55,180 nt of DNA, taken from contig NZ_AOIS01000014.1 of NCBI RefSeq assembly GCF_000337495.1, forward strand, positions 1 through 55,180. The letters run 5' to 3'. Position 1 is the first letter of the stretch, and every line of letters starts with the position of its first letter. The position numbers and the translations under genes were made by a program. Shown in pieces: positions 1 to 55,180 of the stretch. The stretch is from Haloterrigena salina JCM 13891 (lineage in GTDB: Archaea > Halobacteriota > Halobacteria > Halobacteriales > Natrialbaceae). Below the pieces are notes generated by a model that saw only the letters and a program-made list of their open reading frames with translations, did not search any database and had not been told where the DNA came from.

Positions 1-107
1 GGTCGTCGACTGCACTCGGTCGTCGCGTCTCGTTCGACTCGAGGTCGTCTCGGCAAGGGAATCGTGAATGGGCGCGTTTTTAGTATCGGATCGTATGACT
101 ACGGGAC

Positions 108-1292
108 GTGAACGCGGAACCGCTGCTTATCGTCGGAATCCTCACCGCAATTTTCGTCGGCTATAACATCGGCGGCTCGACGACGGGGCCAGCGTTCGGT
201 CCGGCCGTCGGCGCGAACGTCATCACGAAGGTGATGGCCGCCGGGCTGATGTCGATTTTCTTCTTTATCGGGGCCTACACCATCGGTCCGCAGGTCGTCA
301 CCACGCTCGGCGAGGAGCTCGTCACCGATACCTCGATCTTCACGCTGCGCTCGAACGTCGCCGTCCTCTTCTTCATCGGCGGCGCGCTGTTCGTCGGCAA
401 CTACGCCGGCGTCCCGGCCTCGACGTCGATGACCGCCGTCGGCGCCATCGCCGCGCTCGGGCTGGCGACCGGCGAACTCGACTGGTCGGTGCTGGGCGAG
501 ATCGTCGTCTGGTGGATCGTCGCGCCGATCATCGGCTTCTGGGTGGCCGGCGTCGTCGGCCGCTACTTCTACCCGCGGATCAACGCCTGGGTCGCCATCG
601 AGGGGAGCAAGGGTGGCGAGCCGATGATCTCGGTCGATCGATCGAGCGCCGTGCCGCGGCTCCAGTTCGGGGCCGACGGCGACCGGCGGGAGATCACCGG
701 CGCGTTCGTCGTCATCGGTATCGGCTGTCTGATGGGCTTTTCCTCGGGCACGAGCAACATCGCCAACGCGATCGCCCCGATCTACGGTACCGGCGACGTC
801 GACATGGTACCGCTGATCCTGATCGGGTCCGCGGCCGTCGCCGTCGGCTGTTTCACCATCGCCCGCCGGACGCTCGACACGCTGGGCAACGACATCACGA
901 ACCTGCCGCTGACGGCCGCGATCGTCGTCGCCGTCATCAGTTCGACCATCGTCGTCGGCCTCTCCGCGATCGGTATCCCCGCGAGTTTCGTCGTCATCGC
1001 GACGATGAGCATCGTCGGGTTAGGCTGGGGTCGGGCAACGCGGACAACGACGCTGTCGGGCGTCAGAGCGGGCGAAGAGACCCGCGTCTCCGTCGGCGCG
1101 CTGACCGCCGAACAGGAGGGCGAACAGTCGCCCGATATCGGCGAGGAGGAGCCCGAAGACATCCCGAAGGCGTCGGACCTCTTCGACCCCTCGACGACCG
1201 CCCGCGTCATCCTCATGCAAAACGTCGTCCCGATCATCTCGACCGTCGGCGCGTTCATCACGTTCCGGTTCGTGCCGATATTCGGCTTCTAG
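108..1292 (+). CDS. PiT-family inorganic phosphate permease
   Basis: A 394-residue integral membrane protein of the PiT (inorganic phosphate transporter) family, expected to import phosphate with a coupled cation. The sequence shows the duplicated PiT signature: an N-terminal half with YNIGGSTTGPAFGPAVGAN near residues 19-37 and a C-terminal half with GFSSGTSNIANAIAPIYG near 208-225. The two are separated by a hydrophilic cytoplasmic loop (about 160-200), and a second acidic loop lies near residues 325-360. About ten hydrophobic segments are visible. The start is GTG at 108; no ATG lies nearby. The gene stands alone on the plus strand, with about 300 bases to the ferredoxin gene. The family call is clear; the coupling ion is not visible from sequence. 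Confidence 0.93.
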   Translation: MNAEPLLIVGILTAIFVGYNIGGSTTGPAFGPAVGANVITKVMAAGLMSIFFFIGAYTIGPQVVTTLGEELVTDTSIFTLRSNVAVLFFIGGALFVGNYAGVPASTSMTAVGAIAALGLATGELDWSVLGEIVVWWIVAPIIGFWVAGVVGRYFYPRINAWVAIEGSKGGEPMISVDRSSAVPRLQFGADGDRREITGAFVVIGIGCLMGFSSGTSNIANAIAPIYGTGDVDMVPLILIGSAAVAVGCFTIARRTLDTLGNDITNLPLTAAIVVAVISSTIVVGLSAIGIPASFVVIATMSIVGLGWGRATRTTTLSGVRAGEETRVSVGALTAEQEGEQSPDIGEEEPEDIPKASDLFDPSTTARVILMQNVVPIISTVGAFITFRFVPIFGF

Positions 1293-1439
1293 TCGAGACG
1301 TTCGACGATCGATCGCAACCGGCACCCTCGAGTCGACGACGCTCCGGCAGCGATCGGATTCGACGACGGCTCGCCGTTCGACCCGTTCAGTGTGGTAGCA
1401 GACGGAAAAAGCGGCAATCGATGCAGGAACTGGGTGCGT

Positions 1440-1589
1440 TGGTTGAAACGTTTCTTTTTCTCTCCCACTTTGTAGACTAGTAGTTGCTAAATATGGACAT
1501 TCTTCCCTTCGAACTTCCAAATTCCGATTCAAAGACAATTTAGGACTGAACAGCAAGCTATACCAGTGCGGGACGTGAATCACCGAGTG
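1440..1589 (+). promoter_or_regulatory. AT-rich promoter region of the ferredoxin gene
   Basis: The stretch before the ferredoxin ATG is markedly AT-rich against the GC-rich surroundings. TATA-like boxes are seen at about 1487-1494 (ctaaatat) and 1536-1543 (caatttag). No strong Shine-Dalgarno precedes the ATG at 1590, so a leaderless or short-leader transcript is possible. Which box is used cannot be told from sequence. Confidence 0.35.
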
Positions 1590-1979
1590 ATGCCCACGGT
1601 AGAATACCTCAACTACGAAGTACTGGACGACCAGGGCTGGGACATGGACGACGACGACCTCTTCGAGCAGGCCGCCGACGCTGGCCTCGACGATGAGGAC
1701 TACGGCACCCTCGACGTCGCCGAGGGCGAGTACATCCTCGAGGCCGCCGAGGCTCAGGGCTACGACTGGCCCTTCTCGTGTCGCGCAGGCGCCTGCGCGA
1801 ACTGCGCAGCCATCGTCTTCGAGGGCGAGATCGACATGGACATGCAGCAGATCCTCTCGGACGAGGAGGTCGAGGAGAAGAACGTCCGCCTGACCTGCAT
1901 CGGTTCCGCCGAGACCGACGAGGTCAAGATCGTGTACAACGCGAAGCACCTCGACTACCTGCAGAACCGCGTCATCTAA
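1590..1979 (+). CDS. fdx: Haloarchaeal [2Fe-2S] ferredoxin
   Basis: A 129-residue plant-type 2Fe-2S ferredoxin, the main soluble electron carrier of haloarchaea (for example for 2-oxoacid:ferredoxin oxidoreductases). The cluster ligands are Cys64, Cys69, Cys72 ([10 protein letters not shown]) and Cys103 (LTCIGS). The long acidic insertion near the N terminus ([18 protein letters not shown]) is the known halophilic addition to this family. An upstream in-frame GTG at 1566 exists, but the ATG at 1590 gives the conserved start [10 protein letters not shown] and the usual length. The last six residues and stop (QNRVI region) form the left attachment site of the integrated element, and the reading frame is left intact. 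Confidence 0.96.
1963..1979 (+). repeat. attL, 17-bp direct repeat in the ferredoxin stop region
   Basis: The sequence agaaccgcgtcatctaa encodes the last residues (N-R-V-I) and stop of ferredoxin. It is repeated exactly at 22232-22248. Bases on either side differ between the copies, so the identity block is 17 bp. The expected recombination crossover lies inside it. Confidence 0.85.
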
Positions 1980-2154
1980 TTAACAGCGTAAAACGCTCGT
2001 TAAACAGACGCGCCGTTTCCCGGAAGCAAATCGAATTCAATTCCGGGATTTTCGCACTCCCAAGAGTCTCTACTGCTGAATCTCTTTTCATTTAGGAACT
2101 GGATTCAGAACCTTTCCAGCTCTTCACGCTGTAACATACTCTCCACACCCATCG

Positions 2155-2676
2155 CTATGCAGATTCGATCTCGTCGCGGCTATAGGTTCTGTAGTTTTTG
2201 ATAGTCTCCTCTACTATGCTGAGTCGGTACAGAACGTGTTTCCAGTCGCTCACAGTTTTAGCTATGTTGCTGGTTGCTTCGGCGCGGTCTGTCTCAACAA
2301 CACATGCGTAGAGTTCATCGGGAGAATCGACCTCGTACTTGTTCTGCCAAGTGTCGATTTGTTCTTGTAACCCCGTCTTCAACTCGATGAGTTCATCGTA
2401 ATCGTGTTCATTGAGTAGCTCCCGTATCGCTTGCATTCGGGTGTGGAGCGGGTCCGGTGCGTACCGTGTTGTGCCATCTACGTCGTATTTTAGCAGGACA
2501 TTCAGATCGGCTAACCGTTCGAGTTGCGTTCTCGCAGTGTTCTCAGCGACGTGGGCTTCGGAGGCGATATAGGATGCTGGGCGTGGCTGGTTGACGGTGA
2601 GAGCAATTGCCTGTACTCTATCGAATGTGCTGGTGTGTGCTTTCCACGTTTCGACACTCGATGGGTCATCTGTCAT
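2155..2676 (-). CDS. Winged-helix DNA-binding protein (DUF7342-like)
   Basis: About 173 residues from the ATG at 2676 (MTDDPSSVETWK). A longer frame reaches 2754, but the added residues are not halophilic in character and an ATG start here fits related proteins. The middle part (RPASYIASEAHVAENTART) is a typical winged-helix recognition region, followed by a coiled-coil-prone C-terminal half rich in Leu and Glu (ELIELKTGLQEQIDTW). This architecture matches a large haloarchaeal family of putative regulators found beside mobile-element genes. It is the first gene inside the left end of the element, reading towards attL. Its target is unknown. Confidence 0.7.
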   Translation of the reverse strand: MTDDPSSVETWKAHTSTFDRVQAIALTVNQPRPASYIASEAHVAENTARTQLERLADLNVLLKYDVDGTTRYAPDPLHTRMQAIRELLNEHDYDELIELKTGLQEQIDTWQNKYEVDSPDELYACVVETDRAEATSNIAKTVSDWKHVLYRLSIVEETIKNYRTYSRDEIESA

Positions 2677-2767
2677 AATTTGGCTAGTACAGTCTCTTAG
2701 TAAGCATAGTCTGGGATAGAATAGTCGAGCTAACCCGAATCGCTCTACGAGCAAATATGGTGTTCAC

Positions 2768-2974
2768 TTAGTAGATGTCCAAGGTGGATTGGTTCTCTCT
2801 AATTTCGTTCGCTCTTTCTAACGAGATCTCTTCAGCTTCAAGCAAGAATGGGACCGTACACTGTGGCCCAGGGCACCCCTTCGGGCCCCGGTGAAGTTTT
2901 TCTGCTTCATCATTGTAGAGCCACGTAACCGTTGTACCGCAGGAGGGGCATTCGAGATTGATTTCTACTGGCAT
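2768..2974 (-). CDS. Small zinc-ribbon protein
   Basis: A 68-residue protein with two cysteine pairs: CPSC near residues 9-12 and CPGPQC near 34-39, spaced as in a zinc ribbon. The C terminus is acidic and probably helical. Small zinc-finger proteins of this kind are abundant in haloarchaea and mostly of unknown role. Its start overlaps the end of the gene upstream (2965-3390) by ten bases, so the two are probably co-transcribed and translationally coupled. Confidence 0.65.
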   Translation of the reverse strand: MPVEINLECPSCGTTVTWLYNDEAEKLHRGPKGCPGPQCTVPFLLEAEEISLERANEIRENQSTLDIY

Positions 2975-3390
2975 TGGTCTTGGGTGGGTTTCACAAGAAG
3001 ATATGTCCCTGGGGTGGTGGGAACCGAGTGCGAGAGCGACATGTCTCCCGGAGCACTAAACCAGCCTGCGTGATTGCCGGAGATGTTCTCACCTCGCAGG
3101 TCGCTGGGTTTGCTCTCCTCCGGACACGCAATGAGTGTGTAGCTGCCTGGAGGATAGAGGTCTCCCATCACAATTCCTCCATCCTCTTTACGGATCAACC
3201 AACTGATGACGCGACCTTCGACGGGCAATTCTGGCTGGTCAGAGTCGCCTGTCTCACCCGATGTTTTGACCGTATTCGGCGTCACTGATCCCTCCCGAGA
3301 AAATTCTTGATCTGTTCCGTTGGACAACTGTTCGTGTTTTGCTCCCTGATTGTGATCTGCCACAGTAACCGCAAGGGAGAGTGTCCACAT
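2965..3390 (-). CDS. Hypothetical protein in the element's left arm
   Basis: No family is recognised. The frame is open from 3480, but the first 30 residues would be Arg/Lys-rich and unlike a halophilic protein. I prefer the ATG at 3390 (MWTLSLAVTVAD), giving about 141 residues; the short hydrophobic start could be a weak signal or membrane anchor. A Ser/Thr/Glu-rich linker follows, then a more ordered beta-rich C-terminal half (VISWLIRKEDGGIVMGDLYP, then YTLIACPEE). It overlaps the downstream zinc-ribbon gene. The coding call is moderate because the composition here is less typical of haloarchaeal coding sequence. Confidence 0.45.
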   Translation of the reverse strand: MWTLSLAVTVADHNQGAKHEQLSNGTDQEFSREGSVTPNTVKTSGETGDSDQPELPVEGRVISWLIRKEDGGIVMGDLYPPGSYTLIACPEESKPSDLRGENISGNHAGWFSAPGDMSLSHSVPTTPGTYLLVKPTQDQCQ

Positions 3391-3598
3391 CAACAATGGC
3401 CGATTGTATGGTCTTAGGCGGATAGTCCGATACTTTGTCTTCACAGGGCTGTACTTACAGATCATCTCGGGCATACGCAATGAGCGATTGCAGGCAGAGA
3501 ATCAGTACCAGTCGATTCTATGTGTACATTCGGTACAATCCGATAGCCATGATTGATGGAACGTCGCTTTCTCCGCCCTTTGACTTCTGGAGCCGATC

Positions 3599-4576
3599 TC
3601 AGTTCAGCGACCGCCGCTCATCGTAACACATCTCGTTGACTGCGATCATTGTTTCCATAATCGTCTCGAACGCATCTTTTAATTCCTTGATGTCGATATC
3701 AGCCACCGAATCACTCGGATCGACATGGATAATTCCGTTGTTCCGAGTACCACGAAGGTTGTAGAGGTCCTGATAGAGACTGGGATGCTGTGTTGGGAAG
3801 TGCTTTGATGTCACCGTTTTCAGCCCGTCCTTACACCGTTCCTCCCACGTCCAATTTCGCTCAAGGAAGTCTGTTATCGGGTTGTCGGTCCATCCGCCGG
3901 CCCGGAGTGTCCGAGATAGCTCCCGGCTAAGAAGGTTCTCGAACGCAGAGAACAGGAGCGAGAAGGTAGCAAGTCCTTGTCCGCGATGATAGTGTGTGAT
4001 AGCGTCAGCAAGCAGCGTTACCCACGGCGGTTGCGGAACCTCGGAACGATGGATCAACACATTATAGGCTACCGTGACGGTGGACGAGGAACTGTTCAGG
4101 TCCGAGGCGATGAATCCGATCTCAGTGTCGCTTGACTGGGCAATATCTACGATCACGCCATTGATCTCCTGCGGACCGGGGTACCATTCAAGCGTGACGC
4201 CCTGTAACTGTCGTATTGTCTGCCCGGGCGGCTGGTTCGTTTCGGCTAGGAGGGCTAGATCGATATCAAGCGCTCCGCCACCGATCAGGCTCTCCTCCAC
4301 GGTCTTGCCCACATCCAGTTCCTTTGTTCCGACAGTGGCAAATCCGCCGACACGAACAGGTCTCCCTGAGAGCTCCGCTGTAGGTGCAGCGCGAAAGTAC
4401 GCGAATAGGGCATCCTCTGGATGGATGGCATCACCACAGCTGGGGCATGCGAAATCGTCCGCAAAAGAATTGTAATCGCTCTTGTCGAAGGATCGCATGT
4501 CGCCCTTGTTGAACTGATCATCACATTTCGGACAGACAAGATTGGGCCTGTCCTGGGGGATCGATTGTGTGCTCAT
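3599..4576 (-). CDS. Zinc-ribbon protein with a C-terminal HEPN-like motif
   Basis: About 325 residues from the ATG at 4576 (MSTQSIPQDRP). An N-terminal zinc ribbon is formed by Cys15/Cys18 (CPKC) and Cys44/Cys47 (CPSC). A beta-rich middle follows (about 60-190). The C-terminal third is helical and carries RNNGIIH (Arg278 to His284), which fits the R-x4-6-H signature of HEPN ribonuclease-type domains; the preceding helix (FSLLFSAFENLLSREL) also looks HEPN/DUF4145-like. By family knowledge, HEPN domains often act as RNases in defence and toxin systems. RNase activity here is inference. The gene stands alone on the minus strand with an AT-rich upstream region. Confidence 0.6.
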   Translation of the reverse strand: MSTQSIPQDRPNLVCPKCDDQFNKGDMRSFDKSDYNSFADDFACPSCGDAIHPEDALFAYFRAAPTAELSGRPVRVGGFATVGTKELDVGKTVEESLIGGGALDIDLALLAETNQPPGQTIRQLQGVTLEWYPGPQEINGVIVDIAQSSDTEIGFIASDLNSSSSTVTVAYNVLIHRSEVPQPPWVTLLADAITHYHRGQGLATFSLLFSAFENLLSRELSRTLRAGGWTDNPITDFLERNWTWEERCKDGLKTVTSKHFPTQHPSLYQDLYNLRGTRNNGIIHVDPSDSVADIDIKELKDAFETIMETMIAVNEMCYDERRSLN

Positions 4577-4681
4577 ACCGATGTGGATGCTTGGGCTTAT
4601 GTTAATAGGTTTGTTTAAAAAACCCGGATTCTGTGGTTCGGAGGAAACTACATGACTTTGATCGCCAAGTAACAAGAAATC

Positions 4682-4821
4682 CTATAGGGTGGTAGCAGCA
4701 AATTGATCAGAGTGATGACGCACAAGGTTCGGCTTCTCAAACAAGATGGCGTCGACTCGATCTAGGTCGCCATTGAGCTGTTCAACAAGCCGAGAGAGGG
4801 TGGCGACCTCTCTTGTCAGGC
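4682..4821 (-). pseudogene. Frame-shifted coding remnant after the winged-helix gene
   Basis: Directly after the stop of the gene at 4816-5229, another minus frame stays open for about 45 codons to a TAG at 4682-4684. It reads as plausible protein: TREVATLSRLVEQLNGDLD then RVDAILFEKPNLV. It has no ATG, and an in-frame TAA lies just upstream. It could be the C-terminal half of the preceding protein separated by a one-base frameshift, or a leftover of another gene. Evidence is limited to the protein-like look of the frame. Confidence 0.3.
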
Positions 4822-5229
4822 CGTCATGTTATCGGCATTTGCAGATAACAGGAGCAGGTGGAGGAACACTCGACCCACCTCCGGTAAGCGAGCACCAGGT
4901 GCGATTCGTGTCTGCTTAGCATCGTGCTCGATAACACCGGCATCGGCGAGCGTCTTGAGATGCGTATGCCGGAGTGACTCACGGATATTTCTGTAGTCTG
5001 CTCCGGTAGCCTCTTCGAGAGAGTACCCTTGCTTGACAGCCGTGACCCATCGTGCAATCTCTTCCATTGAGATCCACTCATCCTCGTCGCAACCGAGTAG
5101 GTAGAGGATCACGAGTTGACGACGACGATTCGCCAGCAGAGCGCACATCGTGATCACCACCTCCTGATTCGCCTCTGCCGCCACAAAGGCAGAAATCGAA
5201 GCAAGCCACGGCGGTGAGCTGTTACTCAT
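4816..5229 (-). CDS. Winged-helix protein, DUF7344-like
   Basis: A 137-residue protein built around one winged-helix domain: LLANRRRQLVILYLL (about 31-45), then ISMEEIARWV, then a second helix pair (YRNIRESLRHTHLKTLADAG) and a wing (VIEHDAKQTRIAPG). The N-R-R-R-x-x-I/V pattern before the first helix is typical of the haloarchaeal DUF7344 family of small regulators. The start is ATG at 5229. It is the last gene of a tight three-gene minus-strand cluster (5969 to 4816). Its frame ends next to a possible frameshifted extension (4682-4821). Probably DNA-binding; target unknown. Confidence 0.7.
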   Translation of the reverse strand: MSNSSPPWLASISAFVAAEANQEVVITMCALLANRRRQLVILYLLGCDEDEWISMEEIARWVTAVKQGYSLEEATGADYRNIRESLRHTHLKTLADAGVIEHDAKQTRIAPGARLPEVGRVFLHLLLLSANADNMTA

Positions 5230-5295
5230 TTCTCACCTTACTGGCTCTAATTCTGCTCGCGGAGATGACACCCTTCTCAGTGGACGAGTCGGTCG

Positions 5296-5658
5296 TCATG
5301 CATCACCTCGTGTGGACTGGCAGTTCCGCTTCAATTGCTGGATGTAACTGGCGAGAGGTTGTGTTTCATCTGTCGCAGTCACTTGTTTCGTCCGGTCGTT
5401 GAATTCGATGACACCGAGGTCATCGAGAAGGCCCAAATGTGACTGAATGAGACCGATGTAGACCCTCGAACGTTGTTCTCCTGTGACCTGATCCGGGTCG
5501 ATCTCATTCTCTAGGGCTGCGATTTCGCGTGCGAGCCCCCTGGCTGAGACTGCGTTCTCAGACTGAGAGAGTGAGAGTATTATCTGCCGACGCCGACTGT
5601 TTGACAGGGCTCTGAACGCGTCATCTGGTGTCAGATGGATCGTCTGGGACTCCAACAT
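5296..5658 (-). CDS. Winged-helix protein, DUF7344-like
   Basis: About 120 residues from the ATG at 5658 (MLESQTIHLTPDDAF). The frame is open further upstream, but that part overlaps the preceding gene. The core has ALSNSRRRQIILSLSQSE, a recognition region (SARGLAREIAALEN) and LGLLDDLGVIEFNDRTKQV as the wing. It is clearly related in plan to the neighbouring 4816-5229 protein, so the cluster holds two members of one family. Its start lies two bases after the stop of the upstream gene, which implies one transcript. A role in regulating element genes is likely but not shown. Confidence 0.7.
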   Translation of the reverse strand: MLESQTIHLTPDDAFRALSNSRRRQIILSLSQSENAVSARGLAREIAALENEIDPDQVTGEQRSRVYIGLIQSHLGLLDDLGVIEFNDRTKQVTATDETQPLASYIQQLKRNCQSTRGDA

Positions 5659-5660
5659 CG

Positions 5661-5969
5661 TCAGAGTCCCCCCTGTGCAAGAGACTCTCCTGTCAGCGTC
5701 AGCAAGACGATGCAACAGTCTTCGTCTTCGATTAGGTGGACGAAGTTGGCGTTGTCAAGTTGGGCAAGGAGTTGATTTACCGTCTGGAGGTCCCAGCCGC
5801 TTTTAATAGCAATATCTTTGCATGTGGTCGAACCACTAGTTTCGTTTGCGTAGCGGACGATTCGCCCGAGTCGTGGGTCACATTCTGGAGTTTGGGCACT
5901 CTCACCGTCACCATCCGTGTGACGGACAGAGTTATCACTCCGTGACCGAGTAGTATCTGGTGCTGTCAT
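5661..5969 (-). CDS. Small winged-helix protein
   Basis: A 102-residue protein with a polar, disordered N terminus (about 1-30) followed by a compact helix-turn-helix: LGRIVRYANE, CKDIAIKSGWDLQTVNQLLAQL, and a beta wing (FVHLIEDEDCCIVLLTLT). It is the first gene of the three-gene cluster that continues to 4816, with only two bases before the next start. The promoter should lie in the AT-rich gap at 5970-6677. The family is not named with confidence. Confidence 0.6.
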   Translation of the reverse strand: MTAPDTTRSRSDNSVRHTDGDGESAQTPECDPRLGRIVRYANETSGSTTCKDIAIKSGWDLQTVNQLLAQLDNANFVHLIEDEDCCIVLLTLTGESLAQGGL

Positions 5970-6677
5970 ACCGGCAGCGTTGGTGCCCGGTGTTCCTGCA
6001 CCGGGGGCCGCTTTCAGGCCACGTAGCCGTTGCTCACCTACTTAAAAATAGATTTGTATTCTCACTCACGGACTGCATGATGTACCAGCGATGATCTGGT
6101 TGGAAGTCATCGCTTGTCGGTCTACGTAAATAACACTCCAAAAGCGTGGTACTCGCTGGTCACTCCAGTTTCTAATTGTTCGTGTACCTATTCTCGCGGT
6201 CAGTCCGCCGCACAGGCAGCTAGCTGTTCCTCATCATTGCGTAATTTGCGTCTCTAAGATCCTAATACACGAAATCCAAGGGTTTAATATGGTATACTGT
6301 CAGACTGGGTATCCTGCTGACAGCACGACCATACTACAGGGCCTATAACACCACTTTTCGGCGCTTTACGTTATGACATTATCCTTATTCCTACGCCGAG
6401 GTTTTATACGTCTCTATCTAGAACTCTAATGTGTGGATCTGAAACGGCTATGTGGATACGGTAGCAGGCTTGTGCCGTGCGAATCGGCACAGAGCTATGC
6501 GAAAACCGGGACCAACATTAGCCTGATAAGCATGATAATGCCTGTATCATCGTGCCATCCACCCCGAAGGAGTCATGCGATTCATTCATCCCCCTCATTC
6601 AGTAATCCTGCAAAATTCATACTTCATCCTCCGCAGTACGGACTTTACCGGACTCTCTCAGAAGAACCGCCTAATAG
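5970..6677. other. Non-coding AT-rich gap between divergent clusters
   Basis: About 700 bases with no gene I can support. It is AT-rich and separates the minus-strand winged-helix cluster from the plus-strand recombinase pair, so it should hold both promoters. A plus frame is open at 6433-6720, but its product is Ser/Pro/His-rich and not halophilic, and it overlaps the next gene. I see no tRNA, clear origin-type repeats or long inverted repeats. Confidence 0.5.
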
Positions 6678-7100
6678 ATGCATAATAACAATACCAGACT
6701 TACAACACCAAAACAAATGATAGGACCAAACGCAGACCCGGACCCAGACGGGAATGGTGAGCAGGTGAAGCTCACTCTCTCGATGTACGGCTACCAGCGC
6801 GAGTGGATCGAAGAACGCGCCGAGGAACGCGATATGAATCTCAGCGAGTACATGCGCACAATGGCAACCGCCGGCGAACGCCAGCTGGTCGCCATCGAAA
6901 GCCTCGCTGATGAGGACGGTCGCGGAGAGATCGAGGCTGACATCGTTGAACGACTCCCGAACGACGAAGCCAACGCACTTGATCCCGACGAACTCCTCGA
7001 AGGCATCCTCACGCCGATTCGAGATACCGTCTATACGATCCTGAAGACGAACAGTCAGATCGAGTACAGCCCACAACACGAGGGGTACTACCTCGAATGA
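6678..7100 (+). CDS. Possible ribbon-helix-helix protein coupled to a recombinase
   Basis: A 140-residue protein (or about 127 residues if the ATG at 6717, MIGPNADPDPDG, is used). The region VKLTLSMYGYQREWIEERA followed by MNLSEYMRTMATAGER looks like a short beta strand plus two helices, as in ribbon-helix-helix DNA-binding proteins. A long acidic C-terminal tail follows. The stop overlaps the ATG of the recombinase at 7097 (ATGA), so the two are translationally coupled. The same arrangement (small N-terminal-strand protein then tyrosine recombinase) occurs again at 22176-20441. It may act as a recombination factor or an autoregulator; this is inference. Confidence 0.7.
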   Translation: MHNNNTRLTTPKQMIGPNADPDPDGNGEQVKLTLSMYGYQREWIEERAEERDMNLSEYMRTMATAGERQLVAIESLADEDGRGEIEADIVERLPNDEANALDPDELLEGILTPIRDTVYTILKTNSQIEYSPQHEGYYLE

Positions 7101-8197
7101 CAGAGTTCGCAAACGGAGTTGACCCTGAACGACAGGGCTACCAGGACTTGACCAACCGTGACGATGAGATCGCCGCCTACATGAGGAACCGAAAGTCATC
7201 TGTGCGCACAAAGACCTGGCGGCAACACGGTACTGCGCTCCGACACTTCCGAGACTTCATCGACGAACGTAATTTGAGCCCGGGCGATCTCGTCGACGAT
7301 GATGCTGACGACCTCGTGAACTGGTTCAAAGCCAAAGATGCCATCAATGACCAGACTGCGAAGGCATACCTCGGCCGGATCTCGCACATGTACGACTACG
7401 CGATTCGACGTCGCCGCAGTAACGAGTTTTCCGACATCGACTACAACCCCATCGCCATCGTCATCGAAGATGAATCGTTCGAGGAAGATGGAACCAGTGA
7501 ACGCCGCGAGATTGGACACAAGGTGATGCGAGAAGCTGTGCAATCGATACACCATCCGTTGCTGCTATGTATGGTCGTCCTGCTGCTGAAAACCGGGATC
7601 CGAGCTGGCGAACTCGTGAACATCGATATGCGTGATGTCCACCTTGATCACCACTGGGCGAAAGAACACTTCCCCGAGTGCCGCGAGAATCTTGAAAAAC
7701 GACCGGACACGCTGTACATTGCTCCACGTTCCGAGATGGAAGTTGGTAACGTCGTGAACGGCGAAGAGCGAAAAGATCCGAACAAGCGCAAGCGCGGAAC
7801 CTACATCCCAATCGACAAAGAATTGAAAAGTGTAATGCTGCTGTGGCTGGCGATCCGCCCGCCCTCTCGATCACCCGCTGAACCGTTCTTCACACTCACG
7901 ACCGGTGGGAGGACCACGATCCCTGGCGACCGACTTCGATCAGACTACGTGTGGTCGAAGATCACCGATTGGGCTCAAGAACAGGGCTGGTGGTCATCCG
8001 ATGCAACGCTTGAATCCAACGTCTCGCCACACTACTTCCGCCACTACTTCCGAACAATCTTTGGCAGAAAGTCCGGCGACGAACTGCTGGTGAAGTACCT
8101 GCGCGGTGACAAGGGCGAGGCGATGGATGACTATATGCACTATTGGGGCGATAACGTCCGAGAGCCCTATCTACAGTCGATCTACAAACTCTTCTGA
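7097..8197 (+). CDS. Tyrosine recombinase (phage-type integrase), internal copy
   Basis: A 366-residue XerC/phage-integrase family protein. The N-terminal SAM-like core-binding domain covers about residues 20-105. The catalytic domain has Arg169 in TGIRAGELVN and the box His312-x-x-Arg315 (PHYFRH); Tyr346 or Tyr349 in YMHYWGD is the probable nucleophile. The second catalytic His (commonly in GH) is replaced by a Gly-Asp context near 337, so the C-terminal part is somewhat divergent. It is coupled by ATGA overlap to the preceding small gene. It lies far from both attachment sites, so it may belong to a nested or older element, or invert or excise an internal segment. Confidence 0.85.
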   Translation: MTEFANGVDPERQGYQDLTNRDDEIAAYMRNRKSSVRTKTWRQHGTALRHFRDFIDERNLSPGDLVDDDADDLVNWFKAKDAINDQTAKAYLGRISHMYDYAIRRRRSNEFSDIDYNPIAIVIEDESFEEDGTSERREIGHKVMREAVQSIHHPLLLCMVVLLLKTGIRAGELVNIDMRDVHLDHHWAKEHFPECRENLEKRPDTLYIAPRSEMEVGNVVNGEERKDPNKRKRGTYIPIDKELKSVMLLWLAIRPPSRSPAEPFFTLTTGGRTTIPGDRLRSDYVWSKITDWAQEQGWWSSDATLESNVSPHYFRHYFRTIFGRKSGDELLVKYLRGDKGEAMDDYMHYWGDNVREPYLQSIYKLF

Positions 8198-8250
8198 CGT
8201 TCAAAGCGTATGATAGAATATGGGTATTCGGCGTCCCCATTTTACTTAGC

Positions 8251-8260
8251 TTTATAAATA
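8251..8260 (+). promoter_or_regulatory. TATA-like box upstream of the 8336 gene
   Basis: The run tttataaata sits 76 bases before the ATG at 8336 in an otherwise mixed region. With the strong Shine-Dalgarno at 8326-8330, this suggests a leadered transcript starting near 8285. Only the sequence match supports it. Confidence 0.35.
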
Positions 8261-8335
8261 TCATCGAGAAACCATTCATATGACCGAAACGTCTGACCGG
8301 ATAGATTGCGAGCAAGGTCCTTTAGGAGGGTCAAG

Positions 8336-8689
8336 ATGACGTCGTCTAATGACGGAGATTGGGAAAAGGCCGATTCGCTCCCGACAAGGCCACTCCTCAT
8401 AGAAGAACTCACACACATCGAGTCCCAATACGGTGCTAAGGCAACGACTTGGATCGAAGTTAACATTGGGGAAACGAAGCGACAACTCGGTCTCGACGAT
8501 ACTGACGATGAAATAATAATAAATTTCGTCATTATCACGGATAAGACTCGATACCAGTACCGATTCAATGGTGATTTGTGGGTGACTAAGGGTCCCTTCT
8601 CAAATGAATCCGGTCGAGAAACATGGATTTCCGAGGCTGGAAGCCTCTGGACTACGATAGAGAAATTAAAAAATAAAATACACGTATAG
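8336..8689 (+). CDS. Hypothetical protein, small acidic/aromatic
   Basis: A 117-residue protein with no recognised family. The start is decided by a good Shine-Dalgarno (ggagg at 8326-8330) six bases before the ATG at 8336; an upstream in-frame ATG at 8306 lacks one. The sequence alternates strand-like segments (TTWIEVNIGE, EIIINFVIITDKTRYQYRF) and ends in a basic helix. It sits between the internal recombinase and the CBASS-like operon, which points the other way. Codon use is AT-rich like the rest of the element's left arm. Confidence 0.55.
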   Translation: MTSSNDGDWEKADSLPTRPLLIEELTHIESQYGAKATTWIEVNIGETKRQLGLDDTDDEIIINFVIITDKTRYQYRFNGDLWVTKGPFSNESGRETWISEAGSLWTTIEKLKNKIHV

Positions 8690-8747
8690 AACCAACAGAT
8701 GAACCAAGTAAATACTATTAAGTTCAACCTTTGAAGCGATCTACAAC

Positions 8748-9320
8748 TTAGTCTTTTGCCGCTTCAAAAGCCTTACCGGTAATCGCCTCTCGCATCTCTT
8801 TCGTCGTCGAAATCTGCTCTAACAGCTTTTCTTCCCCCCGTACGTACTTGATCCAATAATACCAGAGACTGCTCGCATCTGGACTGTCCATGTTCAACTC
8901 GCGGCGCCGTTCCGCCAGCTCGTCAAACCGATCCTGCACCTCATCGTCCGAACACGACCCGTCCGGCAGCCTCACCATCAGGAAGTCACGTAACTCGTCG
9001 AACAACGCATGATGGCGATTCGCTGACTTCCGGAACCGTTCTGACCGCTGATCCGGCTTCGCCGCACGCCGATACCCCGTGATGATGGCCATCACTCCCG
9101 GTATGGCGAACGTCGTCCACGCCGGCCACACCGTCCACAGGGCCTGCGACACCAGCAACAGACTCGCCGCGAACAGCACCGTGTCGAGAAACCGGTTCAG
9201 CCACCGGTAGAAGTTCGCCGCCAGGAAATGCTGGTTATACGTGTGGTTCAGCGAGTCGGCCTTGATCAACGCACTCCGCTCGATCCGATCCCGGACCGAG
9301 GCCGGTTCGTGGTCGCTCAT
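8748..9320 (-). CDS. SLATT-domain two-TM protein, probable CBASS effector
   Basis: A 190-residue protein. Residues 45-64 and about 66-82 form two closely spaced membrane helices. They are preceded by an amphipathic helix (RIERSALIKADSLNHTYN) and followed by a long helical cytoplasmic part (RFRKSANRHHALFDELRDFL). This is the layout of SLATT proteins, a 2-TM family known to accompany SMODS nucleotidyltransferases. In CBASS such proteins are expected to disrupt the membrane when they sense a cyclic oligonucleotide. The ATG overlaps the stop of the CD-NTase by four bases (9317-9320), so synthase and effector are coupled. The family call rests on layout and context. Confidence 0.75.
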   Translation of the reverse strand: MSDHEPASVRDRIERSALIKADSLNHTYNQHFLAANFYRWLNRFLDTVLFAASLLLVSQALWTVWPAWTTFAIPGVMAIITGYRRAAKPDQRSERFRKSANRHHALFDELRDFLMVRLPDGSCSDDEVQDRFDELAERRRELNMDSPDASSLWYYWIKYVRGEEKLLEQISTTKEMREAITGKAFEAAKD

Positions 9321-10279
9321 TCGTCCACCTCATCGCCGACCGCCTCACTGTACGCCTCGTCCGCCGCGTCCGTGTTGCCTTGTCGGCGAAGCCGCTGTGC
9401 CCGCCGCACGTGTTTCCGTGCCTTTCGCGCCGCCTCGATGGCGTCACGCCGCTCCTGCGAGTCCATGTGCTCGTCCACCCGCTGGCCGTTCACGGGTTCG
9501 CGCGTCCCGTTCGAAATCCGGCGCGGCAGCTGCTCGAAGAAGCCCTCGACCAATTCTTCCGTCGACGCCTCCTTGTCTGGATGTGTGCGGACGTAGTGGT
9601 ACGCCATCACCTCCGCGTGATAGGAGGACACCGGGGAGCCGTTGTTGTCGTTGAACTTCTTGGCGACCCGGGCCACCTTCTGCAGCCGCCCGCCACGCGC
9701 CTGGTCGACGGCATCGAACTGGTTCTTGTACTGCCGGGGATTCGTCTGCACCCACGACCGGCCCTCGCTGTACGAGTCCGGGATCACGTAGCCGTCACCG
9801 CTCCGGAACGCCGGCGCCACCTCGGCCGTGAAATCGTGGAACTTGATGGCGACCACGTTTCGGTCGATACTGACATCGGAATTCGGATACCGCTTCTCCA
9901 ATGCCCGCTTCACCGCTTGCAGACAGTTCCGCGCCCCGTTCTCGTCCCGTCGCCACTGTCCGTGCTCGTTCTCGTCAAGCACGACCATGATGTCCGTGTC
10001 CGAGTCCTCGTCCAGCGGCCCGACCATGGTTCCCCGCGTATGCGACCCGAACTGGTGGCTGTCCTCGACCGCCAGCTCCTCGTCCAGCACGTCATCGAGG
10101 CGTTGCCGCCGCTCATCGATCACCTCGCCTTGCCGGTCCGTGATTCCGGCCTCGTCGGCGTAGTCGTCGATGGACGTCTGCTCCTCGTCCTGCTCCGCTG
10201 CGGACGATCCGGCACCGCCACTGCCGCCGCCGGGACCGGTGCCGCGGGACCGGGAGCGCGGCGAAATACCGCTGCCCAT
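9317..10279 (-). CDS. CD-NTase (SMODS-type cyclic oligonucleotide synthase)
   Basis: A 320-residue nucleotidyltransferase of the cGAS/DncV-like class. The Gly-Ser active-site motif is seen at about residues 77-79 (FGSHTRGT), the metal-binding pair at 92-96 (DSDTD), and a third acidic position near 149-153 (HDFTAEVAPAF). A helical C-terminal region follows. The start is ATG at 10279, two bases after the upstream stop; an in-frame GTG at 10291 would overlap that gene. The first 35 residues are Gly/Ser-rich and disordered and begin Met-Gly-Ser-Gly, so methionine removal would expose an N-terminal glycine. It lies between a TGT-like protein and a SLATT effector, which places it in a CBASS-type antiviral operon. 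The nucleotide product is not predictable from sequence alone. Confidence 0.88.
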   Translation of the reverse strand: MGSGISPRSRSRGTGPGGGSGGAGSSAAEQDEEQTSIDDYADEAGITDRQGEVIDERRQRLDDVLDEELAVEDSHQFGSHTRGTMVGPLDEDSDTDIMVVLDENEHGQWRRDENGARNCLQAVKRALEKRYPNSDVSIDRNVVAIKFHDFTAEVAPAFRSGDGYVIPDSYSEGRSWVQTNPRQYKNQFDAVDQARGGRLQKVARVAKKFNDNNGSPVSSYHAEVMAYHYVRTHPDKEASTEELVEGFFEQLPRRISNGTREPVNGQRVDEHMDSQERRDAIEAARKARKHVRRAQRLRRQGNTDAADEAYSEAVGDEVDE

Positions 10280-10281
10280 GG

Positions 10282-11055
10282 TTACGACCACCCCCGGACC
10301 GGGAAGTAGGCGTCAAGCGGTGCTTGTCCGATGCTGAGCGCGGACCGGACCGCGGCCGCCCACTGCTCGTACTGCCGGACGACCACCGCGGCCGGTTCCG
10401 ATCCGACGTCAGTAGCACGGAGCCAGCGTTGTCCGGCAGCGCCCGACACGGCCGGCGGCAGCCGTGGCAGCAGGTTCTCTGACTGCAGGCCGATCATCAG
10501 GATATCGTCGGGGTCGTATTCGACCGCGATCTCCTGGATTCGTTCCAGCAGCGCCGGGAACCGGTACCCGTACGAGAAGTACTGCACGCCGTAGTAGGCG
10601 ACCCGGTCGACGTCGTGGTAGTCGAACACCTCGTAGCAGATGTCGCGTTCGTACGGGGATTCGCCTTTCACCAACGGGATGGGTTCGATGCCGTGGTCAC
10701 GGAGCCGTGGGATCGCGTTGGCCAGGTTCGCCGCGTAGTCACGAACCGTTTCGACGCGGAGCGTCCGCGGATCATCGCGGTAGACCGGGGTGTCGCACGG
10801 GACGATGGCGGTGGCGCCGTACTCCGTGGCGACCGAGACCTCCCGGTCCGGGAACCACAGTTCGAGCTCTTCGTCGTCGAACGTCGACGTGAGAATGACG
10901 TCGGCCCCGAGCTCGTCGGGTGTCCACCCGTTCTGCTGGAAGCGGTCGACGTACCGCTCGTCGATCATGACGGTCGGGATGGACGAGGTCTGTTGCGCCA
11001 CAGCGACCTGTGCGGGTTTCGGTTCGAGCCGGGGAATGGGACCAGTAGCCTCCAT
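10282..11055 (-). CDS. TGT-like protein, probable type IV CBASS Cap10 homologue
   Basis: A 257-residue protein whose pattern fits the beta/alpha barrel of tRNA-guanine transglycosylases: GATAIVPCDTP (80-90), PLVKGES (127-133), VAYYGVQYFSYG (152-163), DPDDILMIGLQSENLL (181-196) and a Gly-rich turn GAAGQRW (205-211). It is much shorter than tRNA-acting archaeosine transglycosylases and lacks their zinc site and PUA domain. It directly precedes a CD-NTase. Type IV CBASS operons are known to contain a TGT-like ancillary protein (Cap10) here, reported to act with a QueC-like partner on the CD-NTase rather than on tRNA. No QueC-like gene is present in this window. The TGT assignment is by motif pattern, not by search. 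Confidence 0.65.
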   Translation of the reverse strand: MEATGPIPRLEPKPAQVAVAQQTSSIPTVMIDERYVDRFQQNGWTPDELGADVILTSTFDDEELELWFPDREVSVATEYGATAIVPCDTPVYRDDPRTLRVETVRDYAANLANAIPRLRDHGIEPIPLVKGESPYERDICYEVFDYHDVDRVAYYGVQYFSYGYRFPALLERIQEIAVEYDPDDILMIGLQSENLLPRLPPAVSGAAGQRWLRATDVGSEPAAVVVRQYEQWAAAVRSALSIGQAPLDAYFPVRGWS

Positions 11056-11245
11056 CTACTGATCCACCTGCCAGGAAGCAAATCGGTCGAAAATCGGGGG
11101 GTGATGAGGCCTCAGCATGTGTTTTCTCGTGAGGTGCTTGCATATACGGGGGTAGGGGATATGAAAGACTAGCAGAACAACTGTACGTGGTAAGATAGCG
11201 TTTCAACTCCAAAGATTTACGGCACAACAATGTGAGTTGTTGTTA

Positions 11246-11986
11246 ATGGCTGACCTCGACGATATTCTGCAGGACGTGATGGAGTGGGGTCAGTATCACG
11301 CGGCGGTGTACCAGACGCTGGTGGAACGCGGGGCGCTCGAACCGACCGACGTTTCCACTTGGTCGGACGTCCCGCAGGGTCGGGTCTACGATATCCTCGA
11401 CGACCTGTACCGGGAAGGCGCGGTCAAGAAGCAGAGCGTCAATCCCACGGTCTACGTGGCCCAGCACCCCGAGAAGATCATCGACCGGAAAGAGGAGGAG
11501 TTCGTCGAGAAAGCGACCGAAGCCAAGCAACAACTGTTCCAGACGTACGAAGTCAACTTCAACGAAGATCTCGGGCGGAACCCTGCCTGGGTCGTGGCCG
11601 GTCGGTCCGGGGTCGTCGACCAAGTCCGGGAACAGCTCGAACTGGCTGAATCACGAATCGATGCACTCGAACGCGAACCCTGGTATGGAGACGACGATAT
11701 CGATCTCCTGCACTCATGCGCGTCCCATGGATGTGACGTCCGGGTCGTCGGCAGGTCCGGCGCCGAAGGCGACCTCGAACCGCTGGCGGACTCCGAGGTC
11801 AATGTCCGGCACTCGACAGACGTGAAAACGTCGTTCTATCTCATCGATGACGACCGCGTGATCCTGAACATCGGCCGTGGCGACACCGGGGTGATGTTCC
11901 GGGATACAACCATAGCAACAGTTTTGGCGACGGAATTCGAGGATATATATAAGACGGCGACTGAGGTGACTGATCCCGATGCATAG
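11246..11986 (+). CDS. TrmB-like transcriptional regulator
   Basis: About 246 residues from the ATG at 11246 (MADLDDILQDVMEWG); TTG codons just upstream are unlikely starts. The N-terminal 75 residues form a TrmB winged helix (YHAAVYQTLVERGALE, then QGRVYDILDDLYREGAVKK). A helical linker follows, and the C-terminal half (AWVVAGRSGVVDQVREQLE to the end) resembles the PLD-like effector domain of haloarchaeal TrmB-family proteins. It reads away from the CBASS-like operon across a gap of about 190 bases and could control both directions. The stop overlaps the next start (11979), so it forms an operon with the YwgA-like gene. Confidence 0.78.
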   Translation: MADLDDILQDVMEWGQYHAAVYQTLVERGALEPTDVSTWSDVPQGRVYDILDDLYREGAVKKQSVNPTVYVAQHPEKIIDRKEEEFVEKATEAKQQLFQTYEVNFNEDLGRNPAWVVAGRSGVVDQVREQLELAESRIDALEREPWYGDDDIDLLHSCASHGCDVRVVGRSGAEGDLEPLADSEVNVRHSTDVKTSFYLIDDDRVILNIGRGDTGVMFRDTTIATVLATEFEDIYKTATEVTDPDA

Positions 11987-12434
11987 AAAATTGCTCCCGC
12001 TGGCGTTGATGTACGCCAACGACGGTGAGCCGATTGAGGGACGCACGCGACTGCAGAAGATGGTGTTCCTGATGCAGAAGGAACTCAAGCAGCGCGATCA
12101 GTCGGGGGTCGTCGGGCTGGAATACGATTTCATCCCCTACGACTACGGGCCGTTCTCCAAGGAGCTCTACGACGACCTGGATGCCATGATCGACCAGGAG
12201 TTCGTGGAGGACACGGAGGAGCCATTGCATTCGGGGAAGGTGAAGTATATCTACGAGATCGAGGACGACGGCGAAGATCTGGTCGACTCAGAGGCTGAAA
12301 CGTGGGATGACGTAGACGCGATTATGCAACTAGCGCAGGAGATCAAAGAAAAGTACAACGATGTGCTGCTCTCGGAGCTTATCGAGTACGTGTACTCGGA
12401 GTATCCGGAATACGCCGAGAAAAGCGTGTACTAA
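11979..12434 (+). CDS. YwgA/Panacea-like protein
   Basis: A 151-residue acidic protein. The pattern RTRLQKMVFLMQKEL (near 22-36) followed by YDFIPYDYGPFSKELYDDLD (near 50-69) is that of the YwgA-like and SocA/Panacea-type domains. These occur in archaeal small proteins, and some relatives act as antitoxins or proteolysis adaptors. The ATG at 11979 overlaps the stop of the TrmB gene by eight bases, so the pair is translationally coupled. A function as regulator or partner of the adjacent defence operon is only inference; no toxin gene is obvious beside it. Confidence 0.6.
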   Translation: MHRKLLPLALMYANDGEPIEGRTRLQKMVFLMQKELKQRDQSGVVGLEYDFIPYDYGPFSKELYDDLDAMIDQEFVEDTEEPLHSGKVKYIYEIEDDGEDLVDSEAETWDDVDAIMQLAQEIKEKYNDVLLSELIEYVYSEYPEYAEKSVY

Positions 12435-12515
12435 CCAGTCCTGGGTCTCGAACGATCAGACACAGCTACGGTAACGAGGCGAGTTTTATGTATCTGTAAT
12501 AGGGAGGAATCGATA

Positions 12516-12629
12516 ATGGTGGAGCAAGCGGAATCGTTAGATAATGACCGTATTTGTATTATCTCACTCTTTGATGGGCCTGTTGTTGCGAATATTATGA
12601 GCCGAAGCCAGTCTGCAGGAGGGTTCTAA
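12516..12629 (+). CDS. 37-residue microprotein
   Basis: A short frame starting ATG at 12516 and ending TAA at 12627-12629. It has a strong Shine-Dalgarno (gggagg at 12502-12507) at good spacing, which is uncommon in this window and is the main evidence for translation. The product has an acidic start (MVEQAESLDND) and a hydrophobic middle (RICIISLFDGPVVANIM). Its 3' end contains the Shine-Dalgarno of the next gene (12635), so the two are probably one operon. No family is recognised. It could be a leader peptide or a small functional protein. Confidence 0.45.
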   Translation: MVEQAESLDNDRICIISLFDGPVVANIMSRSQSAGGF

Positions 12630-12634
12630 GCAAT

Positions 12635-13411
12635 ATGGAGGAACCGATTGGGATCAGTGCCGGCCGTCAAAAGGCCCTGCAAGCCCTCAGGGAAAAAGAT
12701 TCTCTTGAACCGGTCGACAGCCCATCTTGTCTCCAGGACCTGACCGACGCCGTCAACGAGATTTCTGTCCCCGGAGTACTCTCCCCTCCCCGGGACATGG
12801 TAGAACGGCTTGAAGAGATACATAACGAGCTGTCGGACGACGCGAAGCCACACTATATCGGTGACACTCGATTACTCCGTCGGATCAACGCAGCCCGTCG
12901 CCAATGTAACGACTGGATGAGCAAACGGAAGCGGATGGCGGAGATGCCGTCTCCGACGGAGACCGGCCGTGCGAAATACCCAATGCGGCGAGCACAGAAA
13001 TGCAGCCGACGCGAAAACGAGGCCCGCGAGGAGTTAGAGGCGAAACTAGACGGTGTCCAATCGACGGCCTGCGGTGCCCGGCAACGCGCACTCAACGCCA
13101 TCGGATCGTCAGTCGCCGAGCAGACCGAACAGCAACGCGAACAGCAACGAAACGAGCTGTACGACCAGTTGACCGAGGGCGCCATCGTCAAATTCCGCAA
13201 CCCCGAGCTACGGGCGGGCCGGGTCGTCCGGGTGAACAAGAAAAGCGTCCGTGTCCGGTATCCGAACCCGCGGGCTGGTTCGACGTGCCCGATCACCGGG
13301 GAAGAAGAACCCGACGAACGGGAGGACCGCATCCAACTGGACTCAGAGTACCTGGAGCAACTGGATGTTAGAACAATCGACGATGCCGCGGACGTACTCG
13401 ACAGTCTATAG
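12635..13411 (+). CDS. Hypothetical coiled-coil protein with a C-terminal beta domain
   Basis: A 258-residue protein. The first two thirds are helical and rich in Arg, Glu and Gln, including a Gln/Arg-rich coiled-coil stretch (EQTEQQREQQRNELYDQL, about 155-172). The C-terminal part, EGAIVKFRNPELRAGRVVRV then KSVRVRYPNP, looks like a small beta-barrel (SH3- or KOW-like) as at the end of some haloarchaeal DUF3560-type proteins. The start is ATG at 12635 behind aggaggg at 12617-12623. It ends facing the restriction-modification operon, which runs on the other strand. I do not recognise the function. Confidence 0.6.
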   Translation: MEEPIGISAGRQKALQALREKDSLEPVDSPSCLQDLTDAVNEISVPGVLSPPRDMVERLEEIHNELSDDAKPHYIGDTRLLRRINAARRQCNDWMSKRKRMAEMPSPTETGRAKYPMRRAQKCSRRENEAREELEAKLDGVQSTACGARQRALNAIGSSVAEQTEQQREQQRNELYDQLTEGAIVKFRNPELRAGRVVRVNKKSVRVRYPNPRAGSTCPITGEEEPDEREDRIQLDSEYLEQLDVRTIDDAADVLDSL

Positions 13412-13465
13412 ATCCGGGAACAACGGCAGGGAACCGGCACTACCGGTCACACGAGAAAACGTAAG

Positions 13466-16400
13466 TCAGGCGTCCGGATGGTTCTCGATCAGGTACTCGC
13501 GGGCGTCCTCAAGGAACCGGTCGTCCTTGCAGAGATCCGGCTTCTCAGCCTCGATTGCGACGACCTCCAACAGCAGTTTCTGGATGTCCTCACGAGTCCG
13601 CGTACTCGTTTTCCAGTCAGTGTAGGACGTGTCGACGCGTTCCGCGAGCTCTTCGTCGACGCGCTCCGCAATGAAGTCTGCCTCGTCCTCGTCGTCGATG
13701 TACTCCGCGAATCCCTCGTCATTGTCGTCCATCAACGCCGCGAACAGGGCGTGGCCAGATGGTGACAGTCCGCGTTCCTCGGCCTCGTCTTCGATCGACA
13801 GGATCTCTTCCTCCAGTTCGATCAGTTCCTCATATGCGCGGTCGGCAGTCACCTCGTCGCTCTCCCACTTATCGACGACCTCGTGGACGCGTTCACTCAG
13901 CCGCCGGTACCGCGGGTGGTGTTCGGACCGGTCGTCAAGATAATCGTCGGCGGCGCCGGCAACTTCGGTGATCCCCTGCTCCGCCTCCATATCTCGGACG
14001 CGTTCCAGGTGGTCGGCATCGAACTCGACAACCTCGAACTTCTCGTCAAGCCAGTCGGCATTGACCTCGACGTTGTTTTCAACGATTTCTTTCGTCTTCT
14101 CCCGCAACCGCTTCTCGGGTTCGCTCTCGCGGTTCATGCTGCGCTGGTACGCGAGGTACACCTGCGTCAGCCAGCCGTATTTCTGCGGGCGGCCGGTGTT
14201 CTCGTCTTCGAGTTCGCCCATCGGCGCGAGCGTATCGTACAGGTTTTCGACGTCCCGGTACAGTTCCTTGAACCGGCGGCGGGCCTCGGCGTCCTTCCGC
14301 AGGTACGTCAGGCACTCGACCACCGTCTCCGGGTTGTCGTCGACGTCGATGTGGTCGAATAGCGCGACCGCTTCATCGAGCTTCTCGTCGAACTCGCCCA
14401 GGAGTTCGTTGATGTCCTCTGCTGCCGCTTGCCGGACCTCGGGCGGATAGTAGTTCAACGCCTCCTCGACGTTCCCCTCCGCGAACACGCCGGCAAAGTC
14501 GACGATCTCGCCGTTCTCTTTCCCGTCGTCTGGCCGGTTCGTCCGGGCGATCGCCTGCAGCAGGTTGTGGTTCGTCAGCGGCCGGTCGAGATAGATCGTC
14601 TTGAGGATCGGGGCGTCGAACCCGGTGAGTAGCATGCTGCAGACGACCAGGATTTTCGGGTCGCCATCCTCGTCCTTGAACTCCTCAACGATGCGCTCGC
14701 GTTCGCTCTTCGAGGTGTGGTACGTGCGAGTGATCGGGTCGGATTTCCCGGCTGACGAGATCACGACCCTCACTTCCTCCGGGTCCAAATGCTTCTGCAG
14801 TTCCTCGCCGTAGAGTGCGGCTGCCTTCCGGGACGGGGTGACGACCATGCCCTTCCAGCCGCTGGGCGCCAGCTTTGTCCGGTAGTGGTCGACGATCTCC
14901 TCGGCGATGCTCTCGACGCGCGGACGGAGCTCGGCGAGCGTTTGTTGGTTGATCGTCTCCCTGATGAGCCGGTCCCGTTCCTCGTAGTCGAGGTCGCCTG
15001 TCGCGGCCTCGTGGGCTTTGTCCATCACGTCGTCGTTGATCTCCCAATCGCGGTTCCCGTGCCGAAGTTGGAAGTGTACCGGCAGGATCACGTCGTCGTT
15101 GATACCGTCCTCCATCGAGTAGTGGTGGAGGTACCCGTCTTCGTCTCGCGGCTCCGAGTAGTGCTGGAAGGTATTCCGGCCGGCCTCGGTGCTCTCGTTC
15201 ACCGGTGTTCCGGTGAACCCGAAGTGGTAGTAGCTGTGGAGAGCGTTATCGAGTTTGCTGCCCAGTTTCGCTTCCATGAACCGGTGGGCCTCATCGGAGA
15301 GGACGACGGTTTCGTCGTTCTCCTGAATGTTCTCGTCGACGTCCTGGAACAGCTGGATGGTGGTGACGACGACTTGGCTCTGGCCCTCCTCGATCAGTGA
15401 CTGCAGCTGGTCGGCACCGTCTGTGACGATCTCGTAGTGCTCGAAGTCGATGAGCTTCCCGAGGTCGTCCGACATCTGGTCCCGCAGGTTCTGACGGTCC
15501 ACTAGGATTAGCACCTGCGGCGTCTTGATGATGTCCGGCCGGTACAGCAGGTTGCGCGCGGTGAAGAACATGGTGAACGACTTCCCGCTGCCCTGCGTGT
15601 GCCAGATCAGTCCATTCTCGAACCGGCCGCGACTGACTCGCTGCAGGATGGCGTTCGTCCCGTGATACTGCATATGCCGCGGGATAATCTTCGCGTTGCC
15701 GCCCGGCTGCCGCTGGTAGAACACGAAGTGCTTCACGATGTCCAGCAGTGCTCCCGGCGTCAGCAGCGAGTGCGCCATCTCTTTGAGTTCGCTGTGGGTG
15801 CCGATTGGGTCGTCGGGCTGCCACGGGTTGTAGTGCGTCTCGGGGGCATCGATGGCACCGTACCGTGCGTGTTCGTGGTCTGCGGCGACGTTGAACAGGA
15901 CTGGGGCGAAGAGCCGAGGTGCGTCCTCCTCGTAGGTATGGAGGTCGTCGATCGCGTCGGCAACTGTGCTGTCCTGGGTAAGCGACTTGAGCTCTGTTAC
16001 GACGAGTGGGATGCCGTTGACGAACAAGACAACATCCGGGATCACCAGTTCGTGCTGGCGGACGCGGAACTGGTTGGCTGCGATCAGCGAGTTGTTCTCC
16101 GGCGTCTCGTAGTCGACAAGGTCGACGATCACCTTCTCCGAGGTGCCGTCCGATTTGGAGAGATTCACCTGCCGTCCCTTCTGCAAACGTTCCTGGACGT
16201 TGCGGTTGGCTTCGAGCAGGCTGTCGCCGGTGAAGTCGCGGCGGAGCGACGTGATCACGTCGTCGACGTTGTGATCGGTGACCGGCTCGTTAACCGCGAT
16301 CAGTTGCTCGCGCAGCAGCTCCCAGTAGATGACCTCGCTCTTATCGTCGCGGTCGTATTTCGCGTCGAGCTGTACGCCGCCGTCCGGTTCGTCGGGGCCG

Positions 16401-16492
16401 CCGTAGGTGTCCCAGCCGGCGTCGGCCAGCCAGTCGAGCAGCGCGTACTCGACCTTCTGCTCGTTGAATTCGGGGAAGCTATTCTGGCTCAT
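13466..16492 (-). CDS. hsdR: Type I restriction endonuclease subunit R
   Basis: A 1008-residue motor and nuclease subunit. The N-terminal PD-(D/E)xK nuclease shows PDVVLF (152-157) and the ELKS box (167-170). The helicase core has Walker A in HTQGSGKSFT (about 298-307), the DEAH box at 400-403 (LSDEAHRF), TGTP at the motif III position, and motif VI as LQAIARTNRP. The C-terminal 300 residues are helical and acidic, as in subunits that dock on the methylase core. Its start overlaps the end of hsdS by 14 bases. Together with hsdS and hsdM it forms a complete ATP-dependent type I system, with no frameshift visible. Confidence 0.95.
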   Translation of the reverse strand: MSQNSFPEFNEQKVEYALLDWLADAGWDTYGGPDEPDGGVQLDAKYDRDDKSEVIYWELLREQLIAVNEPVTDHNVDDVITSLRRDFTGDSLLEANRNVQERLQKGRQVNLSKSDGTSEKVIVDLVDYETPENNSLIAANQFRVRQHELVIPDVVLFVNGIPLVVTELKSLTQDSTVADAIDDLHTYEEDAPRLFAPVLFNVAADHEHARYGAIDAPETHYNPWQPDDPIGTHSELKEMAHSLLTPGALLDIVKHFVFYQRQPGGNAKIIPRHMQYHGTNAILQRVSRGRFENGLIWHTQGSGKSFTMFFTARNLLYRPDIIKTPQVLILVDRQNLRDQMSDDLGKLIDFEHYEIVTDGADQLQSLIEEGQSQVVVTTIQLFQDVDENIQENDETVVLSDEAHRFMEAKLGSKLDNALHSYYHFGFTGTPVNESTEAGRNTFQHYSEPRDEDGYLHHYSMEDGINDDVILPVHFQLRHGNRDWEINDDVMDKAHEAATGDLDYEERDRLIRETINQQTLAELRPRVESIAEEIVDHYRTKLAPSGWKGMVVTPSRKAAALYGEELQKHLDPEEVRVVISSAGKSDPITRTYHTSKSERERIVEEFKDEDGDPKILVVCSMLLTGFDAPILKTIYLDRPLTNHNLLQAIARTNRPDDGKENGEIVDFAGVFAEGNVEEALNYYPPEVRQAAAEDINELLGEFDEKLDEAVALFDHIDVDDNPETVVECLTYLRKDAEARRRFKELYRDVENLYDTLAPMGELEDENTGRPQKYGWLTQVYLAYQRSMNRESEPEKRLREKTKEIVENNVEVNADWLDEKFEVVEFDADHLERVRDMEAEQGITEVAGAADDYLDDRSEHHPRYRRLSERVHEVVDKWESDEVTADRAYEELIELEEEILSIEDEAEERGLSPSGHALFAALMDDNDEGFAEYIDDEDEADFIAERVDEELAERVDTSYTDWKTSTRTREDIQKLLLEVVAIEAEKPDLCKDDRFLEDAREYLIENHPDA

Positions 16493-17876
16493 AGTTTTTT
16501 ACCTCGTCGGGGATGTCGATCTCTTTCCCTGCGGTGCGGACATCTCCCGAGAGTAGGTCCTGTTGCAGACCCTTTTTCAGACGTTTGAGACCGACGAGCT
16601 GTTCTTTGTTAGCGATGACGACGTCATCGACCGATTCGATCGCGTCCACGATCTTCTGCTGCTCGTCGAGGCTAGGGAGCGGGATCTCCAGATCAGAGAA
16701 GAAATGGAGCTGGATCTTATCGTGCGTACTTCCCGCTGACAGCCGTTCGAGCTGTGGAGTGGCGAACTCGAAGAGGTACATCAGGTACCGCGGAAGCACG
16801 ACGCTTTCGTCGCACTCGAACGTCACCTGATCTTGGTCGGTCGCCATCTCCTTGCCGAGGATCGCCGTTTCTCCGATCGCGCCCGTACGGCAGAGGACGA
16901 GCGTTTCCTCCGGCAGGAGCTTGGCGCCCGAGTTCTCCAGTCCTTCTTCCGTGATCGTGTCGTCGGTCGTCTCGATGACGGTCTTCTCTAACTGCGTCAG
17001 GTCGTGGATGTCCACCCACGAGATATCGCCGTCCCAATATTCGTCGACAGACGTCGACGGCGTGTGACCCGTCTTGATGTCGGCGATTTCATCTGATTGA
17101 CGAATCTCCCACTCTGCAGGAACCCTATCGGCCCGCGTCATCACGTATGCGTCCTGTTTATCGACCTCCTGCCACTCGGTGTGGTCGTAGTAGCCCTCGG
17201 AGTAGAACTCCTGAATGAGTCCCTTCTTTACTCTCTTCGCCTGCGAAACAACATCTTCCGTCGTTTCCAAAGCCTGATCGACGGTGTGGAGGACTCCCGC
17301 GATTTTACGCTGTTCATCCGGTGACGGAAGTGGTGTGCTGAACTTTTCGATCGAACTGATGCCCAGATTGTGGTTTCCTGCGGAGGTACTGATCCAGCCT
17401 GCCATCTCCTTTCTACCGAAATGGCAGTTCAGAAATTCCTTGACGAACACAGGATTGACCTCGTCTCTGTCCACTCGGATTCTGATTAAATAGGACGCGA
17501 ATATCGCATCCTCCAGTTCTCCTGAAAATACGGCTGACTGGCCGACATAGTTGGGATTTCCGTTTGTCCTTATCAGGAGTATATCACCTTCCGCCAATTT
17601 CAGACGCTCGAACTCTTTGTCGTCTACCGGGGTGTACTTGAGATCCTCCGTTGTGATCTTACCACCGACTATGTTGGGGATCCGTAGTGTTGGATAGCCG
17701 TTGTTTTCTGTGTTCGATTTCGTATCAGTACCGTAACGGACATCGGAAATCAACGTCTGGAAGTTGACTACCCCCCATTCGTTTGGGTAATCAACATCGC
17801 TTACTGTGCTCTCCTCGGATTTGCTTTCGCTCGAATCACCAGCGAACTGGTCCAGCGTTATCTCCTGTTCACTCAT
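16479..17876 (-). CDS. hsdS: Type I restriction-modification specificity subunit S
   Basis: A 465-residue specificity subunit with two target-recognition domains, each followed by a conserved helical spacer. TRD1 (about 30-185) ends in PLPSPDEQRKIAGVLHTVDQ and TRD2 (about 250-420) ends in PLPSLDEQQKIVDAIESVDD. This internal repeat is the hallmark of HsdS and implies a bipartite DNA target. The gene overlaps hsdM upstream (17869-17876) and hsdR downstream (16479-16492). The TRD1 segment (about 17340-17800) is more AT-rich than the rest of the operon, as expected where recognition domains are exchanged. The recognised sequence cannot be read from the protein. Confidence 0.94.
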   Translation of the reverse strand: MSEQEITLDQFAGDSSESKSEESTVSDVDYPNEWGVVNFQTLISDVRYGTDTKSNTENNGYPTLRIPNIVGGKITTEDLKYTPVDDKEFERLKLAEGDILLIRTNGNPNYVGQSAVFSGELEDAIFASYLIRIRVDRDEVNPVFVKEFLNCHFGRKEMAGWISTSAGNHNLGISSIEKFSTPLPSPDEQRKIAGVLHTVDQALETTEDVVSQAKRVKKGLIQEFYSEGYYDHTEWQEVDKQDAYVMTRADRVPAEWEIRQSDEIADIKTGHTPSTSVDEYWDGDISWVDIHDLTQLEKTVIETTDDTITEEGLENSGAKLLPEETLVLCRTGAIGETAILGKEMATDQDQVTFECDESVVLPRYLMYLFEFATPQLERLSAGSTHDKIQLHFFSDLEIPLPSLDEQQKIVDAIESVDDVVIANKEQLVGLKRLKKGLQQDLLSGDVRTAGKEIDIPDEVKNYEPE

Positions 17877-19386
17877 AGTTGAGAGCCCCCATCTGATGCG
17901 TCATCCGAGCTTCAACCTCATCACGCTCGTTCTGTGATTTACGGAGGAGCTCCAGCTCGTCACGGACACTCACATCTTCTTCCGGTTCGGTGGTGTCGAC
18001 GTAAATCGAGGTGTTGAGATTGTAGTCGTTACCAGCGATTTCCTTCACCGAGACCGTCCGGCACATCCGGTCCTCGGTGAGCCACGATTCATACGCTGAA
18101 ACGATGCGGTCACGGCCTTCCGGGGTCAGATCGTTGTGGTTGCTCCGCTCCACGTAGAACCGCTCGTCGGCGGCGTGGATGAATTGGACCTCGCCATCGC
18201 GTTCCGGTCCTTTGTCGCGGTTAAACACGATGACTGCGCTGGGAAGGCTGACGTTCTGGAAGAGGTTACTGGGCAGTTCGATGATGGCCTCGATCAGATC
18301 CTCTTTGATCATGGCTTCCCGGTACTTGCTCTCGTGCTTCCGGAAGAGGACGCCGTGCGGGACGACGACCGCTGCCCGTCCCTGTTTGTTCAGCAGCTTC
18401 GCAATGTGCATGAGGAAGGCGTAGTCGCCGCGGTCCGCGCGCGGCAGCTTGTCGGCCCAGTCGAATCGGTCCCATTTGTCGTCCTTTAGGTCGTCTTTGG
18501 GCCAGTCGGCCGAGAACGGGAAGTTCGCAAGGACGTAGTCGAACCCTTCGTCCTCCGACAGGTAGTTCGGGAACTGTGGGTTGGCGAGGGAGTCCTCGCG
18601 TCGGATTTCCGCTTCCATCCCGTGCATAAACGTGTTCACCTGTGCGATCGATGCGATGTCGGCGTTCAGTTCCTGCCCCGTGACGGTCCACGTGCTCGGA
18701 TCGCCGCCCTGCTCGTTGCGGAAGTAGGAGGCGGCGTGGACGAGGAAGCCCGCGGAACCGGCGGTGGGGTCGTGGAACGACGCGCCCTTCTTGAAGCCAT
18801 CCGTGCCGCCACTCTTTGCGAGCACACGGACTATTAGGTCGATGACGTCCGGCGGAGTGAAGAACTGGCCGCCCTCCTTGCCCTCGTCCTTGGCGAACTC
18901 GCCGACCATGTACATGTAGGCCTCGCCGAGGAAGTCTTTCTCGACCTTCTCCGTGCTCAGCTCGAACCGGTTGATGCGCTGGATCAGGTCGCGGAGCCGC
19001 TGATCGTTGAGTGCTTCTTCGTCACTGTACGTGACGCGGACGACACCGCGGAGTTGGTCGTTCTCCCGCTCAAGAGCGTCGAACGCCTCGTCGAGGTAGG
19101 GAGCGATGTTCTCGCTGCGTTCGGTGACGGACTCCCAACGGTAATCCTCGGGGACCGACATACCGGTGATGGCCTTCCGCGCGAGTTCTTCGTCTCCGGC
19201 GAACTGTTCCTTCTGTTCCTCCAGCCGGTCGGAGAAGGTGTCGTCGATGCTCTTGTAGAACACCAGGGGGAGAATGTAGTTCTTGTACCGGGTTTCGTCG
19301 ACTGCGTTCCGGATCGCGTCTGCACATTTGTACAGCTTCTTACCGAGCTCTTCAGGCGTGACGTCGTGATATACGTTCTGTGTCAT
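17869..19386 (-). CDS. hsdM: Type I restriction-modification methyltransferase subunit M
   Basis: A 505-residue N6-adenine methyltransferase subunit. The N-terminal helical domain spans about residues 10-140. QFFTPPDVIDLIV (about 174-186) leads into the AdoMet-binding motif DPTAGSAGF (206-214). The catalytic motif IV is NFPF at 288-291 in place of NPPF, a variant seen in HsdM proteins. The C-terminal tail (ELLRKSQNERDEVEARM) is helical and expected to contact HsdS. It starts at ATG 19386, three bases after the stop of the upstream regulator gene, so it lies in the same transcript. Confidence 0.95.
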   Translation of the reverse strand: MTQNVYHDVTPEELGKKLYKCADAIRNAVDETRYKNYILPLVFYKSIDDTFSDRLEEQKEQFAGDEELARKAITGMSVPEDYRWESVTERSENIAPYLDEAFDALERENDQLRGVVRVTYSDEEALNDQRLRDLIQRINRFELSTEKVEKDFLGEAYMYMVGEFAKDEGKEGGQFFTPPDVIDLIVRVLAKSGGTDGFKKGASFHDPTAGSAGFLVHAASYFRNEQGGDPSTWTVTGQELNADIASIAQVNTFMHGMEAEIRREDSLANPQFPNYLSEDEGFDYVLANFPFSADWPKDDLKDDKWDRFDWADKLPRADRGDYAFLMHIAKLLNKQGRAAVVVPHGVLFRKHESKYREAMIKEDLIEAIIELPSNLFQNVSLPSAVIVFNRDKGPERDGEVQFIHAADERFYVERSNHNDLTPEGRDRIVSAYESWLTEDRMCRTVSVKEIAGNDYNLNTSIYVDTTEPEEDVSVRDELELLRKSQNERDEVEARMTHQMGALNYE

Positions 19387-19389
19387 GTG

Positions 19390-20076
19390 TTACTGGGTCG
19401 TCAGGTAGTCGATCATCTGCTCTTCGGGCGGTGCTCCAGGAAGGTGGTCTTCCAGTTCGTCGTGGGCTGCGCGAAGGCGGGCCAGCATCGCGTACCCGCG
19501 GTCGAGCGTGACGGCGATGAGGAGTAGTAGCCGGATCCCGTCTGAGTGGGCGACATCTGTACCGTCGAAATTCTGGCTGGTGGTGATGTGGGCGGCGAGC
19601 GTCCGGACGAGGTGGTCGACCGCGAACAGGTAGTCGCGGAGTGTCTGGATCTCGCGGAAGGACAACGCGTACACAAGCACCTCACGCAGGATGTCGATCA
19701 TCATGCGGCGGCGGCCGTCGTCGCCGTCGGTGACGAGTTGCCGAAGTTCGCCTTTCAGTTCGATCCGGAGCTCGTTCCGTGCCTCGACGAGGTCCGCGAA
19801 CCCGTTGTTCGCGGAGTCTCGGATGAGGTAGCTCTCCAGATGTTCCTTGTAGATAAGCAGGAGCATCTCCTCGTTGACGCGGTATTCTCCATCGTCGAGG
19901 AGTAGCTGTCCTTCGTCGACGAGCGCGCTGCACGTCTTTGAGACAGTACCGCGTGTCACGCTGACCTGTTCTGTGATGTCTTTCTGGCGGGGCGGCGTCT
20001 CCTGCTCGCGTTCGAGTGACGCGACTGCAGCGAGGATTTCGAGCCGCGTTCCGCCTTCGCGCATGTCCACCGCCAC
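19390..20076 (-). CDS. Helix-turn-helix regulator leading the type I R-M operon
   Basis: About 228 residues from a GTG at 20076; an ATG at 20064 (MREGGTRLEIL) is an equally good start. The N-terminal part is a winged helix: LEILAAVASLEREQE, PPRQKDITEQVSVTRGTVSK, and a wing LLLDDGEYRVNEE. The C-terminal 140 residues are all-helical with a long Leu-rich stretch (LREVLVYALSFREIQTLRD). The stop lies three bases before hsdM, so it heads the operon and is a good candidate for a controller that delays restriction after entry into a new host. A TATA-like AT run is present around 20198-20215 on its upstream side. Confidence 0.75.
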   Translation of the reverse strand: MAVDMREGGTRLEILAAVASLEREQETPPRQKDITEQVSVTRGTVSKTCSALVDEGQLLLDDGEYRVNEEMLLLIYKEHLESYLIRDSANNGFADLVEARNELRIELKGELRQLVTDGDDGRRRMMIDILREVLVYALSFREIQTLRDYLFAVDHLVRTLAAHITTSQNFDGTDVAHSDGIRLLLLIAVTLDRGYAMLARLRAAHDELEDHLPGAPPEEQMIDYLTTQ

Positions 20077-20440
20077 GATAAGTTGTGTGACCGCACATCA
20101 CTTAGGAGTTATGGTGCAACAAGCGCATCATCTTCTAGTGTTTCGGTCTTTCAACACGCGCGTAGAGGTTCTGAGAATGGTAAAAATGGCGAAAAGGCAG
20201 AAAATATAGATATAACTGACATATGCCCACTCGTTTTGCTATACGAGTTGCCCGGCAGATCAGACCCCTCCACGCATACCGGATCTAAAACAAGTTGCCT
20301 GGATCGCAGAGAAACAAGAATGACTCGACGAATTAAACCCTATCTCTGAGGGATGGGGCAACTTTCGAGGGCGCAAAAGGAGGGCCAGTTTTACAAAGTC
20401 TCTTCCAGTTCAACGGCAAAGGGGTCTCAGACCGCATTCA
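20077..20440. other. Gap between the R-M operon and the integrase
   Basis: About 360 bases without a gene I can support. It should hold the promoter of the regulator/R-M operon on the minus strand (AT run at 20198-20215). A 32-codon plus frame from 20111 follows a weak Shine-Dalgarno, and fragments such as KQVAWIAEKQE before a TGA near 20321 look faintly protein-like. They may be remnants of an older gene. Confidence 0.35.
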
Positions 20441-21487
20441 CTAATCTGGTCCATATTTGTGGAGATGTTCTAACCCCGCTCGTGGGTCATCCTCGACGTA
20501 TATTCGCTCAGTTATTTTCACCGAAGAGTGGCCCATAGCTTTGGACACTTCCCAGAGTCCTGCATCGGTTTCATTTACCATGTAGGTCCCGAACCCATGT
20601 CTAATATTGTGTGCGCTGATCAGCCATCTGTTAGGAATCCTATTTCCGTCTTCATCGACGGGAGCATTAGCGTCGGCGTAGATTTTTCGGTTAATTCCTG
20701 CCCGATCAGCGGCCTCAATGACTATATCGTTAATACGATCACCTGATAGTGGAGCTCCTCGTTCACCAACGAAAAGTCGATTATGCTCCGCTGTGGCTGC
20801 CTTCTCTTCTCGATATCCGTGCTCCAACCATTCCCTTAACAATCCGTCAAGTGACTGCTGATAAGCCACTACTCTTTCCTTATTGTTCTTCGCAACTGCT
20901 TCACGGATCGTGATCTCTCTTGCCTCTTGTTCGAGATCGCTGATCAACAGTCCAGATGCCTCACCTCTCCGCAGGCCCGTTTGCCAAAGCAACCTAGTGA
21001 TGAGCTGATCTCGAATCCGGTTCCTTCCTACGTTCTCTTCCATCGCTCTGATCTCTTCTTGTGAGACGGCGTACTGTTCCCCCTCTTTCAGCCGACTTGA
21101 CTGCTCAGAACTTTTCGTGAACCCAAACGTCTCGTCTTTGTCCTCGTTCCACCGCTCGAAAGGGTTCGATTCAGCAAGATCCATTCTGACCAACCAATCG
21201 TGGAACGCGTTTATTCGGTCCCAGCGATACAAATCAGTCGTTCCGTTGAACTCTCTCGCTAATATCTGTCCGACTTCATTGGCTTGAGCAGGCGTCACAT
21301 CCGCTGGTGAATCTACTTCGGCGTCGTCCAACCAGTGATCGTACCACCGGAGGTCCTGTTTGTATCTGGTAGTACTTCCTGTGTTACGCAAATCGGGATT
21401 GTCGTCGTCAGTCCCGGTCTCCAACTGTCCGATATATTGCTCAATTTCTGCTCGGCAGTCTTTGACGGGTTTGTACCGTGGTGGCAC
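20441..21487 (-). CDS. Tyrosine recombinase (integrase) next to attR
   Basis: A 348-residue phage-type integrase with the full catalytic set: Arg173 (TGLRRGEA), His293-x-x-Arg296 (SAHNIRHGFG), His320 (MGHSSV) and nucleophile Tyr330 (TERIYVED). The N-terminal core-binding domain covers about residues 38-130. The start is GTG at 21487, following the stop of the partner gene at 21490 by two bases. As the recombinase closest to an attachment site, it is the best candidate for inserting this element into the ferredoxin gene. Base composition is AT-rich relative to the chromosome. Confidence 0.93.
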   Translation of the reverse strand: MPPRYKPVKDCRAEIEQYIGQLETGTDDDNPDLRNTGSTTRYKQDLRWYDHWLDDAEVDSPADVTPAQANEVGQILAREFNGTTDLYRWDRINAFHDWLVRMDLAESNPFERWNEDKDETFGFTKSSEQSSRLKEGEQYAVSQEEIRAMEENVGRNRIRDQLITRLLWQTGLRRGEASGLLISDLEQEAREITIREAVAKNNKERVVAYQQSLDGLLREWLEHGYREEKAATAEHNRLFVGERGAPLSGDRINDIVIEAADRAGINRKIYADANAPVDEDGNRIPNRWLISAHNIRHGFGTYMVNETDAGLWEVSKAMGHSSVKITERIYVEDDPRAGLEHLHKYGPD

Positions 21488-21489
21488 AG

Positions 21490-22176
21490 TCAGTCACCTG
21501 ATTCCTTGTAGTAACGACGGACTGTACTCTGATCTCGGTCCCGTGTTCTCTGCTCCCGAGTTGACGAGCTATTCTGATCATGGAACGAATCAGTGTGGCT
21601 TGGTACATGTCCAACGTTGATGTCGTCATGACTGGGAATATGACTATCTGAACCTCCTGTCTTGTCTTGGACGTACTTTACGTCCGGGTAGTACTCCAGC
21701 ATTCGGGCACAAGCACGGCGCACATCCGCGAGATCCTCGTCGTAATACTGGGCCCAAATATCTGGCGTTGAGATTGCCTGAGCTAACGCTAAATCGCTGG
21801 GTGTCTCGAACTGCCCGACTTCATCGAAATCCGGTAGTCCGTTAGTTCCAGAGTGCGTTGGCAGTGACGAGTAGATGTCTCGTGCTAGGCGGTCAATTTT
21901 ATCGTCGTTTGTGACGTTCGAATCGATCGAAAGGACGTGATCTTCAACCCTTTCGAGTCGTTCTGAGATCGGTGTGACCGCTGAATCCACGGCGTCAATG
22001 ATCTCTTCAGGATCGATGGTTGCGTCTTCGTCGTTAGTAGCAATATGCCGATGTGCGGCGACACGGAAGAATCGGCTCATGCTGTCGAACTCATCTTCTC
22101 CACGCAAGAAATCCTCAAACTTCTCACGCTCTTCTGGTGTGAGCCGAACACCGACGATCTCGCTTCTATCCGTCAT
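21490..22176 (-). CDS. Possible ribbon-helix-helix protein, integrase partner
   Basis: A 228-residue acidic protein. The first 50 residues (SEIVGVRLTPEEREKFEDFL, then SMSRFFRVAAHRHIA) have a strand plus two helices consistent with a ribbon-helix-helix DNA-binding unit. A helical middle with ISERLERVEDHVLSIDSNV suggests a coiled coil, and the C terminus is polar and disordered. It sits between attR (56 bases away) and the integrase, and is transcribed with it. The parallel pair at 6678-8197 suggests that such partner genes are a conserved part of these haloarchaeal integration modules. A role as recombination directionality factor or repressor is inference. Confidence 0.7.
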   Translation of the reverse strand: MTDRSEIVGVRLTPEEREKFEDFLRGEDEFDSMSRFFRVAAHRHIATNDEDATIDPEEIIDAVDSAVTPISERLERVEDHVLSIDSNVTNDDKIDRLARDIYSSLPTHSGTNGLPDFDEVGQFETPSDLALAQAISTPDIWAQYYDEDLADVRRACARMLEYYPDVKYVQDKTGGSDSHIPSHDDINVGHVPSHTDSFHDQNSSSTREQRTRDRDQSTVRRYYKESGD

Positions 22177-22231
22177 GGTAGTAGTGATTATGAGGGAGAT
22201 TGTGTTAAACGTGTGTATTACAGCAGGAACT

Positions 22232-22248
22232 AGAACCGCGTCATCTAA
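22232..22248 (+). repeat. attR, 17-bp direct repeat
   Basis: An exact copy of the ferredoxin 3'-end sequence at 1963-1979, lying 56 bases outside the start of the integrase partner gene. The sequence that follows (hairpins and a T run) looks like the native downstream region of ferredoxin, which supports this as the right junction. Confidence 0.85.
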
Positions 22249-22256
22249 GCCAGTCG

Positions 22257-22317
22257 CTGGCCCGAACGGGCCAGGTTACAGAGACGCAGGTTGTCACCAC
22301 CTGCGAGGCGAATTTTT
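22257..22317 (+). terminator. Hairpins and T run, probable displaced ferredoxin terminator
   Basis: Two inverted repeats follow attR: ctggcccg/cgggccag at 22257-22274 and gcaggt/acctgc at 22286-22304. A run of five T lies at 22313-22317. Before the element inserted, this would have followed the ferredoxin stop within about 70 bases. Confidence 0.45.
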
Positions 22318-22514
22318 AGGTGGCCGATCGTTCCGCGCCTCGAGAGCTATCGACGGGTGGCGGAGTCTCCCGTTCTGAACGGACCGCCCGTTCCAAACGT
22401 GCTACCCGCACTGGACGGTCGTCGTCCGCTTCCGTCCGGCGTCCGCAATATCGGTCCTCTCCGGGATCAGTCTTCAGCGGGAACCTCCCTCGCGTCGCCG
22501 CGCAGTCGCGGCCG

Positions 22515-23315
22515 TCAGGAGAAGTCCGCGACGGCCACGTCGAAGCCGCGAGCCTCGAACTCGCGAACCATCCCCTCGAGATGTTTCGCGCCCACGACGA
22601 CGCAGACGTTCCGGTAGCCGTGTTCGGTCACGTCCTCGACCGTCCGGGCCACCATGTCCTCGTTTCGTCGCTCGAGGGTTTGCCGGAGCACGAGCCCGTG
22701 GGCGGCCAACCCGACGAGTATGACCGCGGTCGGAACGGGCCCCGTTACGAGCAGCAGTATTAGTCCTCCCCAGCCGAGGACGGGGGAGAGCGCTCGTTCG
22801 AACGTCGATCGCCGCCGGAACATCGCGACCAGACTCGCTGTGATGAGCAGGAGTAACGCGACGGTACGTCCGGTAGCGATCGGTGCAAAGAACGCGAATA
22901 TTCCGATTCCGATCCAGGAGAGGACCGTCCAGAGAGACGAGAGCCGGGGAACCAGTAGTGAGGGATGGGTGTCGATTCGTTCGGACGGTATCGACGTCTC
23001 CGACGCGACGTCCGTGACGGCGGACACTTCGACGGCGCACTGCCGTCCGGATCGAACCGCGTAGATCGGTCCGTAGAGCATCTGTGACACGCACATCCCG
23101 AGTACGTAGAGCGGATGGTGGACCGCAGCCAGACCGTATTGCAGCAGCGTCGGTCTCTCGGCCGGTAACTCGAGGTAATACGCGTCTATCGACGCGTTCG
23201 TAGATAGCATCGTTACTGACTGCGTCACAGCGTCGTACGAACGCAGGTGCGTTTCCCCCTGAAGGTAGATCGTACGGGAAGGTTCGGACTGCTCACTCTG
23301 GGATACGCTTTCCAT
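22515..23315 (-). CDS. TraB-domain-like membrane protein
   Basis: A 266-residue protein. The N terminus has IYLQGETHLRS, a TraB/PrgY-type opening with a G-E-x-H signature. The middle contains three to four membrane helices (SWIGIGIFAFFAPIATG, VALLLLITASLVAMF, ILLLVTGPVPTAVILVGLA). The C terminus has RNEDMVARTVEDV and VCVVVGAKHLEGMV, the R-N-x-x-M and G-x-x-H parts of the same fold. The membrane helices are inserted before these last motifs. The TraB family (related to Tiki and GumN) is proposed to be a metal-dependent protease-like fold. The gene is the first chromosomal one beyond the element. The role is unknown. Confidence 0.6.
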   Translation of the reverse strand: MESVSQSEQSEPSRTIYLQGETHLRSYDAVTQSVTMLSTNASIDAYYLELPAERPTLLQYGLAAVHHPLYVLGMCVSQMLYGPIYAVRSGRQCAVEVSAVTDVASETSIPSERIDTHPSLLVPRLSSLWTVLSWIGIGIFAFFAPIATGRTVALLLLITASLVAMFRRRSTFERALSPVLGWGGLILLLVTGPVPTAVILVGLAAHGLVLRQTLERRNEDMVARTVEDVTEHGYRNVCVVVGAKHLEGMVREFEARGFDVAVADFS

Positions 23316-23383
23316 CGTGGTCCGTTGTATGTGCCGAAATTATAACAGCAATTATATAGATATCTGCGATAGTTAGTCGTAGA

Positions 23384-23677
23384 ATGCCTCTCACTCAGTT
23401 TCCTCCATTCGACGCCAACGTCCCTGAAGGCGTCCTCCTCGGGTTCATACTGCTCTTCGTCGCTATCTTCGGTGGGATGCGCGTGTTCACGTGGTTCAGT
23501 CGGTTTCGGCGGGAATCTCAAAACGAGACGGTCGGTCCGCACGTCGTCGAACCGCACCAAAAGTGGTACGGAAACACCCCGCACACGGTCTACCGCTGCA
23601 AGTTCTGCGGAAAGGAACGCGAATTGAAGGCGTACTTTCACTCGGAGGACTGCGAGGAGTTCGACGCCGTCGAGTGA
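23384..23677 (+). CDS. Small membrane-anchored zinc-finger protein
   Basis: A 97-residue protein with one hydrophobic helix (GVLLGFILLFVAIFGGMRVF, about 17-36). A short basic linker and a C-terminal zinc-finger-like end follow: CKFC near 72-75, then a His and Cys in YFHSEDCEEF. It is divergent from the TraB-like gene and shares a short AT-rich promoter region with it (about 23330-23380). No family name is recognised; similar short proteins occur in haloarchaeal genomes. Confidence 0.65.
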   Translation: MPLTQFPPFDANVPEGVLLGFILLFVAIFGGMRVFTWFSRFRRESQNETVGPHVVEPHQKWYGNTPHTVYRCKFCGKERELKAYFHSEDCEEFDAVE

Positions 23678-23782
23678 CGGGCGACTCCCTCGCGGTGCGG
23701 CCGAGAGCGTCGACCGGGAGTCCCCGCCCGAAGGTCCGGAGGGCCGAAAGGATAACACTCCCCCGCTTCGAGAGCACCACCT

Positions 23783-24817
23783 GTGACTCTCACTGACGTC
23801 GCGACGGCCCCGGATCTCCTGCGGCTCGTCGCCGTTCCGGTCTTCGCCTGGGTCGCCGTCCGCGACATCAAGACCAGACGCGTCTCGAGCGCCGTCTGGA
23901 TTCCCCTCTCCCTGCTCGGCGCCGTCCTGCTCGTCTGGGACGGCTGGCTCGCCTGGACGGCCGGCGGGACCGCCTGGACCTACGAGTTTCTCCTGCCGAC
24001 GACGGTGAGCCTGGGATTCGTCGTCCCCATCGCCTACCTGTTCTGGTGGATCGGCGGGATCGGCGGCGCGGACGCGAAGGCCTTGCTCGTATTGGCCCTG
24101 TTCGTCCCGGTGTACCCGGAGTACGCGGTCGGCTCGTGGACGTTCCCCCTGACGTCCATGCCCGTCGAGGCGTTCGCCTTTACCGTCCTGGTCAACACCG
24201 TCTTTATCGGTCTCGCCGCCCCGATCTTCCTCGCCGTCCGCAACGCCGCTGCCGGTCGGTTTACCGGCGTCATGTTCATCGGCTGGCCCGTCTCGTGGGA
24301 CGCGATCCCCGAAACCCACGGCCGCCTCCTCGAGACGCCCGACGGCCCCTCTCGGGGCGGCCTCGACCTCGACGCCCTCCGGATGTACCTCCGCTGGCGC
24401 GGCCTGACGCTGGCCGACGTCCGCGACGACCCCGACCGCTACCGCGATCCGGCGACCCTGCCCGACGAGCCCAACCCCCCGACCGACGGCGCCGTCACCG
24501 CAGCGGTTCGCGGCGACGGCGGAACGGCGCTCGAAGGTGAGGGTGAGGACGAAGGCGAGAGCGACCTCGAGACCGATTCTACCACCGACGGGCTCGAGGT
24601 ATCGACCGACGACCCGTGGGGCGCTGCGGCCTTCCTCGAGGACATCGAGGGCTCGGCCTACGGAACCCGGCCCGCCGAACTCCGGGAGGGCCTCGAGGTG
24701 CTCGCGACCGAGGAGACGGTCTGGATCTCGCCGGGCACGCCGTTTCTCGTCCCGACGTTCCTCGGCCTGCTGGTCGCGCTGGGCTACGGGAACCTGTTCA
24801 TCGGACCGCTGTTCTGA
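23783..24817 (+). CDS. pibD: Archaeal prepilin/preflagellin peptidase
   Basis: A 344-residue A24-family aspartic protease that processes archaellins and type IV pilins in the membrane. The first catalytic Asp is Asp28 in AVRDIKTRRVSS, and the second is in the G-x-x-D motif GGIGGADAKAL (Asp about 97). Around six membrane helices are visible. A long cytoplasmic acidic loop (about 165-300) lies before a final C-terminal helix, an arrangement typical of haloarchaeal PibD. The start is GTG at 23783. No pilin genes lie beside it, as is usual for this housekeeping peptidase. Confidence 0.88.
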   Translation: MTLTDVATAPDLLRLVAVPVFAWVAVRDIKTRRVSSAVWIPLSLLGAVLLVWDGWLAWTAGGTAWTYEFLLPTTVSLGFVVPIAYLFWWIGGIGGADAKALLVLALFVPVYPEYAVGSWTFPLTSMPVEAFAFTVLVNTVFIGLAAPIFLAVRNAAAGRFTGVMFIGWPVSWDAIPETHGRLLETPDGPSRGGLDLDALRMYLRWRGLTLADVRDDPDRYRDPATLPDEPNPPTDGAVTAAVRGDGGTALEGEGEDEGESDLETDSTTDGLEVSTDDPWGAAAFLEDIEGSAYGTRPAELREGLEVLATEETVWISPGTPFLVPTFLGLLVALGYGNLFIGPLF

Positions 24818-25004
24818 GACGAGACAGTCCCTCTACGGACCCGTTCTGATCAATCGACGTGCGGTGGCGCGCGCTGTCTCGTGGTGAGCGAAATCGAGGC
24901 GTGAACGGAGTGAACGTCTCGAGAAGCGAATGGAAGCGAAGCGACTCATGAGCCGAGCGAACCACGAGCGACGTCGCGCGAGGGATGAGCGAACGGAGTG
25001 AACG

Positions 25005-25040
25005 AATCGGCTGGGGAGGATGTGGGATTCCCCGTTGCCA
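25005..25040 (-). repeat. Dispersed intergenic repeat, copy 1
   Basis: Read on the minus strand this copy has ggcaacggggaatc, a short spacer, then cctccccagccgatt. It closely matches copy 3 at 46261-46300 and is inverted relative to copy 2 at 25174-25212. Confidence 0.6.
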
Positions 25041-25070
25041 GCGCGAGTAGTCTGCTCACTCCGCTGGTCC

Positions 25071-25088
25071 AGTAGTAGTAGTAGTAGC
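25071..25088 (+). repeat. AGT trinucleotide run
   Basis: Six tandem agt units between the two inverted copies of the dispersed repeat. It is a simple-sequence tract in a non-coding region. Confidence 0.6.
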
Positions 25089-25173
25089 AGCGTTTTCGCG
25101 GTAACCGCTCGGTCGAGAGTCAACCGATAGGGGGAACCTGAGGAGGTCAATACGAAACGAACCGTTCTGCTGC

Positions 25174-25212
25174 TCGTGGCGGCTAGGGTTTCCACCCCCT
25201 CCCCAGCCGATT
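25174..25212 (+). repeat. Dispersed intergenic repeat, copy 2
   Basis: Begins tcgtggcggctagggtttcc and ends ccctccccagccgatt. The preceding cgttctgc also matches the bases before copy 3. The last 15 bases pair with 25005-25019. Confidence 0.6.
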
Positions 25213-25371
25213 CGCTCCCGATAGTCGCTCACCCCTCGCGCAGTATCGTCGATCGCACCTCGCGTCGCTCGGTCGCGATCGACAGCGCGCGCCACCGCAC
25301 ACCGATTCTGTCGTTCAGAGCGGAAGGAGAGTGCGATTCACCGGGTACGGATCAACGACACTGACCGCTGA

Positions 25372-25605
25372 TCACGGCTCGTACACGAATCGCTCGTACA
25401 ACGGCACCAGCGCGGTCCAGAAGACGACGAACACCGCGCCGACGCCGATGAGGGCGAGCCACGGATCCCCCCGACCCGTCGGGAGCCCGGTGGAGAACAG
25501 CGCGAGCGTCCCCAGAAACAGGAACAGGCAGACGACCACGCTCCCCACCTCGAGGAACGTGGCGACGGGATGGGCCCGAAACTGGGCGACGATATCGGCG
25601 AGCAT
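25372..25605 (-). CDS. Small two-helix membrane protein
   Basis: A 77-residue protein with two membrane helices (FLEVGSVVVCLFLFLGTLAL, about 17-36, and WLALIGVGAVFVVFWTAL, about 49-66) and a short polar loop. The start is ATG at 25605. It shows the codon use of the chromosomal backbone and is a conserved-looking haloarchaeal small membrane protein of unknown role. It is in the same orientation as the HIT gene upstream, with about 115 bases between. Confidence 0.7.
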   Translation of the reverse strand: MLADIVAQFRAHPVATFLEVGSVVVCLFLFLGTLALFSTGLPTGRGDPWLALIGVGAVFVVFWTALVPLYERFVYEP

Positions 25606-25722
25606 ACGCGAGAGTGACGGGCGACGATCAAAAACGTCACGGCAGTTCGGCGTCGGGTCGGTCGCTGCGCTCTCACCGACGCGTTCATCGCGATCGCGGA
25701 CCTGCGAAGACGGGCCGCAGTC

Positions 25723-26142
25723 TCAGGCTCGAGACTCGATTTCGTCGGCGATCTCGTCGAGTCGGTCGTCGTCGATGTCTTCCTGGCCGCCGAACATGGC
25801 GTGGATCGGCCCGGCGCCGTCGCTCTCGAACCGCGGGACGATGTGACAGTGGACGTGGGGCACTTCTTGGCCGGCTTCCTCGCCGTTGTTGAACGCGACC
25901 GTCGAGGCGTCGGCGTCGACGCTCTCCTCGACGGCGGGCACCAGCCGGTGGACCGTCGCGTAGAGGTCCTCGGCGACGTCGTCGGGGACGTCGTTCAGCC
26001 GCTCGTACTCGTCCTTCGGAATGACCAGCGTGTGCCCCGGCGCCAGGGGATTGGCGTCGAGGAAGGCGATCGTCGTCTCGTCTTCGTACACGACTCGAGC
26101 GGGGATCTCCCCCTCGACGATCTGGCTGAAGATCGTACTCAT
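25723..26142 (-). CDS. HIT-family nucleotide hydrolase/transferase
   Basis: A 139-residue histidine-triad protein, starting at ATG 26142 (MSTIFSQIVEGEIPARVVY). A longer frame to 26223 is Arg-rich and unlikely. The catalytic triad motif is HVHCHIVP near residues 98-105, with upstream FLDANPLAPGHTLVIPK typical of the Hint/Fhit-like branch. Members cleave nucleoside phosphoramidates or dinucleotides and act in the cytoplasm. The substrate cannot be assigned from sequence. Confidence 0.9.
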   Translation of the reverse strand: MSTIFSQIVEGEIPARVVYEDETTIAFLDANPLAPGHTLVIPKDEYERLNDVPDDVAEDLYATVHRLVPAVEESVDADASTVAFNNGEEAGQEVPHVHCHIVPRFESDGAGPIHAMFGGQEDIDDDRLDEIADEIESRA

Positions 26143-26752
26143 AGGCGAGTGTGTGTCGGCCGGCTGTAAGAAGCTTACTCGCCTGCCTCGCGGTCGAGAT
26201 CGCCATCGATCGGCGACCGTCACCGCCCGCGAACAGTGTGAACTGGCGTAAAGTCCGGCTAGCTGTGCTTACGTGTCGAGAATCGTGATGGACGATCGGG
26301 GCCGTTCAATACCCCGCGCCGCCTCGGTGAGAACGCCCAGCGGGGGCCTGTCGTATCGCGCCGATGGGGAACCTCGTGCGACATCGCACACCTGTACCGG
26401 ACCGACACCGTCACGCTGGTCACACCGGGTCGACCGCACGACCGTCGGCAGCCACGACGTCACGAACCTCGACACACCACCGCCGACGGTTTTCGGCGAT
26501 GCTCCGAACCGACGAGCCGCGACGCCGCGTTCGACCCAACGGTTCAGCGGACAGTCCCGAATATCCCACAGTCAAGGGAAAACGTTCTCCGATAGTGAAC
26601 GGTCGACCTACGTAGCGGCGGCAAGCTGCAAGTATTAGTACGTTGCCCTCCCTATTCGTGGGTATCATTCGCACGGCGATCGAACGGAACCGCTGTGTCG
26701 GCACGCAGACCGAGACGCTACCGCTCGAGACGGGGGCTCGGGAGACTGCGAG
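26143..26752. other. Long intergenic region, possible gene remnant
   Basis: About 610 bases with no convincing gene. A plus frame at 26273-26638 begins MSRIVMDDRGRSIP, faintly like an AbrB-type start, but the rest is Ser/Arg/Thr-rich and not typical. The opposite strand has a short frame with CDQRDGVGPVQVCDV, which could be a worn zinc-finger gene. An AT-richer zone near 26560-26660 should hold the promoter of the 26753 gene. Confidence 0.4.
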
Positions 26753-27739
26753 ATGGTAGCGGTACTGTACGCCATCGAGCGACCGTTCATGCGGAAGACG
26801 TTCGAGGCGATCGACCGGCACGTGGACGTCGAATCGGCGTTCGTCCCGGTCAGAGCGGACGCGCGCGGCTGTAGCGACCGTATCACGGAGATCGAAGTCC
26901 GTGACCCCGGCGCGGTCGACGAGAACGTGCGAGCGATCGATCCGGCCGTCGTCGTCTACAATCATCGGTTCGGGATCGAGCGGTTCTCCTTCTACGAGGA
27001 GTACCCGCTCGTTCACCTCCGACACGGCGCCTCGATCGGCCGCGGCGAGATTTCCGTGACGACCGAGACGATGCTCGAGCGCGTCGCCGCCGCCCTCGCG
27101 CCCGGCGAGCGGTGGGCCAGGGCCTACCGGGCCGCCGTACCGCCTGACGTGACCGTGGCCGTCGTCGGCCTCCCGGAAGCCGACGCGCTGGTCGACGCGC
27201 CGCCGCCCCGTGAACGACGAGTGCTGTACGCGCCGACGAACTACATGGTCGGCCGCGGCGCGTACGCGAACACCGCCCGTTCGGTCGTGGAGTGCTTCGC
27301 CGGCACCGAGTACGAACTGCTCTTTCGGCCCCACCCGACCGACAGACGCGAGGGCCCCGGACTGGCCGTGACGCGCGAGTGCAGGGCCCGAATCGCCGAG
27401 CTACCGAACGTCGTCTTCGACGAGACCGCGACGCCGACCGAGAGCATGCGGCGGTCCGATATCCTCGTCTCGGACTACTCGGGGTCGATCGCCGAGTGGC
27501 TCCACACCGGACGGCCGCTCGTCCAGCTGACGGACATCGACGCGCCGGACCGCGCGGTTCCGGAGATCGGCGTCACGACGGACGCGATCGATCTCGCGCT
27601 CGTCGACGACCTCTACCGCAACGGCGAGCCCGAACCCGTCGCCCGCCGTCGCCAGTCGTGGCTCGAGGACCTCGGGATTCCGATGGACGGCCGGGCCGGC
27701 GAACGCGCCGCCAGCGAGGTGCTGCGATGCAGGGCGTGA
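26753..27739 (+). CDS. CDP-glycerol glycerophosphotransferase-like (TagF/TagB-type) protein
   Basis: A 328-residue GT-B-like transferase. Typical TagF/TagB signatures are RPHP (about 191-195, FRPHPTD) and SDYSGSIAEW (about 240-249), with a nucleotide-binding-type region VLYAPTNYM before them. In bacteria this family polymerises glycerol- or ribitol-phosphate from CDP-alcohols. In archaea related enzymes are thought to add polyol phosphates to surface glycans. The stop lies inside the start of the next gene (13-base overlap), so it is coupled to a nucleotidyltransferase that could make its CDP-activated donor. The start is ATG at 26753. Confidence 0.7.
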   Translation: MVAVLYAIERPFMRKTFEAIDRHVDVESAFVPVRADARGCSDRITEIEVRDPGAVDENVRAIDPAVVVYNHRFGIERFSFYEEYPLVHLRHGASIGRGEISVTTETMLERVAAALAPGERWARAYRAAVPPDVTVAVVGLPEADALVDAPPPRERRVLYAPTNYMVGRGAYANTARSVVECFAGTEYELLFRPHPTDRREGPGLAVTRECRARIAELPNVVFDETATPTESMRRSDILVSDYSGSIAEWLHTGRPLVQLTDIDAPDRAVPEIGVTTDAIDLALVDDLYRNGEPEPVARRRQSWLEDLGIPMDGRAGERAASEVLRCRA

Positions 27740-28407
27740 TCCTCGCCGCGGGACGGGGCCGGCGGATGCGACCGTACACCGACGACGTTCCGAAAGCCTT
27801 CCTCGAGTTCGACGGCCGGACGCTGTACGATCGACAGCGCGACCTGCTCGAGCCGTACGTGGACGGGACGAGCGTCGTCCTGGGATACCGCCACGAGACC
27901 GTTCTCGAGCGGTACGACCCCAGCGATCCGATCGTCCTCGAGGGGTGGGACCGGTACGAGAACGCCGCGTCGCTGCTCCTCGCGCTCGAGCGGATCGACG
28001 ACGATCTGCTGGTGATAAACGGCGACGTCCTCGTCGACGAGCGGGAGATCGGCCGGCTGGCGGGAGCGTTCGACGCCCTCGACGGCCGGCGCAACCTCGT
28101 CGGATGCATTCCGGGGCTCCAGAGCGCGGAAACGGCGATTCGGTGGGACGAGACGGGACGCGTCTCGGCGTACGGACTCATCGAGGGCCACCAACACGCC
28201 GGTTTCGGCGTCGTGAGCCGCGACCACCGAACGGCCGCGATGCGAATCCTGCGCGAACGGCTCCACGACTGGTACCCCTGCGTCTACCCGCGGACGCCGA
28301 CGCGGCCGCTGTTGATCCCGGCCGAGCGACACGTGGAGCTCAATCGACCGACCGACCTCGACCGACTGCGAGCGTGGCTCGCCTCCGACCGGATTCGGTG
28401 TGCGTGA
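27727..28407 (+). CDS. LicC/RfbA-like sugar- or alcohol-phosphate nucleotidyltransferase
   Basis: A 226-residue nucleotidyltransferase. The N-terminal signature is GVILAAGRGRRMRPYTDDVP (3-22) with the conserved Lys in PKAFLEFDG. The metal site lies in LLVINGDVLVDE. The short length and lack of a left-handed beta-helix tail fit CTP:phosphocholine/alcohol-phosphate cytidylyltransferase types (LicC-like) better than full glucose-1-phosphate thymidylyltransferases. It overlaps the TagF-like gene and precedes a glycerophosphodiester phosphodiesterase, so CTP and a polyol or choline phosphate are plausible substrates. The substrate is inferred, not visible. Confidence 0.72.
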   Translation: MQGVILAAGRGRRMRPYTDDVPKAFLEFDGRTLYDRQRDLLEPYVDGTSVVLGYRHETVLERYDPSDPIVLEGWDRYENAASLLLALERIDDDLLVINGDVLVDEREIGRLAGAFDALDGRRNLVGCIPGLQSAETAIRWDETGRVSAYGLIEGHQHAGFGVVSRDHRTAAMRILRERLHDWYPCVYPRTPTRPLLIPAERHVELNRPTDLDRLRAWLASDRIRCA

Positions 28408-28534
28408 CCGGAACCGTCGCGTCTGATCGGCAACCGAACGCACCGGTCAACGCTCGATACATTCTGGACGATTGTCCGGAATAACACACCGGAACCAAAA
28501 TGTTGATTGTCGGTGGGTGCCGGGACCCGGATAG

Positions 28535-29236
28535 ATGGAGATAATCGGCCATCGCGGCTGTGCGGATCAGTTTCCGGAGAACACCCTCCTCGCAATTCGC
28601 GAAGCCGCCCGTCGGCTCCCCGCGGTCGAAGTCGACGTTCGGCGGTGCGGTTCGGGCGAACTGGTGGTATTTCACGACGAGACCCTCGAGCGCGTCACCG
28701 GCGCGTCCGGCCGCGTCGCGGAGACGCCGTGGACCGAACTCCGCGACCTGACCGTCCTCGAGTCGGGCGAATCGATTCCGCGCCTCGAGACGGTCCTGCG
28801 GGCCGTCCCGGACGACGTCACCCTCCAACTCGAACTGAAAGAACGGGGGATCGCCTCCGAGACGTTGCAGTCGGCGATGACGGTCGGCGCCGACGTCCGC
28901 GTCACGTCGTTTCTCCCCGATGCACTGGCCGAGATCGAGACGAACTACCTGGACGTCCCGAACGGGCTGCTCTTCGGCGACGACCCCGAGGAGAACCTCT
29001 CGCGCGCGGTCGAACTCGACTGCACGCACGTCTTCCCGCACTACGACCTCTGTGTCGAAACCGACGTCGTGTCCGCCGCCCGCGATCGCGGGTTCGACGT
29101 CATCGCGTGGAAGGCCGCGCGGACGACCGACGACGTCCGCGCGCTGCGCGAGGCCGGCGTCGACGGCGTCACCGCGGATCGGTGGGACGTCGCGCCCGCC
29201 TCGCTCCGAGCGAGTGCCGAATCGCAGCGGTCGTAG
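28535..29236 (+). CDS. ugpQ: Glycerophosphodiester phosphodiesterase
   Basis: A 233-residue TIM-barrel enzyme of the GDPD family. Catalytic and metal residues are His6-Arg7 (GHRGCADQFPENT), Glu32 and Asp34 (VEVDVRR), and His47-Asp48 (VFHDETLERVTG). It would hydrolyse glycerophosphodiesters to glycerol phosphate and an alcohol. There is no signal peptide, so it is cytoplasmic. It follows the nucleotidyltransferase by about 130 bases in the same direction. That may place it in the same polyol-phosphate pathway, or it may only be a neighbour. Confidence 0.88.
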   Translation: MEIIGHRGCADQFPENTLLAIREAARRLPAVEVDVRRCGSGELVVFHDETLERVTGASGRVAETPWTELRDLTVLESGESIPRLETVLRAVPDDVTLQLELKERGIASETLQSAMTVGADVRVTSFLPDALAEIETNYLDVPNGLLFGDDPEENLSRAVELDCTHVFPHYDLCVETDVVSAARDRGFDVIAWKAARTTDDVRALREAGVDGVTADRWDVAPASLRASAESQRS

Positions 29237-29320
29237 CGGGGCGACGGCCGTTCGGCGTCTCGGTAGCGGGCGACGACTGGTCGACGTCTCCGGCAGCGAT
29301 GCGAGACCGCGGTCGGGGCA

Positions 29321-29980
29321 TTACTCGCCGACCGGACCACACAGTTCCTCGAGCGCCTCGCCGATCGCCGCGAGGTACTCGTCGGGTTCGTATCCCAGCC
29401 GGCCGATCCAGACGTCCTGGTACGACGGATGCAGGATCGGCAGGAGCGTCGTCTCGAGTCGCTCGCAGTCCACGGGCTCGAGGACCGTGTCGATGAAGCC
29501 CTCGAGCTCGCGGTCTTCGGCCGCGAGGACGCTCGTCGTCGCGTGTTTTCCGGTCGCGAGGACGACGTCGGGGTCAACGGTCTCGATCTCGGTCAGCAGG
29601 TGGCCGCGACAGTTCGTCCGCTCCGCGGGCGTCGGCTCCCGATTACTCGTCGGATCCGCCGGATCGGCTGGAAAACATTTCACCGCGTTCGTGTAGTAGG
29701 CGTCGTCACCGTAGCCGACCCGCTCGAGCATCCGGCGGATGCGCCGACCGGAGTGACGGGAGGTGTATGCCTTGCCGGTCCAGTTACCGCCCTTCCAGCG
29801 GTCGGCGTCGGTATTGCCTGGACCAGGCGCCTCGCCGACGACCAGCACGCTGGCCTCGAGCGGGCCGGTCCCCCACGAGATGCACTCGCGGTGCTCGGCG
29901 AGCGCCGGACAGCGCTCGCAGCCGGGTTCGATGACGTTTCGTTCGCTCGGGTAGGCCGGATCGGTGTCGGAGGGAGACAC
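29321..29980 (-). CDS. Uracil-DNA glycosylase superfamily protein
   Basis: About 219 residues from a GTG at 29980 (residues VSPSDTDPAYP). The open frame reaches 30088, but that would overlap the divergent gene. It has CERCPALAEHREC near the N terminus, which with later cysteines (VKCF and NCRGHLL) could hold an iron-sulfur cluster as in family 4/5 enzymes. The active-site motif is VVGEAPGPGN followed by WTGKAYTSR. The C-terminal motif is LPILHPSYQD, with the His-Pro-Ser typical of this superfamily. Expected role: removal of uracil from DNA. Confidence 0.85.
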   Translation of the reverse strand: MSPSDTDPAYPSERNVIEPGCERCPALAEHRECISWGTGPLEASVLVVGEAPGPGNTDADRWKGGNWTGKAYTSRHSGRRIRRMLERVGYGDDAYYTNAVKCFPADPADPTSNREPTPAERTNCRGHLLTEIETVDPDVVLATGKHATTSVLAAEDRELEGFIDTVLEPVDCERLETTLLPILHPSYQDVWIGRLGYEPDEYLAAIGEALEELCGPVGE

Positions 29981-30075
29981 GTCCGTCAGGTGGGCCGGCG
30001 TCGGGTTAGGTCGCTCGGATTCGCGTCCTCCTCGAGCAGACAGATTTACCTTCCCCCGGGGGTTTTCGATAGGTG

Positions 30076-30318
30076 ATGGGAACGGCAATTCCGGAACTCC
30101 TCGCAGAACTGCTCCCGATGGCGGCCTACACGATCGCCGCGGGCCTCCTGACGATCGGTGGCTTCGCCGCCGAGTACGCGAGCATGCAACACGTCGGCGC
30201 GGGCGAGACGACGGTCGCGTTCTGGCTCGCGGCGATCGGTTGCGTCATGCTCTACGCCGGCGTCTACGGCCTCGGCTATCAGAAGGTGCTCGCGCGAGCG
30301 TTCGGCATCGAGCAGTAG
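30076..30318 (+). CDS. Small two-helix membrane protein
   Basis: An 80-residue protein starting at ATG 30076; a GTG directly before it adds one residue. Two hydrophobic helices are visible (MAAYTIAAGLLTIGGFAAEY and TVAFWLAAIGCVMLYAGVYG), separated by a short acidic loop. It is divergent from the uracil-DNA glycosylase gene and sits upstream of ileS with about 120 bases between. It is a haloarchaeal small membrane protein of unknown role. Confidence 0.7.
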   Translation: MGTAIPELLAELLPMAAYTIAAGLLTIGGFAAEYASMQHVGAGETTVAFWLAAIGCVMLYAGVYGLGYQKVLARAFGIEQ

Positions 30319-30440
30319 CGTCACCGACGGTCGATTTTCGCGGCTGCGCTCAGAGTGTCGTCAGCGCCCCGGCCGCCTCGAGTTCCGCGGCCGCCAGCGG
30401 GACCGATTCCCCTTTACTCTCGGAGTGAGATTGCTCCCGT

Positions 30441-33400
30441 ATGAGCAGATTCGGCGAGGTCGACGACCAGTACGATCCGCACGAACTCGAGGGGCGGATC
30501 TTCGACTACTGGGACGACGTCGACGCCTACGAGCAGACGGTCGAGCACCGGTCGGACGGCGAGTCGTTCTTCTTCGTCGACGGGCCGCCGTACACGTCTG
30601 GGTCGGCGCACATGGGAACGACCTGGAACAAGTCGCTGAAGGACGTCTACCTGCGGTTCCTGCGGATGCAGGGGTACGACGTCACCGACCGGCCGGGCTA
30701 CGACATGCACGGCCTGCCGATCGAGACCCGCGTCGAGGAGCGACTCGGCTTCGAGAACAAGAAGGACATCGAGGAGTTCGGCGAGGAGAACTTCATCCAG
30801 GAGTGTAAGGACTACGCCGACGAGCAACTCGAGGGGCTCCAAGAGGACTTTCAGGACTTCGGCGTCTGGATGGACTGGGACGACCCCTACCGGACGGTCG
30901 AACCGGAGTACATGGAGGCCGCCTGGTGGGGCTTCTCGAAGGCCGCCGACCGCGGGTTAGTCGAGAAGGGCCACCGCTCGATCTCCCAGTGTCCGCGCTG
31001 TGAGACCGCCATCGCGAACAACGAGGTCGAGTACGAGGACGTCGAGGACCCCTCCGTCTACGTCAAGTTCGACCTCGAGGAGCGCGAGGCCGACGGCGAG
31101 GAGGCCTCGGACGGAGCGAACGGGGACGAAGGGCCCGTGAGCAGCGAGGGCAAGCTCGTCATCTGGACGACCACGCCGTGGACGATCCCGGCGAACACGT
31201 TCGTCGCCGTCGACGAGGAGGGCGACTACGTCGGCGTCCGAGCCGAAAAGGACGGCGAGGAAGAGCTACTGTACATCGCCGACGCGAAACACGAGGAGGT
31301 CCTCCGAGAGGGGCGCTACGACGACTACGAGGTCGTCGAGGAGCTGTCCGGCGAGGAGCTGATCGGCTGGTCGTACGAGCACCCGCTGGCCGAGGAGGTG
31401 CCCGACCACGTCGACGCCGACGGCGCGCTCGAGGTCTACGCCGCCGACTACGTCGACACGGACGGCGACGGCACCGGGCTGGTCCACTCCGCGCCCGGCC
31501 ACGGTGAAGTGGACTTCGAACGCGGCCGCGAACTCGGCTTCCCGATCTTCTGTCCCGTCGGCGGCGACGGGGTCTACACCGAGGAGGCCGGCAGGTACGA
31601 GGGCCAGTTCGTCAAGGACGCCGATCCGGAGATCACGGCCGACCTCGAGGACAACGGCGCGCTGCTCGCCTCGGGTACGGTTCAGCACAGCTACGGCCAC
31701 TGTTGGCGCTGTGACACGGGCATCCTCCAGATCGTCACCGACCAGTGGTTCATCACGATCACCGACGTCAAGGACGAACTGCTGGACAACATCGAGGACA
31801 GCGAGTGGCACCCCGAGTGGGCCCGCGACAACCGTTTCCGGGACTTCGTCGAGGAGGCGCCCGACTGGAACGTCTCCCGGCAGCGCTACTGGGGCATTCC
31901 GCTTCCCGTCTGGACTCCCGAAGACCGGGACGACGACGAGGACATGATCGTCGTCGGCGACCGCGAGGAACTCGCCGAGCGGGTCGATCAGGACATCGAT
32001 TCCGAGGACGTCGACCTCCACAAAGATACGGTAGACGACTTCACGATCACCGAGGACGGAACCACCTACACGCGCGTTCCCGACGTCTTCGACGTCTGGC
32101 TCGACTCCTCGGTCGCCTCCTGGGGCACCCTGAACTACCCCGAAGACGACAGCGAGTTTGACGAACTCTGGCCCGCCGACTTCATCCTCGAGGCCCACGA
32201 CCAGACGCGAGGCTGGTTCTGGTCCCAGCTGGGGATGAGCACCGCCGCGCTCGGCGAGAGCCCGTATCAGGAGGTCCTGATGCACGGCCACGCGCTGATG
32301 CCCGACGGCCGCGCGATGTCCAAGTCCAAGGATATCCTGATCGACCCCCACGAGGCCATCGACCGCCACGGCCGGGACGTCATGCGCATGTTCCTGCTGT
32401 CGAACAACCCGCAGGGCGAGGACATGCGCTTCGACTGGGACGGGATGCAGACGATGGAGAACCACCTCCGGACGCTGTGGAACGTCTTCCGGTTCCCGCT
32501 GCCGTACATGCGCTTGGACGAGTTTGACCCCACTGAAACCACCCTCGAGGACGTCGATTCCGACCTCGAGCTCATCGACGAGTGGGTGCTCGCCCGTCTC
32601 CAGTCCACCAAGGACGAGATGACCGAGGCCTTCGAAGACCGCCGGCAGGACCGCGCCCTCGACGCGCTCATCGAGTTCGTCGTCGAGGACGTCTCCCGGT
32701 TCTACGTGCAGGCGGTTCGCGAGCGTATGTGGGCCGAGGAGGACAGCGGCTCGAAGCGGGCCGCCTACGCGACGATCTATCGGGTCCTCCGGGAGAGCGT
32801 TGCCCTGCTCGCGCCGTACGCGCCCTTTATCAGCGAGGAGATCTACGGGACGCTGACCGGCGACGACGGGTTCGACACCGTCCACATGGAAGACTGGCCC
32901 GCCGTCGACGAGTACTGGCAGGACGAACAGCTCGAGGACGACGTCGCCATCCTCCGGGCCATCGAGGAGGCCGGCGCGAACGCCCGCCAGCAGGCCGGCC
33001 GCAAGCTGCGCTGGCCCGTCCCGCGGGTCGTCGTCGCCGCCGGCGACGAGCGCGTCGTCGAGGCCGTCGAACGCCACACGCCGCTGCTCGAGGACCGGCT
33101 CAACGCCCGCGAGATCGAACTCGTCTCGGCCGAGAACCGCTGGGAGGAACTGCAGTACAGCGCCGAGGCCGACATGAGCGAACTCGGACCCGCGTTCGGC
33201 GACCGCGCCGGGCAGGTCATGAACGCGCTCAACGAGGCCCGCATCGACGAGCCGAGCCTCGAAGCGATCGAGGACGCCGTCGCGGACGTGCTCGAGGACG
33301 GCGAGGAGATCACCGACGAGATGGTCTCGTTCGTCACCCAGACGCCCGACGGCATCGCCGGCACCGCGTTCGGTCTGAACGGCGATGACCGCGGCGTCGC

Positions 33401-33707
33401 CTACGTCGACGCCTCGCTGACCGACGACATCGAGAGCGAGGGCTACGCCCGCGAGGTCATCCGCCGCGTCCAGGAGATGCGCAAGGACCTCGATCTCGAC
33501 GTCGAGGAGCGCATCGCCTTGGACCTCGAGATCAGCGACGACCGCGTCGCCGACCTCGTCGCCGAGCGCGAGGACCTGATCCGCGAGGAGGTTCGGGCCG
33601 ACGAGATTGGCGAGATCGACGACGGCCACCGCAAGGAGTGGGAAGTCGAGGACGTGACGATGGAGATCGGGGTCGAGCCGCTGGCAGCTGCTGAAGCGTC
33701 GGACTAA
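30441..33707 (+). CDS. ileS: Isoleucyl-tRNA synthetase
   Basis: A 1088-residue class I aminoacyl-tRNA synthetase. The HIGH-type motif is HMGT at 57-60 (GSAHMGTTWNK) and the KMSKS-type motif is MSKSK at 626-630. A full editing (CP1) domain lies between them, with VIWTTTPWTIPANT near 237-250 and the GLVHSAPGHGEVDFE region. The anticodon-binding and long acidic C-terminal domains follow. The length and the HxGT variant match archaeal/eukaryotic-type IleRS rather than the bacterial short form. The gene is intact and single, with its own promoter gap of about 120 bases. Confidence 0.97.
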   Translation: MSRFGEVDDQYDPHELEGRIFDYWDDVDAYEQTVEHRSDGESFFFVDGPPYTSGSAHMGTTWNKSLKDVYLRFLRMQGYDVTDRPGYDMHGLPIETRVEERLGFENKKDIEEFGEENFIQECKDYADEQLEGLQEDFQDFGVWMDWDDPYRTVEPEYMEAAWWGFSKAADRGLVEKGHRSISQCPRCETAIANNEVEYEDVEDPSVYVKFDLEEREADGEEASDGANGDEGPVSSEGKLVIWTTTPWTIPANTFVAVDEEGDYVGVRAEKDGEEELLYIADAKHEEVLREGRYDDYEVVEELSGEELIGWSYEHPLAEEVPDHVDADGALEVYAADYVDTDGDGTGLVHSAPGHGEVDFERGRELGFPIFCPVGGDGVYTEEAGRYEGQFVKDADPEITADLEDNGALLASGTVQHSYGHCWRCDTGILQIVTDQWFITITDVKDELLDNIEDSEWHPEWARDNRFRDFVEEAPDWNVSRQRYWGIPLPVWTPEDRDDDEDMIVVGDREELAERVDQDIDSEDVDLHKDTVDDFTITEDGTTYTRVPDVFDVWLDSSVASWGTLNYPEDDSEFDELWPADFILEAHDQTRGWFWSQLGMSTAALGESPYQEVLMHGHALMPDGRAMSKSKDILIDPHEAIDRHGRDVMRMFLLSNNPQGEDMRFDWDGMQTMENHLRTLWNVFRFPLPYMRLDEFDPTETTLEDVDSDLELIDEWVLARLQSTKDEMTEAFEDRRQDRALDALIEFVVEDVSRFYVQAVRERMWAEEDSGSKRAAYATIYRVLRESVALLAPYAPFISEEIYGTLTGDDGFDTVHMEDWPAVDEYWQDEQLEDDVAILRAIEEAGANARQQAGRKLRWPVPRVVVAAGDERVVEAVERHTPLLEDRLNAREIELVSAENRWEELQYSAEADMSELGPAFGDRAGQVMNALNEARIDEPSLEAIEDAVADVLEDGEEITDEMVSFVTQTPDGIAGTAFGLNGDDRGVAYVDASLTDDIESEGYAREVIRRVQEMRKDLDLDVEERIALDLEISDDRVADLVAEREDLIREEVRADEIGEIDDGHRKEWEVEDVTMEIGVEPLAAAEASD

Positions 33708-33957
33708 TACCGTACGTTTCCGGAACGGGCGACGAAGTCGACCGTTCCGATCTTTTTAGTCCAGATTTTTACGTGAGTGGTTCGCTCGCAACGCGAGCGA
33801 ATCCCGAGGCGGAAAAGGTGGGGAACGAGTCGCTGGCGACGGCTAACGCGTAACCGGCCACCGAGAGTCGATGATCGCGGCTGCAAACCAAACGATAGCT
33901 CAAAGAGCCGTTTGAGCCACGAGAGAATATTTACACCCCCATCACGTAGCATTTATT

Positions 33958-34440
33958 GTGGATCGTCGGACGCTCCTCTCACGTGCAGCGACTCTTTCGT
34001 CTATCGGTTTCACCGGATGTCTCGATCGACCGGCGGCTACCGATTCGGACTCTCGATCACTGCCCGCTGCGGTATCGGACCTCGAGTTCGAGATCACCGA
34101 TACCGATCTCGATCCGCGGGATGAGCCCGCGATCTCGGTTACCGAGGAAACCGGCGAAGCGACGGTCGAAGGAGCGATCTGGGTCGGGTCGAAGAAGTGT
34201 AAGGAAGCGACGCTCGCCGACATTTCCGCCGACGAGTCGGACGGGTCCGTAGAACTCCGTCTCAGTCACGGGAAGTCGGGCGACCATCCCGACAATCGAC
34301 TTCTCGGGGGTTCTTGCGACGAGGCGATGAGCGCTGACGGTTACGAGGTCACGATGTCGATCGACGAGGAGGTTCGAACGATCGCCGTCGTCGAGCGAGA
34401 TGCGGACGGTAACGAACGAAAGGCAGCGATCGAAATCTAA
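33958..34440 (+). CDS. Putative lipoprotein
   Basis: About 160 residues from GTG at 33958. The N terminus DRRTLLSRAATLSSIGFTGC carries an Arg-Arg pair followed by a hydrophobic stretch and a lipobox-like Thr-Gly-Cys at about 19-21, so export (possibly by Tat) and lipid anchoring are likely. The mature part is acidic and beta-rich, with paired cysteines (KKCKEATL and GGSCDEAM) that might form a disulfide. No domain is recognised. A TATA-like atttat run precedes the start by a few bases, suggesting a leaderless or near-leaderless transcript. Confidence 0.6.
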   Translation: MDRRTLLSRAATLSSIGFTGCLDRPAATDSDSRSLPAAVSDLEFEITDTDLDPRDEPAISVTEETGEATVEGAIWVGSKKCKEATLADISADESDGSVELRLSHGKSGDHPDNRLLGGSCDEAMSADGYEVTMSIDEEVRTIAVVERDADGNERKAAIEI

Positions 34441-34567
34441 CCCCGCTCGACGGACGAAGCGTTCGTACCGCGATTTCACGGCGTGGTCTTCGATCCGAAC
34501 CAGTCGCGTTCAGTTGACAGTATCCCTGCCACAAAAGTCATGGTGACTGATTTACCAGCCGTAGGTA

Positions 34568-36697
34568 GTGACATCTCGGGCTACCGTTCTCGTCGTCGTA
34601 GTGCTCCTCCTCGGAACCGTTCCGGCCGGCATCGCCGGCGCCGGCGCCGGCGGGGGTCCGACAGCGAGCGATCCGGGATCCGATAGCGTCGGGGCGCTCG
34701 AGTCGGCCGCCGTACCGACTGCTACCGCCGAACCGAGCGCCGCAACGAAGACCGACGCCGAGGCGGCCGCGATGGCCGAGGCGGACGATATCCTCCACCG
34801 AACGATCGAACTCCGGCACCTGCCCGACCGGCCGGACGTGTACGAGGCCGAGTTCACGTTCGATATTCCGGAACCGATGAGCAGTCTGACCGTCGACCTC
34901 GAGGACGAGGCGACGGTCAGGTCGACCGACGGGTTCGAGGCGACCGACGAGGGAACGTACCGGTGGACCGGCGACGGCGAGGCGCCGTCGATCCGGGTCC
35001 GGCTCCCGGCCGATCAGACGGAAACCGGCGGCCGCGTGGGCTCGAGCCGGAGCGGCTACAGCTTCGTCGATACCGGCGAGTGGGGCGTCGTCCCCGTGCC
35101 AGGCGTCGGCGTCTCCTACCGACGGGAGGCCGACGTCAGCATCGGGATCGAGGAGACGGTGACCGTCGACGGCCCGGGAGCGACCGGGGGCGATATCGCC
35201 GTCTTCGGACCGGTGACCGAGTACGAGCGGACCGAAAACGGCGAGACCGTCAGGCTGGTCGTCTCCGACGCCGCCGACCTCCGCGAGGACCCCGACGACA
35301 TCCTCGAAGCGCTCGGCGACGCGAGCGAGCGCCTCTCGATCGCGCCAAGCGACGAAACGGTGTTCGTGGCCGCGGTGCCGAGCGACGCCGACTGGGGCCC
35401 GCGGGGGCTCCAGTACGGCGCGGCCGACGCGTGGGTCCGCGCCGACGCGCCGCTCTCCGAGGCGTCGAACGTCTGGCTCCACGAGTACGTCCACGTTCAC
35501 CAGCGCTTCGCCAACGACGAGGTCGCGACCGACGCCTCCTGGCTCGTCGAGGGCGGGGCCGAGTACCACGCCGCGTTGCTCGCCTACGAGCAGGGGCTGA
35601 TCTCGTACAGCGAGTTCCGCGACCACCTCGAGCGCGGCGAGCAGTCGCCGTACGCCGACGGCGTCCTCGCCGAGCCGGGGACGTGGAGCCACCACCGGAC
35701 CGATTACGCCAAGGGCGCGCTCGTCTACGGCGAACTCGACCGGCAGCTTCGGGAAGCGACCGACGGCGACCGACGGCTCGAGGATATCGTCCGAAGGCTG
35801 AACGCGCAGGACGAGCGGGTGACGGCAGCCGACTTCCTGACGGCGCTCGAGGAAGCGGGCGGGAAGGAACTGCGAGCGAGCGCCGAGCGGTACGCGCACT
35901 CGAGGTCGACGCCCGAGATGTGGAACTACTTCGAACACCAGTCGACGTTCGGACAGTCCCGCGCCGCGACCGCGTCGGGACTGGGCGGGGAGCCCGTCAC
36001 GGTCGACGGACAAGAGTGGGAGCGCTGGGATCGCGCGAATCTATCGGGGCTCAGCGCCGACATCGGCGCCGGCGACGTGCTGGCGGTGCCGGCCGGCGAG
36101 CGCGTCACGGTGCCGGTTGCACTCGAGAACGTCGACGACCGCGCGGGAACCGCCGACGCGACCCTGCAGGTCGACGGCGATGTCGTCGCGACCGAACGGC
36201 GAGTGCTCGAGGCCGGCGAGACGGCGACGACGGCGCTCGCGTGGACGCCGACGAAGCCCGGCATCTACGACGTTCGCGTCGGGAGCGACCGACTGACCGT
36301 CTACGTCCGGTCGACCCCGAGCCTGACCGTCACCGACCTGCGGGTCGAACCCGCCGGCGTCGACCCCGGCGAGACAGTGACGGCGACTGCGACGGTGACG
36401 ACCGCCGACTCCCTCCCCGCGGCCGGACGCCTCGCGTTCCGGACCGCATCGGAGACGAAGACTGGAGCGCCGATCGCGCTCGCACCGGGCGAGACCGGGA
36501 GCGTCGCAGCCGAACTGACGTTCGACGACGCCGGCGACTACGAGATCAGCGCCGGCGAGCGGACGACGACGGTCTCCGTCGGCGGGATCAAATCGACGGT
36601 CGAATCGATGCCCGGCTTCGGCGTCGCGGCCGCGGCCGTCGCCTTCGGACTCGCGGTCGCGGTCGCGATCTCGACGGTCGGTCGGCAGCGCCGCTGA
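34568..36697 (+). CDS. Membrane-anchored gluzincin-type metallopeptidase with CARDB-like domain
   Basis: A 709-residue secreted protein. A signal peptide is seen (TVLVVVVLLLGTVPAGIAGA). The catalytic zinc site is His305-Glu-x-x-His309 (HEYVHVHQRF) with a third ligand Glu328 (WLVEGGAEYHAA), the spacing of the gluzincins. Residues about 500-660 hold Ig-like CARDB/NEW3-type repeats (VTVPVALENVDDRAGTADATL), and a final hydrophobic helix (FGVAAAAVAFGLAVAVAI) with basic tail anchors it to the membrane. It would therefore act at the cell surface. The start is GTG at 34568. Substrates are unknown. Confidence 0.8.
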   Translation: MTSRATVLVVVVLLLGTVPAGIAGAGAGGGPTASDPGSDSVGALESAAVPTATAEPSAATKTDAEAAAMAEADDILHRTIELRHLPDRPDVYEAEFTFDIPEPMSSLTVDLEDEATVRSTDGFEATDEGTYRWTGDGEAPSIRVRLPADQTETGGRVGSSRSGYSFVDTGEWGVVPVPGVGVSYRREADVSIGIEETVTVDGPGATGGDIAVFGPVTEYERTENGETVRLVVSDAADLREDPDDILEALGDASERLSIAPSDETVFVAAVPSDADWGPRGLQYGAADAWVRADAPLSEASNVWLHEYVHVHQRFANDEVATDASWLVEGGAEYHAALLAYEQGLISYSEFRDHLERGEQSPYADGVLAEPGTWSHHRTDYAKGALVYGELDRQLREATDGDRRLEDIVRRLNAQDERVTAADFLTALEEAGGKELRASAERYAHSRSTPEMWNYFEHQSTFGQSRAATASGLGGEPVTVDGQEWERWDRANLSGLSADIGAGDVLAVPAGERVTVPVALENVDDRAGTADATLQVDGDVVATERRVLEAGETATTALAWTPTKPGIYDVRVGSDRLTVYVRSTPSLTVTDLRVEPAGVDPGETVTATATVTTADSLPAAGRLAFRTASETKTGAPIALAPGETGSVAAELTFDDAGDYEISAGERTTTVSVGGIKSTVESMPGFGVAAAAVAFGLAVAVAISTVGRQRR

Positions 36698-36801
36698 GCG
36701 TCGATTGTCTCTGATACGGTCGGACGGTCGTCTCGAGAACGGACGTTCGAATCGACGGAACAGCCGCGCAAAACCGTGGCGGCGCGGCGTCGGCGGGCCG
36801 G

Positions 36802-37656
36802 CTACAGTTCGTCGGCGATCGCCGGCGCGACCGAGACGGCGCTCACTTCGCGTTCGATCGTATCGGTGCCGTAGATCGTCTCGACGCCCGCGCGGCGGAG
36901 CTTCGTCACCGCGTTGCGCGCCAGCAGCGGGTGGACGCAGGTGACGAAGACGCGCCCGACGTCGCGGTCCCGGAGGACGCCGACGGCCTCGCTCATGGTC
37001 GATCCCGTCGCGATGATGTCGTCGGTCACGACGACGTCGCGGCCGGCCACATCGACGTCGCTGGGGGAAATTTCGACTTCGGTACCGGAGTGACGAGTCT
37101 TCTCGAAGTAGTCCGTCTCGCCGTCGCCGTAGGTATCCCGGACCGTTTCGGCGAGTTCGATCGCGCCCGCGTCGGGCGAGAGGAAGACGGGGTCCGCGAG
37201 GTCGGCGGGCAGCGGATCGGCCAGCCGGCCCGCCGCGTCGACGGCGGTCGCCGTCGGTTCGAAGAACTCGCAGACGGCTTCCTCGTGGGGGTTGACGGTC
37301 ACGACGCGGTCCGTTCCGGTCGAAATCGAGCGAGCGACGGCGCGAGCGGAGACGGGATGGCCCGCCTCGAAGGCCTCGTCCTGGCGGGCATAGCCCATGT
37401 ACGGCAGGACGGTGACGACGTCCTCGGCGCCGGCCTCGCGGACGGCGTCCTGCAGCTGGAGCAGTTCGAGGTGGGCGTCGCTCGAGACGGTCGAGCCGAC
37501 GATAATCGCCCTGTCGTCGTCGAAGTCGGGAGCGGCCGCGAGCAGTTCGCCGTCCGGGAATCGATCGTACTCGACGGCGGCGAGCGATACCTCGAGTTCG
37601 TCCGCGAGGGAGGCGGCCAACGTCTGGGAGGCCGACCCGCTGACGATCGTAGTCAT
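36802..37656 (-). CDS. prs: Ribose-phosphate pyrophosphokinase
   Basis: A 284-residue PRPP synthetase starting at ATG 37656 (MTTIVSGSASQTLAASLA); a longer frame upstream is not conserved-looking. The PRPP-binding loop is VVVTDDIIATGST at 208-220. The ATP-binding part includes YMGYARQDEAFEAG (87-100), and the dimer region has FPDGEL. It makes PRPP from ribose 5-phosphate and ATP for nucleotide, histidine and archaeal sugar pathways. It is shorter than bacterial enzymes, as is common for archaeal (class III-like) forms. It stands alone on the minus strand. Confidence 0.93.
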   Translation of the reverse strand: MTTIVSGSASQTLAASLADELEVSLAAVEYDRFPDGELLAAAPDFDDDRAIIVGSTVSSDAHLELLQLQDAVREAGAEDVVTVLPYMGYARQDEAFEAGHPVSARAVARSISTGTDRVVTVNPHEEAVCEFFEPTATAVDAAGRLADPLPADLADPVFLSPDAGAIELAETVRDTYGDGETDYFEKTRHSGTEVEISPSDVDVAGRDVVVTDDIIATGSTMSEAVGVLRDRDVGRVFVTCVHPLLARNAVTKLRRAGVETIYGTDTIEREVSAVSVAPAIADEL

Positions 37657-37745
37657 ACTCGAGCAGAGCGGGCGGGAGGTAAACCCGTTTTCGTTCTCGG
37701 GTTCGACGCGTCGACGCACGATCGCGAGGAAACGGATGCAGCCGA

Positions 37746-38255
37746 CTACTCGGAGTCGTCGTCCGACGCGGTCCCGCAGTGGCCGGGGTCGGTGTTGCTT
37801 GAGTGCGTCATGGTCTCGCCGTCGGTGATGCGGACGAAAATGCTGAGACAGGACGACTCGTTCCAGTTCGACGGAGTGATGTTCACCGGCTCGCCCTCGT
37901 TGAGCCGGGCGGTCACGCGGAACTGCTCTCGGTCGGCCGACCAGTCGTGATCGAAGGAGAGCGTCTCGTCGGCGCCGGGGGATCTGGTCTCCCAGTGTTG
38001 AATCTGCCCGTCGTACTCGACGAGGATGTCGAACGTGTGAGACGCGTCATCGAGGTTGTCGACGACGATCGTGCCGGAGACCGACTCGGCGGTCTCGTCG
38101 GGTTCACTTTCAGTCTCGTTTTCGTCGCCGGTTTCGTCCCCGTTCTCGTCGCCGTTCGCGCCGCCGCTCTCGTCGCTTCCCAGACAGCCGGCGATCGCAC
38201 CCGTCAGACCGACACCGGTCGCGGCGAGGAGTTGGCGGCGTTGGATCCCACTCAT
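37746..38255 (-). CDS. Putative Tat lipoprotein
   Basis: A 169-residue protein starting at ATG 38255 with a Tat-type signal and lipobox: SGIQRRQLLAATGVGLTGAI ending in AGC (Cys about 23). A low-complexity acidic linker follows (Gly-Asp-Glu-Asn repeats, about 26-60), then a beta-rich globular domain (VSGTIVVDNLDDASHTFDIL) with a cysteine near each of its last two strands. This is the common design of haloarchaeal surface lipoproteins. The domain could be a copper- or cupredoxin-like beta sandwich, but no ligand set is visible. Confidence 0.7.
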   Translation of the reverse strand: MSGIQRRQLLAATGVGLTGAIAGCLGSDESGGANGDENGDETGDENETESEPDETAESVSGTIVVDNLDDASHTFDILVEYDGQIQHWETRSPGADETLSFDHDWSADREQFRVTARLNEGEPVNITPSNWNESSCLSIFVRITDGETMTHSSNTDPGHCGTASDDDSE

Positions 38256-38337
38256 ACGAAATGTTGAAAGTATCCAGTACAGATAAATGTCCGTCAGACG
38301 GTCGAACCGCGGCCGGGATCGCACGTGTAAGCGGTCG

Positions 38338-39225
38338 CTACTCGTCGCCGGGAACGGCGAGCCCCGTCACGCCGCTGACACCGATCGTTTGGGACCGCCA
38401 TCGGTTGGCCCCGTCGTCCGGCGTCGCCGAGAGGAAGGTTCCCCGTTCGGTGACGGCGTAGACCGTGCGTCCGTAGCCGATGCCGACGATCGGCGCGCTC
38501 GAGCGATCGTACTCGGCCCAGGACTCGTCGTCGGCGTCGTAGGCGTAGACGGCGTCGCCGCCGACCGCGTGGGCGCGCGTCAACTGCCCGCGCTCGCTGT
38601 GCGGGTCGGCGGCGACGGTCTCGAACTCGCCCTCGAGGACCTCCATCCAGCCGTTGCCGAGTTTGTAGAGGCCGTCTTCGGTCGCGGCCAGCGGAACGCC
38701 GGCTGCGGAGACGTCCCGCACGTCCGAGAGGCCGGCGTGGTCGAGGCGGCCCTCGTGGACGCGGTAGACGCCGCTGTCGGTGCCGACGAGGTCGCCGTCG
38801 ATCGCCCGCACCGTCGCGATGCCGTCGCTCTCGAGGGGCGTCCACTCGCGGGCGCTCCCGGCGTCGCCGAGGCCGACCGAGGGCGACTCGAGGCGGGCGA
38901 CGTCGCCGTCGGGACCGGCGGCGACCAGCCCGGAGCCGTCGGCGCCGACCGCGACGGCGGGCCCGAAGCCGCTGTCGACGACCGTCGCGTCGTCAGCGTC
39001 GTCGCCGTGCTCGAGGTCGAGCAGGCGAACATCCTCGTCGGTCGCGACCGCGACGACGCCGTCCGTCGCCGCGATGTCGCGGGCCGTACAACGGTCACAG
39101 AGGCCGAACTCTCCGACGGTGTCGTCGGCGACGCGGACGCGAACGACGCCGATCGAACTGGCGACGTAGGCCTCGAGGGCCCCGTCGCGGTCGCCGTAGA
39201 CGCGCTTTTCCTCGATGGAATGCAT
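38338..39225 (-). CDS. HVO_0234-type beta-propeller-like protein
   Basis: A 295-residue acidic protein made of repeated short beta motifs ending in Gly-Asp or Ala-Thr-Asp turns, for example DIAATDGVVAVATDEDVRL, GLVAAGPDGDVARLE and PLAATEDGLYKLGNGW. This is consistent with a beta-propeller. A haloarchaeal family of this kind is annotated from Haloferax as HVO_0234. There is no signal peptide, so it is cytoplasmic. A CDRC pair near residues 43-46 is unusual for a propeller. It is divergent from the phosphosugar mutase at 39308, about 80 bases away. The role is unknown. Confidence 0.7.
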   Translation of the reverse strand: MHSIEEKRVYGDRDGALEAYVASSIGVVRVRVADDTVGEFGLCDRCTARDIAATDGVVAVATDEDVRLLDLEHGDDADDATVVDSGFGPAVAVGADGSGLVAAGPDGDVARLESPSVGLGDAGSAREWTPLESDGIATVRAIDGDLVGTDSGVYRVHEGRLDHAGLSDVRDVSAAGVPLAATEDGLYKLGNGWMEVLEGEFETVAADPHSERGQLTRAHAVGGDAVYAYDADDESWAEYDRSSAPIVGIGYGRTVYAVTERGTFLSATPDDGANRWRSQTIGVSGVTGLAVPGDE

Positions 39226-39307
39226 ACGTCCACGGTCGGGGTCGCGCGCCGAAAGCGTTCCGTCTGCTCCGGAATCCCTTTGAGGGGACCCATACGACTA
39301 GCAGGTG

Positions 39308-40672
39308 ATGCAAGTGTTCGGATCGAGCGGAACGCGCGGCGTCGCCAACGAAGAGCTGACGCCGGCGTTCGTCCTGCGCGTCGCGAAAGCGGCCGGGACG
39401 GCGTGGGGGGTCGACCGGGTCGGTCTCGCGCGCGACACGCGATACACCGGGCGGATGCTGGCCGACGCGGCCGCGAGCGGACTCGCGAGCACGGGGACGG
39501 ACGTCGATCGGCTTGGGGTCCTTCCCACACCGGGTGCACAGGCCTACGCCGAGCGAGCGGGGGTCCCCGTCATGGTGATCACGGCCTCGCACAACCCGCC
39601 CCAGTACAACGGCGTCAAACTCGTCGGCAGCGACGGGATCGAGCTCGCGATCACGGACTTGGAGGAGATCGAGAACGTGTTGCTCGCCGAAGCGTTCGAC
39701 GTCGCCTCCTGGGACGAGACCGGCCGCGTCCGGGAAGTCGACGACGTGCGGGCGTCGTACATCGACGAACTGCTCGGGGCGGCCGACTACGAGACGATCG
39801 CCGACGCCGAACTGACGGTCGCGCTCGATCCAGGCCACGGCGCCGGCGCGATCACCAGCCCCGAGTTCCTCCGCGAACTCGGCTGTCGCGTCGTCACCGT
39901 CAACGGCCAGCCCGACGGCCACTTCCCCGGCCGAGATCCCGAACCCGTCCCGGACAACCTCGTAGACCTCGGGGAGCTGGTCCGGGCCACCGACGCCGAC
40001 GTCGGCATCGCCCACGACGGCGACGCCGATCGGGCCATCTTCTTCGACGAGACCGGCGAGTACGTCGAGGGCGACGCCACCCTCGCCGCGCTCGCCGCCG
40101 CCGAACTCGAGCCCGGCGACACGACCGTCTCGGCGGTCAACGTCTCCCAGCGGCTCGTCGACGTCGTCACCGAGGTCGGCGCCGACCTCGAGCTGACGCC
40201 GATCGGGTCGACGAACATCATCACCCGAATCGAGGAACTCGAGGCGAACGGCGAGCGCGTTCCGATCGCGGGCGAGGGCAACGGGGGGATCTTCTTCCCC
40301 GACTTCCGGCTCTCGCGAGACGGCGCCTTCACCGCGGCTCGCTTCCTCGAGCTCGTCGCCGAGCGGCCGGTCAGCGAGATCGTCGCCCCCTACGGCGGCT
40401 ACGCCAACGTCCGCCACAATGTCGCCTACGAGTCGACGGCCGAGCGCGACGCGATGCTAGACGCCGCGGCCAACCACGCCCAGTCGGCCGACGCCGAACT
40501 CAACACACGGGACGGCTACCGGCTGGATTACGGCGACGCGTGGGTGCTCGCCCGCCCCTCCGGCACCGAACCGCTCGTCCGGGTCTACGCCGAGGCCCGC
40601 AACAGAGAGCGCGCCGACGAACTGGCTGACGAGATGTTCGAGACGCTGACCGAGGCGAAGGCCGAGGTCTGA
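39308..40672 (+). CDS. glmM: Phosphoglucosamine/phosphomannomutase family protein
   Basis: A 454-residue alpha-D-phosphohexomutase. The catalytic phosphoserine is Ser94 in TASHNPPQYN, the metal loop is DGDADRA near 236-242, and the sugar-binding region is GEGNGG. The phosphate-binding domain shows RPSGTEPLVRVYAE near the C terminus. The enzyme interconverts hexose 6- and 1-phosphates, probably glucosamine phosphate for UDP-GlcNAc synthesis. Phosphomannomutase activity cannot be excluded. A GTG directly before the ATG at 39308 is an alternative start. Confidence 0.88.
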   Translation: MQVFGSSGTRGVANEELTPAFVLRVAKAAGTAWGVDRVGLARDTRYTGRMLADAAASGLASTGTDVDRLGVLPTPGAQAYAERAGVPVMVITASHNPPQYNGVKLVGSDGIELAITDLEEIENVLLAEAFDVASWDETGRVREVDDVRASYIDELLGAADYETIADAELTVALDPGHGAGAITSPEFLRELGCRVVTVNGQPDGHFPGRDPEPVPDNLVDLGELVRATDADVGIAHDGDADRAIFFDETGEYVEGDATLAALAAAELEPGDTTVSAVNVSQRLVDVVTEVGADLELTPIGSTNIITRIEELEANGERVPIAGEGNGGIFFPDFRLSRDGAFTAARFLELVAERPVSEIVAPYGGYANVRHNVAYESTAERDAMLDAAANHAQSADAELNTRDGYRLDYGDAWVLARPSGTEPLVRVYAEARNRERADELADEMFETLTEAKAEV

Positions 40673-40951
40673 GTCGACTGACCCTTCTCGTTCGAATCGC
40701 TTCCCGAGTCGCGTTTCGCGACGTGCGCGGTGAGTAGAGCGGTATATAAGTCAGAGATATTGTATCGTCGCGCACACATTCCGCGAGGACCGCTTGTATC
40801 ACACCGTGAACGAGGATCACAGCGTGACCGAATATCGAAAGATGACTTGATGAGAGTGGTTCACCAATGATACCGTGCCCACCGACTACGCCGAACACGG
40901 TGGGATCAGTGCGTGGAGAAGAGCCGTACGGCGGGCGACAGGGACAGAATC

Positions 40952-41482
40952 ATGGCCAAACGCGAATCAATAGGCGACCCGAGACGGTCGTTCATGGCGA
41001 AAGGGGTCCTCGCGGTAGGGGCGCTGACGCTTGGAGCGACGGCGTTCGGGACAGCCACGGGGAGCGCACAGCGAGAGCAAACAGCGGTCTTCTCGAATAA
41101 GTACTATCCCGAAGCGAGCTTCGACGTCGTTTCGCCTCTCCAGACGAGTGCGACGGTCGAGATACTACAAGCGGACGGGGAGCCGGTTCCCGAGATCTCC
41201 CAACCTGACGAGTGGACCGGATACATCATTCGCTACGACATCGGCGACGTTCGGGAGGCGGGGATCACGACGTTTCTATTCACGCGCGGGCAACGACTGA
41301 GCGCCGGTAGCAGGGGTACGATCGGTGGAGACGCGTCAGTACTGAGTTCCCAGTTGAACCTGCTCAGTACGTCGGTTACCGAAGAGACGGAGACCGGACC
41401 GCAACCGCTCGAGGAGGACGAGATCGACGCCTTCGAGGAAGCGATCGGGGACGATGACGACCCCGAGAACGGAGGAGAGTAA
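40952..41482 (+). CDS. PDEYxG-family protein with a Tat-type signal (paralogue A)
   Basis: A 176-residue protein from the ATG at 40952 (MAKRESIGDPRRSF). The Arg-Arg-x-Phe before a hydrophobic stretch (VLAVGALTLGATAFGTATG) ending at Ala-Gln looks like a Tat signal. The mature part has ISQPDEWTGYIIRYD and later SVLSSQLNLLSTSV. These core pieces recur in three other places in the window (41485-41814, 52850-53023, 53137-53640). The C terminus is a short acidic tail. It forms an operon with the next gene (two bases between). I do not recognise a named family; the core could be a small beta-sandwich. Confidence 0.7.
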   Translation: MAKRESIGDPRRSFMAKGVLAVGALTLGATAFGTATGSAQREQTAVFSNKYYPEASFDVVSPLQTSATVEILQADGEPVPEISQPDEWTGYIIRYDIGDVREAGITTFLFTRGQRLSAGSRGTIGGDASVLSSQLNLLSTSVTEETETGPQPLEEDEIDAFEEAIGDDDDPENGGE

Positions 41483-41484
41483 CG

Positions 41485-41814
41485 ATGACACAGGATATCA
41501 ACGGACGAACGCTCGTCTTCTCGTACGACTACAAACCCGGCTCGGAGTTCGAGACGATCGCACATCTGCAAACGGGGACGACGATACGGCTCCTCCGGAC
41601 CGTCGACGGGGAGACCGTATCGGAGATCTCGCAACCGGACGAGTACACCGGTCACGTGATCCGGTACGAATCCTCCGGCGGGGCGTCGGAGCCGACGACG
41701 ATCCTGTTCGTCCGCGAGGGGCGCATCAGTACCGGCGAAAGCGCGTCGTTGGATACCGACGCGTCGATGTTCAGTTCGCGACTGAATCTCCTCGCCACGA
41801 CGGTCGAGCAGTGA
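41485..41814 (+). CDS. PDEYxG-family protein (paralogue B)
   Basis: A 109-residue protein that is almost only the shared core: LVFSYDYKPGSEFETIAHL, ISQPDEYTGHVIRYE and MFSSRLNLLATTVEQ. It resembles paralogue A immediately upstream across its whole length but has no signal peptide, so a tandem duplication followed by loss or gain of the signal is likely. It is closest in look to the truncated copy at 52850-53023 (both have ILFVREG/LMFIREG and the S-G-E-S-A pattern). The start is ATG two bases after the stop of A. Function unknown. Confidence 0.68.
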   Translation: MTQDINGRTLVFSYDYKPGSEFETIAHLQTGTTIRLLRTVDGETVSEISQPDEYTGHVIRYESSGGASEPTTILFVREGRISTGESASLDTDASMFSSRLNLLATTVEQ

Positions 41815-41847
41815 TCTCCAACTACTTTTCAGCGACGGGACGAGAAC

Positions 41848-43704
41848 TCAGCCGAGGAACGGACTCGAGAGCACCAGCAGGATCGCGACCACGACGACCG
41901 CGCTAGCGCCGACCATCGCCGCGGTCGCCGCCCGATCGGGCCGCTCGAGTCCCGCCCTCGAGCCGGCGGCCTCGACGGTCGTCCGGAGGAGTTTGCCGCC
42001 GTCGAGCGGGTAACAGGGAATGCAGTTGAACACGCCGACCAGCAGGTTGAGCCACCACGTCCAGAAGAGGACGTTCGCCGCGGCGAAGACGCCGCCGCCG
42101 AGGACCGAGAGCGGCCCCGTCACGGCGTAAAAGCCCGCGACCGGCCCGACGAACCCGCCGAAGTTCGCCGTCGAGAAGCCGTCGATCAGCCCGGCGAAGG
42201 GGAGGGCGAACGCCGCGAACCCGCGCGCTACGGGCGACGATCCGAGCCCGTCCGCGACCGGCTGCCCCCGCAGGATGCCGAGGTGTTGGGCGCTCGGATA
42301 CGGATCGACGCCGAGGTCGGTCACCGTCGTCCCGCTCGTTCCCGGCACCGTGGTAATCCCGAGAACCGCCTCGCCGTTCCGATCGCCCAGCGTTACCGCG
42401 TACGCCCGGCGCTCGCCGTCGACGACGGCCTCGAGCGAGACAGTCTCGCCGGGGGAAGTCTCCGCGAGCGTCTCGAGGAGGTCGTCGCTATCGACGATTC
42501 GCTCGCCGTCGAGACGCGTCACGACGAGCGCTCGCAGATCGCCGTCCGGATCGGGGACGCCGGCGGCCGCGAGCGGGCCGTCGGCGTCGACCGCGGCGAC
42601 GGCCGCGCCGGCGACGACCGTCGTGGAACCGTCTTCCGTCTCGAGCGTCGCGACCGTGCGGTTCTCGAGGGCCGCGCGGAACTCGCACTCGGTGCGGACC
42701 GAGGTGCCGTCGACCGCCGTAATCGTCTCGCCGGGTTCGAGTGCGTTCGGCTCGCCGTCGGTACTGCCGGTCCCGGCGTCGCTACTGTCGTTTGCCACCC
42801 CGTTCGCCCCCGCTCCCGTTCCCTCGAGCGTGCTGGTGACGACGACCGATCGCTCGAGCGTGACGGTCTCGGCGTCGTCGCGGTCGCCCGCGACCGTCAG
42901 TTCGACGCTCCCGTCGGTCGCGTCGAGGGTCGCGCGCAGATCGTCGGCGTCGCCGATCGGCCGCCCGTCGACGGCGGTGACGACGTCGCCGCGCTCGAGG
43001 CCGGCCCGGTCGGCCGGCGTCTCGGGGTAGACGCCGCCGACGGCGACGCCGGAGACGGCGGCGATCGAGGTGGAGACCAGCAGGAACAGCGCGAGGAACG
43101 CGACCAGCGCCACCGCGAGGTTGTTCGCGATCCCCGCGGCGTAGATCCGGTTGCGGTCGGCCGTCGAGGCGGCGGTCTCGTCGTCCTCGTCGATGCCGAC
43201 GAACGCGCCGAAGGGGGTGAAGGCGAGAAAGATCAGGCCGGCCGACTCGACGGCGACGCCCTCGACGCGAGCGAGCAGCCCGTGGCTGAACTCGTGGACG
43301 ACGACGGCGACGGCGAGACCGACGAGAATCGCCGGCGTCGCGGCCAGTGGCAAGAAGTCGTTGACTCCCGGAATCGCCAGCACGTTCCGGGGCTGATTCA
43401 CCTGCGTGGCGGCTTCCCGCGTCAGCGCGACGTAAGCGGCGAACAGAACCACGGCGGTCATGACGACGAGCAACGACAGCGAGACGGCGACGCCGGCGCT
43501 GGTCCACCGCCGCCAGAAGCGCCGATAGCGCGGCCGGGCCAATCGGTCGAGCGCGCCGAGCCCGTTTTCCGTCTCGAGGGTGACGACCGGCCCCCAGACG
43601 CCGACCCACGCGGGGAGGCGTCCGCGGGCCTCGAGCGCCATCGCGACGGCGGTGGCGCCCGCGACGATGAGACCGAGCAGGAGCAGCGTCGTCAACGCGT
43701 CCAC
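41848..43704 (-). CDS. Site-2-type (M50) membrane metalloprotease with PDZ domains
   Basis: A 618-residue intramembrane protease from GTG 43704 (VDALTTLLLLGLIVAG). The zinc site is His137-Glu-x-x-His141 (VVVHEFSHG). The third ligand lies near residue 565 in CYPLDGGKLL, matching the N-x-x-P-x-x-P-L-D-G motif. Two or three PDZ-like segments lie between (GVYPETPADRAGLERGDVVT, and a second with ITAVDGTSV), and hydrophobic helices occur at both ends. Such proteases cut membrane-bound regulators. The open frame reaches 43821, but the extra residues are basic and unlikely. Confidence 0.85.
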   Translation of the reverse strand: MDALTTLLLLGLIVAGATAVAMALEARGRLPAWVGVWGPVVTLETENGLGALDRLARPRYRRFWRRWTSAGVAVSLSLLVVMTAVVLFAAYVALTREAATQVNQPRNVLAIPGVNDFLPLAATPAILVGLAVAVVVHEFSHGLLARVEGVAVESAGLIFLAFTPFGAFVGIDEDDETAASTADRNRIYAAGIANNLAVALVAFLALFLLVSTSIAAVSGVAVGGVYPETPADRAGLERGDVVTAVDGRPIGDADDLRATLDATDGSVELTVAGDRDDAETVTLERSVVVTSTLEGTGAGANGVANDSSDAGTGSTDGEPNALEPGETITAVDGTSVRTECEFRAALENRTVATLETEDGSTTVVAGAAVAAVDADGPLAAAGVPDPDGDLRALVVTRLDGERIVDSDDLLETLAETSPGETVSLEAVVDGERRAYAVTLGDRNGEAVLGITTVPGTSGTTVTDLGVDPYPSAQHLGILRGQPVADGLGSSPVARGFAAFALPFAGLIDGFSTANFGGFVGPVAGFYAVTGPLSVLGGGVFAAANVLFWTWWLNLLVGVFNCIPCYPLDGGKLLRTTVEAAGSRAGLERPDRAATAAMVGASAVVVVAILLVLSSPFLG

Positions 43705-43875
43705 CGCCAGACACCTCCGCGCGTCGAGCCGACCGCTCGCGATTCGATTACGTCCGGCCGTTCGCCCGTAGCAGCCGCCTGCATCGTGTTCGATATCGAG
43801 AACGTATCGACGGCGTATCAATACCGCGGTCGCGCGAGCGCCGTCGGTTCGGGACCGGAGTCGGTCCCCGCCAGC

Positions 43876-44385
43876 TTACGATCGGAGCCGGTCCCCGTAC
43901 CGCGCGCCGACCCGTTCGGTCGCCAACAGGAGTTCGTGAGCGACGACGAGCACGACGACGGTGACGACGATCAGCGCCCCCTCGAGGGGAGTCGAGAGCA
44001 GTCCCAGCGAGACGATCAGCGTCGTCGCGCAGGCCGGCGGGTGGCGGGTCTCGGTCCAGAGCATGCCCCCGGCGGTCAGCATCGTCGCGACGACGCCGCT
44101 GGAAACGAGTCTGAGCCCCGCGAGGGAGCCGGGATCGGTCGCGGCCGTGATCGACAGCGTGACGCCGAAGGAGTGGTAGGCGAGCAGGCCGGCGACGACG
44201 CCGATCGCGTGGCCACCGATCACGCGCCGCGGGGACGTCGCGTCGCTGTCCTGGAACAGCGCGAGCACGAACGCGGAGGGACCGAGACTCGGGAACAACA
44301 TCGGGAAGCCGGAGAGCCACGCCAGCACCGCGGTCGTCGAGAGCAGGAGTCCTGTGTGAAGCGTCGTCCCCAGCCGGTCGTCCAT
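43876..44385 (-). CDS. HPP-family membrane protein
   Basis: A 169-residue membrane protein with four or five helices and the HPP motif in TRHPPACATTLI (near 113-124), which names the family. Another conserved part is FPSLGPSAFVLA near the N terminus. HPP proteins occur alone or fused to CBS domains; some have been linked to nitrite transport, but the function in archaea is open. The start is ATG at 44385. Confidence 0.82.
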   Translation of the reverse strand: MDDRLGTTLHTGLLLSTTAVLAWLSGFPMLFPSLGPSAFVLALFQDSDATSPRRVIGGHAIGVVAGLLAYHSFGVTLSITAATDPGSLAGLRLVSSGVVATMLTAGGMLWTETRHPPACATTLIVSLGLLSTPLEGALIVVTVVVLVVAHELLLATERVGARYGDRLRS

Positions 44386-44540
44386 GGCTCGTCCTTGCGT
44401 CTTCGACGAAAAAACACCCGCGATTCCGCAGACGGTCGGTTCTCGAGGGTGCCGTCGATCGACAGCGGACGAACGTTCGGTTCTCCGACCGGAATCCCGG
44501 GAGCCGCGGATCGCTGGACGGGGCGTCGAATCCGATCCGC

Positions 44541-44954
44541 CTACGGGACGATCGTCACCGGCACCGACGCCTGTCGCGTGACGGCCTCGGCGACGCTGCC
44601 AAGCAGCATTCGGGAGACGCCCGACCGGCCTTCGCTGCCCATCACGATCCCGTCGACGTCGTTGTCGCGGACGTACTCAAGGATCGCGTCCGCCGACGTG
44701 CCCTCGACGACGGCCGTCTCGACGCGCCGGTCGCGCTCGGCGGCGATGTCGCGCACGTCGGCGAAGAACTCCGGTTCGTCCGCGTCGGTTCCGCCGCTGT
44801 CGGTCACCGGCGGTCGGCCGCCGTACCCCGCCTCGAGTTCGTCGACGACGTGCACGACCGTCACCTCGTCGTTCGGAAACACCGACAGCGCGTGCTCGAG
44901 GGCCGCGCGGGCCGGCTCGGAGTCGTCCATCGGAACGAGCAGCTGTCTGGTCAT
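44541..44954 (-). CDS. Universal stress protein (UspA family)
   Basis: A 137-residue UspA-fold protein. It opens MTRQLLVPMDDSEPARAAL, and the ATP-binding loop is GSEGRSGVSRMLLGSVAEAV near the C terminus, matching the G-x2-G-x9-G-S pattern. It ends in SVPVTIVP, a typical terminal strand. An insertion with PPVTDSGGTDADEP lies in the middle loop. The start is ATG at 44954. The role is probably stress or energy sensing by nucleotide binding. It is divergent from the membrane protein at 45123. Confidence 0.9.
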   Translation of the reverse strand: MTRQLLVPMDDSEPARAALEHALSVFPNDEVTVVHVVDELEAGYGGRPPVTDSGGTDADEPEFFADVRDIAAERDRRVETAVVEGTSADAILEYVRDNDVDGIVMGSEGRSGVSRMLLGSVAEAVTRQASVPVTIVP

Positions 44955-45122
44955 ACCGATCGTACGACGGACGGGGACTTCAGTCGTGGCCTCAAGGCCG
45001 CCGCCTCGACGGTCGGTCCGAGTCGCGGGCGCTCGAACGCGCGGAGCGAAACGACGTTCGAACGTCACGTAACGGGGGCGTCCGCATGCACACTTTTCCG
45101 ACGCTGTATCGACGGCGATGCC

Positions 45123-46187
45123 ATGAGCGCGGACGAGTCCGGTATCGACGAGGACGAACGGATCGACGAGTCGGTGAGCCGGAGCGATCTCGTTCACGAG
45201 CGCCTTCGCGAGTCGCCGGTCAAACGGTGGCTCCTGCTGGACGGGAACCGATACGTCATCACGGGGCTGTTCTCGCTGGTCGTCTTCGTCGCGTGTGCGA
45301 GTATCGGCTTCGCCGGGTACATTCCGGTCACCGACCCCGACACCGCGACGACGCTCGTCGCGGCGGTCGTCGGCGGGACCCTCCCGTTCATCACCATCGT
45401 GCTCGCGATCAACCAGCTGGTCCTCTCGCAGGAACTGGGCTGGCCGGGCGACCTCTCGGATCGGTTCGAGGAGATGACGGTCTTCCGGCGCGAGGTCGAG
45501 TCCCTGACTGACACGCCGGTCAGCCCGGCGGCGCCGGCCGACTTCCTGCAACTGGTCGTCGACACCGTCGTCGAACGGACCGAACGGCTGGAAGCGGTCG
45601 CCGATCGAATGACGGACCCGGACCGCGCCGCCGTCATCGACGAGTTCATCGAGGCGGTCGAGACCGAGGGAGAACTCGTCTCCGCGTCGCTCGAGAACTC
45701 GGACTTCGGAACCTTCGAGACGCTGTCGGCGGTGCTCGGCCGCTTCAACGGGGCGCACCTGTACGCGGCCCGGCAGATCCGGGCCCACTACGCCGACGAG
45801 CTCTCGGAGGCGGACCTCGAGACGCTCGACGACCTCGTCGAGTTACTCGGTCAGCTGGCGATCGCTCGCCAGACGTTCAAGACGCTGTACATGCAGTACG
45901 AACTCGCGTACCTCTCGAAAGTGCTGCTGGTCGTCGGCTTCCCGACGCTTCTGGGCGGCGGGATCTTCATGATGACCTACTCGACGATTATCGAGACCGT
46001 CGAGACGACGGCGGCACTCGTGCTCGTCGTCAGCACCGTCGTCACCTTCGTCTTCCTCCCGTTTACCGTTCTACTGGTCTACACGTTTCGAATCGCCTCG
46101 ATCGCGTCGCGAACCGCCGACTTCGGCCCGTTCGTGCCGCGCGTGGACTTCGACGAAGCGGCGGAACTCGAGGAGGGCAGGGAGTGA
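45123..46187 (+). CDS. Haloarchaeal multi-pass membrane protein of unknown function
   Basis: A 354-residue protein. Two helices lie near residues 45-100 (VITGLFSLVVFVACASIGFAG and TLVAAVVGGTLPFITIVLAI). A large acidic helical cytoplasmic domain follows (about 110-255), then two helices near 260-325 (VLLVVGFPTLLGGGIFMM and ALVLVVSTVVTFVFLPFTVL). The layout suggests a membrane-anchored regulatory or structural protein. No catalytic motif is visible. The start is ATG at 45123, divergent from uspA with about 170 bases between. Confidence 0.72.
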   Translation: MSADESGIDEDERIDESVSRSDLVHERLRESPVKRWLLLDGNRYVITGLFSLVVFVACASIGFAGYIPVTDPDTATTLVAAVVGGTLPFITIVLAINQLVLSQELGWPGDLSDRFEEMTVFRREVESLTDTPVSPAAPADFLQLVVDTVVERTERLEAVADRMTDPDRAAVIDEFIEAVETEGELVSASLENSDFGTFETLSAVLGRFNGAHLYAARQIRAHYADELSEADLETLDDLVELLGQLAIARQTFKTLYMQYELAYLSKVLLVVGFPTLLGGGIFMMTYSTIIETVETTAALVLVVSTVVTFVFLPFTVLLVYTFRIASIASRTADFGPFVPRVDFDEAAELEEGRE

Positions 46188-46260
46188 CGCGATCGAACGG
46201 CTCGTTCGTTCGGTGAGTTACAAAATCGCGAATCACTGGTCGAGAACGAGCGTTCTGCTT

Positions 46261-46300
46261 TCGTGGCAACGGGGAATCGCCACGCCCTCCCCAACCGATT
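46261..46300 (+). repeat. Dispersed intergenic repeat, copy 3
   Basis: Reads tcgtggcaacggggaatcgc then cacgccctccccaaccgatt. It shares long identities with the copies near 25 kb (ggcaacggggaatc with copy 1; cgttctgct..tcgtggc and ctcccca.ccgatt with copy 2). It lies between converging genes. Confidence 0.6.
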
Positions 46301-46330
46301 ATTCGACGGGATAGGAGGGCACTGACCCAG

Positions 46331-47506
46331 TCAGATCGGGTCCTCGACCTCGAGCGCTTCTTCGAGCCGCGCCCGCTCGTCTCGCAGCGACTCGAGTTCG
46401 TCGGCGACACGGCCGTCGGCCAGCCGCTCGCGCTCGTCGGGGGAGAGCTGTGCGACCGCCTGCGCCGCGGTCTGGAGTCGGTCGTACTCGAACTCGGGAT
46501 CGGTTGCGAGCCGCCGGACCGACCGCAGGTTCGCGACGACGTCCTCGCCGGCGATGCGTTCGACGAACGGCCGGATCTCGCGGACCCGGTGGCGGAGCGC
46601 GCCCGCTTCGCTCGGCGGCCACGGGATCGTCAGCGGGTCGGCGTCAATCCCGTCGAGGAACGTCTGCTGGGTCGCCACCCGGCGCTTGAGTTCGTCCGCG
46701 CTCGAGACGTAGTGCTCGAGTTTCGATCGCGAGTAGTTCGCGTACTCCAACAGTTCGGGGATCGTGTACTCGCCGGCCGAGTCCTGGCGGACATACGTCG
46801 CGAGGTCGTCGGGGGGCTGCTCGTAGTCGACGAACGGGTACCAACGACTCCGCTCGAGCAGTTCGAACACCTCGCGAGCCGACGCCTCGACGCGGTACTC
46901 CTCGAACGCCGTCTCGATCGCCTCGTTGTAGGCGTCGATCGGCTCGCGGAGTTCCTCGACCGGCGCCTCGAGGTCGGCTTCCCCGAGTTCGACCAGTCGT
47001 TCGCGCTCGGAGATTTCGTCGACGAGCTCCCGTCGGCGCTTAGCGGCGGTGGTTCGGGCCTCGTCGATCGCCTCGCGAGCGGCCTCGCGTTCCTCGAGCA
47101 GTTCGGCGTACCGGGCCGCCGGCTCGAGGGCCTCGTGGGCGCGCTCGAAGTCCGACTCGCTGAGGCGGCGCTTGTCGATCGCGTCGAGGGCCTCCTCGAA
47201 CGCCTCGTAGCCCTTCAGATTGTCGGGTAGCTCCGAGACCAGCGAGTCGAATCGTCCCTCGAGTTCGACGTAGGCCTTGAAGTTCTCCCGGCCGGTGCCC
47301 GTCGCTCGATCGACGTACTCCTCGAGTAACTCCGTCGCGTCCCGGTAGGCCTCGGCGGCCTCCGCGACGGCGTCGCCGCCCGCGTCCGCGATCCGCTGGT
47401 CGGCCTCCTCGAACCGCCTGCGGGCACCCTCGAGGGCCTCGAGCGGGGACCGTTCCGCGGACCCGGTTCCGGCGGCGTCGCTGCCGCGGTGGGCGCGTTC
47501 ACTCAT
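46331..47506 (-). CDS. Coiled-coil protein of the DUF7118 type
   Basis: A 391-residue, very acidic, almost fully helical protein. Long Glu/Arg-rich coiled coils are visible, for example RRRFEEADQRIADAGGDAVA near the N terminus and LRDERARLEEALEVEDPI at the C terminus. The middle contains a more ordered segment (RSRWYPFVDYEQPPDDLATY). There is no signal or membrane helix. It starts six bases after hisI and is likely co-transcribed with it. That pairing is common enough in haloarchaea to suggest conserved linkage, but no function is known. Confidence 0.72.
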   Translation of the reverse strand: MSERAHRGSDAAGTGSAERSPLEALEGARRRFEEADQRIADAGGDAVAEAAEAYRDATELLEEYVDRATGTGRENFKAYVELEGRFDSLVSELPDNLKGYEAFEEALDAIDKRRLSESDFERAHEALEPAARYAELLEEREAAREAIDEARTTAAKRRRELVDEISERERLVELGEADLEAPVEELREPIDAYNEAIETAFEEYRVEASAREVFELLERSRWYPFVDYEQPPDDLATYVRQDSAGEYTIPELLEYANYSRSKLEHYVSSADELKRRVATQQTFLDGIDADPLTIPWPPSEAGALRHRVREIRPFVERIAGEDVVANLRSVRRLATDPEFEYDRLQTAAQAVAQLSPDERERLADGRVADELESLRDERARLEEALEVEDPI

Positions 47507-47512
47507 GATCGG

Positions 47513-47887
47513 TTACTCGTCGCCGTAGACGGCGTCGGGGTCATAGACCTCTTCGCCGACGTTTTCGCCCTCGATCGTCCGATAGAAACACGACCGGTGG
47601 CCGGTGTGGCAGGCCCCGCCTTCCTGCTCGACCAGGTAGAGCAGGGTGTCGGCGTCGCAGTCGACGCGCACCTCCTCGATCTCCTGGACGTGGCCGCTCG
47701 TCGCGCCCTTCTCCCAGAGCTCGTCGCGGCTGCGCGAGTAGTAGTGGGCCCGTCCCGTCTCGCGCGTTCGCTCGAGGGCCTCGGGGGAGACGTAGGCGAG
47801 CATGAGCACCTCGCCGGACTCCGCGTCCTGTGCCACGGCGGGGACGAGTCCGTCCTCGCCGAAGTCGACCGAAACGTCGTCGTCCAT
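47513..47887 (-). CDS. hisI: Phosphoribosyl-AMP cyclohydrolase
   Basis: A 124-residue HisI protein, third step of histidine biosynthesis. Metal-binding residues are visible as Asp76-x-Asp78-x-Asp80 around Cys77 (VDCDADT), with Cys93 and Cys100 in [13 protein letters not shown]. Substrate-contacting residues lie in [14 protein letters not shown]. It is a stand-alone cyclohydrolase, not fused to HisE. The gene leads the DUF7118-type gene, with six bases between. Confidence 0.95.
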
Positions 47888-48152
47888 GTACGAGCGGTTG
47901 GTTGGAAGGGCGATAGGTCTTTTGCCGTGGCCCTCGCCCGCGGCCGCTCGAGAGCGGCGTACCGGAGGACGGCGGCGGCAGACTCGAGGGGGACGGACCG
48001 TTGCGGGCGGCCGAACGGCGACGTGCGCACGAGGCGTCCGCCGGCGGTCCCAGCTGTCGATAGCATCACGTCCCGGTACGCTCGAGTACGGTTTCAGAAA
48101 CGGGGCGGATTCTTACGCCGCGGGAATCGGCCGGATGCCGCGCTCGCAGTTA

Positions 48153-49259
48153 CTAGACGCCGCGGACGCGCACCGTCTGTTGGTCCGAATCGTCGGCCGT
48201 CTCGACGCGGACGGGGAACTGCTGGTCGGACGCGACCGGCGGTGTCTGGTAGCTCATCGTGAACGTCGTCCGTTCGCCGGCCTCGAGCGACACCGACCGC
48301 GATTCGACGGTCGTCGGATCGTGGCCGACCACGAGGTCGACGGTTGCGGAGCCGGCCGCGCCGCCGGTGTTCCGGACCTCCACGGTCCCCTCGAGGTAGC
48401 CGCCCGCGTCGACCGGGGAGTTGGTACTGAGGATCGAGACCGCGAACGACGCCGCGGCGTCGCCGCCGGACCCGTTATCGTCGCCATCGGATCCGTTATC
48501 GTCGGCGTCGGATCCGCTATCGTCGCCATCGGACTCGCTATCGTCGTCGGTCTCGTTCTCATCGCTGCCGTTGTCGCCGCCGCCGGCCTCGGCCTCGAGT
48601 TCGCTGAGACAGTCATCGGCGTGCGGGTTCGGCGTCGTCGGGGCGCCCGCGGCGTAATCGGCCTGTTCGGTCGTCAGCGACGTGATCACGGTTCCGACGC
48701 CGCCGTAGTCGGGAACCGTGACGACGATCTCGTCGCTTCCCTCGGAGACGCCCGACCCGCCACCGATCTCGAACGCGACCGTGCCCGAGAAGGGGGCGTC
48801 GACGTCGTCGCCGAAGACGACGCCGTCTTCGATCACCGTGTTGCCGAAGAGACCGTCCTCGTCGTAGAATCCCGTGCTCGCGAAGGCGACGTCGCCGTCC
48901 GCGAACGATCCGGACACCGTCGCTCGCTCGCAGGATTCGAACGACGTCGTTCGCCCCGACGGGTCGTCGGTCTCGTTCTCATCGCCGTCCGTTTCGTCGG
49001 TGTCGTCCCCAGTCGAGTCGTCGGACTCGTTGGGCTCCGAATCGGCCGAGGACTCGTTGCTGTCGTTCTGACTCCCGTTCCCGTCGGTACCGGGATCGCT
49101 CGAGTGGCTTCCTTCCTCGGTGTCGTTTACGTCGATATTCGCGTCGTTCGTGCCGTCGTCGTCGGTTCCGTTGTCACCGTCATCGGTTCCGTTCCCGGTG
49201 AGACAGCCCGCCATTCCGACACCGACACTCGTCGCCGCGATGAATTTCCGACGATTCAT
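48153..49259 (-). CDS. Surface lipoprotein with acidic repeats and CARDB-like C terminus
   Basis: A 368-residue protein from ATG 49259 (MNRRKFIAATSVGVG), with a Tat signal and lipobox MAGC (Cys about 19). A very acidic Asn/Asp/Gly/Ser linker follows (about 22-100). Next is a domain with ERATVSGSFADGDVAFAS (about 120-240), a second acidic linker with a seven-residue repeat (SGSDADDNGSDGDD), and a C-terminal Ig-like CARDB-type domain (GYLEGTVEVRNTGGAAGS). It is likely displayed on the cell surface. The ligand is unknown. Confidence 0.72.
   Translation of the reverse strand: MNRRKFIAATSVGVGMAGCLTGNGTDDGDNGTDDDGTNDANIDVNDTEEGSHSSDPGTDGNGSQNDSNESSADSEPNESDDSTGDDTDETDGDENETDDPSGRTTSFESCERATVSGSFADGDVAFASTGFYDEDGLFGNTVIEDGVVFGDDVDAPFSGTVAFEIGGGSGVSEGSDEIVVTVPDYGGVGTVITSLTTEQADYAAGAPTTPNPHADDCLSELEAEAGGGDNGSDENETDDDSESDGDDSGSDADDNGSDGDDNGSGGDAAASFAVSILSTNSPVDAGGYLEGTVEVRNTGGAAGSATVDLVVGHDPTTVESRSVSLEAGERTTFTMSYQTPPVASDQQFPVRVETADDSDQQTVRVRGV
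48472..48555 (-). repeat. 21-bp tandem repeat in the lipoprotein linker
   Basis: Four units of 21 bp (ccgttatcgtcgccatcgga type) encode a seven-residue acidic repeat, N-G-S-D-G-D-D with variants. The units differ at a few bases, so the array is probably somewhat aged. Copy number could vary between strains. Confidence 0.65.
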
Positions 49260-49594
49260 ATCGAGAAGCGCAATATCCCGGCTCATAAAAATGTATGCTA
49301 CCCGTCATATCCGATTACAATCATCCGGTCGTGAACGTCTCGAGACGGTGAGTCGATACCGACCGCCGACGCGGCGGGATCCGGTATCGGTACCCGACGA
49401 AAAGAGCGTCGCTCGCCGGTTACGTCCGGGGATGGAACAGTCGGACGGACTGAGCGACGAGCCAACCTCCCACCGGGCGTGAGTGCGGCGTCCGGCGGCA
49501 CCGACTTGACCGAAGTATGATATATCCCCGTTTGGGGGCTGGGCTTGCAAACGTCAGCGCGTCGGGTATGACCCTCGAGGGCTGAACACCGACG
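49260..49594. other. Intergenic region between lipoprotein and zinc-finger genes
   Basis: About 335 bases holding the divergent promoters. A TATA-like gatatat at about 49519-49525 precedes the 49595 gene, and a cataaaaatgtatg-type AT stretch near 49284-49297 precedes the lipoprotein gene. Short ATG frames of 16 to 22 codons occur but have no other support. Confidence 0.4.
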
Positions 49595-49723
49595 ATGAGT
49601 TCACAGAGACGGCTCGAGAAACCGGTCACCTGTCGCGTCTGCGGAACGGAAAACGATCACTGCTACACGTACTGCCGGAACTGTCTCCAGACGCTTCCCG
49701 CGAGAGCGGACGCGAAGCCCTGA
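49595..49723 (+). CDS. 42-residue zinc-finger microprotein
   Basis: A short frame from ATG 49595 to TGA 49721-49723. It encodes PVTCRVCGTENDHCYTYCRN then CLQTLP. Five cysteines and a histidine in 21 residues (CxxCG, HC, CxxC) make a zinc finger very likely. Haloarchaea carry many such CPxCG-type microproteins, several of which affect biofilm and motility; the role of this one is unknown. A TATA-like gatatat lies about 70 bases upstream. Confidence 0.6.
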   Translation: MSSQRRLEKPVTCRVCGTENDHCYTYCRNCLQTLPARADAKP

Positions 49724-49755
49724 GTCGCGAATCGGACGAATCCCGTTCGACCGGC

Positions 49756-51342
49756 TCAGGCCTGGCCGTTCAGCGTGATGTAGTTGAGGCCGATGATGCG
49801 GTCGTCGGCCTCGAGTTCCTCGCGGGCCCCATCGGGGATTTCGCTGTCGACGTTGTAGACGGTCAGGGCCTCGCCGCCGATGGTCTCGCGGGCGTTGAAC
49901 ATGCCGGCGATGTTGACGTCGTGGTCGCCCATGACGGAGCCGATGAGGCCGATGACGCCGGGCTCGTCGGTGTTTCGCGTGACGACCATCTTCCCGTGGG
50001 GGATGGCGTCGACGCGGTAGCCGTCGACGCGGACGATCCGCGGGTCGTCGCCGGCGAAGAGGGTGCCGTCGACGGAGACCTCGTCGTCGTCGTTGCTGAC
50101 GGTCACCGAGATCAGGCTCTGGAAGTCCTCGGCCTGCCGCGTTTTCGATTCAGTCACGTCGACGCCCCGATCCTCCGCGATCTGGGGCGCGTTGACGGCG
50201 TTGACCTGCCACTCGAGCGGTTCGAAGACGCCCTTCAGGGCGCTGGCGGTGACGAACTCGACGTCCTCGTCGGCGATGTCGCCCTCGTAGGTGATCTCGA
50301 CGTCCTCGATGCGACCCTCGAGCAGCTGGGCGGCGACCTTGCCGGCGGTCTCGGCGATGTCGATGTAGGGCTCGAGACGGGGGAAGGCGCTCTCGTCGAT
50401 CGAGGGGGCGTTCAGGGCGTTCGCGACGGGTTCGCCCTCGAGTGCGGCGTTGACCTGCCCGGCGGTCGAGGTCGCGACGTTCTCCTGGGCGGCCTCCGTC
50501 GAGGCGCCGAGGTGGGGCGTGACGATGATCTCGTCGTGCTCGAGCAGCGGCGAGTCCGTCGACAGCGGCTCCTCGGCGAAGACGTCGAGCGCGGCGCCGG
50601 CGAGGGTGCCGTCCTCGACCTTCGCGGCGAGGGCGTCCTCCTGAATGATGCCGCCGCGGCCGACGTTGACGATGTAGCCGTCCTCGAGGAGGTCGAGTTC
50701 CTCTTCGCCGATCATCCCCTCGGTCTCGGGGGTCAGCGGCGTGTGGATCGTCAGGAAGTCGGCCCGAGCGAGGCAGTCCTCGAAGTCGACGAGTTCGGCG
50801 CCGAGGCGGTCGGCGCGCTCCTCGGAAATGTAGGGGTCGAAGGCGACGATGTCCATGCCCAGCGAGTCGAGTTTCTTGGCGACCTCCTGGCCGACGCGGC
50901 CGAGGCCGACGACGCCAAGCGTCTTGCCGTCGAGTTCGGCGCCGAGGTAGTCGCTTTTCGCCCACTCGCCGTTCTTCAGGCGGATGTGGGCCTGCGGGAT
51001 CGAGCGCGCGGTCGCGAACGTCATCGCGACGGTGTGTTCGGCCGCCGCGCGGACGTTGCCCTCGGGAGCGTTGGCGACGATGACGCCCTCGTCGGTGGCG
51101 GCGTCGATATCGATGTTGTCGACGCCGATGCCGGCGCGGCCGACGATCGTGAGCTCCTCGGCGGCCTCGAGCACCTCGGTGGTGACCTCGGTCCCGGAGC
51201 GAACGATCATGCCGTTGGCGTCCGATACCGCCTCGAGGAGGTCCTCGCCCTCGAGCTCGTAGCCTGTCTCGACCTCGTGGCCGGCGTCTCTAAGTACGTC
51301 CAGACCCGCGTCGGCGATCGGGTCCGTGACCAGTACTTTCAT
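49756..51342 (-). CDS. serA: D-3-phosphoglycerate dehydrogenase
   Basis: A 528-residue long-form SerA starting at ATG 51342 (MKVLVTDPIADAG). The NAD-binding motif is VGLGRVGQEVAKKL near 145-158, and the catalytic Arg, Glu and His lie in the usual NVGRGGIIQ, FAEEPL and PHLGAST segments. After the dehydrogenase core come an intervening domain and a C-terminal ACT domain (TRNTDEPGVIGLIGSVMGDH) that probably senses serine. It catalyses the first step of serine synthesis from 3-phosphoglycerate. The start is supported by its match to the family N terminus. Confidence 0.96.
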   Translation of the reverse strand: MKVLVTDPIADAGLDVLRDAGHEVETGYELEGEDLLEAVSDANGMIVRSGTEVTTEVLEAAEELTIVGRAGIGVDNIDIDAATDEGVIVANAPEGNVRAAAEHTVAMTFATARSIPQAHIRLKNGEWAKSDYLGAELDGKTLGVVGLGRVGQEVAKKLDSLGMDIVAFDPYISEERADRLGAELVDFEDCLARADFLTIHTPLTPETEGMIGEEELDLLEDGYIVNVGRGGIIQEDALAAKVEDGTLAGAALDVFAEEPLSTDSPLLEHDEIIVTPHLGASTEAAQENVATSTAGQVNAALEGEPVANALNAPSIDESAFPRLEPYIDIAETAGKVAAQLLEGRIEDVEITYEGDIADEDVEFVTASALKGVFEPLEWQVNAVNAPQIAEDRGVDVTESKTRQAEDFQSLISVTVSNDDDEVSVDGTLFAGDDPRIVRVDGYRVDAIPHGKMVVTRNTDEPGVIGLIGSVMGDHDVNIAGMFNARETIGGEALTVYNVDSEIPDGAREELEADDRIIGLNYITLNGQA

Positions 51343-51435
51343 GCGCGAGACAATCGTGCGCAGCACGTAAACCCTTCCGTTGTTGCCAGCGGGGGCAAAA
51401 ACTACCGCTTCGACGAGACCGACTCGCGGGACGGT

Positions 51436-52938
51436 TCAGTAGCCGGACAGTCGCATCGTCGCCTGCGTTTCGAACGACGTGGTCCCGGTCGGGTGAGGGA
51501 GTCGTGCCGTCGCGGCCTCCAGCAGGAGCCAGGCGACGACGCGTTCACCCTGGATCGGTTCGTCGCCGATGTACTGCGCCGGATGGACGAACGCGGTTTC
51601 GATCTCCCGGTTCTCGAGTCGCTGGGCGCCCGGTATCTCCCCGGCGCTGCGGCGGACGACGACGACCTCCATGCCGTCCTCGAGCGGAACGCCGATCGTT
51701 TCCGGGCCCTCGGGGTTGGAAAACCGGACGGCCGTCCCGGGCTCGCCGACCAGGTAGAACTCCGTTTCCGGCGTCGTCCACTCGGCGCCGTCGGAGCGTT
51801 CGATCTCGACGCCGTCGGTGGTCCCGGGGGTGACGTCCATCGCAACCGTTGCGATCGAGTGATGGGGAACGCCGTTCTCGATCGCGTCGCCGTCGACGCC
51901 GGCGTCCGGATCGGTCTCGGGATCCGTTCCGGTGTCTGCGGACACCCCGTCAGCTATCGTGGCCGCATATTCGGTAACGAACCCCGGCCCCTGGCGGCGC
52001 CAGATCGGAACGACCGTCCCGTCGTCCCAGAACTCGGTGGCGAGTTCGTGACTGGACTGCCCGAACCGGTAGCCAGAGCGGTGGTCTCGACCCTCGGCGC
52101 CTCGAGCACCGGTCTGATAGTGGGCTCTGAACCGGAATCCGGCCGGTCGGTCCGCGCCTCCGGGATAGGTCACGGTACCGAGCAGTCCCGGTCCGCCGAC
52201 CCCGACGCCGTGGACGTCCCAGACCAGCACGTCGCCGCTGAACACGGACCCGTCGTCCGGAAAGAACCACTCCAGCGTGTTCTCGCCGTCGCGTTCCGGG
52301 AGGCCGTAGCCGCTGAGGGTCGCGGGCGACTCCAGGCTCGCGAACACCGGGCGATTCCGAAACTCGGCGGCAATCTCGACGCCGTGGGTTCCCGAGTCGT
52401 CCCACCCGATTCGCCACCCGTCCCGATCGAACGGCTGCGACGGGTCCTCGATCCGGTGGCCGCCGTCGACCGCGGTGTACCACGGTCGCCGCTCGAGTGG
52501 GACCGACGGAAGGGTTCCGAGGACAGTGTCGTCCGCCGGCACGATGGTCGCCGCCAGTTCGTGCAGCGGGACCTCGACGAACCGTTCGACTCGCGTCACG
52601 TCACTCACTTCTCCGACGTCGTCGTTCCGCACGTCGAGATCGACGACCAGGGCGGTGATCGCTTCGGCCTCGTCGACGAACAGGACGATCGGGATCACGC
52701 CGCCGCGTTCGATCTCGCCGGTCGCGGTAATCGATTCGGCGATCGGCAGCGACGGAAACCAGTCGTTGCCGTCGGCGTACTCCTGTACGCGGGTGTCTTC
52801 GAAGAGCCGTCGGAGCCGCGCTTCCTCGAGCCCCGCGTCGTCCGCCTCCGACGAGTACGTCGGCCACGTCGTGCGGTACCAGGTCGACGGCGGCCCGGTA
52901 AGTCCCACGACGCTCATGTTCATCCGCGAGGGGACCAT
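51436..52938 (-). CDS. Copper-amine-oxidase-like protein with a replaced or lost N terminus
   Basis: A 500-residue frame. The body has WYTAVDGGHRIEDPSQPFDR, WRIGWDDSGTHGVEIAAEF, a SGYRFGQSSHELATEFWDDG segment and a late HHSIATVAMDV. These resemble, in order, parts of the beta-sandwich catalytic domain of copper amine oxidases, but the usual Asn-Tyr-Asp/Glu cofactor site is not evident. It is shorter than the family norm at the N terminus. Its first ATGs (52938, 52923, 52917) all lie antisense to the remnant gene at 52850-53023, so the first 30 residues are not native to such a domain. No later ATG or GTG start is found before the body. It may be a chimera or a 5'-truncated pseudogene. The family resemblance is weak. 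Confidence 0.5.
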   Translation of the reverse strand: MVPSRMNMSVVGLTGPPSTWYRTTWPTYSSEADDAGLEEARLRRLFEDTRVQEYADGNDWFPSLPIAESITATGEIERGGVIPIVLFVDEAEAITALVVDLDVRNDDVGEVSDVTRVERFVEVPLHELAATIVPADDTVLGTLPSVPLERRPWYTAVDGGHRIEDPSQPFDRDGWRIGWDDSGTHGVEIAAEFRNRPVFASLESPATLSGYGLPERDGENTLEWFFPDDGSVFSGDVLVWDVHGVGVGGPGLLGTVTYPGGADRPAGFRFRAHYQTGARGAEGRDHRSGYRFGQSSHELATEFWDDGTVVPIWRRQGPGFVTEYAATIADGVSADTGTDPETDPDAGVDGDAIENGVPHHSIATVAMDVTPGTTDGVEIERSDGAEWTTPETEFYLVGEPGTAVRFSNPEGPETIGVPLEDGMEVVVVRRSAGEIPGAQRLENREIETAFVHPAQYIGDEPIQGERVVAWLLLEAATARLPHPTGTTSFETQATMRLSGY

Positions 52939-53023
52939 CAGTAGCGGCGAGAGCGCGACGCTCGGCGAAGAAGCGACGATGTTCAGCCCGACGCTGAACC
53001 TCCTCTCGACCGACGTCTCGTAG
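52850..53023 (+). pseudogene. 5'-truncated PDEYxG-family gene (paralogue C)
   Basis: The plus frame from about 52850 to the TAG at 53021-53023 reads DEYVGHVVRYQVDGG, TTLMFIREGTISSGESATL and MFSPTLNLLSTDVS. This matches the C-terminal halves of the proteins at 41485-41814 and 53137-53640. The match stops abruptly at Asp-Glu-Tyr; the sequence before it in frame is Ser/Arg-rich shadow of the amine-oxidase-like gene on the other strand. There is no start codon in the remaining family part, so this is a broken gene. Confidence 0.65.
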
Positions 53024-53136
53024 CGCTTCCGTCGCGTACTCCTCCGTCGATTATTTTTGATTGGGTTCGGGAAGCGGGTCCGAATCGACGCCGGTAGAGG
53101 AACGACCGACAGAGACCGCCACTACCACACCGTCAC

Positions 53137-53640
53137 ATGACCGCCGAACGGAGTCAGAATCAGTCGAACAGGTCGTCGGCCGCAGCGGGCGAGTCGTCGA
53201 ACGCATCGAAAGCGCGGATCGACACCGCCAGTATCGTCGTCGTCGGTACGTCCGCCTCGATCGAAGCCACCGACGTCGAGACCGAGTCGTCCGAGGCGGA
53301 CGCGCAGTCCGAAGACCGTCATCTCGTGCTGGTATCGCTCGACGACTACCGCCCGGGGTTGACCGTTCGCCTCGTCGATCGACTGCCGGCGACGACCGTC
53401 GTTCGGCTTCTTCGAACGCCCGACGGCGAAACGGTGCCGGTCCTCACACAACCCGACGAGTACGCGGGCTACGTCGCCCGCTCGACGCTCGAGGGCGGGG
53501 CGGTCGGAACCACGACTCACCTCTTCGCGCGCGAGCAACTCGAGACGGGCGCGGAGTACGAACTCGTCGGCGACGCGCAGGTGTTCAGCACGCGGCTGAA
53601 CCTGTTTCGGGTGACCGCCCGTCGCGTCGATGAGGAGTGA
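53137..53640 (+). CDS. PDEYxG-family protein (paralogue D)
   Basis: A 167-residue protein. The N-terminal 60 residues are polar and low in structure (Ser/Glu/Asp-rich). The shared core follows: LVLVSLDDYRPGLTVRLVD, TVVRLLRTPDGETVPVLTQP, DEYAGYVARSTLE and FSTRLNLFRVTARRV. It resembles paralogue B most in VxRLLRTxDGETV. It has no signal peptide. It lies about 110 bases after the truncated copy in the same direction, so C and D were probably a tandem pair like A and B. Function unknown. Confidence 0.68.
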   Translation: MTAERSQNQSNRSSAAAGESSNASKARIDTASIVVVGTSASIEATDVETESSEADAQSEDRHLVLVSLDDYRPGLTVRLVDRLPATTVVRLLRTPDGETVPVLTQPDEYAGYVARSTLEGGAVGTTTHLFAREQLETGAEYELVGDAQVFSTRLNLFRVTARRVDEE

Positions 53641-53777
53641 CGCGACGGGGAGCGCCCGCCGGCAACCCGATCGAACCGTCGTCCGAACGATCGGCTACCG
53701 GCGCCGACCGGCGGACCGTCGCCGCCGATGACGTTCGAACGAACAACTATATGTGCGTCTCGTGTCACATTTTACCA

Positions 53778-54608
53778 ATGGCACGACTCGAGCGGCTCAG
53801 GGTCTATCCGATCAAGGGACTCGACGGTATCGAACTCGAGACCGCCGAACTTCTCGCGGGCGGCACGCTCGCGTCCGATCGGGAGTTCGCCCTCTTCGAC
53901 GCGGACGGCGAAGTGCTCAACGGGAAGCGGACGGAGCGGGTCCACGACCTGCGGACCGATTTCGATCCGGGCGTTGCGACTCCGTCGCAACGACGTGGAG
54001 GCGGTGAAGCCGCCGAAACGGCGGTCCTCGAGGTCGAAGCGCCCGACGGCGAGGTCGTCCGGTTCGAGCTCGAGACGGAAACCGGCCGCGACCGCGCCGC
54101 GGACTGGTTCGGCGACTTCTTCGACGTAGAGCTGACCCTCGAGCGCGACCGAACGCTCGGCTACGTCGACCGCCGCGAGATGGGGCCGTCGGTGATCAGC
54201 ACCGCCACGCTCGAGACCGTCGCCGACTGGTTCGACGACGAGGGGATGACCGTCGAGGGGGCTCGTCGGCGCCTCCGCGCGAACGTCGAGATCGGCGGCG
54301 TCGAACCGTTCTGGGAGGACCGCTTCGTCGGCGAGGACGCTCCGGCCTTCGAGGTCGACGGCGTCCGGTTCGAGGGCGTCACCCCCTGCGGTCGCTGTGT
54401 CGTCCCCCGACGAGATCCCGAGTCCGGCGAGCCGATCGAGGAGTTCCGGCAGCGATTCGTCGAGAAACGCGAGGAAACGTTCCCCGACTGGGCCGACGCG
54501 GACGCCTTCGACCACTACTACACGGTGATGCTCATCTCCCGCGTGGCCGAGGCCGACCGCGGCGAAACGCTTCGCGTCGGCGATTCCGTGCGCGTCGTCG
54601 ACGACTGA
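53778..54608 (+). CDS. MOSC-domain protein
   Basis: A 276-residue protein starting at ATG 53778 (MARLERLRVYPIKGLDG). The first 110 residues form the MOSC N-terminal beta-barrel domain (REFALFDADGEVLNGKR). The MOSC domain proper ends with the conserved TPCGRCVVPRRDPESGE near residues 199-215, where the cysteine can bind molybdenum cofactor or carry sulfur. Related proteins (YcbX, mARC) reduce N-hydroxylated compounds. A longer frame from 53637 is not supported. Confidence 0.85.
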   Translation: MARLERLRVYPIKGLDGIELETAELLAGGTLASDREFALFDADGEVLNGKRTERVHDLRTDFDPGVATPSQRRGGGEAAETAVLEVEAPDGEVVRFELETETGRDRAADWFGDFFDVELTLERDRTLGYVDRREMGPSVISTATLETVADWFDDEGMTVEGARRRLRANVEIGGVEPFWEDRFVGEDAPAFEVDGVRFEGVTPCGRCVVPRRDPESGEPIEEFRQRFVEKREETFPDWADADAFDHYYTVMLISRVAEADRGETLRVGDSVRVVDD

Positions 54609-54725
54609 CTCGAGCGCATAGAGCCGGTAGCGTAGCTGTTTTTGTCCGTTAGGCGCACCCGCGTACGTGTGCGATAGTGCGCCGGCGACCGAAGGACGTC
54701 GACCGCGAGGCGCCGAAACCCATCG

Positions 54726-55180
54726 TCACGCGGTCGGTTTCGAGGCGGACGGTATCTCGAGCGCTTCGGCGACACGTATCACGTCCCGTACCGGGCCGAT
54801 TTCCCGCGCGGGCGCGTCGTCGTCCCAGCCGACCGTCAGCCGGAGCCGCCCGGCGCCGAGGAGTCGCTCGTCGAACCAGTCGGTGGCGACCGTCACGTCC
54901 CGGATTTCTTGCACCGGCGCCGCCCACTGGGGTTCCTCGAGGAACGTATCGTAGGCGACGATCGCCTCGTCGTAACGCCGGTACTCGAGGGTACCGTACC
55001 GAAGGAAGTAGGCAGCGAGCTGGACGCCGAACGCGAGCAGCACCGCGGCGACCAGCGCGGCGGCGCCGACGGGGACGACCAGCGACGAACCGGTCGCGCT
55101 CGCGAGGACGGAGACGACCGCCAGCCAGAGCAGGCCGAACAGCGGCGCGCCGCCGGCGATCCGAGCGAGCGCGCGGAGGG
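54726..55180 (-). CDS. Bacterial-type PH-domain membrane protein (partial)
   Basis: The C-terminal 150 or so residues of a gene that runs off the right edge of the window. Two membrane helices come first (PLFGLLWLAVVSVLASATG and ALVAAVLLAFGVQLAAYFL), then a domain with RYGTLEYRRYDEAIVAYDTF and GRLRLTVGWDDDAPAREIGP. The order (helices, then a PH-like beta domain with a V-x-D/T-x-x strand) fits bPH_2/YdbT-like proteins. The true start lies beyond 55180. Function unknown. Confidence 0.6.
   Translation of the reverse strand, partial: LRALARIAGGAPLFGLLWLAVVSVLASATGSSLVVPVGAAALVAAVLLAFGVQLAAYFLRYGTLEYRRYDEAIVAYDTFLEEPQWAAPVQEIRDVTVATDWFDERLLGAGRLRLTVGWDDDAPAREIGPVRDVIRVAEALEIPSASKPTA

Follow-up and report, generated by a model that had tools for sequence, protein, structure and literature searches.

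The question raised by this locus is whether a long open reading frame at the meeting point of two genes is a new gene, with an N terminus born from antisense DNA, or the damaged end of an old one. The window analysed was the whole of contig C14 (55,180 bases), taken from a haloarchaeal assembly of 4.84 Mb in 71 contigs that is 99.3% complete (G000). It contains a minus-strand frame of 500 codons (51436-52938, with its ATG at 52938), which faces a plus-strand gene of a small family, here called C. The initial annotation had placed the two genes head to head, meeting near 52850, with the family gene short of its 5' half, and had proposed that a deletion fused two broken 5' ends. We use 'oxidase-like' solely as a handle for the minus-strand gene, with no claim about its family, because family searches were negative and a profile comparison with copper amine oxidases gave a weak result. 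Family-wide searches spanned 125 genomes, with one genome of the window's species. Five congeners were searched besides G000 (G023, G024, G025, G026 and G027), and the cassette locus of G025 (L041) was the reference for the junction alignment.

Intact cassettes in relatives and the deletion junction

Intact versions of both genes, which the initial annotation had suggested looking for in relatives, were found at the same locus in three of the five congeners (G024, G025 and G027). In G025, serA (minus strand) is followed by a 633-codon twin-arginine gene, the oxidase-like one (minus strand), an intergenic region of 700 bp, the small genes E, C and D (all plus strand) and a MOSC-domain gene (plus strand). 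Gene order in G024 and G027 matches that in G025. E encodes a Tat-type signal, and C, of 109 codons, starts 2 bp behind it. The four-gene divergent cassette (L041:3214-7316) is conserved in eight genomes besides G000, and no Pfam family was found for any of its proteins.

The window aligned with L041 in two gap-free arms: window 49758-52849 corresponds to L041 1536-4627 (97.0% identity) and window 52848-53970 to L041 6524-7646 (96.5% identity). The arms meet at 52848/52849 in a 2-bp CC overlap, both bases of which fit either side. Relative to the intact loci the window shows a clean loss of 1,898 bp (G025 and G027) or 1,929 bp (G024). The deletion took 163 of the oxidase-like gene's 633 codons, among them those for the twin-arginine signal, together with the divergent intergenic region, the whole of E and 52 of the 109 codons of C. 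What is left of the oxidase-like gene, of about 633 codons and Tat-exported type in relatives, is a 3' part of 470 codons plus stop (51436-52848, minus strand). The 5'-truncated remnant of C runs from DEY to the stop codon and retains 57 codons (52850-53023, plus strand). The head-to-head meeting of the genes and the loss of the 5' half of C were thus borne out, and the proposed fusion of two broken 5' ends by a deletion finds support in the three congeners with an intact locus and in a junction placed to the base.

A 27-base string across the junction, searched with up to two mismatches, was present in one of the 125 family genomes, namely G000. As one genome of the species was compared, the deletion may be confined to a single isolate. 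The missing segment had no further copy in G000 apart from a 70% match to the paralogous gene pair A-B (C14:40968-41633); all other matches in that genome were weak, with E-values of 0.004 at best, and short. As the segment is found nowhere else in G000, its translocation was rejected.

Downstream of the junction, at 53970-54032, the MOSC-domain gene is 45 bp longer than its counterparts in G025 and G024 (61 versus 16 unaligned bases), with the frame kept.

Reading frames across the junction

Codons 1-30 of the 500-codon frame (52849-52938, minus strand; codon 30 straddles the junction) are the antisense of the C remnant and not ancestral coding sequence, as the initial annotation had recognised. 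Across the 125 genomes, matches confined to residues 1-36/37 fell only inside the intact C of G024, G025 and G027, with 73-83% identity, and in these genomes the oxidase-like gene is about 1.9 kb away from the matching stretch. No relative was found that has this N terminus but lacks the PDEYxG gene, C, the finding that had been named as evidence against the proposal.

We asked how often such an extension is to be expected. On 15 reading frames of the window, picked as genes by hand from the list of open reading frames, the three antisense phases were open for 30 codons at 90%, 58% and 48% of places, or about 65% over the three phases. About 65% of random joins should therefore carry an open extension of 30 codons, whose presence is no sign of coding. 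A mirror-image chimeric frame lies on the plus strand (52475-53023), where the antisense of the oxidase-like gene is fused to the C remnant. One phase match opens both frames, so that the two chimeras amount to one coincidence and not two. In GC-rich DNA antisense frames are often open, and the new N terminus is a side effect of this; the long reading frame is most likely a damaged gene, not a new one.

A chimeric protein is nevertheless possible as a prediction from the open frame. It would require that, under an antisense promoter between C and D, a formerly exported protein is now expressed in the cytoplasm and carries an antisense-born N terminus of 30 residues, which we consider very unlikely. 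In its favour, the frame is open and has an ATG, and an AT-rich island (at least 10 of 12 bases A or T; 53047-53063, no strand assigned) lies upstream of it on the minus strand. This island is the sole one in 51000-55180 and falls between the C remnant and D. It is possibly the promoter of D and, lying at least 109 bp upstream of the ATG, might also start transcription on the minus strand. Antisense starts are also common in Haloferax volcanii, for which 1244 antisense start sites (aTSSs) and a share of 72% leaderless protein-coding transcripts are reported (PMC4983044), so that weak antisense expression in the window would not be odd. Against a working chimeric gene stand the chance level of the open extension, the loss of the export signal, the lack of any such protein in relatives among the 125 genomes and the removal of the region between the divergent genes. 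Because that region is gone, both promoters were probably lost.

The state of the remaining 470 codons bears on the age of the event. Compared with G025 they contain no indel, stop or frameshift. Lineage-unique codon changes (synonymous/non-synonymous) numbered 6/6 in G000, where the counts are few, against 17/6 in G025, 4/7 in G024 and 29/28 in G027. There is no clear excess of amino-acid changes, a point which a working chimeric gene could also claim. The counts are compatible with relaxed selection as well as with its absence, and so are no proof of pseudogene status. With no frameshift and no clear amino-acid excess, the event is young.

Break points, assembly and polarity

The surroundings of the break points offered little in the way of repeats. 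An overlap of at least 2 bp arises at 20% of random joins. In G025 and G024, though not in G027, the word TCCCAG stands at both break ends; among random pairs, 25% share some 6-base word near the two ends. Direct repeats as a cause were rejected, since TCCCAG is within chance and missing in G027. As both the overlap and the shared 6-mer are common at random, no repeat-driven mechanism is shown.

The same surroundings were informative about the assembly. A draft of 71 contigs, from the one genome of its species that was compared, could in principle have been wrongly joined in a strain that keeps the intact cassette. However, the 300-bp neighbourhoods of the break points in G025 have no word of 12 or more bases in common, which makes collapse at a repeat unlikely, and misassembly by this route was rejected. 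The missing segment is also on no other contig, despite the completeness of the assembly. We consider an artefact of assembly very unlikely.

To judge polarity, the arrangement across genomes was read from the match coordinates of two 125-genome searches. The oxidase-like gene is divergent from E-C-D in each of the eight further genomes whose oxidase-like match has 61-96% identity (G008, G009, G024, G025, G027, G066, G078 and G093, from several genera), and also in G099, where the match is 49%. By coordinates, oxidase-like and small genes lie apart in four genomes with more distant homologues only (G012, G067, G068 and G072). Since the divergent arrangement is present across the other cassette-bearing genomes, the state of the window is derived by loss. 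An origin of the intact cassette by insertion into a short ancestral form kept in the window would suit G023 and G026, in which serA directly adjoins the MOSC gene with no cassette in between, but it is extremely improbable given full-length genes in identical divergent order in eight other genomes and a break inside two conserved coding sequences, which insertion would not create. In Halovivax, an open reading frame that by eye resembles a TnpB-type transposon protein (L039:710-1984) lies about 50 bp downstream of the cassette gene D.

We therefore favour, as very probable, a recent illegitimate deletion of about 1.9 kb that left two promoterless, 5'-truncated relics. In recent ancestry it hit the middle of the divergent cassette, with the oxidase-like gene on the left and E, C and D on the right. 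Removed were the Tat signal within the first 163 oxidase-like codons, the whole of E, C up to its codon 52 and the 700-bp region, which should have held the promoters of both divergent genes. We infer that the stumps were then joined head to head by an illegitimate mechanism. By chance, the antisense of the C remnant has no stop in the frame of the oxidase-like gene, so that the reading frame runs 30 codons beyond the break. The two stumps are, most probably, relics with neither promoter nor export signal of their own, and would have lost expression. On the other side, the 470 codons show no decay beyond the truncation.

D (53137-53640, plus strand), the third gene of the E-C-D series, is the sole intact gene of the cassette left in G000. 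The cost of losing E and C may have been eased by the intact A-B pair 11 kb away, which could act as a buffer.

Cassette proteins and known systems

The A-B pair (40952-41817) is an intact E-C-like copy about 11 kb from the broken cassette. Gene A (40952-41482, plus strand), a paralogue of the deleted E, is intact and encodes a Tat-type signal; gene B (41485-41817, plus strand), a paralogue of C, is intact and starts 2 bp behind A. The pair is also found in G024 and G025, and is not among the three matches listed for G027. No Pfam or NCBIfam family was found for the small family proteins. The best of five models of the small domain, built from seven sequences, reached a mean pLDDT of 84.6 (58-72 for the others), and its best match in the PDB had an E-value of 0.81, i.e. 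none.

An oxidase-like match was found in 38 of the 125 family genomes, mostly in frames of 600-750 aa. N-terminal RR motifs were seen in the oxidase-like loci inspected, and a twin-arginine signal was recognised by eye at the N terminus in G024, G025, G027 and L039; by alignment, it is deleted in the window. The initial annotation had called the gene amine-oxidase-like, a label that did not hold up. Pfam and NCBIfam gave no family (the single NCBIfam row, E 0.23, is at chance level), and a profile of 32 oxidase-like sequences gave no match to a solved structure (the single PDB row, E 0.86, likewise at chance level). The Cu_amine_oxid family (PF01179) had no match in G000, though it occurs in 15 of the 146 genomes searched from the order. 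A structure model of the oxidase-like protein had a mean pLDDT of 31 and was unusable.

A remote profile comparison, for which 11 of 12 fetched haloarchaeal copper amine oxidase loci were used, was collinear but weak (E 0.032, probability 1.6%). In copper amine oxidases the cofactor tyrosine lies in the motif N-Y-D/E. Opposite this motif, in the same weak alignment, the cassette-linked clade has QSSHE or QSSNE (near residue 424 of L010 in family alignment A2) and all other aligned members of the oxidase-like family have PYNY; a cofactor tyrosine in N-Y-D/E is absent at the aligned site. Membership of the copper amine oxidases was rejected on these grounds: Pfam, NCBIfam and solved-structure searches were negative and the profile comparison was weak. 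Thus the likeness to that family consists of the collinear alignment and of the homologue L037, in which a copper-binding domain of the plastocyanin/azurin type (PF00127, E 1.8e-07) lies close to the N terminus, whereas the differences are the missing Pfam and solved-structure matches and the sequence at the cofactor motif. In the library searched, no paper joins haloarchaea, copper amine oxidase and Tat signal, and the listings examined gave nothing on the locus.

As close relatives with the intact locus show, an eye-catching antisense 'new N terminus' in the GC-rich genome of an archaeon can thus follow from an ordinary deletion, at about chance level, and gene-finding software might list the two stumps as intact. 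The comparison also brought out a conserved cassette that sets an exported-type protein in divergent orientation to three small paralogous genes; its proteins have no Pfam family, and the small domain has no fold match.

Among known systems, microhomology-mediated end joining in Haloferax volcanii is alike in being a simple haloarchaeal deletion with a very short overlap. In that study, overlaps are 3-5 bp and deletions 6-977 bp long (PMC2700283). The join in the window differs in both respects, with 2 bp, below the microhomology seen in Haloferax, and a loss of 1.9 kb. In the E. coli long-term evolution experiment, a large illegitimate deletion likewise gave an antisense region a new neighbour. 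There, the deletion brought a strong promoter beside the antisense region and translation of that region was measured as ribosome profiling reads (PMC11101190), a precedent for a working chimeric gene. In the window, by contrast, the divergent intergenic region was removed, and the case is known from sequence. The closest likeness is to ordinary 5'-truncation pseudogenes made by illegitimate deletion, with a clean loss of one segment, two broken coding sequences, both start regions gone and no long repeat at the ends. The window differs from these in being joined head to head, and it is this orientation that gives the two stumps mirror-image antisense extensions in both directions.
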